43,974 bases of DNA, taken from contig JAGCSA010000017.1 of assembly GCA_017964405.1 (NCBI GenBank), forward strand, positions 1 through 43,974, read 5' to 3'. The DNA is from Bacilli bacterium. GTDB lineage: Bacteria; Bacillota_I; Bacilli_A; RF39; UBA660. The translations under genes and the position numbers were made by a program. Shown here piece by piece: positions 1 to 43,974 of the stretch; position 1 is the first letter of the stretch; every line of letters starts with the position of its first letter. The notes beneath the pieces are model-generated. The model saw only the letters and a program-made list of their open reading frames with translations, was not told where the DNA came from and did no database searches.

Positions 1-1
1 A

Positions 2-2278
2 GTAGATGGCCATGGTAACTTAGGTAATATCGAAGGTTATGGTGCTGCTGCTATGCGTTATACAGAATCTAGACTTTCTAAAATATCATTGGAATTATTA
101 AGAAATATTAATAAGGATACGGTTAATTTTACTCCTAACTTTGATGAGAGTGAAAGAGAACCGGAAGTATTACCTTCTAGATTCCCTAATATTTTAGTTA
201 ATGGAACTACTGGTATTGCTGTTGGTATGGCTACTAATATTCCTCCTCATAATTTAGGAGAAGTAATTGATGGCTGTGTTGCTTATATTGATAATCCTGA
301 TATTGATTTAGAGGGATTAATGAAATATATTAAGGGACCTGATTTTCCTACGGGAGCTATTATTTTAGGTAATAGTGGTATTCGACAAGCTTATGAAACC
401 GGTAGGGGAACGATTACTGTTCGTAGTAAAGCAACGATTCATGAGGAAAATGGAAAACAATATATCATTGTGGATGAAGTTCCTTATGGAGTTAATACCT
501 TAGAATTAAAGAATAAAGTTGCTGAACTTGTTCATAATAAGATTATTGATGGTATTGCTGATTATCATTCTGATTTAAAAGATGGTATTAAGATTACGAT
601 TACTTTAAAGAAGGATGCTAATGCACAAGTTGTTTTAAATAAATTGTTTAAACATACCCAATTTCAAACTACTTATGGAATTATCTTCTTAATGTTAGAT
701 CAAGGTGTTCCTAAGACACTTGGTTTAAAAGAAATTATTGTTAAGTATATTGATTATCAAAAAGAAGTTATCATTCGTAGAACGCGTTTTGATTTAGATG
801 TTGCTGAAAAGAGAGTTCATATCTTAGAAGGATTAAAGATTGCTCTTGATAATATTGATGCTGTTATTAAAATTATCCGTGGAGCAAAAGATGATGATGA
901 AGCTCGTGAAGGATTAATGAAGAACTTTGGATTAACAGATGTTCAATCTAATGCAATTCTTGAAATGAGATTACGTCGTTTAACGGGCTTAGAGCGTGAA
1001 AAAATAGAAAATGAATTAAATGACTTATTAAAACTAATTGAAGAATTGAAGGCTATTTTAGCTAGTGATCAGAAAGTTCTAGAAGTTATTAAGAATGAGT
1101 TATTAGAAATTAAACAAAAATATGGAGATGAAAGACGTACTCATATTGATATGACAGCTGTTGAATATATTGAGGATGAATCTTTAATTCCAGAAGAAGA
1201 TATTATTATTAATCTTACTAAGAATGGTTATATTAAACGTTTAAGAACGGATACTTATAAGACACAAAATCGTGGTGGAGTTGGTATTAAAGGTATGTCT
1301 ACCAACGAAGAAGACTTTGTGGAAAAAATATTATCGATGAGTACTCATGATTATTTATTGTTCTTCTCTAATAGAGGAAGAGTCTATCGAATGAAAGGTT
1401 ACGAAGTACCAGAATTCTCTAGACAATCGAAGGGATTACCAATTATTAATCTATTACCACTAGAAAAAGAAGAGAACATTAGTTCGATATTAAGTGTATC
1501 TCCTGGAGATGAAAATACGAAGTATCTATTATTTGCAACTAAGAATGGTATCGTTAAACGTACAGCTATTGAAGAGTTTGATAGTATTCGTAGAAGTGGT
1601 AAGATTGCAATTGTTTTAAGAGATGATGATGAGCTAATTAGTGTTAAAAAGACCTGTGGAAAAAATGAAATTGTCATTGGAGCTAGTAATGGACGTATGG
1701 TTCGCTTTGATGAAAATGAAATTCGATCTATGGGACGTAGTAGTTCAGGAGTTAAGGGTATTGAATTAGATGGAGCAATCGTTGTAGGAGCTGATGCTGT
1801 TACTCCTGGAGAAATGGTATTAATTGTTACTGCTAATGGTTATGGTAAGAAATCTTATATTGATGAATATCGTTTAACTCATAGAGGTAGTAAGGGTGTT
1901 AAAGCATATAATGTTACCGATAAGAATGGTACATTAGTATCTTTGAAATGTTTTGCACCTGAAGAAGATTTAGATCTTATCATGATGACGGATAGTGGAA
2001 TGATTATTAAACTTCCTTTAGAACAAGTATCTACTTTAAAGAGAGCTACACAAGGTGTTAGATTGATGAATTTAAAAGATGAACAAAAACTTTCGACGGT
2101 AGCACTTGTGGAAAAAGAAAAAGAAGAGGATGAAATTGAAGAAAAACCAATAGAAGTTTCTTATGATGAATCTCAAATGGAAGACACTTCTGAAACAATT
2201 CAGGAAGAACCAAATTCTGATTTAGATATTGATGTTGATATTTCTAATGAGGATGATGAATCAGAAGATGATATTTAA
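2..2278 (+). CDS. gyrA: DNA gyrase subunit A, 3' part (5' end outside window)
   Basis: GyrA cuts and rejoins DNA in the A2B2 gyrase that introduces negative supercoils. The frame is open from base 2, upstream of the first ATG at 53, so the gene enters from the left. The active-site motif AAMRYTE is visible with the catalytic Tyr at bases 59-61. The breakage-reunion domain continues through EPEVLPSRFPNILVNG, followed by the coiled-coil and the beta-pinwheel C-terminal domain. A GyrA-box-like QNRGGVG at about base 1265 favours GyrA over ParC. The last 55 residues are strongly acidic. Just before the catalytic Tyr the sequence reads IEGYGAAAMRY where most GyrA have VDGDGAAAMRY. About 759 residues are present. 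The gene ends at a strong terminator and is followed by a gene-poor region. Confidence 0.97.
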   Translation, partial: VDGHGNLGNIEGYGAAAMRYTESRLSKISLELLRNINKDTVNFTPNFDESEREPEVLPSRFPNILVNGTTGIAVGMATNIPPHNLGEVIDGCVAYIDNPDIDLEGLMKYIKGPDFPTGAIILGNSGIRQAYETGRGTITVRSKATIHEENGKQYIIVDEVPYGVNTLELKNKVAELVHNKIIDGIADYHSDLKDGIKITITLKKDANAQVVLNKLFKHTQFQTTYGIIFLMLDQGVPKTLGLKEIIVKYIDYQKEVIIRRTRFDLDVAEKRVHILEGLKIALDNIDAVIKIIRGAKDDDEAREGLMKNFGLTDVQSNAILEMRLRRLTGLEREKIENELNDLLKLIEELKAILASDQKVLEVIKNELLEIKQKYGDERRTHIDMTAVEYIEDESLIPEEDIIINLTKNGYIKRLRTDTYKTQNRGGVGIKGMSTNEEDFVEKILSMSTHDYLLFFSNRGRVYRMKGYEVPEFSRQSKGLPIINLLPLEKEENISSILSVSPGDENTKYLLFATKNGIVKRTAIEEFDSIRRSGKIAIVLRDDDELISVKKTCGKNEIVIGASNGRMVRFDENEIRSMGRSSSGVKGIELDGAIVVGADAVTPGEMVLIVTANGYGKKSYIDEYRLTHRGSKGVKAYNVTDKNGTLVSLKCFAPEEDLDLIMMTDSGMIIKLPLEQVSTLKRATQGVRLMNLKDEQKLSTVALVEKEKEEDEIEEKPIEVSYDESQMEDTSETIQEEPNSDLDIDVDISNEDDESEDDI

Positions 2279-2305
2279 AAAAGGCTTAAAATAAGCCTTT
2301 TTTTA
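2278..2305 (+). terminator. gyrA intrinsic terminator
   Basis: AAAGGCTTA (2280-2288), loop AAA and TAAGCCTTT (2292-2300) form a perfect stem followed by a T run. It starts at the last base of the gyrA stop codon. Confidence 0.93.
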
Positions 2306-2342
2306 TAATTATTCAATCATATGTTTGGGAAATAAATCTATA

Positions 2343-2358
2343 TGTTTCACGTGAAAAA
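2343..2358. promoter_or_regulatory. parS-like ParB site 1 (imperfect)
   Basis: TGTTTCACGTGAAAAA matches the Firmicutes parS consensus TGTTNCACGTGAAACA except at one position near the right end. The core CACGTG palindrome is intact. It is one of three copies within 153 bp. Confidence 0.85.
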
Positions 2359-2363
2359 TGGCC

Positions 2364-2389
2364 AAAATTATTTCCCAGGAAATAATTTT
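2364..2389. promoter_or_regulatory. Noc-binding-site-like palindrome 1
   Basis: A 12-bp perfect inverted repeat with a 2-nt centre (CA at 2376-2377). Its middle, ATTTCCCAGGAAAT (2370-2383), differs by one base from the B. subtilis Noc site ATTTCCCGGGAAAT. It lies between two parS-like sites, in AT-rich DNA with no gene. Noc is the ParB paralogue used in nucleoid occlusion; that this genome has a Noc is inferred only. Confidence 0.65.
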
Positions 2390-2415
2390 AGGGTATTTTT
2401 AGCTAAAAAATGATA

Positions 2416-2431
2416 TGTTTCACGTGTAACA
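2416..2431. promoter_or_regulatory. parS-like ParB site 2 (imperfect)
   Basis: TGTTTCACGTGTAACA is parS with a single change in the right arm and an intact CACGTG core. Confidence 0.85.
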
Positions 2432-2445
2432 ATTATTATCAAAAT

Positions 2446-2459
2446 ATTTTCTGGGAAAT
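2446..2459. promoter_or_regulatory. Noc-binding-site-like sequence 2
   Basis: ATTTTCTGGGAAAT has the right arm GGGAAAT of the Noc site and a left arm with one arm mismatch. It sits between parS-like sites 2 and 3. A further half-match, TTTGGGAAAT, is at 2324-2333 before parS site 1. Confidence 0.5.
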
Positions 2460-2479
2460 AAAATGATAAAAAAATAATT

Positions 2480-2495
2480 TGTTTCACGTGAAACA
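2480..2495. promoter_or_regulatory. parS site 3 (perfect 16-bp palindrome)
   Basis: TGTTTCACGTGAAACA is an exact parS consensus and a perfect palindrome, the known binding site of ParB/Spo0J. Position next to gyrA fits an origin-proximal centromere-like site. Confidence 0.92.
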
Positions 2496-2528
2496 AAATT
2501 AGAAAAAAGTATGAAAAAAACGTTGTTT

Positions 2529-2560
2529 TTGTTTACTTTTCTATTTATCTATAATAAAAT
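2529..2560 (+). promoter_or_regulatory. Promoter of the SRP RNA gene
   Basis: TTTACT (2532-2537), 17 bp, TAAAAT (2555-2560) gives a start near 2567, which is where the RNA's closing helix begins. TTGTTT (2529) with TATAAT (2550-2555) at 15 bp is a less well spaced alternative. Confidence 0.7.
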
Positions 2561-2566
2561 ATAAAC

Positions 2567-2638
2567 GTGCAATGGAAGTGATTGAACCAGGTCAGGATCG
2601 GAAGGTAGCAGCCTTAAGATCCTCCTTCCATGTGCACA
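2567..2638 (+). ncRNA. ffs: Signal recognition particle RNA, small 4.5S type
   Basis: The RNA pairs with Ffh and FtsY to target nascent membrane proteins to the translocon. The conserved domain IV is plain: GGTCAGGATCGGAAGGTAGC (2591-2610) contains the GGTCAGG and GGAAGGTAGCAGCC elements that flank the GGAA tetraloop. The ends GTGCA-TGGAAG and CTTCCA-TGCAC form the closing helix, and a T run follows. At about 72 nt it lacks the Alu domain found in the roughly 270-nt Bacillus scRNA and resembles the Mollicutes and proteobacterial short form. In Bacillus the gene sits between tadA and dnaX; here it precedes tadA. Confidence 0.93.
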
Positions 2639-2660
2639 TTTTTTTGTTTATGGAGGAGTT

Positions 2661-3110
2661 ATGAATCAGAAGTATTTTGATATTGCTTTTCAAATGGCAG
2701 AAAAAGCATTTGAAATAGATGAAGTACCGATTGGGGCTGTGATTGTTTTAAATGATCAAGTGATTGCAAAAGCATATAATCATAAAGAAAAAGATGGTTG
2801 TTGTACTTCTCATGCTGAGATATTAGCAATCCAAAAAGCATCTAAAAAGCTTGACAATTGGCGTTTAGAAGATTGTGATATTTATGTCACATTGGATCCT
2901 TGTCCTATGTGTGCAAGTGCAATCAAACAAGCAAGAATTGGTCATGTTTTTTCTGCTTTATCTAATTCTGATTCTGATAATACTGATATTATTGTAAAGA
3001 TCTTTCAAAAAGATCGTGTGAATCCAGAAGTTTTCTTTCAGTCTAATTTGGCTGTGGATAAATCTAAAAAAATATTAAATTCTTTTTTTGAAAAGCAAAG
3101 AAATAGTTAA
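2661..3110 (+). CDS. tadA: tRNA-specific adenosine deaminase
   Basis: TadA deaminates A34 to inosine in the tRNA-Arg(ACG) wobble position. The cytidine-deaminase fold zinc motifs are complete: H51-A-E53, with E53 the proton shuttle, and P-C81-P-M-C84. Length (149 aa) is normal for the family. The start follows a good GGAGGAG Shine-Dalgarno at 2652-2658. It lies 23 nt after the SRP RNA and may receive some read-through. Its stop codon is inside a terminator hairpin that separates it from dnaX. Confidence 0.96.
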   Translation: MNQKYFDIAFQMAEKAFEIDEVPIGAVIVLNDQVIAKAYNHKEKDGCCTSHAEILAIQKASKKLDNWRLEDCDIYVTLDPCPMCASAIKQARIGHVFSALSNSDSDNTDIIVKIFQKDRVNPEVFFQSNLAVDKSKKILNSFFEKQRNS

Positions 3111-3126
3111 TATCTTTGCTTTTTTG
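3091..3126 (+). terminator. tadA terminator
   Basis: AAAAGCAAAGA (3091-3101) pairs with TCTTTGCTTTT (3113-3123), followed by T's. The hairpin overlaps the tadA stop. A -10-like TATAAT at 3130-3135 follows at once and probably starts the dnaX operon. Confidence 0.85.
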
Positions 3127-3157
3127 TTATATAATAAAGATGTTGGGAGGTTTTGTT

Positions 3158-4870
3158 ATGTATCATGCATTATACCGTAAATATCGTCCTATGGATTTTG
3201 ATTCTGTAGTGGGTCAAGATGCTATTATTAAGACGTTAAAAAATTCTATTAAAAATAATAATTTTACGCATGCTTATTTGTTTTTTGGACCACGTGGTAC
3301 TGGAAAAACTACGGTATCTAAAATCTTTGCGAGAAATGTGAATTGTCTTTCTCCTGTGGATGGTGTTGCCTGTCAAAAATGCAGTGCTTGTGAAGTGTCT
3401 TTTTCTCATGATTGTGTTGATATACTTGAGATTGATGCTGCTTCTAATAATGGAGTAAATGAGATTAGAGAGCTTAGAAATAATGTGAATTTAGTACCTA
3501 GCGAATTAAAATATAAGGTTTATATTATCGATGAGGTTCATATGCTTTCAGATGCGGCATTTAATGCATTGTTGAAAACATTAGAAGAACCACCTGAACA
3601 TGTTATCTTTATTCTAGCTACTACAGATCCTCAAAAAGTACCGGAAACTATTATCTCTAGATGTCAGTGTTTCTCTTTTAAAAGAATACCGGATTCCGTT
3701 ATTCGAGAACGGTTAGATATGGTTTGTAAGAAGGAAAAAATTAAAATTGAACCAGAAGTATTAGATCGTATTGCTATGCTTTCTGATGGTGGATTAAGAG
3801 ATGCCTTAGGAATGCTAGATAAGATGGTTTCTTATACGGATGATAAGATAACATTAGATGATTTTAATGATGTAAATGGGATTGTTTCTGATCAGGATTT
3901 AAATGCTTTTATGGAAGCTATTATGACAGGAAATATTAAGAAAGTATTATCGTTGATCGATTCTTTCCATCATAGTGGTAAAAATTTGATTCAAATTATG
4001 ATTCAATTTGTTAATTATACTAGAAATATGGTTGTGGATTATTATTTATCTAATAAAGAAATTTTTGTTCCTATTGAGTTATTACAAGAGTTTGTGAATC
4101 TTTTGAATGAAAAGATGAATGATATTAAAAAGAGTAGTAATACTAAGGTATACATTGAAATGTTCCTTTTGAAATTTATGAATGATTCTATTAAAAATGT
4201 GCAAAAAGAGCCTGTGGATAAAAAGATTATTATTGAAGAAAAACCGGTTGTTGTAGAGAAAAAAGAAGAAATTATGGAACCAAAAAAGGAAGAGAGAAAA
4301 GTAGAAAAAATAGATGAGAAAATTGATCCTATTCCTACTGAAGTTGAAGAAGAGATTCCTTATCAACCTGTTGATATGATTCGTTCTGTTCCTAATATCT
4401 TAAATTTAGATGAAGTTATGTCTATTCGTATTAATAATTCGTTTGCTACGGCTGATAAGAATCTATTAAAGGAAGAAATGAATAATTTTGAATTGTTAAA
4501 AGACTTTTCTTTTGATCAAAAAATAGGTTATTTAGTTAATTCTATTTTGGATTCTAAAATCCGTGTTGTTGGAAAGAATGATATGATTATTAGCTATGAT
4601 TCCGATGCGATTGTTGATCAGAATTTGGTGAATATTGTTTCTTTAAATGATGTTTATAATGAGATTACAAAATCAAATAAAAATATTGCGATTATTTCGG
4701 ATTCTCGTTGGGAAAACTTAAAGAATGAATATATTGAAAACTTAAAGAATCATGTTTCTTATGAATTGAAAAAGGAGCCTGATCTTGTATTGGAAGAAAT
4801 AAAGAATGATGATATAATATCTAATAGTGCGATATCTTTATTTGGAGAAGATATTGTGGAAATTGAGTAA
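3158..4870 (+). CDS. dnaX: DNA polymerase III subunits gamma/tau
   Basis: DnaX is the ATPase of the clamp loader. The protein starts MYHALYRKYRP, the family's usual N-terminus, at the ATG 8 nt after GGGAGG; an upstream in-frame TTG at 3116 lies inside the terminator and is not used. Walker A is GPRGTGKT from G44, followed by a four-Cys zinc module, the DEVHMLS Walker B region and the ISRCQ sensor motif. Residues about 350-410 are a Lys/Glu-rich linker, and a divergent tau-like C-terminus follows. At 570 aa it is a full-length tau. First gene of a long operon with ybaB, recR and holB. Confidence 0.97.
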   Translation: MYHALYRKYRPMDFDSVVGQDAIIKTLKNSIKNNNFTHAYLFFGPRGTGKTTVSKIFARNVNCLSPVDGVACQKCSACEVSFSHDCVDILEIDAASNNGVNEIRELRNNVNLVPSELKYKVYIIDEVHMLSDAAFNALLKTLEEPPEHVIFILATTDPQKVPETIISRCQCFSFKRIPDSVIRERLDMVCKKEKIKIEPEVLDRIAMLSDGGLRDALGMLDKMVSYTDDKITLDDFNDVNGIVSDQDLNAFMEAIMTGNIKKVLSLIDSFHHSGKNLIQIMIQFVNYTRNMVVDYYLSNKEIFVPIELLQEFVNLLNEKMNDIKKSSNTKVYIEMFLLKFMNDSIKNVQKEPVDKKIIIEEKPVVVEKKEEIMEPKKEERKVEKIDEKIDPIPTEVEEEIPYQPVDMIRSVPNILNLDEVMSIRINNSFATADKNLLKEEMNNFELLKDFSFDQKIGYLVNSILDSKIRVVGKNDMIISYDSDAIVDQNLVNIVSLNDVYNEITKSNKNIAIISDSRWENLKNEYIENLKNHVSYELKKEPDLVLEEIKNDDIISNSAISLFGEDIVEIE

Positions 4871-4884
4871 AAGGAGAAATGTTT

Positions 4885-5181
4885 ATGAATATGCAAGCTA
4901 TGTTAAAGCAAGCACAAGCTTTACAAAAAGATATGTTGAAAGCTAAAGAGGAGATTGATAATACGGATTTTGTTGGTGAAAGCTCTTTAGTTAAAATTAC
5001 AATGAAAGGTACAAAAGAAGTTACGAAAGTAGAGATTCAATCTGAAGATGGTCTTGATAAAGATGATATTGAAATGTTAGAGGATATGATTGTTGTTGCT
5101 ATTAATGATGCTAATAAAAAGATTGATAAAATGACTGAATCTAAAATGAGTAAGTTCGGAAATATTCCAGGATTATTTTAA
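4885..5181 (+). CDS. ybaB: Nucleoid-associated protein YbaB/EbfC family
   Basis: Small dimeric DNA-binding protein found between dnaX and recR in most bacteria. Start chosen at 4885 because AAGGAG (4871-4876) is 8 nt away; the in-frame ATG at 4879 is too close to it. The sequence begins MNMQAMLKQAQALQ, typical of the family, and has the EVTKVEIQ core strand and the C-terminal helices. It has 98 residues, the normal length. It lies 14 nt after dnaX and 5 nt before recR, so it is co-transcribed and probably translationally coupled. Confidence 0.95.
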   Translation: MNMQAMLKQAQALQKDMLKAKEEIDNTDFVGESSLVKITMKGTKEVTKVEIQSEDGLDKDDIEMLEDMIVVAINDANKKIDKMTESKMSKFGNIPGLF

Positions 5182-5186
5182 TTATT

Positions 5187-5783
5187 ATGTATCCAGATAG
5201 TTTAAAGAATTTAATAGAAGCTTTTAAATGTTTACCGAGTGTAGGGGAAAAAACAGCAGAACGTTTCGCTTTCTCTGTTTTTGATTTTGATGAAGATCAA
5301 ATTGCTTTGTTGAAAGATAGCTTAGAAGATGTTCGAACAAAAGTTCATCCTTGCAGTCGTTGTAATGTTTTAACAGAAGAAGACCTTTGTTCTATTTGTC
5401 AGGATGAAAAAAGAGATTCCAAGGTTTTGTGTGTTGTGGAAGATGTTAAAAGTGTTTTCTTATTTGAAAAAATTGGTATGTTTAAAGGAAAATATCATGT
5501 TTTAAATGGTTTGATTTCTCCTTTAGATGGCATTAATCCGGAAGATATTGGGATTGATAAATTATTAGATCGAATTCAAAATGAACATTTTGATGAGATT
5601 ATATTTGCTTTTAAACCTAGTATTGAAGGAGAAACTACTGCTTTATATATTAAGAAGATATTAGATGGTTTTTCTCTTAAGATTACGAAGTTAGCAAACG
5701 GGGTTCCTATTGGAGCAGATATGGAATATATTGATAGTTTAACGTTAGAAAGAGCTTTGAATGATCGAAAAGAAGTATCTTAA
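5187..5783 (+). CDS. recR: Recombination protein RecR
   Basis: RecR works with RecO/RecF to load RecA at single-stranded gaps. The N-terminal helix-hairpin-helix (LPSVGEKTAERFAF), the zinc finger Cys56-Cys59-Cys68-Cys71, the Toprim start VLCVVED and the C-terminal Walker-B-like region are all present. Normal length at 198 aa. No clear Shine-Dalgarno is visible in the 5-nt gap after ybaB, which points to translational coupling. It is followed 19 nt later by holB; the tmk gene that lies between recR and holB in Bacillus is absent here. Confidence 0.96.
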   Translation: MYPDSLKNLIEAFKCLPSVGEKTAERFAFSVFDFDEDQIALLKDSLEDVRTKVHPCSRCNVLTEEDLCSICQDEKRDSKVLCVVEDVKSVFLFEKIGMFKGKYHVLNGLISPLDGINPEDIGIDKLLDRIQNEHFDEIIFAFKPSIEGETTALYIKKILDGFSLKITKLANGVPIGADMEYIDSLTLERALNDRKEVS

Positions 5784-5802
5784 TTTGTTGTGAGAGGGTT
5801 TT

Positions 5803-6639
5803 ATGGCTGAGATTTCTACTATTAAAAAACAATTTATTCATTATATTGATGCAGTACTTGCTAATCATAAGGTATCTCATGCTTATTTAATTGAAGTAGA
5901 TAATTATGAAGATGATTTGCAATATGTTTATTTTTTCATTAAAATGATTCTTTGTAATTGCTCTTATGAGGAATTATCTACTTCTGATCATCCTATTTTG
6001 CAACAAATTGATAGTGGTAATTATCCGGATATCCAAGTTATTTCTTCTGATACATCTGTTATTAACAAAGGATTAATTACAGATTTACAAAAAGAGTTTA
6101 ATAATAAGTCTTTATTGGGAAATAAAAGAATTTATATTATTAAAGAAGCAGAAAAATTAAATGGATATTCTGCTAATACGATTTTAAAGTTTTTAGAGGA
6201 ACCTGAAGATGATATTATTGCTTTTTTATTAACAGATAATCGTTATCATCTCCTAGAAACTATTCTTTCTAGGTGTCAGGTGTTATCTTTAAAAGAAAAA
6301 GGAGATTTCATTGAACTAGATGATTCCTTTATGGACTTTTTAGAATGTGTTGTTCATCCAAAGAGCTTTTTTATCCAATATAATTCTTACATGAAAGACG
6401 CTTTTATTGATAAAAGTGTAATTAAAGAACACTTATTACTAATTGAAAATGTTCTTTTATCGTATTTAGAAAATACAGAAAATGTGTCAGATGAAATTGC
6501 TATTTTATTGAAAGATATGAATTCTGATGAGATTATTCGGTATCTTTCTATATTAGAAGAGGAAATTCCTAAATTAGATTTTAATGTGAATTTAAAATTA
6601 TGGATTGATTCTTTATTTGCTAAATTGATTGGAGGCTAG
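5803..6639 (+). CDS. holB: DNA polymerase III subunit delta'
   Basis: Clamp-loader stator subunit related to DnaX. It has the AAA+ fold, with SHAYLIE at the N-terminus, NTILKFLEEP and the arginine-finger motif LSRCQ. The Walker A lysine motif is absent, as is usual for delta'. It has 278 residues, slightly short. It starts after GAGAGGG and ends with TAG three bases before ricT. The N-terminal start MAEISTIKKQF fits the family. Confidence 0.92.
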   Translation: MAEISTIKKQFIHYIDAVLANHKVSHAYLIEVDNYEDDLQYVYFFIKMILCNCSYEELSTSDHPILQQIDSGNYPDIQVISSDTSVINKGLITDLQKEFNNKSLLGNKRIYIIKEAEKLNGYSANTILKFLEEPEDDIIAFLLTDNRYHLLETILSRCQVLSLKEKGDFIELDDSFMDFLECVVHPKSFFIQYNSYMKDAFIDKSVIKEHLLLIENVLLSYLENTENVSDEIAILLKDMNSDEIIRYLSILEEEIPKLDFNVNLKLWIDSLFAKLIGG

Positions 6640-6642
6640 TCT

Positions 6643-7446
6643 ATGATAGATGTTGTTGTTGTTTTGGTAGAGGATACTAAAAATATTTATTATCTTTCTC
6701 CTAATTCTCTTACTTTAAAAAAGGGAGAAGAAGTTATTTTTGAAAATGAAAATGGTCTTTTAAATGGTATTGTTATTAAAGAGACTTATTCTGAAAAGAA
6801 AGCAAATCTTGTATTACCTTTGAAAAAAGTATTAAGAGTAGCATGTGAAACAGATAAAAAGACGATTTCTAAAAATAGAAATCTTGCTTTGAAAGCTTTA
6901 GAAGATGCTAAGAAATATAGTAATACATTAGAATTAAATATGAATTTTGTTGATTCTTATTTAAATTTTGATGGATCTCAGATCTTATTATCTTTTATGT
7001 CTGAGGATCGTGTGGATTTCCGTGATTTAGTAAAAAAGCTTGCTCAAAAGTATAAGATTCGTATTGAACTTAGACAGATTGGTGTCCGTGATAAAGCAAA
7101 GAAGGTTGGAGGTCTTGGACCTTGTGGATTATTCTTATGTTGTAATTCTTTCTTAACGGATTTTAATAGTGTTTCTATTAACATGGCAAAAAATCAAATG
7201 TTAGCACTTAATCCTACTAAGATTAATGGTATTTGTGGAAGATTATTATGTTGTTTAGGATATGAAAATGATAATTATACTGAATTAAAGAAGTCTTTAC
7301 CAAAATTAGGACTTGTTATGGATACTCCTGAAGGTATGGGAAAAGTTGTTGATTTAGATGTATTTGGAAATACATATTCTGTTGATTTAGGAGATAAAGG
7401 AATTATGAAATTTCCTGGTGAGAAGAGAAATGGAAAGAATGGATGA
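6643..7446 (+). CDS. ricT: PSP1-domain protein RicT (YaaT)
   Basis: RicT belongs to the RicA-RicF-RicT complex that stimulates RNase Y-dependent mRNA maturation in Bacillus. The PSP1 domain is recognisable by GLGPCGLFLCC and GICGRLLCCLGYE. Six cysteines (161, 166, 167, 198, 203, 204) match those that bind an iron-sulfur cluster in the family. It has 267 residues. Location directly after holB is as in Bacillus. The next gene overlaps its 3' end; yabA, the DnaA regulator normally placed here, is missing. Confidence 0.93.
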   Translation: MIDVVVVLVEDTKNIYYLSPNSLTLKKGEEVIFENENGLLNGIVIKETYSEKKANLVLPLKKVLRVACETDKKTISKNRNLALKALEDAKKYSNTLELNMNFVDSYLNFDGSQILLSFMSEDRVDFRDLVKKLAQKYKIRIELRQIGVRDKAKKVGGLGPCGLFLCCNSFLTDFNSVSINMAKNQMLALNPTKINGICGRLLCCLGYENDNYTELKKSLPKLGLVMDTPEGMGKVVDLDVFGNTYSVDLGDKGIMKFPGEKRNGKNG

Positions 7447-8164
7447 TATATTAGGGTATCCTAATTTAAAAATTTATCAGGATTCTCTCTATTTTTCTTT
7501 TTCTTTAGATAGTATTGTTTTAGCTAACTATTCTACGATTCGACATAGAGATCATAAAATCATTGATTTTTGTACGGGAAATGGTGTTATTCCGTTGATT
7601 TTATCTAGAAGATGTGATAAAAGTATTGAAGGCGTTGAAATACAAGAAAAATTATATGATTTAGCTTGTCGTTCTGTTGCTTATAATCAATTAGAAGATC
7701 GTATTCATCTTACTTGTCAGGATGTAAAAGATTTTTCACAAGATCCGAGTCATCTCAATCAATATGATTTGGTTCTTTGCAATCCACCTTATTTTCCTGA
7801 TTTAGAAGAGAGTACGAAGAATTTATCTTATGAGAAAAGAATTGCGAGACATGAAATTCTAATTGATTTAGATACAATTTGTGATTGTGCAAAAAAAGTA
7901 TTAAAAGAACATGGTAATTTTTGTATGATTCATCGAGCTGATCGTTTGATGGATATTCTTTCTGCTTTCCGAAATCATGATTTGGAACCGAAACGTGTGA
8001 AGTTTATTCATGAAAAGATTGATAAAGAATCTTTTTTGGTTCTTGTGGAAGGACAAAGAAAGGGAAGTGTGGGTTTAAAAATAGATAAACCTCTCATTTT
8101 ATATCAAGATGATGGGTCTATGACAGATGAATATCAAAGATTACAAGTGGAAGTGATAAAATGA
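7439..8164 (+). CDS. tRNA1(Val) (adenine-N6)-methyltransferase-like protein (YabB/TrmN6 family)
   Basis: Class I SAM-dependent methyltransferase. Motif I is DFCTGNGVIPL, and the catalytic N-P-P-Y of N6-adenine methylases is N115-P-P-Y-F119. The synteny position matches B. subtilis yabB, whose tRNA target is inferred from homology to E. coli TrmN6. The start is uncertain: ATG 7439 gives MDDILGYPNLKIYQ and overlaps the end of ricT by 8 nt, while ATG 7430 and GTG 7418 are possible. Its stop overlaps the rsmI start (ATGA). Confidence 0.88.
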   Translation: MDDILGYPNLKIYQDSLYFSFSLDSIVLANYSTIRHRDHKIIDFCTGNGVIPLILSRRCDKSIEGVEIQEKLYDLACRSVAYNQLEDRIHLTCQDVKDFSQDPSHLNQYDLVLCNPPYFPDLEESTKNLSYEKRIARHEILIDLDTICDCAKKVLKEHGNFCMIHRADRLMDILSAFRNHDLEPKRVKFIHEKIDKESFLVLVEGQRKGSVGLKIDKPLILYQDDGSMTDEYQRLQVEVIK

Positions 8165-8997
8165 TTCAAAAAAGTTATAATGATTCTCCCAGTTTATATT
8201 TAATTCCAACTCCTATTGGGAATTTGGATGATATTACTGTCCGTTCTTTAAATGTTTTAAAGATGGTTGACGAAGTATTATGTGAAGATACAAGGGATAC
8301 TGGATTATTATTAAGTCATTATGATATTAAGAAGAAATTAGTAAGCTGTCATGAATTTAATGAGAATAAGATGATTGATTACGTTGTTTCTAGACTAAAA
8401 GAGGGTATGAATCTTGGTCTTGTTACGGATCAAGGAACTCCAATTATTAGTGATCCAGGATATATTGTATCTCGTGGAGTCATTGATGCTGGCTATAATG
8501 TTATCAGTCTTCCAGGAGCAACTGCTTTTGTTCCTGCCCTTACTTCTTCTGGATTAGAACCTTCTCCTTTTTTATTTTATGGGTTCTTAAATGCGAAAGA
8601 TAGTAAGCAAATTCAGGAGTTAAATGCTTTAAAGGATTATCCTTTTACCATTATCTTTTATGAAGCTGTTCATCGTATTTCTCATACGTTAGAGAATTTG
8701 TTATCTGTATTTGGAAATCGTTCGATTTGTATTTGTCGTGAATTATCTAAAATTCATGAAGAATATACTCGAGGAACGATTGAAGAGGTTCTCCCTCTTG
8801 TTGATTCTATGAAGGGAGAATTTGTTCTTGTGGTGGAAGGAAATCATGAGAAGTTTAATTATAGTAATTTAGATATTGTGGAACATGTTCAAATGTATTT
8901 AGATGAAATGTCTGAAATGGATGCGATTAAGAAAGTGGCAAAAGAAAGAGATGTTCCCAAATCTGTTATTTATCAAGAGTATCATAATAGGAAGTGA
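8161..8997 (+). CDS. rsmI: 16S rRNA (cytidine-1402-2'-O)-methyltransferase
   Basis: RsmI methylates the ribose of C1402 in the ribosomal P site. The signature LIPTPIGNLDDITVRSL is present at the N-terminus, followed by CEDTRDTGLLL, GTPIISDPG and LPGATAFVPAL, the tetrapyrrole-methylase-type fold. It has 278 residues, normal length. The gene overlaps the previous one by four bases (ATGA), a classic coupling arrangement. The next gene pth starts just beyond its stop. Confidence 0.96.
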   Translation: MIQKSYNDSPSLYLIPTPIGNLDDITVRSLNVLKMVDEVLCEDTRDTGLLLSHYDIKKKLVSCHEFNENKMIDYVVSRLKEGMNLGLVTDQGTPIISDPGYIVSRGVIDAGYNVISLPGATAFVPALTSSGLEPSPFLFYGFLNAKDSKQIQELNALKDYPFTIIFYEAVHRISHTLENLLSVFGNRSICICRELSKIHEEYTRGTIEEVLPLVDSMKGEFVLVVEGNHEKFNYSNLDIVEHVQMYLDEMSEMDAIKKVAKERDVPKSVIYQEYHNRK

Positions 8998-9002
8998 TGT
9001 AT

Positions 9003-9572
9003 ATGAAACTAATTGTAGGTTTAGGAAATCCTGGACGTGAATATGAAAATACAAGACATAATATAGGATATTCTTTTCTAGATGCTTATTTATCTTATAA
9101 GAATATTTCTGATAAATGGGTTTCTAAGTTTGATGGAAAAGTTCTTTCTACTACGATTGATGGAGAAAAAATTTATTTCTTGAAACCAACTACTTTTATG
9201 AATTTATCAGGAAATTCTGTTCGTAAGATTGTTGATTTTTACCAAATTGATCTTTCTGATATTTTAGTTGTTTCTGATGATTTAGACTTAATCCTTGGAA
9301 ATTATAAGTTAAAACTAAATGGTTCTTGTGGAGGACATAATGGTCTTCGTGATATTGAGAATAAATTAGGGACTACAAATTATAAACGTTTAAAGATTGG
9401 TATTTCTAATAATAAAGAATTAGATACTAAAGATTATGTATTAGGAAAATTATCGAAGGAAGAAACAAAAATATTAGAAGATTTATATCAAGAATTGTGT
9501 CCTGTTATAGATGATTATTTTCATCTACCATTTGAGGATTTAATGAGTAAGTATAATCATAAGAATAAATAG
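9003..9572 (+). CDS. pth: Peptidyl-tRNA hydrolase
   Basis: Pth releases peptides from prematurely dissociated peptidyl-tRNA. The start at 9003 gives MKLIVGLGNPGREYENTRHN, the standard N-terminus with the catalytic His in RHNIG; GTG 8994 and ATG 8997 overlap the rsmI stop and would add odd residues. FMNLSG and VSDDLDL are also visible. Length 189 aa is normal. AGGAAGTG upstream serves as Shine-Dalgarno. In Bacillus pth and mfd are also adjacent. Confidence 0.95.
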   Translation: MKLIVGLGNPGREYENTRHNIGYSFLDAYLSYKNISDKWVSKFDGKVLSTTIDGEKIYFLKPTTFMNLSGNSVRKIVDFYQIDLSDILVVSDDLDLILGNYKLKLNGSCGGHNGLRDIENKLGTTNYKRLKIGISNNKELDTKDYVLGKLSKEETKILEDLYQELCPVIDDYFHLPFEDLMSKYNHKNK

Positions 9573-9580
9573 GTGATTTT

Positions 9581-12500
9581 ATGAATTTTTATCATGAACT
9601 CATTCCGTTTGATTTAAAAAAAGACATGGGTCTCTATAATCTGACCGATGAGTTTTTTTGTGTTCTTTTAAAAGCAGCTTTAGAAAAAGAAAAGAAGAAT
9701 CTGTTGGTTGTTGTTGATAGTTTGTTTGATGCGAATAAACTCTATAATTCTTTAATCAATTATGATGAGAATGTCTATTTATTTCCAATGGATGATTTCT
9801 TGACAAGTGAAGCTTTAGCGATTTCTCCTGATCTAATGATTACTCGTTTAGAGACGATTCACTCTTTAATTGATTCAAAACCTTGTATTGTTATTACGAA
9901 TTTAATGGGATATCTACGATATCTTCCTTCTAAAAAAACCTATTTAGATAGAATTATTTCTTTAAAGACAGGAGATATAATTGAACCAAAGGATCTTGTA
10001 GATCAATTGATTTCTCTTGGTTATACGAGAGATACTTTGGTTAATAAAACAGGGGAATTTGGAGTTCGTGGATTTGTCATCGATATCTTTCCGATTGATG
10101 AAGACAATCCGATTCGTATTGAGTTCTTTGATAATGAGATTGAATCTATTCGGGAGTTTGATCCTGATACGCAGAAATCTACTAAGACGATATCTTCCAT
10201 TCAAATCAATCCTTATTTTGAATTTATTACTTCTAAGAGTGTATCAGAGGAACATTTTGGAAAACAAAAATATCTTCCTTTTTATGAAGATGTTGTTAAT
10301 ATTATGGATTATATGGATTCTCCTATTACCTTTTTTAGAGATTATGAACAATTAGAAGTATCTTATAAAGGTATTTTGAATGAGATTTTAACTTATAAGG
10401 ATGAGAAAGATAAAGATTATACTGGAAATTATCTCTTTTCTTTGGATGAATTAAAAGTTGATTTTCCTATTTATTATTCTTCTCTTAATAATTTATCGGA
10501 TTCGAAAAGAAAAGATTCTATTTCCTTTGATTTAAAGGGAATTCCTAGTTTTCAAGAAGATCCTGAAAGAATTAATGATTATCTATTAAAATCCATTCAA
10601 CAAAAAAAGACTGTTATTATTTGTGTGAAGAAATTTCAATTTCGAACTTTATATAAATTTCTAAATGGAAAAGTAGTAGAAACGGATTTTGATCATATTG
10701 AGAAGAATACTATTAATTTGATTGATTGTGGTATGAATCAAGGATTCATTTATCACAATTATGTTGTGATTACGGGAAATGAATTATTTCATACGGTTTC
10801 TAATAAGAAAAAATATCATACGAAGTATAAATATACTTCTGTTATTCACGATATTAATAAATTAAATATTGGGGATTATGTTGTTCATAATGTTCATGGA
10901 ATTGGTATCTATAATGGTATCAAGACTTTAACATTAAATGATATTACGAAAGATTATTTAGAGATTTTATATCAAGGTACGGATAAGATATATATACCGG
11001 TTGAGAAGATTGATCTTATTTCGAAATACTCTGGTAGAGAGGGATATACTCCTAAGATTAATAAATTGGGAGGAGTAGAATGGCAGAAAACAAAGAATCG
11101 TGTTAAGAGTAGAGTCAGTGATATGGCAGATCAATTGATCAAGTTGTATGCTGAAAGAGAAATGAGAAAAGGATTTGCTTTTTCGAAAGACTGTGATTTA
11201 TCTATTGATTTTGAAAAAGATTTTCCATATGATTTAACACCTGATCAAGTTCGAGCTATATCTCAGATTAAAGAGGATATGGAGTCCACTTCTCCTATGG
11301 ATCGATTATTGTGTGGAGATGTTGGTTTTGGAAAGACAGAAGTTGCTTTTGTTGCAGCTTTTAAGGCTATTTTAGATTCAAAACAAGTATTATTCTTATG
11401 TCCTACTACGATTTTATCGAATCAACATTATGAGAATGCATTAGAACGGTTTAAGAATTTTCCTGTATCCATTGGATTATTAAATCGTTTTACAACTACG
11501 AAAGAGACTCATCGTGTACTAGAAGGATTAAAGAATGGTACGATTGATATGGTCATTGGTACCCATCGTTTATTAAGTGATGATGTTCAATTAAAGGATT
11601 TAGGGTTATTGATTATTGATGAGGAACAACGTTTTGGAGTTGCTCATAAGGAGAAGATTAAACAATATAAGACGAATGTAGATGTATTAACTCTTACGGC
11701 TACTCCGATTCCTCGTACTCTTCAAATGTCTTTAGTGGGAATTCGTAGTTTATCATTAATTGATACACCTCCTATTAATCGTTATCCTGTACAAACTTAT
11801 GTGGTAGAAGAAAATAAACAGATCTTAAGAGATGCGATTTATAAGGAATTATCTCGTGATGGACAAGTCTTTATTTTATATAATCGTGTACAATCGATTG
11901 ATGAGTTTTCTAATAAAATTCAGTTAATTGCACCGGATGCGAAGATCGGAATTGCTCATGGGCAAATGAATAAGAATCAATTAGAGTCTACAATTTATGA
12001 TTTTGTCAATCATACTTTTGATATTTTAATTTGTACGACGATTATTGAGACTGGAATTGATATTCCAAATGTTAATACTTTAATTATTATGGATGCAGAT
12101 CATTTTGGATTAAGTCAGTTATATCAAATTCGTGGTCGTGTTGGTAGAAGTGATAAATTTGCTTATGCTTATTTGATGTATCAACCATTTAAATCTTTAA
12201 CAGAAACAGCTGTGAAACGATTGAATGTTATTAAAGAATTTACGGAATTAGGAAGTGGTTTCTCCATTGCGACTCGTGATTTATCGATTCGTGGAGCAGG
12301 AGATATTTTGGGTAGCGAACAAGCTGGATTTATTGATACGATTGGTATGGATTTATACTTAAAAATGTTGAATGATGAGGTAAAAAGAAGAAACCATGAA
12401 GTCATTGAAGAAGAAGAGTTGGAGGAATCTAAACCACTTATTAATGTTACGACTCATATTTCTGATCAATATGTATCTGAAGATGATTTAAAAATTGAAA

Positions 12501-12910
12501 TTCATAAAAAGATTAATTCAATTGATAGTATGGAGACTTTCCAATCTGTTAAGAATGAGTTGGAAGATCGTTTTGGAAAACTATCCGAAGATATTATTAT
12601 TTATATGTATGAGGAATGGTTTGAAAAATTAGCGAAAAAAGTACATGTTGCTTCTGTTCATCAGACAAGAAATTCAATTGAATTATTATTCTATGCAGAT
12701 GCGGTATCAAAATTAGATACAGAACAATTATTTATGGATGCTTTTCATATTACGAATATGTTCCGATTTATTAGTAGGGGTAGTAATTTAGTGATTGTAC
12801 TCGATATTATTAAATTAGATAAACATCCTATTTATTATTTAGTTGATTTATTAAGTAAAGTTTCTGACAATTTAGGAAATTCTATTGACTTGAAAAAAGA
12901 GAGTTGCTAA
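9581..12910 (+). CDS. mfd: Transcription-repair coupling factor Mfd
   Basis: Mfd pushes stalled RNA polymerase off DNA lesions and recruits UvrA. The domain order is complete: UvrB-like N-terminus, the RNA-polymerase-interacting domain (GDYVVHNVHGIGIY), Walker A GDVGFGKT near residue 579, DEEQRFGV, LTATPIPRTLQM, helicase motifs V-VI (RGRVGRSDKFAYAY), the translocation motif around RDLSIRGAGDILG, and a C-terminal TRCF domain. It has 1109 residues. Only 8 nt separates it from pth, with an AGGTGAT ribosome site. Confidence 0.97.
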   Translation: MNFYHELIPFDLKKDMGLYNLTDEFFCVLLKAALEKEKKNLLVVVDSLFDANKLYNSLINYDENVYLFPMDDFLTSEALAISPDLMITRLETIHSLIDSKPCIVITNLMGYLRYLPSKKTYLDRIISLKTGDIIEPKDLVDQLISLGYTRDTLVNKTGEFGVRGFVIDIFPIDEDNPIRIEFFDNEIESIREFDPDTQKSTKTISSIQINPYFEFITSKSVSEEHFGKQKYLPFYEDVVNIMDYMDSPITFFRDYEQLEVSYKGILNEILTYKDEKDKDYTGNYLFSLDELKVDFPIYYSSLNNLSDSKRKDSISFDLKGIPSFQEDPERINDYLLKSIQQKKTVIICVKKFQFRTLYKFLNGKVVETDFDHIEKNTINLIDCGMNQGFIYHNYVVITGNELFHTVSNKKKYHTKYKYTSVIHDINKLNIGDYVVHNVHGIGIYNGIKTLTLNDITKDYLEILYQGTDKIYIPVEKIDLISKYSGREGYTPKINKLGGVEWQKTKNRVKSRVSDMADQLIKLYAEREMRKGFAFSKDCDLSIDFEKDFPYDLTPDQVRAISQIKEDMESTSPMDRLLCGDVGFGKTEVAFVAAFKAILDSKQVLFLCPTTILSNQHYENALERFKNFPVSIGLLNRFTTTKETHRVLEGLKNGTIDMVIGTHRLLSDDVQLKDLGLLIIDEEQRFGVAHKEKIKQYKTNVDVLTLTATPIPRTLQMSLVGIRSLSLIDTPPINRYPVQTYVVEENKQILRDAIYKELSRDGQVFILYNRVQSIDEFSNKIQLIAPDAKIGIAHGQMNKNQLESTIYDFVNHTFDILICTTIIETGIDIPNVNTLIIMDADHFGLSQLYQIRGRVGRSDKFAYAYLMYQPFKSLTETAVKRLNVIKEFTELGSGFSIATRDLSIRGAGDILGSEQAGFIDTIGMDLYLKMLNDEVKRRNHEVIEEEELEESKPLINVTTHISDQYVSEDDLKIEIHKKINSIDSMETFQSVKNELEDRFGKLSEDIIIYMYEEWFEKLAKKVHVASVHQTRNSIELLFYADAVSKLDTEQLFMDAFHITNMFRFISRGSNLVIVLDIIKLDKHPIYYLVDLLSKVSDNLGNSIDLKKESC

Positions 12911-12938
12911 ATTTAAAATACTGGAGGGATTCAATCCA

Positions 12939-13595
12939 ATGGAAGATAAAGAAACGATCAAAAAACAACATGTTGATAATTATCGAAAAGCAGTTTTAGA
13001 TAATATTGAAAATAATACGAATGTATTGGTACACCAAGATATTGTTTCTTTATTACAGAAACCTCCTTTGGATTCTATGGACTTAATTCGTACGAAGTTT
13101 TTGGATCTAGCAAAAAAAAATCAAATTGTATTAAATACAGAAGAATTAAGTTCTCTACTAGATCATTATCGAGAATATTTATTAGAGTGTTGTGAAGAGA
13201 TACAGAATGTTAGAGTAGTAGAGTTAAGTTCTAAGGTTAATAAGACGAAGTTAAAGGGTAATGATACGATTAAGATTAATAAGAAAGATTTTGTTTTGAT
13301 TAATAAGAAAATTAAGAGTATTTTAAAAGATAAGTTGATTAATGGATATGATATTTGTATTTTAAAACAAATTGATAAAGTATTTTTAGATGCGGTTGAT
13401 TCTTCTGTTAAAGAGAGAATTGCATCTGATTTATCTAAATATGTAAAAGGAACTTATCAAAAACAATTATTAGAGAGTATGGAATTAAAGATTATGGTGA
13501 AAGATACCACTCTCATGAATGGAACAAAAGAACAGGGTGAAAGATATTTATTTACATTAGATCATTCTCGTTTATTACATGAAATCGATACTTGA
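12939..13595 (+). CDS. Uncharacterised helical protein downstream of mfd
   Basis: Not recognised. It has 218 residues, mostly charged and predicted helical, with no signal peptide, no membrane segment and no recognisable catalytic motif. It has several Lys-rich stretches in the middle (residues about 85-125). It has a strong Shine-Dalgarno (GGAGGG) and follows mfd by 28 nt with no terminator, so it looks like the last gene of the dnaX-mfd operon. Codon use is like its neighbours. Bacillus carries spoVT after mfd, but this protein shows no AbrB-like start. A role in DNA or RNA metabolism would be guesswork. Confidence 0.8.
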   Translation: MEDKETIKKQHVDNYRKAVLDNIENNTNVLVHQDIVSLLQKPPLDSMDLIRTKFLDLAKKNQIVLNTEELSSLLDHYREYLLECCEEIQNVRVVELSSKVNKTKLKGNDTIKINKKDFVLINKKIKSILKDKLINGYDICILKQIDKVFLDAVDSSVKERIASDLSKYVKGTYQKQLLESMELKIMVKDTTLMNGTKEQGERYLFTLDHSRLLHEIDT

Positions 13596-13635
13596 ATCTT
13601 TCTAATGATTGTGTTATATTATTGGCATATTTGAA

Positions 13636-13859
13636 ATGTTGTGATGAAGAGCGCTTAATTCAGACGTTTATTCGAGAGAGCTTTGATGGTGAAAATAAGC
13701 ATAAACAGAATTAAAGCAGTATGGCTTCTGAACTTCTATATCGATAGGTAGATATAGACGTAGATTGGCGTTAACGATTGAAGTGTGTAATAGAGATTAT
13801 TGCAAAATAAGGTGGTACCGCGGATATTCCGTCCTTATGTTTGTAATAATCTTTTTTTT
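13636..13859 (+). promoter_or_regulatory. T-box riboswitch, Met specifier, controlling metG
   Basis: The T-box sequence AAGGTGGTACCGCG is at 13808-13821. Stem I is supported by GCTTAATTC (13653-13661) pairing with GAATTAAAGC (13708-13717) and by the AGAGAG and GGTG apical elements. The 3' side of the specifier loop reads AGTATGG with the codon ATG at 13721-13723. Uncharged tRNA-Met would stabilise the antiterminator. The competing terminator is AGATTATT (13794-13801) pairing with AATAATCT (13845-13852), then eight T's. Confidence 0.93.
13794..13859 (+). terminator. T-box regulated terminator before metG
   Basis: AGATTATT / AATAATCT extended by CAAA and ATAAGG / CCTTAT, followed by a run of eight T's. 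The T-box sequence lies inside the hairpin, so antiterminator and terminator exclude each other. Confidence 0.88.
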
Positions 13860-13871
13860 GGAGGGATGATT

Positions 13872-15419
13872 ATGAATCAAAAGAAAGAAAAATATTATAT
13901 TAGTACAGCAATTGCTTATACTTCTGGTAAGCCTCATATTGGAAATACATATGAGATTGTTTTAGCAGATGCGATTGCTCGATATAAAAGATTACAAGGA
14001 TATGATGTTTATTTTCAAACTGGTACGGATGAACATGGAGAAAAAATTGAGTTAAAAGCAAAAGATGCAGGCGTTTCTCCTCAAGAGTTTGTAGATGAAA
14101 AAGCAGGAGAGATAAGACGTATCTGGGATATTATGAATACCAGTTATGATCGTTTTGTACGTACGACGGATAAACATCATGAAGAAGTGGTTCAACATAT
14201 CTTTAAGTATATGTATGATAAAGGAGATATTTATCTAGGTAAATATGAAGGATGGTATTGTACTCCTGATGAATCTTTCTGGACAGACTCACAAGTTGTT
14301 AAAAGCGAAGAAGGAAAAATTGTTTGCCCTGATTGTGGAAGAGAAGTTGAAAGAAAAAGCGAAGAGGCTTACTTCTTTAAACTAAGTAAGTATCAAAAAG
14401 AGTTGGAAAAATATATTGAATCTCATCCTGATTTCATCCAACCTGTTTCTCGTAAGAATGAGATGGTTAATAACTTTATTAAACCAGGATTACAGGATTT
14501 ATGTGTTTCTCGTACCTCTTTTAGTTGGGGAATTCCAGTTGATTTTGATCCAAAACATGTTGTTTATGTATGGTTAGATGCTTTGACAAATTATATTACG
14601 AATATTGGATATGATACCGATGGTGGTAATGAAGAATTTAAAGTCAAATGGCCAGCTGATCTACATTTAATTGGAAAAGATATTATTCGTTTTCATACCA
14701 TTTATTGGCCTTGTTTCTTAATGAGTTTAGATATTCCACTACCAAAACAAGTATTTGGACATCCTTGGTTAATTATGAGTGATGGGAAAATGAGTAAATC
14801 TAAAGGAAATGTTATTTATGCTGATGATTTAGTTGTTGAATTTGGGGTAGATGCTGTTCGTTATTATTTCTTACATGAAATACCTTTTGCAAGTGATGGA
14901 GTTTTTACGAAAGATTTATTAATTGAAAGAATTAATGGAGATCTTGCTAATATATTGGGAAATTTAGTTCAAAGAACGATTTCTATGGGAAATAAGTATT
15001 TTGATGGAAAAGTATCTAATAAAAATGTAGAAGACTCTATGGATAAAGATTTTATCGAATCTATTCATAAACTTGAGAGTGTTGTATCTGATAAAATGGA
15101 CCAATTACAAATTAGTGATGCGATTACAGAAATCTTTAATGTATTACGTGCAAGTAATAAGTATATTGATGAGACTACTCCTTGGGTTCTTGCAAAAGAT
15201 GAGAACTTAAAAGATCGATTAGAGACTGTTTTATATAACTTATTAGAGTCTATTCGTGTCTGTGGAGTTTTATTAGAGCCATTCTTACCAGAAACGAGTG
15301 AGAAAATATTTAGTCAAATTCAAACAGAGTGTAAAGAGCTTGATTATGTTGATAATAATCAGTATGAATTGGGTCAACCTAGTCCTTTGTTTATGAGAAT
15401 TGAGGTTCCAAAAGAATAA
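13872..15419 (+). CDS. metG: Methionyl-tRNA synthetase
   Basis: Class I synthetase that charges tRNA-Met. HIGH-type motif H22-I-G-N and K306-M-S-K-S are intact. The zinc knuckle retains C130 and CPDCG, but the second Cys of the usual CxxC is Asp133 (CTPDESFW). The protein has 515 residues and lacks the C-terminal tRNA-binding (Trbp111) domain of Bacillus MetG. The start is the ATG 6 nt after GGAGGG; the open frame extends back into the T-box, which is untranslated. Controlled by the upstream Met T-box and ended by its own terminator. Confidence 0.96.
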   Translation: MNQKKEKYYISTAIAYTSGKPHIGNTYEIVLADAIARYKRLQGYDVYFQTGTDEHGEKIELKAKDAGVSPQEFVDEKAGEIRRIWDIMNTSYDRFVRTTDKHHEEVVQHIFKYMYDKGDIYLGKYEGWYCTPDESFWTDSQVVKSEEGKIVCPDCGREVERKSEEAYFFKLSKYQKELEKYIESHPDFIQPVSRKNEMVNNFIKPGLQDLCVSRTSFSWGIPVDFDPKHVVYVWLDALTNYITNIGYDTDGGNEEFKVKWPADLHLIGKDIIRFHTIYWPCFLMSLDIPLPKQVFGHPWLIMSDGKMSKSKGNVIYADDLVVEFGVDAVRYYFLHEIPFASDGVFTKDLLIERINGDLANILGNLVQRTISMGNKYFDGKVSNKNVEDSMDKDFIESIHKLESVVSDKMDQLQISDAITEIFNVLRASNKYIDETTPWVLAKDENLKDRLETVLYNLLESIRVCGVLLEPFLPETSEKIFSQIQTECKELDYVDNNQYELGQPSPLFMRIEVPKE

Positions 15420-15440
15420 GAGAAATCTTATTCTTTTTTT
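15411..15440 (+). terminator. metG terminator
   Basis: AAAGAATAAG (15411-15420), loop AGAAAT and CTTATTCTTT (15427-15436), then T's. It overlaps the metG stop codon. Confidence 0.9.
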
Positions 15441-15442
15441 TA

Positions 15443-15451
15443 TGTTATAAT
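15443..15451 (+). promoter_or_regulatory. Extended -10 promoter of the WXG-M23 gene
   Basis: TGTTATAAT, a TGn-extended perfect -10, immediately after the metG terminator T run. No good -35 is seen. Confidence 0.6.
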
Positions 15452-15475
15452 AAAAAAGAAAGATAGGGTGATTTG

Positions 15476-16399
15476 ATGGTTAGCGGTGGGACTGTAAGTG
15501 GAGATGCTAGTTCTCTATCGAATGTTTTAGGAGAATACTTATCGGATATAGAGGGGTTATCCTCTACTTGGAAAGGGCCTTCTTATGATAATATTCAAAC
15601 GAAAGCATCTAATTTTGTTTCTGAATATAAAGGATTGATTGTTGGGCAGATGGAATCTTTTGCGAATGCTTGCAATCTTTATTTAGAGTATGTTACTTGT
15701 AAACAAAATTTAGAAATATCGAAAAGTAATTATAATCAAGCTGTTTCCAATCAAGATTCTGCAGCGATGAGTACATATAGTAATTCTATTTCTAACTATA
15801 CTTCTCGTTTGAATACGTTAAAATCTGAGATTCAGAGTGCTTTGGCATCTGCTTCTTCTGTTTCTTTGCAAGCTACTGCTATCAATGCGGATGTTACGGC
15901 AGAAGCTGAAAGTCCTTCTACTAGTGGAGGAGGAGAAAATCCTAATTATATTTATTCTGCAAAGTATCCTGGATATGTATTTCCATTTGAAAAAGGGGTG
16001 AATGCTCCTGTTACTTCTCATGTTGGACGTCGTACTGCTCCTACGGAAGGTGCTAGTACCAATCATCAAGGAACGGATATTGGGGCTGCTAATGGGACAG
16101 AGATTCATGCAATCTATTCTGGTAAAGTTGTTACTTCTGGTAGTTTTGGTGGTTATGGTAACTGTGTTCGGATTCAACAAGATGATGGAAATCTTACTTA
16201 TTATGGACACTGTTCTAAAACAACGGTTCAGGTTGGAGAGAGAGTGGAAGCAGGAGATGTTGTTGGAAATGTTGGTAGTACCGGTGTTTCAACGGGACCT
16301 CATCTCCACTTAGAAATTCGGGCTGCTGATTATGATAGTACGAAGAATCTGATAGATTCTGAAGATATATTTGAAGGTGTTTGGCCAGAGAAGGTATAA
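15476..16399 (+). CDS. WXG100/LXG-like N-terminal domain fused to M23 (LytM) endopeptidase
   Basis: The C-terminal half is an M23 peptidoglycan endopeptidase: zinc ligands H197-Q-G-T-D201 and H276-L-H278, with GNCVRIQQ and YYGHCS strands. The N-terminal 150 residues are helical, Ser-rich and contain W32-K-G34 in SSTWKGPSYDNI, like the turn of WXG100 proteins. A Gly/Ser-rich linker joins the halves. There is no signal peptide although the enzyme must act outside the cell. WXG domains are recognised by type VII secretion, so export by that route is the simplest inference. ATG 15476 follows AGGGTGA. Single-gene unit between terminators. Confidence 0.85.
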   Translation: MVSGGTVSGDASSLSNVLGEYLSDIEGLSSTWKGPSYDNIQTKASNFVSEYKGLIVGQMESFANACNLYLEYVTCKQNLEISKSNYNQAVSNQDSAAMSTYSNSISNYTSRLNTLKSEIQSALASASSVSLQATAINADVTAEAESPSTSGGGENPNYIYSAKYPGYVFPFEKGVNAPVTSHVGRRTAPTEGASTNHQGTDIGAANGTEIHAIYSGKVVTSGSFGGYGNCVRIQQDDGNLTYYGHCSKTTVQVGERVEAGDVVGNVGSTGVSTGPHLHLEIRAADYDSTKNLIDSEDIFEGVWPEKV

Positions 16400-16420
16400 T
16401 GATTGTGAACCTTCTTTTTC
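16389..16420 (+). terminator. Terminator after the WXG-M23 gene
   Basis: AGAAGGT (16389-16395) pairs with ACCTTCT (16409-16415), followed by TTTTC. It overlaps the stop codon. A -10 TATAAT at 16426-16431 follows and would start transcription almost at the tatD ribosome site. Confidence 0.8.
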
Positions 16421-16450
16421 TTATGTATAATGTTTTTGGGAGGCGATAGA

Positions 16451-17206
16451 ATGTTTATTGATACACATTGTCATCTTTCTAAGGAAGATTATGATAATAT
16501 TGATACGGTTCTTTCTGATAATCGTGAGGCTGGAATTGAGAAGATTATTATTTCTGGATGTACGAGAGAAAGCATTATAGAATCTTTGTTGTTTGTTGAT
16601 CAATATGAAGATGTTTATACAACGATTGGTTATCATCCCAGTGAAGCATCCTTTACAACAGAGGAAGATCTTATCAAATTAGAAGAACAAATCCAACATC
16701 CAAAAGTAGTGGGAATTGGGGAAATTGGATTAGATTATCATTATGGAAAAGAAGATAAAGATCTTCAACAAGAACTATTCCGTAGACAACTTTTTATGGC
16801 AGATCGTCATCATTTACCAGTTGTCATTCATAGTCGAGATGCTACAGAAGATACTATTTCTATTTTGAAAGAGTTTCCTAATGTAGTAGGAGTGATTCAC
16901 TGCTTTTCTGGTAGTTTGGAAACAGCTCGTATCTATTTGTCTATGGGATATTATTTAGGAATTGGTGGAGTGGTTACTTTTAAAAATAGTCAATTAGGAG
17001 ATGTGATACAAGCAATTGGACTTTCTTCTATTCTTTTAGAGACAGATAGTCCTTATTTAGCACCAGAACCTTATCGTGGTTCTTTGAATAGTTCTAAATA
17101 TATTCCTTTTATTGCAAAAAAACTATCTGAAATCTTATCTATTTCTGTAGAAGAAGTCTCTCAAATTACCCTTCAAAACACTCATACTTTGTTTGACTTC
17201 CAATAG
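16451..17206 (+). CDS. tatD: TatD family metal-dependent deoxyribonuclease
   Basis: TIM-barrel hydrolase related to 3'-5' DNases. Metal ligands are visible in DTHCHL at the N-terminus, GEIGLDYHY, VIHSRDA, HCFSGS and LETDSPYLAPEPYRG. It has 251 residues, normal. The start follows GGGAGG; an in-frame TTG at 16430 lies in the promoter. In Bacillus yabD also follows metG, so position agrees. The next gene begins shortly after its stop without a terminator. Confidence 0.94.
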   Translation: MFIDTHCHLSKEDYDNIDTVLSDNREAGIEKIIISGCTRESIIESLLFVDQYEDVYTTIGYHPSEASFTTEEDLIKLEEQIQHPKVVGIGEIGLDYHYGKEDKDLQQELFRRQLFMADRHHLPVVIHSRDATEDTISILKEFPNVVGVIHCFSGSLETARIYLSMGYYLGIGGVVTFKNSQLGDVIQAIGLSSILLETDSPYLAPEPYRGSLNSSKYIPFIAKKLSEILSISVEEVSQITLQNTHTLFDFQ

Positions 17207-17249
17207 TTTTTATGGTATCGTAGAAGAAGATAATGGGTTGGTGATTCAG

Positions 17250-17834
17250 ATGTCAAAGAAGAATATAAAATACATTTTATTTTTATTGTTTCTGATTATT
17301 GTTTTATTTTTCTGTGGTGTATGTTTTATCATCATTGTGAAAGATTCTATGAATCAAGATAATCAACCTGTTAAAGATAATGATGTTGTTTTAATGGCTG
17401 AGGATAAGACAATTACCATTAAGAATATTATTTCTGTTTCAGAAGATTTTGGTAAAAAGATTGATGAAGATAATAATGGGGCTTTTGGTTATGTGAAATT
17501 TGATGTTGTGAATAAGACTACTTATGATCGAGGATATCAAATATATATTACGAAACAAGAACCTTCTGTCAAAGAGATTAATCCAAGTTATATGACGTTC
17601 TATTTAACCGATTTATCGGATGAACCAATGAAAGGATATTTAGGAAATAAACTTCCTTCTTATGATGATTTTAAATATATTTCTGATAAAGCAGATAGCA
17701 AGAGTATTCATACGGGTATTATCAAAGGAGGAGAAACTCTTCATTTTGTATTACGTGTTTGGATTACAGATAATTATGCTGTTATGAAGGAAGAGGAAAA
17801 CTTTGTCTTTACCATTGGTGCAAGGGCTGTATAG
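17250..17834 (+). CDS. Membrane-anchored surface protein 1 of a SipW-type cluster
   Basis: Residues about 7-30 form one strongly hydrophobic helix after a Lys-rich start, and the rest is an extracellular beta-rich domain of about 160 residues. The ending FVLRVWITDN...FTIGARAV resembles the LRIW...V strands of TasA/SipW-associated surface proteins and of the next gene, so the two are probably distant paralogues. Function is not known. The start ATG 17250 is preceded by GGTTGGTGAT; an earlier TTG at 17193 overlaps tatD. Co-transcribed with tatD and the next gene (8-nt gap). Confidence 0.8.
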   Translation: MSKKNIKYILFLLFLIIVLFFCGVCFIIIVKDSMNQDNQPVKDNDVVLMAEDKTITIKNIISVSEDFGKKIDEDNNGAFGYVKFDVVNKTTYDRGYQIYITKQEPSVKEINPSYMTFYLTDLSDEPMKGYLGNKLPSYDDFKYISDKADSKSIHTGIIKGGETLHFVLRVWITDNYAVMKEEENFVFTIGARAV

Positions 17835-17842
17835 GAGGACTT

Positions 17843-18448
17843 ATGAATAAAGAAAAAAAGGGAAAAGAATTATCTAAGAATTTTTGGATTATTGTTATTA
17901 GTGTATGTGTTCTATTATCTATTGTGATTCTTGCATGCTATGTGGCTTTCTTTAATCGGGAACCAGAAGTAGTAGAAAAAGAGTTAGATGGTGGATATGT
18001 AACGTTAAATTATACAACAGAAGTCAATGCTTTGACGATTTTGGGAGCTCTTCCTACTACAGATACAGTGGGAATGAATAGTATGAGCGAAGGCCAATAT
18101 TTTGATTTTTCTGTCGATGTTAATTTATCAGATGCTCCTAAAGTAGAATATGAGATTTCTTTGATTAAAGATAATACGACTTCTAATATTCCGGATGATG
18201 ATATTCGTATTTATTTAGAAAAAGAAGAAAGTGGTACGTATACGAAGTTATTTGGACCAGAGAAGTTTACTCCTTCTAAGAATTATTCTTCTGTAGGATC
18301 TGAACTTGGTAGTATGGTACTTGCTAATGTGAAAAAGATTAAATCGGAAACGGATAATTATCGTTTAAGAATATGGATGTCAGAAGATGCTTTGGCTACA
18401 GGAGGAAGTTATTCTGTAGCAGTTGATATTCATGCAGTTGCTAAATAA
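17843..18448 (+). CDS. Membrane-anchored surface protein 2 of a SipW-type cluster
   Basis: A 201-residue protein with a Lys-rich N-terminus, a hydrophobic helix at about residues 14-36, and an extracellular domain. Its end, YRLRIWMSEDA...VDIHAVAK, is like the C-terminal strands of SipW-processed fibre proteins, and it resembles the preceding protein. Whether the hydrophobic helix is a retained anchor or a SipW-cleaved signal is unclear; no AxA cleavage site stands out. AGGAGG lies 5 nt before the start. A terminator overlaps its stop, and a SipW-type peptidase gene follows. Confidence 0.8.
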   Translation: MNKEKKGKELSKNFWIIVISVCVLLSIVILACYVAFFNREPEVVEKELDGGYVTLNYTTEVNALTILGALPTTDTVGMNSMSEGQYFDFSVDVNLSDAPKVEYEISLIKDNTTSNIPDDDIRIYLEKEESGTYTKLFGPEKFTPSKNYSSVGSELGSMVLANVKKIKSETDNYRLRIWMSEDALATGGSYSVAVDIHAVAK

Positions 18449-18478
18449 AAAGAAGTGTAAAGTTTACTTCTTTTTTTT
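18447..18478 (+). terminator. Terminator after surface protein 2
   Basis: AAAAAGAAGT (18447-18456) and ACTTCTTTTT (18466-18475) with a nine-base loop and eight T's. Confidence 0.88.
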
Positions 18479-18541
18479 GCCTTAATCTGTCAATTTGTCA
18501 CGTTCAATATTATAATATGATTAGGATAGGAGGTATTTACA

Positions 18542-19144
18542 GTGACAATTGATGAGAATTCTTTTTTCTATAAATTACAATATTATTCTTATTTTGTAAC
18601 AAGAGCATTTTTATTAGCTGTTTTTGGCCTTTTACTCCTATTAGCTGTTTTCTTTGCTATCTATTTTGGAGACTTATTTTTAAATGTAAAAACAGGTAAT
18701 TATAATAGTCCTATTTTTAATGGATATGTGATTGTATCGCAAAGTATGGTTCCTACGATTAATATTAATGATGCGATTGTAATTAAGAGAGATAGTCATG
18801 ATGGATATCAAGTGGGAGATATTATTAGTTTCTTTTCAACGGAGTATGATTCAGAAGGAATGGTTGTAACTCATAGGATTGTTAAGAAAGATAATCTTAC
18901 TACTAGTAATTCTACTTATCGTACCAAAGGAGATAATAATCCAGTACCTGATAAGAGGGGTGTTGATACTTCTAATATTTATGGAAAAGTCTTTTTAATT
19001 ATTCCAAAACTTGGTTATGTTCAATCTTTTTTATCACAACCAAGTCACTTTATTATCTGTATTTTGATCCCTGCGGGAATTGTTATTATTTATGATTTAT
19101 TCCGTATCATGAAGGCCTTTCAAAAAGGAAGAGAAATTTATTAA
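18542..19144 (+). CDS. sipW: Signal peptidase I, SipW / ER type
   Basis: Membrane-bound serine protease of family S26. The catalytic Ser is S68 in SQSMVPTI. The general base position is His (H111 in VTHRIVKK) rather than Lys, which defines the SipW/archaeal/ER-type enzymes. N-terminal membrane helix at about residues 18-42 and a C-terminal one near 170-190. It has 200 residues. The start is GTG, 8 nt after AGGAGG. In Bacillus SipW processes TasA and TapA; here two anchored beta-domain proteins lie directly upstream, in a separate unit ended by a terminator. Confidence 0.9.
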   Translation: MTIDENSFFYKLQYYSYFVTRAFLLAVFGLLLLLAVFFAIYFGDLFLNVKTGNYNSPIFNGYVIVSQSMVPTININDAIVIKRDSHDGYQVGDIISFFSTEYDSEGMVVTHRIVKKDNLTTSNSTYRTKGDNNPVPDKRGVDTSNIYGKVFLIIPKLGYVQSFLSQPSHFIICILIPAGIVIIYDLFRIMKAFQKGREIY

Positions 19145-19163
19145 AAATTCTCTTTCTTTTTTT
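19129..19163 (+). terminator. Terminator after sipW-like gene
   Basis: AAGAGAA (19129-19135) pairs with TTCTCTT (19148-19154), followed by a T-rich run. Part of the stem is inside the last codons. Confidence 0.7.
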
Positions 19164-19201
19164 ATCTTGTCCGTTTATAATAAATTGCATCTGGTGATGT
19201 T

Positions 19202-20002
19202 ATGGAAAAGTATGATGTTAAATTTAAGAAGAAATTAGGACAAAACTTTTTAAAAGATAATAGCATTGTAAAAAGGATTGTAGATGTCTCAGGTGTCGAT
19301 AAACATTCGTTGGTAATGGAAGTAGGTCCTGGAGGAGCAATTCTTACCAAAGAATTAGCTAATACTGCTAAAAATGTGATTGCTTATGAGATTGATACAG
19401 ATCTAGCACCAGAATTAGAGAGCAAATTAGATGGATATGATAATGTGGATGTTATCTTTCAAGATTTTTTGGAAGCAGATTTAATATTAGATATTTCCAA
19501 TTATTCTTATCAAAAGTTATTTTTTGTTAGTAATGTTCCTTATTATATTACGACTCCTATTTTATTAAAGTTAATTAAAAGTAAGATTTCTTTTGATAAT
19601 ATTGTTATGATGGTTCAAAAAGAAGTTGGAGATCGTTTTAGTACTCCTCCTGGTAGTCGGGAATATGGATCTATTACCGTTTTATTGAATTACTTTTTTG
19701 AGATAAAAAAAGAATTCTCTGTATCTCGAAAACAGTTTATTCCAGAACCAAATGTAGATAGTGTCGTTGTTTCTTTTAAAGAGAGAAAAGAGAAGATTCC
19801 TTTAAAAGACTTTGATTTCTTTGAAACGATTGTGAGAGATAGTTTTCAATTTAAGAGAAAAACGATTAAGAATAATTTAAAAAAATATGATTTAAAAATC
19901 ATTGGAAAAGTCTTAGAACAATATGGATATGATCTCAGTGTAAGAGCTGAAAATTTAGATGTATCTATTTTTGCAGAGATTAGTAATGCATTATGGAAAT
20001 AG
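19202..20002 (+). CDS. rsmA: 16S rRNA (adenine-1518/1519-N6)-dimethyltransferase (KsgA)
   Basis: RsmA dimethylates two adjacent adenines near the 3' end of 16S rRNA in late 30S assembly. KKKLGQNFLKD at the N-terminus, SAM motif EVGPGGAILT and the catalytic NVPYYI are all present, as is the C-terminal helical domain. It has 266 residues. CTGGTGATG upstream provides the ribosome site. A TATAAT at 19176-19181 just after the preceding terminator is its likely -10. The order rsmA-spoVG is reminiscent of Bacillus. Confidence 0.96.
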   Translation: MEKYDVKFKKKLGQNFLKDNSIVKRIVDVSGVDKHSLVMEVGPGGAILTKELANTAKNVIAYEIDTDLAPELESKLDGYDNVDVIFQDFLEADLILDISNYSYQKLFFVSNVPYYITTPILLKLIKSKISFDNIVMMVQKEVGDRFSTPPGSREYGSITVLLNYFFEIKKEFSVSRKQFIPEPNVDSVVVSFKERKEKIPLKDFDFFETIVRDSFQFKRKTIKNNLKKYDLKIIGKVLEQYGYDLSVRAENLDVSIFAEISNALWK

Positions 20003-20021
20003 AAAAACTATTTCCTTTTTT
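19995..20021 (+). terminator. rsmA terminator
   Basis: GGAAATAG (19995-20002), loop AAAAA, CTATTTCC (20008-20015), six T's. The stop codon TAG is the end of the left arm. Confidence 0.92.
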
Positions 20022-20040
20022 GGTGGATGAAAGAAATATA

Positions 20041-20069
20041 TTGATTTTTCTTATATTTTGAGATAAAAT
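20041..20069 (+). promoter_or_regulatory. spoVG promoter
   Basis: TTGATT (20041-20046), 17 bp, TAAAAT (20064-20069). A start near 20076 leaves a leader of about 35 nt with a GGGAGG ribosome site. Confidence 0.7.
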
Positions 20070-20111
20070 TGACTTATAAAGTGGTTACGCTTTAAGAGGG
20101 AGGAAATTCTT

Positions 20112-20393
20112 ATGAAGATTACATCTGTAAATGTACGTAAGATTGAAAAAGAGGGTTCTCGTATGAAGGGAATTGCATCAGTATTATTAGATGACAGTTT
20201 TGCTGTACATGACATTCGAATTATCGAAGGAGACAACGGACTATTCATAGCTATGCCAAGCCGAAAAACAGCTACTGGAGGTTACCGCGATATCGCTCAT
20301 CCAATTAATCCTGAAGTTCGTGCAATGTTTGAAGAAGCAATTTTAGAAGCATATGAAAATGCTGAAGATGCACCAGCTGAAGAAGAGGAATAA
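20112..20393 (+). CDS. spoVG: Regulatory protein SpoVG
   Basis: SpoVG is a small nucleic-acid-binding regulator of cell envelope and septation genes, widespread also in non-sporulating Firmicutes. The sequence [29 protein letters not shown] and [18 protein letters not shown] is unmistakable. It has 93 residues with a short acidic tail. Own promoter and own terminator, so a monocistronic gene. It does not by itself show that the organism forms spores. Confidence 0.97.
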
Positions 20394-20398
20394 TTGAT

Positions 20399-20425
20399 AA
20401 AGAGATGCTTAGGCATCTCTTTTTG
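20399..20425 (+). terminator. spoVG terminator
   Basis: AAAGAGATGC and GCATCTCTTT with a TTAG loop and further T's. Confidence 0.93.
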
Positions 20426-20528
20426 TTTGTAATAACGTAAATATCTTGTCAATCATTGGGTTTTCTCACTTCCCATTCCTCTTATTTTTGCTACTTTGTT
20501 GTATAATATATTATGAAAAGGTAGGTGA

Positions 20529-20834
20529 ATGTTATTGTCTAAATACAAGAAAAAAATCAAACCTAGAAAACGGGCTATTTTTCTTATGCTTTCTTCTATA
20601 GCAATTATTGTTGGTGTAACATTCTCTATCGGTAAGTATTGGGTGGAAATTCTAGAGAAGTATCAAGAAAAACAAGAATTGGAATTAGAATTAACGGCTT
20701 TGAAAGAAAAAGAAGAAGAATTACAAGTAGATGCGAAAAAATTACAAAACCCTGATTATATTGCTAGGTATGCAAGAGAGAAATATCTCTATTCTAAAGA
20801 TGGAGAATACATCTTACAGATTCCAGAAGAATAG
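20529..20834 (+). CDS. divIC: Septum formation initiator, DivIC/FtsB family
   Basis: Bitopic membrane protein of the FtsL-DivIB-DivIC division complex. A basic cytoplasmic N-terminus (KYKKKIKPRKR), one membrane helix at about residues 17-37, a Glu/Lys coiled coil at about 42-75, and the conserved end NPDYIARYAREKYLYSKDGE. About 101 residues. The start is ambiguous: ATG 20529 has AAAAGG 7 nt before it, while TTG 20535 has AGGTGA 6 nt before it. A -10 TATAAT is at 20502-20507. It precedes tilS, as in Bacillus (divIC ... tilS). Confidence 0.92.
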   Translation: MLLSKYKKKIKPRKRAIFLMLSSIAIIVGVTFSIGKYWVEILEKYQEKQELELELTALKEKEEELQVDAKKLQNPDYIARYAREKYLYSKDGEYILQIPEE

Positions 20835-20862
20835 TCATATTTTTCTTTTTTTTTCATGATTA

Positions 20863-20871
20863 TGATATAAT
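20863..20871 (+). promoter_or_regulatory. Extended -10 promoter of tilS-ftsH
   Basis: TGATATAAT, 28 nt before the tilS start and preceded by a T-rich tract. No clear -35 element. Confidence 0.55.
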
Positions 20872-20898
20872 GTTTGTGGTTTCACGGAGGTGAAGAAT

Positions 20899-22209
20899 AT
20901 GGTTTCTATTGACGAGAGTTTTTTACATACAAATGATAAGATTGTGATTGGTTGTTCTACGGGACCAGATTCTATGGCTCTTGTGGACTTATTACTTCAT
21001 GTAAGAGAGAAGTATCAATTATCTCTTATTATTTGTCATGTGAATCATAATATTCGAAAAGAAAGTGTACAAGAAGCTCAATTTTTAAAAGAGTTTTGTG
21101 AATTACACAATCTTATTTTTGAGACGATGACTATCGAAGAATATGGAGATGATAATTTTCATAATGAAGCTAGAAATATCCGTTATCAGTTTTTTGATTC
21201 AATTGTGAAGAAATATGATGCCAATTTATTAATGACAGCTCATCATGGAGATGACTTGATGGAGACCATCTTAATGCGAATTGTAAGAGGATCAAATCTT
21301 AATGGATATAGTGGATTTAAGATGATTGTTGAGATGGATGGTTATACGATGATTCGTCCCCTTATTTTTTATACCAAACAAGAATTATTAGATTATGATT
21401 TTGAACATAAAGTTCCTTTCTTTTTAGATAAATCTAATGAGAAAGATACTTATACGAGAAATCGTTATCGGAAATATGTTCTTCCTTTTTTGAAGAGTGA
21501 AGAGAAGGATGTTCATTTAAAGTTTTTAAAATTTAGTAATACTTTAAATGATTCTTGCAAATTTATTGATAAAGTTACAAAAAATGCTATTAAAAGATGT
21601 ATTGTTGATGATAAAATATTAGTGGATCGTTTTTTAGAGGAAGATCTATTCATTCAGAAAGAGATTTTATATTCTGTTTTAAAAGATTTTTATCAGGATG
21701 ATTTAATCTTAATTGGAGATAAGCATATTGATATTCTTCTTTCTATGATTCATAGTCATAAGGCGAATAGTTTTATGAATTTACCAAATGATGTAGTAGC
21801 AAGAAAGAATTATAATGAATTTACGTTTGTAAAAGATGTTGATGTTCTTACGAGTTATGAAATTGAATTTGATCAATATGCATTACTTCCTAATCATCAT
21901 TCGATTGAACTTGTTTCTTCTGTTGATAATAACAGTAATAATGTTTGTCGATTAAATAGTCATGATGTTGTATTACCACTTATTATTCGAACGAGAAGAA
22001 TGGGAGATCGGATTGCTGTTAAGGGATTGAATGGTACTAAGAAAGTAAAAGATATTTTTATTGATAAGAAGATATCATTAGTAGAACGTGATACTTGGCC
22101 TATTGTATTAGATTCTAGAGGAGAAGTCGTTTGGATTCCTGGAATTAAAAAATCTAAATTTGATAAAAAAATGAATGAAGAGTATGATATAATATTGAAA
22201 TATAACTAA
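20899..22209 (+). CDS. tilS: tRNA(Ile)-lysidine synthase
   Basis: TilS attaches lysine to C34 of the CAU-anticodon tRNA-Ile, changing its identity from Met to Ile. The PP-loop motif is S20-T-G-P-D-S25, and RNIRYQFF and TAHHGDDLMET follow. The N-terminal catalytic domain, an all-helical middle region and a C-terminal domain (RTRRMGDRIAVKG) are in the expected order. It has 436 residues. ATG 20899 follows GGAGGTG; GTG 20890 is in the ribosome site. Followed after 13 nt by ftsH; the hpt gene often found between them is absent. Confidence 0.95.
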   Translation: MVSIDESFLHTNDKIVIGCSTGPDSMALVDLLLHVREKYQLSLIICHVNHNIRKESVQEAQFLKEFCELHNLIFETMTIEEYGDDNFHNEARNIRYQFFDSIVKKYDANLLMTAHHGDDLMETILMRIVRGSNLNGYSGFKMIVEMDGYTMIRPLIFYTKQELLDYDFEHKVPFFLDKSNEKDTYTRNRYRKYVLPFLKSEEKDVHLKFLKFSNTLNDSCKFIDKVTKNAIKRCIVDDKILVDRFLEEDLFIQKEILYSVLKDFYQDDLILIGDKHIDILLSMIHSHKANSFMNLPNDVVARKNYNEFTFVKDVDVLTSYEIEFDQYALLPNHHSIELVSSVDNNSNNVCRLNSHDVVLPLIIRTRRMGDRIAVKGLNGTKKVKDIFIDKKISLVERDTWPIVLDSRGEVVWIPGIKKSKFDKKMNEEYDIILKYN

Positions 22210-22222
22210 GGAGGAATGATTC

Positions 22223-24196
22223 ATGAGTGGGAATGGTTTTGATAAAAAGATATTGAAAAAAGGTCTTTTGCCATACTTATTTATTTTAATTATTATGTTA
22301 TTTGTATTCTATTACTTTAATGTAACAAATACAGATAAACATGATTTTACTTACGATCAATTTATGGAAAAATTAGATGGTGGTAAGATCAAAGAAATGG
22401 AAATGGTAACCAAGGGTAGTGGTTATGTTTATGAAGTAACTGGTACCTTAAAGAGTTATAAAGAGGATGAATACTTTGAAGTACGTCTTCCATTAAGTGA
22501 AGAGGTTATGAAGAAGATTGTAGAGGCTAGTGATGAGCAAGACTTCGAATTAACTGTTAAACCGGATCCTGAAGCAAATGGATGGTTAATTATATTAGTT
22601 AATTTCTTACCAATTGCTATCTTTATTGCTTTTGCTTTCTGGTTTGTAAATAAGCAAATGTCTAGTAATAGAAGTTCTCTTGATTTTGGAAAGAGTAGAG
22701 CAAGACTTGATAATGATAGTAATAAAGTTACATTCAAAGATGTTGCTGGATTAAAAGAAGAAAAAGAAGAAGTAAAAGAATTAATCGATTTCTTAAAGAA
22801 TCCTAAAAAGTTCCAAAAATTAGGAGCTAGAATTCCAAAGGGTGTTTTATTATTTGGTCCTCCTGGAACTGGTAAAACATTATTAGCAAAAGCAGTTGCT
22901 GGTGAAGCAGATGTTCCTTTCTACTTTATCAGTGGTTCTGATTTCGTTGAATTATTCGTAGGTGTTGGTGCTTCTCGTGTACGTGATATGTTTAAAGAAG
23001 CAAAAAGAAATGCTCCTTGTTTAATCTTTATTGATGAAATTGATGCTGTAGGTCGTCAAAGAGGATCTGGTATTGGTGGAGGACATGATGAAAGGGAACA
23101 AACTTTGAACCAATTACTTACCGAGATGGATGGATTTGGAGCTAATGAAGGTATTATCATTATTGCTGCAACCAATAGACCCGATGTTTTGGATCCTGCA
23201 TTACTTAGACCTGGACGTTTTGATAGACAAGTTACAGTTAATTTACCAGATGTTAGAGGAAGAGAAGAGATTCTTGCTGTTCATGCCAAGAATAAGATTT
23301 TAGCAGATGGTATTACTTTAGAAAATCTTGCTAAACGTACTCCTGGATTTAGTGGAGCTGACTTAGAGAATTTATTAAATGAAGCTGCTTTACTTGCTGT
23401 TCGTCGTAATAAAAATGAAATTACGATGAGTGAGATTGATGAAGCAACCGATCGTGTACTTATGGGACCTGCTAAGGTTAGTCATAAATATACAGAAAAT
23501 GATCGTAAGTTAGTTGCTTATCATGAAGCAGGACATGCTGTTATTGGATTAAAATTAAAGAGTGCCAGTGATGTTCAAAAAGTTACGATTATTCCTCGTG
23601 GATCTGCTGGTGGATATAATATGATGGTTCCTACGGAAGAAAAATTATGTTCTACCAAGTCTGATTTATTAGAAGAAGTTACTGGATTACTTGGTGGTCG
23701 TTCTGCAGAAGAGATTACGTTTGGAGAAATTACAACCGGTGCTCATAATGACTTTGAAAAAGCTACGAAGATTGTTCGTGCTATGGTTACTGAATATGGT
23801 ATGAGTGATTTAGGACCTCTTCAATTTGAACAACAATCAGGTAGTGTCTTCTTAGGAAGAGATTATAATAAACCACAACATTTCTCTAATGAAGTTGCTA
23901 ATGAAATTGACATGGAAATGAGAAAGATCATTAACGAATGTCATAAAAATGCAAAAGATATTATTAAGAAGAATAAGGACTTATTAAAATTAATTGCAGA
24001 AACATTATTAGAATATGAAACATTAACAAAAGAGCAAATTGATTACTTAGTAGAACATGGTCATATGCCAGAAGAAGATGAAAGTAATCTAGAATCTTTA
24101 TCTATTACCAAATTAAAAGAGATTGCAAAAGCTAAAGGTATTAAGAATTATTCTAAAATGAATAAAGCAGAATTATTAAAAGAATTAGATCAATAA
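22223..24196 (+). CDS. ftsH: ATP-dependent zinc metalloprotease FtsH with SAP/Rho_N-like C-terminal tail
   Basis: Membrane AAA+ protease for quality control of membrane proteins. Two membrane helices at about residues 15-33 and 122-142 enclose the extracellular domain. Walker A GPPGTGKT near residue 211, the [20 protein letters not shown] second region of homology and zinc motif H434-E-A-G-H438 are intact. Unlike ordinary FtsH, the last 33 residues ([20 protein letters not shown] onward) look like a two-helix SAP/Rho_N nucleic-acid-binding or HeH motif. It has 657 residues. AAGGAGG ribosome site; co-transcribed with tilS. Confidence 0.96.
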
Positions 24197-24211
24197 TCTA
24201 ATTCTTTTTTT
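24181..24211 (+). terminator. ftsH terminator
   Basis: AGAATTAGAT (24181-24190), loop CAATA, ATCTAATTCT (24196-24205) and T's; the left arm is in the final codons. Confidence 0.93.
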
Positions 24212-24212
24212 G

Positions 24213-24240
24213 TTGAATTATAAGAAAAAATGATTATAAT
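24213..24240 (+). promoter_or_regulatory. mscL promoter
   Basis: TTGAAT (24213-24218), 16 bp, TATAAT (24235-24240), directly after the ftsH terminator. Confidence 0.65.
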
Positions 24241-24264
24241 AAGTCTTAAGGAGGAGTATGTTTT

Positions 24265-24717
24265 ATGGTAAAAGTAGATAAGGAAGCTGTTAAAAAGAAA
24301 GGTACTGGATTTATTAGTGAATTTAAGGATTTTGTTCTTAAAGGAAATGTAATGGATATGGCTATCGGTGTTATTATCGGTACTGCTTTTGCAGATATTG
24401 TTAATGCACTAACAGAAGATTTTATTAATCCCGTTATTGGATTATTAGGTGGTGCTGATGTAGCTGGAGAAGTTGTTATTAAGACTTTAACGGATGGTAC
24501 AAAGATTTCTTTAAATTATGGTCATTTTATTACACAAGTTATTAACTTCTTAATTATGGCTTTTGTTCTTTTCTTATTATTAAAGATGTTTAATAAGATT
24601 ATCGATGCTGGTAAGAAGAAACTTATAAAAGAAAAAGAAGAAGAAGCTAAAAAATCTGATGAAGTTGTTCTTTTAGAAGAAATTCGTGATTTATTAAAGA
24701 AACAAAATAAAAAATAG
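24265..24717 (+). CDS. mscL: Large-conductance mechanosensitive channel
   Basis: MscL opens under membrane tension to release osmolytes on hypo-osmotic shock. The N-terminal FKDFVLKGNVMDMAIGVIIG, with the pore-lining first helix, the outer loop, the second helix (residues about 88-112) and a charged cytoplasmic helix are all present. It has 150 residues. The start has AAGGAGGAG 11 nt before it; the N-terminal Lys-rich extension of about 12 residues is a little longer than usual. Monocistronic. Confidence 0.95.
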   Translation: MVKVDKEAVKKKGTGFISEFKDFVLKGNVMDMAIGVIIGTAFADIVNALTEDFINPVIGLLGGADVAGEVVIKTLTDGTKISLNYGHFITQVINFLIMAFVLFLLLKMFNKIIDAGKKKLIKEKEEEAKKSDEVVLLEEIRDLLKKQNKK

Positions 24718-24742
24718 AAGCTCTTATGAGTTTCTTTTTTTT
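24716..24742 (+). terminator. mscL terminator
   Basis: AGAAGCTC (24716-24723), TTAT loop, GAGTTTCT (24728-24735) with one G-T pair, then T's. Confidence 0.88.
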
Positions 24743-24744
24743 AC

Positions 24745-24773
24745 TTGTATTTTTAATAAAAACCTTATATACT
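24745..24773 (+). promoter_or_regulatory. Promoter of the dusB-RDD-lysS operon
   Basis: TTGTAT (24745-24750), 17 bp, TATACT (24768-24773). Confidence 0.72.
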
Positions 24774-24802
24774 AGGCATGAATTCAAAAAGAGGGGATCC
24801 TT

Positions 24803-25771
24803 ATGGAATGGAAAATTGGGAATGTTGTGATTCCGAATCAAATTGTTTTAGCACCTATGGCTGGTGTGAGTAATTCTGCTTATCGTAGAATTTGTAAAGA
24901 TATGGGTTGTGGTTTGATTTATGCGGAAATGGTTTCTGATAAGGCGATTACGTTTGGAAATCAAAAGACATTAGGTATGTTATATATGACAGAAGAAGAA
25001 AGACCTCTTGCCCAACAGATTTTTGGAACAGATGTCGATTCTTTTGTATATGCAGCTAAATACATTGAAGAGCATATGCATCCAGATATTCTTGATATTA
25101 ATATGGGGTGTCCTGTTCCTAAAGTAGCGGTTCGTGCACAAGCAGGCTCTGCTTTATTAAAGGATCCAAAGAAGATTTATGAGATTGTATCAGCAGTGGT
25201 TGCTGCTGTATCGATTCCTGTTACGGTAAAAATTAGAAGTGGTTGGGATCATAATAGTATTAATGCTGTCGAAGTGGCAAAGGTAATTGAGAAAGCCGGT
25301 GCGAGTGCTATTTGTATTCATCCTAGAACTCGTAGTCAAGGATATAGTGGGAAAGCAGATTGGGATCTCATTCGAGAAGTGAAAGAAGCTGTATCTATCC
25401 CTGTTATTGGGAATGGAGATGTAAGAACTCCTGAAGATGCGAAGAGAATGCTTGATGAAACTCACTGTGATGCTGTTATGATTGGTAGAGGTGTGATTGG
25501 AAATCCTTGGTTAATACGGAATACTCTTCTTTATCTAGAAGGGAAAGAGGTTGTTCCTGTCTCTTTGAATGAGAGAATTGATATGTGTATTAAACATTTA
25601 AATTATTTAAATGATTTAAAGGGTGAAAAACTTGCTTGTTTAGAAATGCGTAATCATATTTCTTGGTATTTTAAAGGAATAAGAGGAGCTAATGAAATCA
25701 AAAATAAGGTATATCAAACTTCTAATATTCATGATATAATTTCTTTATTAAATGAGTTGAGGGAGGGATAG
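24803..25771 (+). CDS. dusB: tRNA-dihydrouridine synthase, DusB-like
   Basis: FMN enzyme that reduces uridines in tRNA D-loops. Motifs: [26 protein letters not shown] with the catalytic C103, [13 protein letters not shown], and [11 protein letters not shown] and GRGVIGNPW for FMN phosphate binding. It has 322 residues, normal. GAGGGG ribosome site. It is the first gene of an operon with an RDD protein and lysS; Bacillus also places a dus gene (yacF) before lysS. Confidence 0.94.
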
Positions 25772-25772
25772 T

Positions 25773-26408
25773 ATGGCAAAAGATGAGAAACCTGAGAAAC
25801 AAGAGAAGTCTGAGAAAGCAGATAAACCTTTGTTCTTGCTTCGAGTAATTGCTTATGTGATTGATATGATGATTGTACTAATGTTATCCTCTCTTCTTGC
25901 AACTCCCTTTTTGGATTCCAAACAGGTGTTATCGTTAGCTGATGAGTCTAGAGAGTTAGTACAAAAATATGATAATCATGAGATTACTGATCAAGAATAT
26001 TTAGTAGATGTTTCAAATCTACAGTATAAAATGGCTCGTAATACAGAGTTGGTTACAATCTTTACGATTTTAGTAAGTGTTTGTTACTTTGTGATTCTTC
26101 CTTTGTTCTATCGTGGACAAACTTTTGGAAAGAAGTTAATGAAGATGAAGATTGTATCGGATGTGGGAACGTTGAATTCTAATCAATTAATCTTTCGTTC
26201 TTTTCTTGCAAACTCGCTTTTATTAAATATTATTACTGTTTTATCTGTGATGTTTGCCTCAAGAGATATTTATTTGAATTGTGTTGAATTATTCACGTTT
26301 GCTCAATATACCGTTATGGCTGGTTCTATTTTTATGTTAATCTTTGGAAAAGAAGGATTAACGATTCATGATGCTATTGTTCATACAAGAGTCATTAAAG
26401 TAAATTAG
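25773..26408 (+). CDS. RDD-family membrane protein
   Basis: A 211-residue protein with a Lys/Glu-rich cytoplasmic N-terminus of about 20 residues and three or four hydrophobic segments (about 22-45, 93-115, 146-165, 175-192). RVIAYVIDMM is the RDD-type first helix with Arg and Asp, and GQTFGKKLMKMKIVS is the characteristic loop after the second helix. RDD proteins are poorly understood; some affect ion or compatible-solute transport. One base separates it from dusB, and lysS starts 11 nt after it. Confidence 0.88.
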   Translation: MAKDEKPEKQEKSEKADKPLFLLRVIAYVIDMMIVLMLSSLLATPFLDSKQVLSLADESRELVQKYDNHEITDQEYLVDVSNLQYKMARNTELVTIFTILVSVCYFVILPLFYRGQTFGKKLMKMKIVSDVGTLNSNQLIFRSFLANSLLLNIITVLSVMFASRDIYLNCVELFTFAQYTVMAGSIFMLIFGKEGLTIHDAIVHTRVIKVN

Positions 26409-26419
26409 GAGTGAAAAAT

Positions 26420-27913
26420 ATGAGAGAATTAAGTGAACAAGAAATAGTTAGAAGAGAAAAAGCAGAAAAATTAAGAGAAAGTGGTATGGATCCTTTTGGA
26501 CATCGTTTTGATCGAGAGGATTATGCTTCTGATATTGTAGAAAAATATAAAGATGTAGAACATGATGCATTTGAATCTATGAGTGATACGGCAAAAGTTG
26601 CTGGAAGAATCATGTTTATTCGTAAAATGGGAAAGGCATCTTTCTTTACAATTCAAGATAAGACTGGTCCTATTCAGATCTATATCTCTATTAATGATGT
26701 AGGGGAAGAAACTTACGAATTATTTAAGAGTGCTGATATTGGAGACATTGTTGGTGTTTATGGAAAAGTCATGAAGACGAGAACAGGAGAAGTAACCATT
26801 AAATGTTTAGAATATACGCATTTGGTAAAAGCGTTAAGACCTTTACCTGAGAAATTCCATGGTCTTACGGATGTGGAAGAGAGATATCGTAGAAGATATG
26901 TTGATTTAATGATGAATGAGGATTCTAAGAGAGTTGCTTTCTTAAGACCTAGAATTATTCGTTGTATTCAAAATTATATGGATGGTCTTGGATTTACGGA
27001 AGTGGAAACACCGGTATTAACAACTTTATTAACAGGAGCTAGTGCTCGTCCTTTTGCCACTCATCATAATGCACAAGATATTGATATGTATTTAAGAATT
27101 GCTTTAGAGTTACCTTTGAAACGTTTATTAGTTGGAGGTATGGAAGCTGTTTATGAGATTGGTAGAGTATTCAGAAATGAAGGAATGGATCCTAAACATA
27201 ATCCGGAATTTACTTTAATGGAAGCTTATCTTGCTTATAGTGATTTAGAGGGTATGATGGATCTTACAGAAGGAATGTTTACTAAGATTGCAAAAGATGT
27301 ATGTGGTAAAATGATTTTCCAATTTAGTGGACATGAAATTAATCTAGAAGGTCCATGGAAGAGAATTTCTATGACAGATGCTATTAAAGAACAAACAGGA
27401 ATTGATTTTAAAGCGATTCATGACTTAGATGAATGTTTGAGACTTGCAGAAGAACATCATATTGAGTTAGAAGAACATGAAAGAGCTTATGGTCATATTA
27501 TCAATAAATTCTTTGAAAAGTATGTAGAAGAGACTTTAATTCAACCTACTTTCTTATATGGACATCCAATTGAGATTTCTCCTTTAACAAAGAAGAATCC
27601 AGAGGATCCTAGATTTGTAGATCGTTTTGAATTATTTATGGGTGGTAAAGAATTTGCGAATGCTTATACAGAGTTAAATGATCCAATTGATCAATTAGAA
27701 AGATTTGAAGCACAGATTGCTGAGAGAGAACTTGGAAATGACGAAGCAAATGATATTGATATGGACTTTGTAGAAGCTCTTGAATATGGTATGCCACCTG
27801 CTGGTGGAATTGGATATGGTATTGATCGATTGATGATGTTGTTCACAGAACAAGAATCTATTCGAGATGTCATTTTATTCCCTACGATGAAGGAAAGAGG
27901 AAAAAATAATTAA
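26420..27913 (+). CDS. lysS: Lysyl-tRNA synthetase, class II
   Basis: Charges tRNA-Lys. N-terminal OB-fold anticodon-binding domain (VAGRIMFIRKMGKASFFTIQ), then the class II core with motif 2 (GRVFRNEGMDPKHNPEFT) and motif 3 (GGIGYGIDRLMML). It has 497 residues. The start ATG lies 8 nt after AGGAG; a GTG 9 nt upstream is inside that site. Last gene of the dusB operon, closed by a strong terminator. Confidence 0.97.
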   Translation: MRELSEQEIVRREKAEKLRESGMDPFGHRFDREDYASDIVEKYKDVEHDAFESMSDTAKVAGRIMFIRKMGKASFFTIQDKTGPIQIYISINDVGEETYELFKSADIGDIVGVYGKVMKTRTGEVTIKCLEYTHLVKALRPLPEKFHGLTDVEERYRRRYVDLMMNEDSKRVAFLRPRIIRCIQNYMDGLGFTEVETPVLTTLLTGASARPFATHHNAQDIDMYLRIALELPLKRLLVGGMEAVYEIGRVFRNEGMDPKHNPEFTLMEAYLAYSDLEGMMDLTEGMFTKIAKDVCGKMIFQFSGHEINLEGPWKRISMTDAIKEQTGIDFKAIHDLDECLRLAEEHHIELEEHERAYGHIINKFFEKYVEETLIQPTFLYGHPIEISPLTKKNPEDPRFVDRFELFMGGKEFANAYTELNDPIDQLERFEAQIAERELGNDEANDIDMDFVEALEYGMPPAGGIGYGIDRLMMLFTEQESIRDVILFPTMKERGKNN

Positions 27914-27941
27914 AAATATGAGAAAAACTCATATTTTTTTC
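27912..27941 (+). terminator. lysS terminator
   Basis: AAAAATATGAG, loop AAAAA, CTCATATTTTT and T's; overlaps the stop codon. Confidence 0.93.
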
Positions 27942-27970
27942 TTTGTTTTTTTGAAAAAATGGGGTAAATA

Positions 27971-28001
27971 CTTGTAAAAAAAACAAGGATTAGTTTATAA
28001 T
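27971..28001 (+). promoter_or_regulatory. Promoter of the YfcC-like carrier with inverted repeat over the -35
   Basis: TTGTAA (27972-27977), 18 bp, TATAAT (27996-28001). CTTGT (27971-27975) and ACAAG (27983-27987) form an inverted repeat across the -35 that could be an operator; this is inference. Confidence 0.6.
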
Positions 28002-28019
28002 TAATATGGGAGGTTAATT

Positions 28020-29636
28020 ATGAAAAAACATAATACAGTTAAAGTCGTCCTAATTACTTTATTAGTATTGCTAGTACTTTCTTGGATTTTTCCAGCTGCT
28101 TATTTTTCAATTGAGTATTTAGATAAAGGACGCGTTCAAATGGGATTAGCTGATGTATTTAACTATTTTATGACTTCATTGTCATACTTTGGTCATTATG
28201 CATTATATATAATCTTAGTTGGATGTTTTTATGGAATTTTATACAAAATTCCAGCTTATCGTACATTTTTAGATAAGGTTGTTGCAAAAGTAAATGCAAA
28301 AGTATTTATTGTTATTACAGTAATTTTACTTGCATTTGGAGTTAGTTTTGCAGGACTGCAAGTTGGTTATGCAATCTTTATTCCACTAATTGTTTCTCTT
28401 ATCTTATTAATGGGATACGATAAAATTGTTGCAGCAATGGTTGTTGTTGGATCTATGGCTGCTGGGTTAGTAGGTACTACCTATGCTTATGGAAATTTAA
28501 GCATTTTAACAGGTGTTTTAGGATTAGAGACAAACTATCAGTTTGGTGTTCGTTTTGTTCTTTTACTTGTAGGTATTGTTGTAGTTTTATTTAATACCTT
28601 TATGTATATTAAAAATACAATGTGTGAGAAGAAAGTAGTTTCAGCTCCTGCTAAGAAGAAAGAAGAAACCCATGAGGAAGTTGTTGTTGCTAAGAAAGTA
28701 GAAGCTCCTAAGAAAGCTCCTGCTAAGAATACAAAACCAGCTCCTAAGAAAGCTCCAGCAAAGAAAAATACAAAATCAAAAGGTTCTCGTAAAAATACGA
28801 ATAAAGCAGCATTAAGAGACGAGGATATTATCGTTGTGAAGGAAGCAGTATTGAATGATTCTAAAGAAGATGATTACTTAGTTCCTACACGTGTAGAGAT
28901 GACTCACAGAGTTTGGCCATTTGTAGTTGGATTTATTCTATTATTTATCCTACTAGTATTATCTTGGTTAACTTGGGGTGAAGGTGGATTTGGAGTAACT
29001 GTTTTTGATGACATTACTACTAAATTTACTGAATTCAAATTATTTGGATTCCCTATCTTCAGTAAGATCTATGGAACTGTTAATTCATTTGGTAACTGGT
29101 CAGTTATTGATCTATTCTTCCCAATTACTTTATTATCTATTATCTTAATCATTATTTATAATGTTAAATTTGATGATGTATTAGATGGTATTGTAAGTGG
29201 TGCTAAGAAAGCATTATTACCTGCATTTATTTCATTATTGTTATATACGATTCTAGTAACTGTAACTTATCATCCATATCAATTAGCATTCTATAAAGCA
29301 ATTTTAGGATTATCAAAAGGATTTAATATTGGAACAGTAACTTTAACGACTATTTTAGCTACATTCTTCAATGTAGATCCTGCTTATGCTTTCCAATCAT
29401 TATTACCATATTTAACTTCAGTTATTACTAAGACAGAAGATTATGGAATGGTTGGTATTATTGCACAAGCTATGTATGGTGTAACTACCTTATTTGCTCC
29501 AACTAGTTTCATCTTAATGTGCTCTCTTGCATATTTAGGTGTTTCTTACAAAGATTGGTTAAAGAATACTTGGAAGTTATTATTAGAGTTATTTGTAATC
29601 TTACTAATTGTGTTTATCATTTTAGCTTTAATTTAA
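28020..29636 (+). CDS. YfcC/DcuC-type membrane carrier with Lys/Ala/Pro-rich central loop
   Basis: A 538-residue protein with about 12 hydrophobic helices in two halves, similar in layout to YfcC and C4-dicarboxylate carriers of the ion transporter superfamily; the substrate cannot be told. The N-terminal half runs to about residue 200. Residues about 205-290 form a cytoplasmic loop full of Lys, Ala and Pro (KKAPAKNTKPAPKKAPAKK), like histone H1 tails. The second half starts at MTHRVWPFVVG. Own promoter, GGGAGG ribosome site, own terminator. No partner genes suggest a substrate. Confidence 0.8.
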   Translation: MKKHNTVKVVLITLLVLLVLSWIFPAAYFSIEYLDKGRVQMGLADVFNYFMTSLSYFGHYALYIILVGCFYGILYKIPAYRTFLDKVVAKVNAKVFIVITVILLAFGVSFAGLQVGYAIFIPLIVSLILLMGYDKIVAAMVVVGSMAAGLVGTTYAYGNLSILTGVLGLETNYQFGVRFVLLLVGIVVVLFNTFMYIKNTMCEKKVVSAPAKKKEETHEEVVVAKKVEAPKKAPAKNTKPAPKKAPAKKNTKSKGSRKNTNKAALRDEDIIVVKEAVLNDSKEDDYLVPTRVEMTHRVWPFVVGFILLFILLVLSWLTWGEGGFGVTVFDDITTKFTEFKLFGFPIFSKIYGTVNSFGNWSVIDLFFPITLLSIILIIIYNVKFDDVLDGIVSGAKKALLPAFISLLLYTILVTVTYHPYQLAFYKAILGLSKGFNIGTVTLTTILATFFNVDPAYAFQSLLPYLTSVITKTEDYGMVGIIAQAMYGVTTLFAPTSFILMCSLAYLGVSYKDWLKNTWKLLLELFVILLIVFIILALI

Positions 29637-29640
29637 TAAA

Positions 29641-29667
29641 AAAGAAGCATTATGCTTCTTTTTTTTA
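29641..29667 (+). terminator. Terminator after the YfcC-like carrier
   Basis: AAAGAAGCA, loop TTA, TGCTTCTT and eight T's. Confidence 0.92.
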
Positions 29668-29674
29668 TATTCTT

Positions 29675-29683
29675 TGATATAAT
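29675..29683 (+). promoter_or_regulatory. Extended -10 promoter of cysS
   Basis: TGATATAAT directly after the preceding terminator T run, 20 nt before the cysS start codon; the leader would be very short. Confidence 0.6.
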
Positions 29684-29702
29684 AAATCCAGGTGGTGATA
29701 AT

Positions 29703-31097
29703 ATGAAGATTTATAATACTTTAACGAAAAAAATCGATGATTTTGTTCCAAACGAAGAAGGTAAAGTTAAATTGTATACATGTGGTCCTACTGTTTATCA
29801 CTATGCTCATATTGGGAATATTCGTAACTATATTGGACATGATATTCTAGATAAAACATTACGTTATTTAGGATATGCTGTTACTCGTGCTATGAATATT
29901 ACAGATGTTGGTCACCTAACCAGTGACTCTGATTCTGGTGAAGATAAGATGGAAGTAGCTAGAAAAAGAGAGCATAAATCAGCAATGGAGATTGCTAAGT
30001 TCTATACAGAGGCCTTTTTCGTGGATTTCGAAAAAGTAAACTGTAAAAGACCTGAGATTGTTAGTCCTGCTACAGAAAACATTGATGAATACATCAAGAT
30101 TATTACAAAATTATTAGAGGATGGTTATGCTTATGCATCTGGAGGAAATATTTATTTTGATATTTCAAAGTTAGATAATTATTATTGTTTAACGAATCAA
30201 GATAGTAATTTGGTGGTTGGTGCTAGAGAAAGTGTGGATGAAGATTCTAATAAGAGGAATCAAGCAGACTTTGCTCTTTGGTTTACGACTAGTAAATTTG
30301 AAAATCATGAATTATTATGGGATTCTCCTTGGGGAAAGGGTTATCCAGGATGGCATATTGAATGTTCTGGTATCTCTCTAAAATACTTAGGAGAGTATTT
30401 AGATATTCATGGTGGTGGAGTTGATAATATCTTTCCACATCATACGAATGAGATTGCACAAAGTGAAGCTTATTTAGGACATAAATGGTGTAATTATTGG
30501 TTTCATAATGAACATTTAATTGATGAATCTGGTAAAATGAGTAAATCTAAAGGGGATATCTTAACGGTCTCTGTATTAGAGAATCAAGGATATGATCCTT
30601 TAGCATTCCGTTTTATGTGTTTAAATTCTCATTATCGAAAACAATTATTATTTACCTATGATAATTTAGATCAGGCACAAAGCACTTTAAAGAAATTGAA
30701 GAATAAAGTATTATCTCTTTCTAAGGAAGGGGAAAAGGATTCTAAGTTATTTGATCATTATGTTTCTAAATTTAAAGAGGCTTTATCTAATGATTTAAAT
30801 ACTTCAAATGCTTTAGCTGTTCTTTATGAATTATTAAAGGATAGTGAAGTGAATGATGCGACTAAAAGAGCTCTTGTAGAAGATTTTGATCGTGTTCTTT
30901 CTCTTGATTTATTAAAAGAAGAAGAAAAGAATTCTGATTTAGATGCTGAAATAATGAGTTTGATTGAAGAGAGAAAAGAAGCTAAGAAGAATAAAGATTT
31001 TGCGAAAGCGGATCAAATTCGAGATGATTTACTTGTGAGAGGAATTCGATTAATTGATACTCGTGAGGGTACTACGTATGAGATGATAAAAGATTAG
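29703..31097 (+). CDS. cysS: Cysteinyl-tRNA synthetase
   Basis: Class I synthetase for tRNA-Cys. The zinc-ligand C27 in TCGPTVYHYAH, HIGH-type H36-I-G-N39, GWHIECS and K278-M-S-K-S282 are present. It has 464 residues, normal. ATG 29703 follows AGGTGGTGA; the open frame extends upstream into the terminator/promoter region. No T-box precedes it, unlike metG. Terminator overlaps its stop. In Bacillus cysS-mrnC-rlmB are also consecutive. Confidence 0.97.
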   Translation: MKIYNTLTKKIDDFVPNEEGKVKLYTCGPTVYHYAHIGNIRNYIGHDILDKTLRYLGYAVTRAMNITDVGHLTSDSDSGEDKMEVARKREHKSAMEIAKFYTEAFFVDFEKVNCKRPEIVSPATENIDEYIKIITKLLEDGYAYASGGNIYFDISKLDNYYCLTNQDSNLVVGARESVDEDSNKRNQADFALWFTTSKFENHELLWDSPWGKGYPGWHIECSGISLKYLGEYLDIHGGGVDNIFPHHTNEIAQSEAYLGHKWCNYWFHNEHLIDESGKMSKSKGDILTVSVLENQGYDPLAFRFMCLNSHYRKQLLFTYDNLDQAQSTLKKLKNKVLSLSKEGEKDSKLFDHYVSKFKEALSNDLNTSNALAVLYELLKDSEVNDATKRALVEDFDRVLSLDLLKEEEKNSDLDAEIMSLIEERKEAKKNKDFAKADQIRDDLLVRGIRLIDTREGTTYEMIKD

Positions 31098-31117
31098 AAT
31101 TTTCTAATCTTTTATTT
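31088..31117 (+). terminator. cysS terminator
   Basis: AAAAGATTAGA (31088-31098), a four-base spacer, TCTAATCTTTT (31103-31113), T-rich tail. Confidence 0.9.
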
Positions 31118-31119
31118 TA

Positions 31120-31128
31120 TGTTATAAT
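31120..31128 (+). promoter_or_regulatory. Extended -10 promoter of mrnC-rlmB-sigH
   Basis: TGTTATAAT immediately after the cysS terminator; the start codon is 16 nt further. Confidence 0.6.
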
Positions 31129-31143
31129 CTCCTTGGTGATTTT

Positions 31144-31518
31144 ATGAATGTGATGGAAGTGAATGTATTAGTTCTTGCTTATTTAGGAGATACCATCTAT
31201 GAGAATTATGTTAGAAAATATCTTATTCAAAAAGGAATCGGAAATGTGAATGACTTACAAAAAGAAGCTGTTTCTTATGTAAGTGCTTCTGCACAAGCAA
31301 AGTATTTAACTTCTATGATGGAGAAGGAACTGTTGTCTGAGGAAGAGATGGATGTTGTGAAAAGGGCAAGAAACTATAAGACAACTTCTCATCCAAAGAG
31401 CTGTGATATTTTAACTTATAAATATGCAACGGGTTTAGAAGCTTTAATTGGTTATTTAGATATGATTGGGAATCAAGAAAGGATTAATGAAATTATGCAT
31501 TTCATTTTGAGTGATTAA
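31144..31518 (+). CDS. mrnC: Mini-ribonuclease 3
   Basis: RNase III-like enzyme without dsRNA-binding domain that matures 23S rRNA ends in Firmicutes. LAYLGDTIYENYVR is the RNase III signature with acidic metal ligands, and KRARNYKTTSHPKS and EALIGYLDM complete the active site. It has 124 residues. Between cysS and rlmB as in Bacillus. Its 3' end runs directly into rlmB. Confidence 0.95.
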   Translation: MNVMEVNVLVLAYLGDTIYENYVRKYLIQKGIGNVNDLQKEAVSYVSASAQAKYLTSMMEKELLSEEEMDVVKRARNYKTTSHPKSCDILTYKYATGLEALIGYLDMIGNQERINEIMHFILSD

Positions 31519-31519
31519 T

Positions 31520-32221
31520 ATGTATGTATATGGAAGAAATGTAGCGAGAGATTTATTAATAAATCATCAAAAGATTGAAAAAGCTATTTTGCAAGATGAT
31601 TTTAGGGAGAAAGAATTGATTTCTCTATTAGAAAATGCAAAAATACCGATGGAATTTACTTCAAAAAGAGAAATGGATCGTTTGTCTAATGGTGTTCATC
31701 AGGGTATAATTCTATCTATTCCGGATTACCAATATCATGATTTAGATAGTATTCTTTTGAGTCAAGAAGATGATGTAGTTGTTATTTTAGATCATTTAGA
31801 AGATCCTCATAATTTGGGAGCTATTATTCGTACTTGTGAAGCAGCTGGTATTCGTTCTATTATCTTACCAAAAGATCGTCAAGTACAAGTTAATGCTACC
31901 GTTATGAAGACGAGTGCAGGGACTCTTTCTTCTATGAATTTAGTCTCTGTTTCTAATATCGCTTCTTCGATTGATCGATTAAAAGAAGTAGGATACTGGA
32001 TTGTAGGAACATCCTTAGAAAATAGTGTTGATTATCGAGAAGTAGATTATCAAGGGAAAATATGCATTGTCATTGGAAATGAAGGAAGTGGTATTTCTCA
32101 ATTGGTTTCCAAGAAATGCGATTTCTTAGTCAAAATTCCTATGTATGGAAAGACAAATAGTTTGAATGCTTCTGTTGCAGCAGGTATTATGATTTATGAG
32201 GTAATCCGAAATAGAAAGTAG
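31520..32221 (+). CDS. rlmB: 23S rRNA (guanosine-2'-O)-methyltransferase, TrmH/SpoU family
   Basis: SPOUT-fold methyltransferase for G2251 in the peptidyl-transferase centre region. Motif 1 NLGAIIRTCEAAG, motif 2 IVIGNEGSGIS and motif 3 IPMYGKTNSLNASVAAGI are complete. N-terminal substrate-binding domain present (YGRNVARDLL). 233 residues with ATG 31520, one base after the mrnC stop, with GAGTGA as ribosome site. In Bacillus rae1 (yacP) follows; here sigH follows at once. Confidence 0.95.
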   Translation: MYVYGRNVARDLLINHQKIEKAILQDDFREKELISLLENAKIPMEFTSKREMDRLSNGVHQGIILSIPDYQYHDLDSILLSQEDDVVVILDHLEDPHNLGAIIRTCEAAGIRSIILPKDRQVQVNATVMKTSAGTLSSMNLVSVSNIASSIDRLKEVGYWIVGTSLENSVDYREVDYQGKICIVIGNEGSGISQLVSKKCDFLVKIPMYGKTNSLNASVAAGIMIYEVIRNRK

Positions 32222-32226
32222 GATAT

Positions 32227-32811
32227 ATGAATTATAAAAATTATAATGATTATGAATTAATCTATCATGTTCGAGAACAAAATGATGATTCTTATGGGAT
32301 TATATTTCAAAAATATATTCCTATTATTAAGAGAATAGCATTGGATGCTTATATGAAGTTTTCTTCTTATGGATATGATTTAGATGATTTTATTCAAGAA
32401 GGATATTTGGGGTTTCAACAAGCACTTTCTTCTTTTGATGAGACAAAGAATAGTTTATTTTATACGTATGCTTCTATGTGTATTCAAAGAAAAATTATAT
32501 CTTTCTGTAAGAAAATCTCTTCTGTAGAGAAGAATATTAGTAATCATTATTATGTGAGTTATGAGGATACTCCGATTATCGATCCTTCTCCTGGGATGGA
32601 AGAAGTGTTAGTCAACCAAGAATTCTATCGAGGATTGTGGGAGATTGTATATACGTTTCCTTTGGAATATACTTGTGTATTTGAATTACGTATGAATCAA
32701 TTTCCTTATCAGGAGATCTCTCAATTATTAGATATTCCTGTTCGAAAAGCAGAATTTATGATTTATCGGATTTATCGTAAAATACGGAGAGAGTTCTGTT
32801 GGAAAGATTAA
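32227..32811 (+). CDS. sigH: RNA polymerase sigma factor, SigH-like
   Basis: A 194-residue sigma-70 family protein with region 2 (DLDDFIQEGYLGFQQALSSF) and region 4 (EYTCVFELRMNQFPYQEIS onward, helix-turn-helix). Position between rlmB and secE is that of sigH in Bacillus, where it drives stationary-phase and competence genes. The sequence is clearly divergent, so which genes it serves is unknown. It starts 5 nt after rlmB with GGATAT as a weak ribosome site. Terminator overlaps its stop. Confidence 0.85.
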   Translation: MNYKNYNDYELIYHVREQNDDSYGIIFQKYIPIIKRIALDAYMKFSSYGYDLDDFIQEGYLGFQQALSSFDETKNSLFYTYASMCIQRKIISFCKKISSVEKNISNHYYVSYEDTPIIDPSPGMEEVLVNQEFYRGLWEIVYTFPLEYTCVFELRMNQFPYQEISQLLDIPVRKAEFMIYRIYRKIRREFCWKD

Positions 32812-32834
32812 GACAATTTATTGTCTTTTTTTGT
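32809..32834 (+). terminator. sigH terminator
   Basis: AGACAA (32811-32816), loop TTTA, TTGTCT (32821-32826), extended by A/T pairs and T's. Confidence 0.85.
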
Positions 32835-32858
32835 TTTTTGTTTTACAATGATTATAGT
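32831..32858 (+). promoter_or_regulatory. Possible promoter of the tail-anchored protein gene
   Basis: TTGTTT (32831-32836), 16 bp, TATAGT (32853-32858). TACAAT at 32844-32849 is another -10 candidate. T-rich context makes the -35 uncertain. Confidence 0.45.
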
Positions 32859-32875
32859 AGGATAGGTGAAGAAGT

Positions 32876-33571
32876 ATGGCACAAGTAATCGATTTTCCTT
32901 CTAAAAAAAAGGAAGTGGAGAAGTGTTCTTTATTTGAATGGACGGAATTACATCATAATGAATCTGATTTTCGGGAAGTCTTTTTAAATATGGATATTGC
33001 TTTGAAATATATTCATGATCATGGTTATTGTATTGAATCTTTTTATCCTACGAATATTCATGTATTAAATAATAATCCTGAATATATTCAATTTGACAAT
33101 TTAATGGAGTTATCTCATGATCCTGTTACGAGACAGAGTATGATTAAAGAGGATATCTTTCGTTCTTCTTTTATTCAGATTGCTTTGTATACGAATACCA
33201 TTCGTTCTTTAACTCCTGAATTTTTAAAAGAAAATTTTGATTCCGTGATACGGTTTGTTCCAGAAGGGGATGTTCCTTATTACCGAGGAGTTGTTCAAAG
33301 AGGTGCTTCTGTTTATTTTAGTGAATTTGCTTTAGAAAAAATGAATCGAGATTTACAACAATTAGAGAAAGAGTTAGAAGGTACGGGAGAGAAGGCAGAT
33401 GTTCCTCGTGAGAATGAACCTCTTTCAAATGATAAAATTAATGATCGAATCTATCGTCAAATTAATGGAATGAAAGATGCTGCATTTATTAGTTATTTAC
33501 TAATTCCAACGTTTGTTATTGTATCTCTTGTACTCATTGCTATTATTAGTTGGATTCTTAGTTTGTTCTAA
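32876..33571 (+). CDS. Tail-anchored membrane protein with kinase-like fragment, function unknown
   Basis: A 231-residue protein with a soluble N-terminal part and one hydrophobic helix at about residues 206-230, ending at the C-terminus. ALKYIHDHGYCIESFYPTNI recalls a protein-kinase catalytic loop (..YIH..G..H.DLKP.NI), but the HRD residues are not conserved, and IQFDN stands where DFG would be; so it would be a pseudokinase at most. EssB/YukC of type VII secretion also joins a pseudokinase domain to a membrane helix, which is a similarity of layout only. A Glu/Lys helix follows at about 160-180. GGTGAAG ribosome site. Confidence 0.75.
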   Translation: MAQVIDFPSKKKEVEKCSLFEWTELHHNESDFREVFLNMDIALKYIHDHGYCIESFYPTNIHVLNNNPEYIQFDNLMELSHDPVTRQSMIKEDIFRSSFIQIALYTNTIRSLTPEFLKENFDSVIRFVPEGDVPYYRGVVQRGASVYFSEFALEKMNRDLQQLEKELEGTGEKADVPRENEPLSNDKINDRIYRQINGMKDAAFISYLLIPTFVIVSLVLIAIISWILSLF

Positions 33572-33582
33572 TCGAATAGTTG

Positions 33583-33611
33583 TTGACATTTCTAGTGGTT
33601 TATGCTATTTT
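33583..33611 (+). promoter_or_regulatory. secE-nusG promoter
   Basis: TTGACA (33583-33588), 17 bp, TATTTT (33606-33611) preceded by TGC (extended -10). Start near 33618. Confidence 0.85.
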
Positions 33612-33620
33612 ATAGGTGTA

Positions 33621-33645
33621 AGCACTTAGAAGTGTTTTTATTTTG
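33621..33645 (+). terminator. Weak hairpin plus T run in the secE leader
   Basis: AGCACT (33621-33626), loop TAGA, AGTGTT (33631-33636), then TTTATTTT. It lies at the very start of the transcript; a weak attenuator is possible but unproven. Confidence 0.35.
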
Positions 33646-33667
33646 AATTAAATGGATAGGTGAGGAC

Positions 33668-33748
33668 ATGGCTGAAGTTCGTAAAAAAGTTGTGGAAGAT
33701 ACTTATAATACTTCTAGTATTAAATTAAAAGAAAAGAAGAAAAAATAG
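33668..33748 (+). CDS. 26-codon 5' fragment of the interrupted secE gene
   Basis: Reads MAEVRKKVVEDTYNTSSIKL then a Lys/Glu tail and TAG at 33746. It has the ribosome site AGGTGAGG. The same frame then has a second stop, TAA at 33755-33757, and stays open through a Lys-rich stretch into the SecE core that ends at 33991. The fragment therefore looks like the N-terminal cytoplasmic extension of SecE cut off by two stops four codons apart. If real, it may be a short peptide whose translation leads ribosomes to the internal start at 33827. Homopolymer A-run errors in the assembly are an alternative. Confidence 0.5.
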   Translation: MAEVRKKVVEDTYNTSSIKLKEKKKK

Positions 33749-33826
33749 AATAAATAAGAAAAGAAAGTTCCAAAGAAGAAATACTCTTCTAAAGAAGAGA
33801 AACAGAATTTATTTGTTCGTTTTCGT

Positions 33827-33991
33827 ATGTTTTGCAGTGGAGTAAAGAGTGAATTTTTAAAAGTACATTGGACTTCTAAAAGTGATATGCTTAAATATTC
33901 TATTGCCTCTATCTTCTTTATCGTATTTTGTTCCTTATTCTTTTATGTAATCTATGTGTTATTCGCATTATTACAATCATTATTTGTGTAA
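33827..33991 (+). CDS. secE: Preprotein translocase subunit SecE, core region
   Basis: SecE clamps SecY in the Sec translocon. The 54-residue core starts MFCSGVKSEFLKVHWTSKSD, the amphipathic helix and hinge of SecE (pattern G.K.E.KKV.WP...E), followed by one membrane helix at about residues 25-47. ATG 33827 is the only in-frame start between the second upstream stop and the conserved core, but no Shine-Dalgarno precedes it. SecE is essential, and its position before nusG is universal, so the core is expected to be expressed. Its stop overlaps the nusG ribosome site AAGGAGGG. Confidence 0.8.
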   Translation: MFCSGVKSEFLKVHWTSKSDMLKYSIASIFFIVFCSLFFYVIYVLFALLQSLFV

Positions 33992-34003
33992 GGAGGGATT
34001 AGC

Positions 34004-34537
34004 ATGGATAAACAGTGGTATGTAGTTAATACTTATTCTGGACATGAGAGTAAGGTAAAAGAAAAATTAGAGATGAGAACAGAATCTATGGGTATGCAAG
34101 ATTATATTCATAGAATTATTATTCCAGAGGAAAAAGTTGTTGAAGTAAAAGATGGAGTTACGAAGGAAAAGATTAAGAAGATGTTTCCTGGTTATATCCT
34201 TGTAGAAATGGTTATGACTGATGAAGCATGGTATATTGTTCGTAATACACCAGGAGTTACTGGATTTATTGGATCTAGTGGTAAAGGTGCTAAACCAACT
34301 CCATTACAACCATATGAAGTAGATAAAATTCTTGGTAATATGGGTATTAGTAGAATGGATGTTGATACAGAATTATCTGTTGGTGCAAAGGTTAAAATTA
34401 TTGCTGGTCCATTCCAAGGAATGTTTGGTAAAGTTGATTCTGTTGATTTACCTAATCAAAAAGTTATGTTATTAGTGGACTTATTTGGACAAGAAACTTC
34501 TGTAGAAGTTGAGTTAAGTCAAATTGAAAATGCATAA
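34004..34537 (+). CDS. nusG: Transcription termination/antitermination protein NusG
   Basis: NusG binds RNA polymerase and links it to ribosomes or Rho. The NGN domain (QWYVVNTYSGHESKVKEKLE, PGYILVEM, VRNTPGVTGFIG) and the C-terminal KOW domain (GAKVKIIAGPFQGMFGKVD) are complete. It has 177 residues. Strong AAGGAGGG ribosome site overlapping the end of secE; same operon as secE. Confidence 0.97.
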   Translation: MDKQWYVVNTYSGHESKVKEKLEMRTESMGMQDYIHRIIIPEEKVVEVKDGVTKEKIKKMFPGYILVEMVMTDEAWYIVRNTPGVTGFIGSSGKGAKPTPLQPYEVDKILGNMGISRMDVDTELSVGAKVKIIAGPFQGMFGKVDSVDLPNQKVMLLVDLFGQETSVEVELSQIENA

Positions 34538-34542
34538 AATAC

Positions 34543-34571
34543 TTGCAACGACAAGGAATTTATGTTATTAT
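34543..34571 (+). promoter_or_regulatory. rplK-rplA promoter
   Basis: TTGCAA (34543-34548), 17 bp, TATTAT (34566-34571) with TGT before it (extended -10). It begins right after the nusG stop. Confidence 0.8.
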
Positions 34572-34577
34572 TTAGGG

Positions 34578-34680
34578 GCTATATCGATTTATTCATATAG
34601 ATTTTAGTGGGAAGCATGGTTTGCATTTAATAAAAGCGGGAATCAAGCTATTTGTACCACTCGCGAAAACTATTATTATA
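34578..34680 (+). promoter_or_regulatory. Structured 5' leader of rplK
   Basis: CTATAT (34579-34584) pairs with ATATAG (34595-34600). A second domain is closed by AGTGG (34606-34610) and CCACT (34657-34661) and contains GGGAAGC and GCGGGAATCAAGC. A binding site for L1 or L11 is a reasonable guess. Confidence 0.45.
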
Positions 34681-34693
34681 GGAGGTGTTTTTC

Positions 34694-35125
34694 GTGGCAA
34701 AGGAAGCAGTTAAAAAGATTAAATTACAAATTGCTGCAGGAAAAGCTACTCCAGCTCCACCAGTTGGAACTGTATTAGGACCTGCAGGAATTAATCTACA
34801 AGATTTCTGTACAAGATATAATGATGCTACAAGAGATAAAATGGGAGATGTTCTTCCTGTTGAAATCTCTATTTATGAAGATAGAAGTTTTGATTTCGTT
34901 ATCAAGACTCCACCTACAGCATTCTTATTAAAGAAATATGCAAAAGTTCAAAAAGGTTCTGCTAAAGGATCTAGTGAAACTGTTGCTACGATTTCTCAAG
35001 CTACTTTAAGAGAAATTGCTGAAATCAAATTACCTGATTTAAATGCATATGATGTTGAAGCAGCTATGAAGATTGTTGCAGGTACTGCAAAAAATATGGG
35101 AATTGCTATTGAAGGACAAGAGTAA
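34694..35125 (+). CDS. rplK: 50S ribosomal protein L11
   Basis: L11 forms the GTPase-associated centre with 23S rRNA helices 43/44. AKEAVKKIKLQIAAGKATPA, PPVGTVLGPAGINL and the C-terminal KNMGI are diagnostic. 143 residues with the GTG start at 34694, 8 nt after GGAGG; the GTG at 34685 is inside that site. Followed by rplA across a 73-nt structured gap. Confidence 0.97.
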   Translation: MAKEAVKKIKLQIAAGKATPAPPVGTVLGPAGINLQDFCTRYNDATRDKMGDVLPVEISIYEDRSFDFVIKTPPTAFLLKKYAKVQKGSAKGSSETVATISQATLREIAEIKLPDLNAYDVEAAMKIVAGTAKNMGIAIEGQE

Positions 35126-35198
35126 TTCTAAAAGAACCATATAGGAATTAACCTAGTGGAAGGGAATACCGCTTTAACCACATAAGGAGGAAAATAAA
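35126..35198 (+). promoter_or_regulatory. Structured spacer before rplA, possible L1 autoregulatory site
   Basis: GTGG (35157-35160) and CCAC (35178-35181) enclose AAGGGAATACCGC. The rplK leader has a similar AGTGGGAAGC ... CCACT hairpin. L1 autoregulation through an rRNA-like mRNA hairpin is known in other bacteria; that it acts here is inference. Confidence 0.35.
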
Positions 35199-35894
35199 AT
35201 GAGAAAAAGAAGTAAGAAATATGTCGATGCTATTCAAAAAGTCGACAGAAGTCATTACTATTCAAAAGAGGAAGCTGTTAAATTAGTAAAAGAGACTTCA
35301 TTAAGTTCATTTGATGGTTCAGTTGAACTTGCTGTAAGATTAAATCTTGATACTAAAAAAGCTGATCAACAATTAAGAGGTGCCATTGTTCTTCCAAAGG
35401 GAACTGGTAAAACAAACCGTGTATTAGTAATTGCAAGAGGACCTAAAGCTCAAGAAGCTAAAGATGCTGGTGCTGATTATGTTGGAGATGTTGATATGTT
35501 AGAAAAAATCGAAAAAGAGAATTGGTTCGATTTTGATACCATGATTGCTACTCCAGATATGATGCCATTACTTGGTAAATTAGGTAGAGTATTAGGACCT
35601 AAGGGATTAATGCCAAATCCTAAGACAGGAACTGTTACAATGGATATTGCTAAAGCTGTTGAAGAAGTAAAAGCTGGTCGTGTTGAATATAAGACTGATA
35701 CATTTGGAAATGTTCATGGAGTGATTGGAAAGGTATCTTTCAGTGAAGCAGATTTACTTGCTAACTTAGATGCATTCTTAGCTCAAATCATTCGTATTAA
35801 ACCATCAACGGTTAAGGGTGATTATATTAAGAATATTTCAATTTCTGCTACTATGGGTCCTGGAATCAAGATTGAAAATAATTTTGACAAATAG
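35199..35894 (+). CDS. rplA: 50S ribosomal protein L1
   Basis: L1 forms the mobile stalk at the E site. MRKRSKKYVDAIQKVDRSHYYS at the start (here split by its usual KY pair), LDTKKADQQLRGAIVLPKGTG, GPKGLMPNPKTGTV and the C-terminal SATMGPGIKI region identify it. It has 231 residues. AAGGAGG ribosome site. Its last codons contain the -35 box of the rplJ promoter (GAC in TTGACA), so coding and promoter functions overlap. Confidence 0.97.
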   Translation: MRKRSKKYVDAIQKVDRSHYYSKEEAVKLVKETSLSSFDGSVELAVRLNLDTKKADQQLRGAIVLPKGTGKTNRVLVIARGPKAQEAKDAGADYVGDVDMLEKIEKENWFDFDTMIATPDMMPLLGKLGRVLGPKGLMPNPKTGTVTMDIAKAVEEVKAGRVEYKTDTFGNVHGVIGKVSFSEADLLANLDAFLAQIIRIKPSTVKGDYIKNISISATMGPGIKIENNFDK

Positions 35895-35912
35895 GAATCT
35901 GTAGTATATAAT
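35884..35912 (+). promoter_or_regulatory. rplJL promoter, perfect consensus
   Basis: TTGACA (35884-35889), exactly 17 bp, TATAAT (35907-35912). The -35 lies within the last rplA codons. Start near 35919. Confidence 0.9.
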
Positions 35913-35918
35913 AATTTT

Positions 35919-36045
35919 TGAAATTTGTAGGTGCCATAGACAGTAGGTATAAAAGTAAATCCTACCGAGGACTTTTTATGAAGTATTAAAGGAGTTCTTT
36001 GGCATGTTTGTTAAAGAACTTTTTTATGGCATCCCTAATATAGTG
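35919..36045 (+). promoter_or_regulatory. L10 leader (ribosomal protein L10 autoregulatory RNA)
   Basis: The leader has GGTGCCATAGACAGTAGGTA (35930-35949), GTAGG pairing with CCTAC (35961-35965), and CCGAGGA, all as in Firmicutes L10 leaders. GGTGCCATA can pair with TATGGCATC (36025-36033). An internal terminator, AGTTCTTT (35993-36000) with AAAGAACT (36013-36020) and six T's, would stop transcription when L10 binds. TTGGCAT in its loop could instead pair with GTGCCA. Confidence 0.85.
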
Positions 36046-36058
36046 AAGGAGGTGTATT

Positions 36059-36553
36059 ATGGCAAGTGAGAAAATCTTAGGTCAAAAGCAACTTGTTATT
36101 GATGAGATTAAGGATCGTGCTTCTAATGCAAAAACTATCGTATTATTCGATTATCGTGGTATTACAGATAGTGAAGCAAAAGAGTTACGTATTAAACTTA
36201 GAGAGAATAATGCAGATTACAAAGTATATAAGAATACATTAATGACTCGTGCTTTCAATGATTTAGGAATAGACCTTACAGAAGGATTAACTGGTCCAAG
36301 TGCATTTGCATTTAGTGATGATCAAGTTGCTCCTATTAAGGTTTTATCAGAATTTGCTAAAGACCATCCAGCATTAATTTTAAAAGTAGGGATTGTAGAT
36401 GGAGAAAAAGCTGACAAAGCTAAACTTGATGAATATGCTAAATTACCATCAAGAGATCAATTACTTACTATGCTTGCTGGTGGTATGATTGGTATTGTTC
36501 GTGACTTATCAATCTGCTTAGACTTATATAGTCAACAAAAAGAAGAAAATTAA
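36059..36553 (+). CDS. rplJ: 50S ribosomal protein L10
   Basis: L10 is the base of the stalk that carries the L7/L12 dimers. KTIVLFDYRGITDSEAKELR, YKVYKNTLMTRA and GPSAFAF are typical, and a C-terminal helix for L12 binding follows. It has 164 residues. AAGGAGGTG ribosome site after the L10 leader; rplL follows after 32 nt. Confidence 0.97.
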   Translation: MASEKILGQKQLVIDEIKDRASNAKTIVLFDYRGITDSEAKELRIKLRENNADYKVYKNTLMTRAFNDLGIDLTEGLTGPSAFAFSDDQVAPIKVLSEFAKDHPALILKVGIVDGEKADKAKLDEYAKLPSRDQLLTMLAGGMIGIVRDLSICLDLYSQQKEEN

Positions 36554-36585
36554 AATAATAATATAGAAATAGGAGGAAAATTAAA

Positions 36586-36960
36586 ATGGCTAAATTAACA
36601 AAAGAAGATTTTATCAGTAGTTTAAAAGAAATGAATTTATTAGAAATTAAAGAATTAGTAGATGCTATGAAAGAGGAGTTTGGAGTAGATCCAAGTGCAG
36701 TTGCAGTTGCTGCACCTGCTGCTGGTGGAGCTGCTGCTGCAGATGCTGCACCAAGTACAGTTACTGTATCAATCGCTGATGCAGGTCCTGGAAAAGTAGG
36801 AGTTATCAAAGTTGTTAAAGACATTACTGGATTAGGATTAAAAGAAGCTAAAGATATCGTTGATGCAAACGGTGTTGTTAAAGAAAATATTCCAGTTGCT
36901 GAAGCTGATGAAATTAAAGCTAAACTTGAAGAAGTTGGAGCTACTGTAGAAGTTAAATAG
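36586..36960 (+). CDS. rplL: 50S ribosomal protein L7/L12
   Basis: Stalk protein that recruits translation factors. N-terminal dimerisation domain ([20 protein letters not shown]), Ala-rich hinge at about residues 40-55, and C-terminal factor-binding domain ([20 protein letters not shown]). It has 124 residues. AGGAGG ribosome site; strong terminator after it ends the rplJL unit. Confidence 0.98.
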
Positions 36961-36965
36961 TGATG

Positions 36966-36996
36966 AAAAAACAATACTTAGTATTGTTTTTTTTGT
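36966..36996 (+). terminator. rplJL terminator
   Basis: AAAAAACAATAC (36966-36977), loop TTA, GTATTGTTTTTT (36981-36992), more T's. Confidence 0.94.
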
Positions 36997-37015
36997 TTCA
37001 TCTTACTCCTTTTTA

Positions 37016-37024
37016 TGATATACT
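37016..37024 (+). promoter_or_regulatory. Extended -10 promoter of the small-gene pair
   Basis: TGATATACT after the rplJL terminator, 25 nt before the next start codon. No clear -35. Confidence 0.5.
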
Positions 37025-37049
37025 CTTTATAGAATAATAAGGAGGACTT

Positions 37050-37421
37050 ATGAAAAAGAGTGAAAATGAAAAAAGTAATGCTATCCTTCATAAAAATATG
37101 AATAAAAAGGATTTAAGTTTAGATTCTAAAAAAGCAGATCCTTATAAAAATAATATTATAAAACAGTTAAATACGATTCAGAAATGTTTTTCTGAATTAG
37201 AACCTGTTTTAAATCGTATGGCTATGAAGAGAGTTTTTAGTGATGATTGTAATTCCTTATCTCTTCAATGTGCGAAAAAGTGTTCTTCTCAAGCACAGTC
37301 TGCTCGTTCTTTGATGAATAATATTGAAACAAAATATATTGATGATCAGAAGAGTGTTTTAATTCAAGGATTAGATGAGAGAATTTCTTATTTAGAAGAA
37401 GTTATCTCTCATATGCAGTAA
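37050..37421 (+). CDS. Small helical protein, partner of a WXG-like protein
   Basis: Not recognised by sequence. It has 123 residues: a charged Lys/Asn-rich N-terminus to about residue 35, then two long helices predicted at about 36-60 and 68-120. Four cysteines cluster near the helix turn. No signal peptide or membrane helix. AAGGAGG ribosome site. The gene directly precedes a WXG-like gene (12-nt gap), as small coiled-coil proteins (DUF5082/YwqH type) do in LXG operons; a role as its partner or chaperone is inferred from that layout only. Confidence 0.75.
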   Translation: MKKSENEKSNAILHKNMNKKDLSLDSKKADPYKNNIIKQLNTIQKCFSELEPVLNRMAMKRVFSDDCNSLSLQCAKKCSSQAQSARSLMNNIETKYIDDQKSVLIQGLDERISYLEEVISHMQ

Positions 37422-37433
37422 GGGGTTGATGGT

Positions 37434-37685
37434 ATGGCAAAGAATAGTAATCAAAAACAAATTGAAAAATTAGTACATGATTTAGATACTTATACATTGA
37501 AATTAGAGAAAGCACTTGCTTCTTATAAAGAATCTTTAGATGCGATTCAAGAGGGAGATGGAAGTTTTCCTTATTGGAATGGAAGTAATGCTTGTGCAAC
37601 CTTAAAAGCAGCTGTTTCTCAGTACCAAAATAGTATGAATCTTCTTCAGAATATCAAGTCCTGTCAAGCCTCTATGAAAAGATAG
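37434..37685 (+). CDS. WXG100-like small helical-hairpin protein
   Basis: An 83-residue protein with two helices (about 6-40 and 52-80) joined by a turn with W48-N49-G50, the position and motif expected of ESAT-6/WXG100 proteins, although slightly shorter than the usual 100 residues. No signal peptide. Such proteins leave the cell by type VII secretion or pair with LXG toxins (DUF5344/YwqI type). No secretion ATPase or toxin is in this window. Co-transcribed with the preceding gene. No obvious terminator; the next promoter begins 8 nt after its stop. Confidence 0.75.
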   Translation: MAKNSNQKQIEKLVHDLDTYTLKLEKALASYKESLDAIQEGDGSFPYWNGSNACATLKAAVSQYQNSMNLLQNIKSCQASMKR

Positions 37686-37692
37686 GATTGGG

Positions 37693-37720
37693 TTGACAAT
37701 TCTGCAAAATATGGTACAAT
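37693..37720 (+). promoter_or_regulatory. Strong promoter of structured RNA 1
   Basis: TTGACA (37693-37698), 16 bp, TACAAT (37715-37720). The predicted start near 37727 falls on the first bases of the RNA's closing helix. Confidence 0.85.
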
Positions 37721-37724
37721 GATT

Positions 37725-38005
37725 TTGAACCTAGATGCTAGACATGTAAGTATGAAATTATATAGTAATATGGAATGGAATACCTATAATGTTTAAGATA
37801 CTATGAAATATCTGTGTAGTTTCTCTTTACAGGCGAATTTTTATTTATTATTCATAAATCAAAATCGTAAAATTGTCCATCGTGGCTAGGTTCAATGTAA
37901 TTTTGAGAGAAAGAAAACTCTTATGGTAAGCACGATCTATTGTAAACTGATAATTTATAATAGAAGGTGAAAAAACTCGGAACATGCTCATGGGCATGTT
38001 TTTCT
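37725..38005 (+). ncRNA. Unidentified structured RNA 1 (about 280 nt)
   Basis: No reading frame of note. TTGAACCTAG (37725-37734) pairs perfectly with CTAGGTTCAA (37886-37895) and closes a 171-nt domain. Inside are AGATA/TATCT (37796-37813) and a long A/T helix (37838-37866). Outside are TCTATTGTAAA (37936-37946) with TTTATAATAGA (37954-37964), and the terminator AACATGC/GCATGTT (37981-38000) with T's. It lacks the conserved elements of RNase P RNA and tmRNA. A 6S-like role for the 171-nt domain is possible but not shown. The preceding consensus promoter and the terminator support an independent transcript. Confidence 0.7.
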
Positions 38006-38008
38006 TTT
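37981..38008 (+). terminator. Terminator of structured RNA 1
   Basis: AACATGC, loop TCATGG, GCATGTT, then TTTCTTTT. Confidence 0.85.
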
Positions 38009-38014
38009 GGTCTA

Positions 38015-38044
38015 TTGACAATCAAAAAAATGGAATGTTATAAT
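38015..38044 (+). promoter_or_regulatory. Strong promoter of structured RNA 2
   Basis: TTGACA (38015-38020), 18 bp, TATAAT (38039-38044) preceded by TGT (extended -10). Start near 38051. Confidence 0.87.
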
Positions 38045-38050
38045 AAAGAT

Positions 38051-38413
38051 ACTAATAGAGTAAGAGGTTTATTAATTCGGTTGGCGATTTGCCTAACAGC
38101 TTTTGCTGATTGTTTAATGATAACAAACTTTCTTTGAATCTTACCATACTATTAGGAAAATTACATTTTGGAGAAGGATACTTCATACGATGGACGGCTA
38201 AGCTGTCAATGAACCAGTGAGTGTAGTCATACACATGCCTTCCTGTCAAACCAGTTGCGAGTTCTTTTTTATCAGAAAAGAATTCAATATAAAATTTATA
38301 CTATTCTCGAATTGGTGTTATAGATATATAACATACTTAGTAGGGGATAATAACGAGTGAGTTTGTGTATATTTTTTGGGATGCGGTTTTGTCATTGAAG
38401 CTGCATTTTTTTT
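38051..38413 (+). ncRNA. Unidentified structured RNA 2 (about 360 nt)
   Basis: CTAATAG (38052-38058) plus GTAAGA (38060-38065) pair with TCTTAC (38139-38144) plus CTATTAG (38149-38155), closing a first domain with hairpins GGC/GCC (38084-38093) and CAGC-TTTT-GCTG. A second domain has GACGGC-TAA-GCTGTC (38193-38207) and GTGTA-GTCA-TACAC (38221-38234). GAGTTCTTTT / AAAAGAATTC follows near 38260. A terminator ends it at 38413. No frame, no ribosome site, higher GC in the core than nearby genes. It matches no RNA I can name. Confidence 0.7.
38381..38413 (+). terminator. Terminator of structured RNA 2
   Basis: ATGCGGTTTTG (38381-38391) and TGAAGCTGCAT (38396-38406) with a few G-T pairs, then eight T's. 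Confidence 0.85.
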
Positions 38414-38438
38414 GCTCTGAAAAATATGTAAATTTTTG

Positions 38439-38467
38439 TTGACATTCCTATGTATCTGTTGTATTAT
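38439..38467 (+). promoter_or_regulatory. rsmC (rpoBC) promoter
   Basis: TTGACA (38439-38444), 17 bp, TATTAT (38462-38467). Start near 38474. Confidence 0.85.
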
Positions 38468-38479
38468 ATGTTTCGAAAG

Positions 38480-38527
38480 GAAGAAAAATAGGTAGATTTT
38501 ATACTGTTTTTCTTCTTCTTTTTTTTC
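38480..38527 (+). terminator. Terminator-like hairpin in the rsmC leader (possible attenuator)
   Basis: GAAGAAAAA (38480-38488) pairs with TTTTTCTTC (38507-38515) across an 18-nt loop, followed by CTTTTTTTTC. It lies a few bases after the start of the only strong promoter before rsmC-rpoB-rpoC. Confidence 0.6.
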
Positions 38528-38542
38528 TTTCAAGGTGATAAA

Positions 38543-39127
38543 ATGGGGCAATATTTTGAGAATGAAAAATTACCTAGCAACATGGTTAAAACAGAGTGCT
38601 TTGTTAGAGGTAAAAAATTTATTTTCCATACGGACAATGGAGTATTTTCTAAGGACGGTTTGGACTTTGGCAGTAGACTTCTTCTTGAATCAATCCCGCT
38701 TGAAGCAGTTGGAGGCAAAGTTCTAGATGTGGGTTGTGGTTATGGTGTATTTGGAATCATACTAAATAAATTGACTTCTTGTTCTGTGGATATGGTCGAT
38801 GTGAATCTGAGAGCAATTCACTTGTGTGAATTGAATATCAAAGAGAATCATTGTACTGGTGTTCAGGTATTTGAGAGTAACGTTTATGAAAAAGTGAATT
38901 CTAAATATTCTGTTATTATTACTAACCCACCAATAAGGGCTGGTAAAAAAGTGGTCTATGATATTGTGATGAATGCTCGAAATTATTTAGAGGAGAATGG
39001 ATCTCTTTTCTTGGTAATTCGGAAGGAGCAAGGTGCTAAATCCTTAATCAGAGATCTCGAAAAAATTTATTCTGTTTCTATTTTAGAAAAGAAAAAGGGA
39101 TTCTTTATCCTACAATGTACTTTGTAG
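38543..39127 (+). CDS. rsmC: 16S rRNA methyltransferase, RsmC-like (YbxB)
   Basis: Class I methyltransferase of the RsmC/RsmD type found between rplL and rpoB in Firmicutes. Motif I is LDVGCGYGVFGI, and the catalytic motif is NPPIRAGK. FHTDNGVFSKDGLDFGSRLL is the conserved N-terminal segment. It has 194 residues, so only the catalytic half of E. coli RsmC; the exact guanine target is inferred. AAGGTGAT ribosome site. A weak terminator overlaps its stop, before rpoB. Confidence 0.92.
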   Translation: MGQYFENEKLPSNMVKTECFVRGKKFIFHTDNGVFSKDGLDFGSRLLLESIPLEAVGGKVLDVGCGYGVFGIILNKLTSCSVDMVDVNLRAIHLCELNIKENHCTGVQVFESNVYEKVNSKYSVIITNPPIRAGKKVVYDIVMNARNYLEENGSLFLVIRKEQGAKSLIRDLEKIYSVSILEKKKGFFILQCTL

Positions 39128-39142
39128 TTTTTTCTTTTTTAA
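39110..39142 (+). terminator. Weak terminator between rsmC and rpoB
   Basis: CTACAA (39110-39115), loop TGTACT, TTGTAG (39122-39127) and a T-rich run. The stop codon is the end of the right arm. Since no good promoter is visible before rpoB, partial read-through is likely. Confidence 0.65.
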
Positions 39143-39194
39143 GATAGAGGAGAATGATCATTTTTAAAAAAATTATACGTGGGGTGAAAAATTA

Positions 39195-43974
<4,780 letters not shown>

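Follow-up and report, generated by a model that had tools for sequence, protein, structure and literature searches.

ParB and Noc are the textbook example of a duplicated DNA-binding clamp whose copies have diverged in specificity and function. The spacer downstream of gyrA in the window (the whole stretch of 43,974 nucleotides analysed here, contig JAGCSA010000017.1) raises the question of how two such clamps might share one short piece of DNA. A preliminary description had proposed either a composite centromere, at which the two clamps load side by side or compete, or one relaxed ParB-like protein that reads both motifs. The organisms of this clade, a large family of uncultured gut bacteria, are known here only as metagenome-assembled genomes (MAGs), and our reading is built from their sequences. 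The features of the region are as follows.

53–2278, + strand: gyrA, truncated N-terminally where the contig begins (open reading frame; adjoins the array in nearly all relatives)
2277–2303, + strand: intrinsic terminator of gyrA, a 12-pair stem with a U tail
2319–2495, no strand: composite array of parS and Noc-type sites (NBS), from sequence and consensus matching
2327–2334, no strand: weak NBS half-site GGGAAATA, right half only, the left half having no match
2343–2358, no strand: parS 1, TGTTTCACGTGAAAAA, 1 mismatch to the 16-bp parS consensus
2369–2384, no strand: NBS 1, TATTTCCCAGGAAATA, 1 mismatch to the 16-bp NBS consensus
2416–2431, no strand: parS 2, TGTTTCACGTGTAACA, 1 mismatch to the parS consensus
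2445–2460, no strand: NBS 2, TATTTTCTGGGAAATA, 2 mismatches to the NBS consensus
2480–2495, no strand: parS 3, TGTTTCACGTGAAACA, perfect (0 mismatches)
2558–2653, + strand: ffs, bacterial small SRP RNA, the downstream border of the array (Rfam RF00169, 61.8 bits)
2661–3110, + strand: tadA, conserved neighbour (open reading frame and position in relatives)
3116–4870, + strand: dnaX, conserved neighbour (open reading frame and position in relatives)

The analysis confirmed a woven array in the spacer between gyrA and the SRP RNA gene, with the sites in the order (half NBS)-parS-NBS-parS-NBS-parS. The three parS-like sites had been placed correctly in the preliminary description. Of its three Noc-like sites, those starting at 2369 and 2445 stood when compared with the 16-bp NBS consensus used here (TATTTCCCGGGAAATA), while the third was reduced to the half-site at 2327–2334. 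The 26-bp palindrome claimed around the first Noc site was found at 2364–2389, enclosing NBS 1 and broken only at its central pair. Such sites are not expected by chance: parS with up to 2 mismatches occurred in 0 of 20,000 first-order Markov draws of the spacer (the real spacer has 3), and a single NBS with up to 2 mismatches in 5 of 20,000 (the real spacer has 2). Further copies had also been suggested as worth seeking across the genome. In the 1.28-Mb draft (58 contigs, 93.5% complete), no parS or NBS with up to 1 mismatch was found outside the array, and 2 of the 3 NBS with up to 2 mismatches (14-bp pattern) lie within it. With reversed patterns, the whole genome gave 0 NBS matches and 0 parS matches with up to 1 mismatch. 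Elsewhere in the window, a T-box leader lies ahead of a methionyl-tRNA synthetase-like gene (13632–13839), an N-terminal stretch that appears WXG-like by eye is followed by a peptidase M23 domain (15473–16399), and an L10 leader precedes rplJ (35916–36034).

Conservation of the sites in relatives, which had been set as a test of the proposal, was examined in two ways. When same-genus relatives were chosen by the neighbouring tadA gene rather than by the motifs, both motifs were present in 32 of 33 loci; in the exception, tadA lies only 204 bases from the contig start. In these loci, 192 of 214 neighbouring site pairs alternated in type, compared to 120 ± 7 when the type labels were shuffled within arrays. 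A motif-only scan of the GTDB collection (84,980 species' genomes), in which an NBS core had to follow a parS core at 8–38 bp, returned at least 111 loci, with 490 of 668 neighbouring pairs alternating (343 ± 11 in shuffles). Among the matches listed, 110 of 111 were placed by tblastn at the gyrA/tadA/dnaX junction and came from uncultured Bacilli MAGs, with record labels such as Bacilli, Tenericutes, Erysipelotrichaceae, Candidatus Onthousia, Candidatus Scybalousia and similar names. Thus, the woven array is found at the same gene junction in more than 100 species. The sole exception listed is a Lactobacillus contig with what looks like an isolated weak pair. This lone parS/NBS-like pair (Lactobacillus sp. 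YT155, L153:4861–4900) is near none of the marker genes. A phage or plasmid origin of the array was also considered; the search, which covered viral contigs, gave no woven match.

The pattern is concentrated in the family of the window organism. Among 395 genomes sampled across the class, the strict pattern was present in 14 of 57 from this family and in 1 of 338 others. Genome-wide within the genus, 70 of 80 parS and 67 of 74 NBS (up to 1 mismatch) fell inside the fetched tadA loci, shares that are probably underestimates because several of these loci end at contig ends. The other families sampled carry 0, 1 or 2 NBS per genome. In some species, the parS-NBS unit is repeated up to about 10 times, and most relatives have perfect NBS copies. 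The placement of the array within the gyrA-tadA-dnaX region differs between genera, and outside the genus the arrays frequently combine abundant parS with a small number of NBS, some clusters containing runs of one type (e.g., four parS or three NBS in a row). Copies within one array arose by tandem duplication and are not independent of each other. In other genera of the family, a single perfect NBS is located close to noc (G025:C37:11956, G027:C22:15941 and G030:C6:15494); these sites are perhaps autoregulatory. DnaA boxes (TTATCCACA) abut parS in the arrays of some relatives (L018:1299–1324, L029, L078, L031, L135, L148 and L173); 14 arrays contain 28 boxes, of which 16 lie no more than 10 bp from a parS against about 13.5% expected by position, and the window's own array contains none.

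The preliminary description also called for a search of the genome for parB and noc, lack of parB being something that would have spoken against its proposal. The genome carries one complete ParB gene (contig C45, 1853–2770) following parA (1087–1881). The encoded protein has the LG(K/R)GL ParA-binding motif, as RRALGKGLEELF, and the specificity code R-M-S-G. A family search of this genome had suggested that Noc is absent. This was rejected, as relatives possess two paralogues separated by about 2.2 kb and contig C45 begins within noc: the 328 residues encoded at its start share 51% identity with the second paralogue of relative G008 from residue 194 onward. Only the C-terminal part of noc has therefore been assembled, with the N-terminal DNA-binding half in an assembly gap, and the specificity of the organism's own Noc is deduced from relatives, in which both genes are complete.

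According to Jalal et al., R173 and G201 read parS, while NBS are read by Q173 and R201 when position 179 or 184 carries a permissive lysine (PMC7383237). The 305-residue ParB has R173 and G201 (S or A at position 201 in two relatives), and the second paralogue has Q173, K179 and R201 (Q-K-x-R) in every family member with a readable region. The second paralogue lacks the ParA-binding motif. A maximum-likelihood tree separates the ParB and Noc groups with 100/100 support, and the nearest solved structure to the second paralogue is a Noc (4.5e-61). Against TIGR04285, it scored 284 bits over 255 positions, below the cut-off of 315. In relative G008, the gene order is parB-parA-noc-rsmG-mnmG-mnmE-jag-yidC-rnpA, followed by dnaA-dnaN-recF-gyrB and then gyrA, the array and tadA (the gyrA/array side being taken also from L018). 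Thus, noc is close to the origin in relatives, and in G008 the origin is flanked by the clamp genes on one side of dnaA and by the array on the other; the window's own genome is not assembled across this region.

The spacing of the sites bears on how the two clamps might share the array. For this analysis, spacers were grouped by alignment similarity and one distance was taken per group, so that tandem copies counted once. The start-to-start distances between parS and NBS peak near 24–27, 35–37, 46–49, 58, 67–69 and 79 bp. In 178 independent spacer groups, a helical phase was evident (Rayleigh nR2 = 13.3 at 10.5 bp, p ~ 2e-6), at 4.3, or about half a turn, with a best-fitting period of 10.95 bp. 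Distances of 51–100 bp, beyond the selection imposed by the gap limit of the scan, have the same phase, and the phase is significant separately in same-genus-like loci and in other genera. The tadA-selected genus set, which overlaps the 178 groups but was not chosen by motif, gave nR2 = 10.7 (57 groups, p about 2e-5) with a phase of 5.26. Adjacent parS-parS distances showed no phase among 53 groups, a weak contrast given the limited power, and NBS-NBS distances lean toward whole turns (25 groups, p 0.03). As half-integral-turn spacing tends to set neighboring ParB and Noc sites on opposite sides of the DNA, simultaneous occupancy is easier to reconcile with these arrays than mutual exclusion. 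Of the two modes, these spacings favor the predicted side-by-side loading over competition.

Other explanations should be weighed against this one. The array might have resulted from an old tandem duplication that carried along both types of sites needed at the origin, with ParB and Noc acting separately and without interplay. Many arrays have clearly been built by tandem duplication, and in some genera the clusters contain many parS and few NBS, as this explanation would have it. However, alternation and half-turn phase are kept across spacers of unrelated sequence, and neither is expected under neutral duplication, so that we regard this explanation as unlikely. It is still less probable that binding of ParB and Noc at the woven sites is mutually exclusive, with the sites then acting as a switch between two states, one for segregation and one that blocks division. 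The closest sites are 4–6 bp apart, edge to edge, and two clamps on the same piece of DNA might obstruct one another, but the half-integral phase places neighbors on opposite faces and same-face spacings are few.

The palindromes could also be ordinary operators for transcription of ffs or tadA, as the array is just upstream of ffs and a weak promoter-like match is present at 2532–2560. This seems very improbable, however, since the motifs match parS and NBS, are repeated as units many times over in some species, and do not hold a fixed position from one genus to the next. The notion of one relaxed ParB-like protein for both motifs, offered as the alternative in the preliminary description, has in its favor that only one complete ParB was assembled in the window's genome. 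It fares worst of all, in our judgment, and is scarcely credible: contig C45 opens with a truncated second paralogue, both specificity codes occur in relatives, and hybrid sites are nearly absent (304 parS/parS and 265 NBS/NBS half-site pairs versus 5 mixed or hybrid pairs). The array sites keep to two separate codes, which disfavors a single relaxed reader.

The reading that we prefer is that the spacer represents an origin-proximal composite ParB/Noc centromere, to which we assign a probability of roughly 0.7. The Noc-code paralogue, present in every readable relative and truncated in the window's own genome, supports this reading, with binding of the two proteins being a prediction. The components resemble known systems. 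As in the B. subtilis ParABS (Spo0J/Soj/parS) system, the canonical 16-bp parS, an adjacent parA and an origin-proximal position are found, and ParB has the LG(K/R)GL motif and R173/G201; the difference is that a single intergenic array here concentrates the parS sites and interleaves them with those of the paralogue. The NBS consensus, the specificity residues, the position of noc near the origin and the lack of a ParA-binding motif are likewise shared with the Noc/NBS systems of B. subtilis and Staphylococcus aureus. However, B. subtilis has scattered NBS (PMC4331003) and 41 loci are bound by Noc in S. aureus (PMC5540599), while in the genus of the window NBS are essentially restricted to the centromere array. 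Both Spo0J and Noc help to prevent Z-ring assembly over the nucleoid in B. subtilis (PMC6852036), but they do so from separate sites, whereas here the DNA itself interweaves the two types. A search of the open-licence literature found no description of parS/NBS arrays that are interleaved or phased. The components are known and the woven arrangement appears to be new.

Noc itself is altered in this family. B. subtilis Noc binds to the membrane via an N-terminal amphipathic helix (PMC8429893). Noc of the window's family lacks this membrane-targeting helix: only 16–20 residues precede PxxxQPR, the first conserved motif, and in most members a stop codon lies close ahead of this stretch. Elsewhere in the class, families f6 (MGLFDFLG) and f11 keep a helix-like Noc start and some other families lack one. 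A further difference from B. subtilis is a long linker between the DNA-binding and C-terminal domains, carrying the short conserved motifs SNYGKVxIAPP, KFINYGE, ITPAEKIVK and DYFxxP, which look like putative partner-binding sites. Around these motifs, the linker is otherwise variable (e.g., L206:3878–5176). SMC and FtsZ are present in nearly all same-genus genomes. No MinC was detected in 39 relatives, with B. subtilis as a positive control, and MinC is missing in other families of the class too; its absence is a background feature with no special link to the array.

Taken together, the composite centromere may operate as follows: ParB, with the parS code, and Noc, with the NBS code, would each load as CTP clamps at their own sites in the array; nucleation complexes on opposite faces at neighboring parS and NBS could be occupied at once; and, as clamps encircling DNA should not pass each other, the alternating sites would yield a mixed train of ParB and Noc rather than two domains. 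ParB would connect this train with ParA and SMC, for segregation of the origin. Noc, with no membrane helix and with a long linker in which short motifs are conserved, probably recruits a further partner to the origin, and this partner may couple segregation to division-site choice or to initiation. A bolder proposal, to which we give an even chance, is that the array represents a new kind of centromere in bacteria. On this view, one phased, alternating array would co-assemble two paralogous CTP clamps, each with its own DNA code, into a single mixed partition complex, and Noc, elsewhere a division inhibitor tethered to the membrane and bound at scattered sites, would have become an adaptor at the origin.

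In this lineage, which has no detectable MinC, both DNA codes have been kept and their sites woven together with helical phasing. The arrays make it possible to test: how two clamps share one DNA track; and whether a single machine can provide both nucleoid occlusion and centromere function. They are also natural substrates for single-molecule studies of mixed ParB/Noc loading, and the clade as a whole makes it testable what replaces membrane anchoring in Noc.
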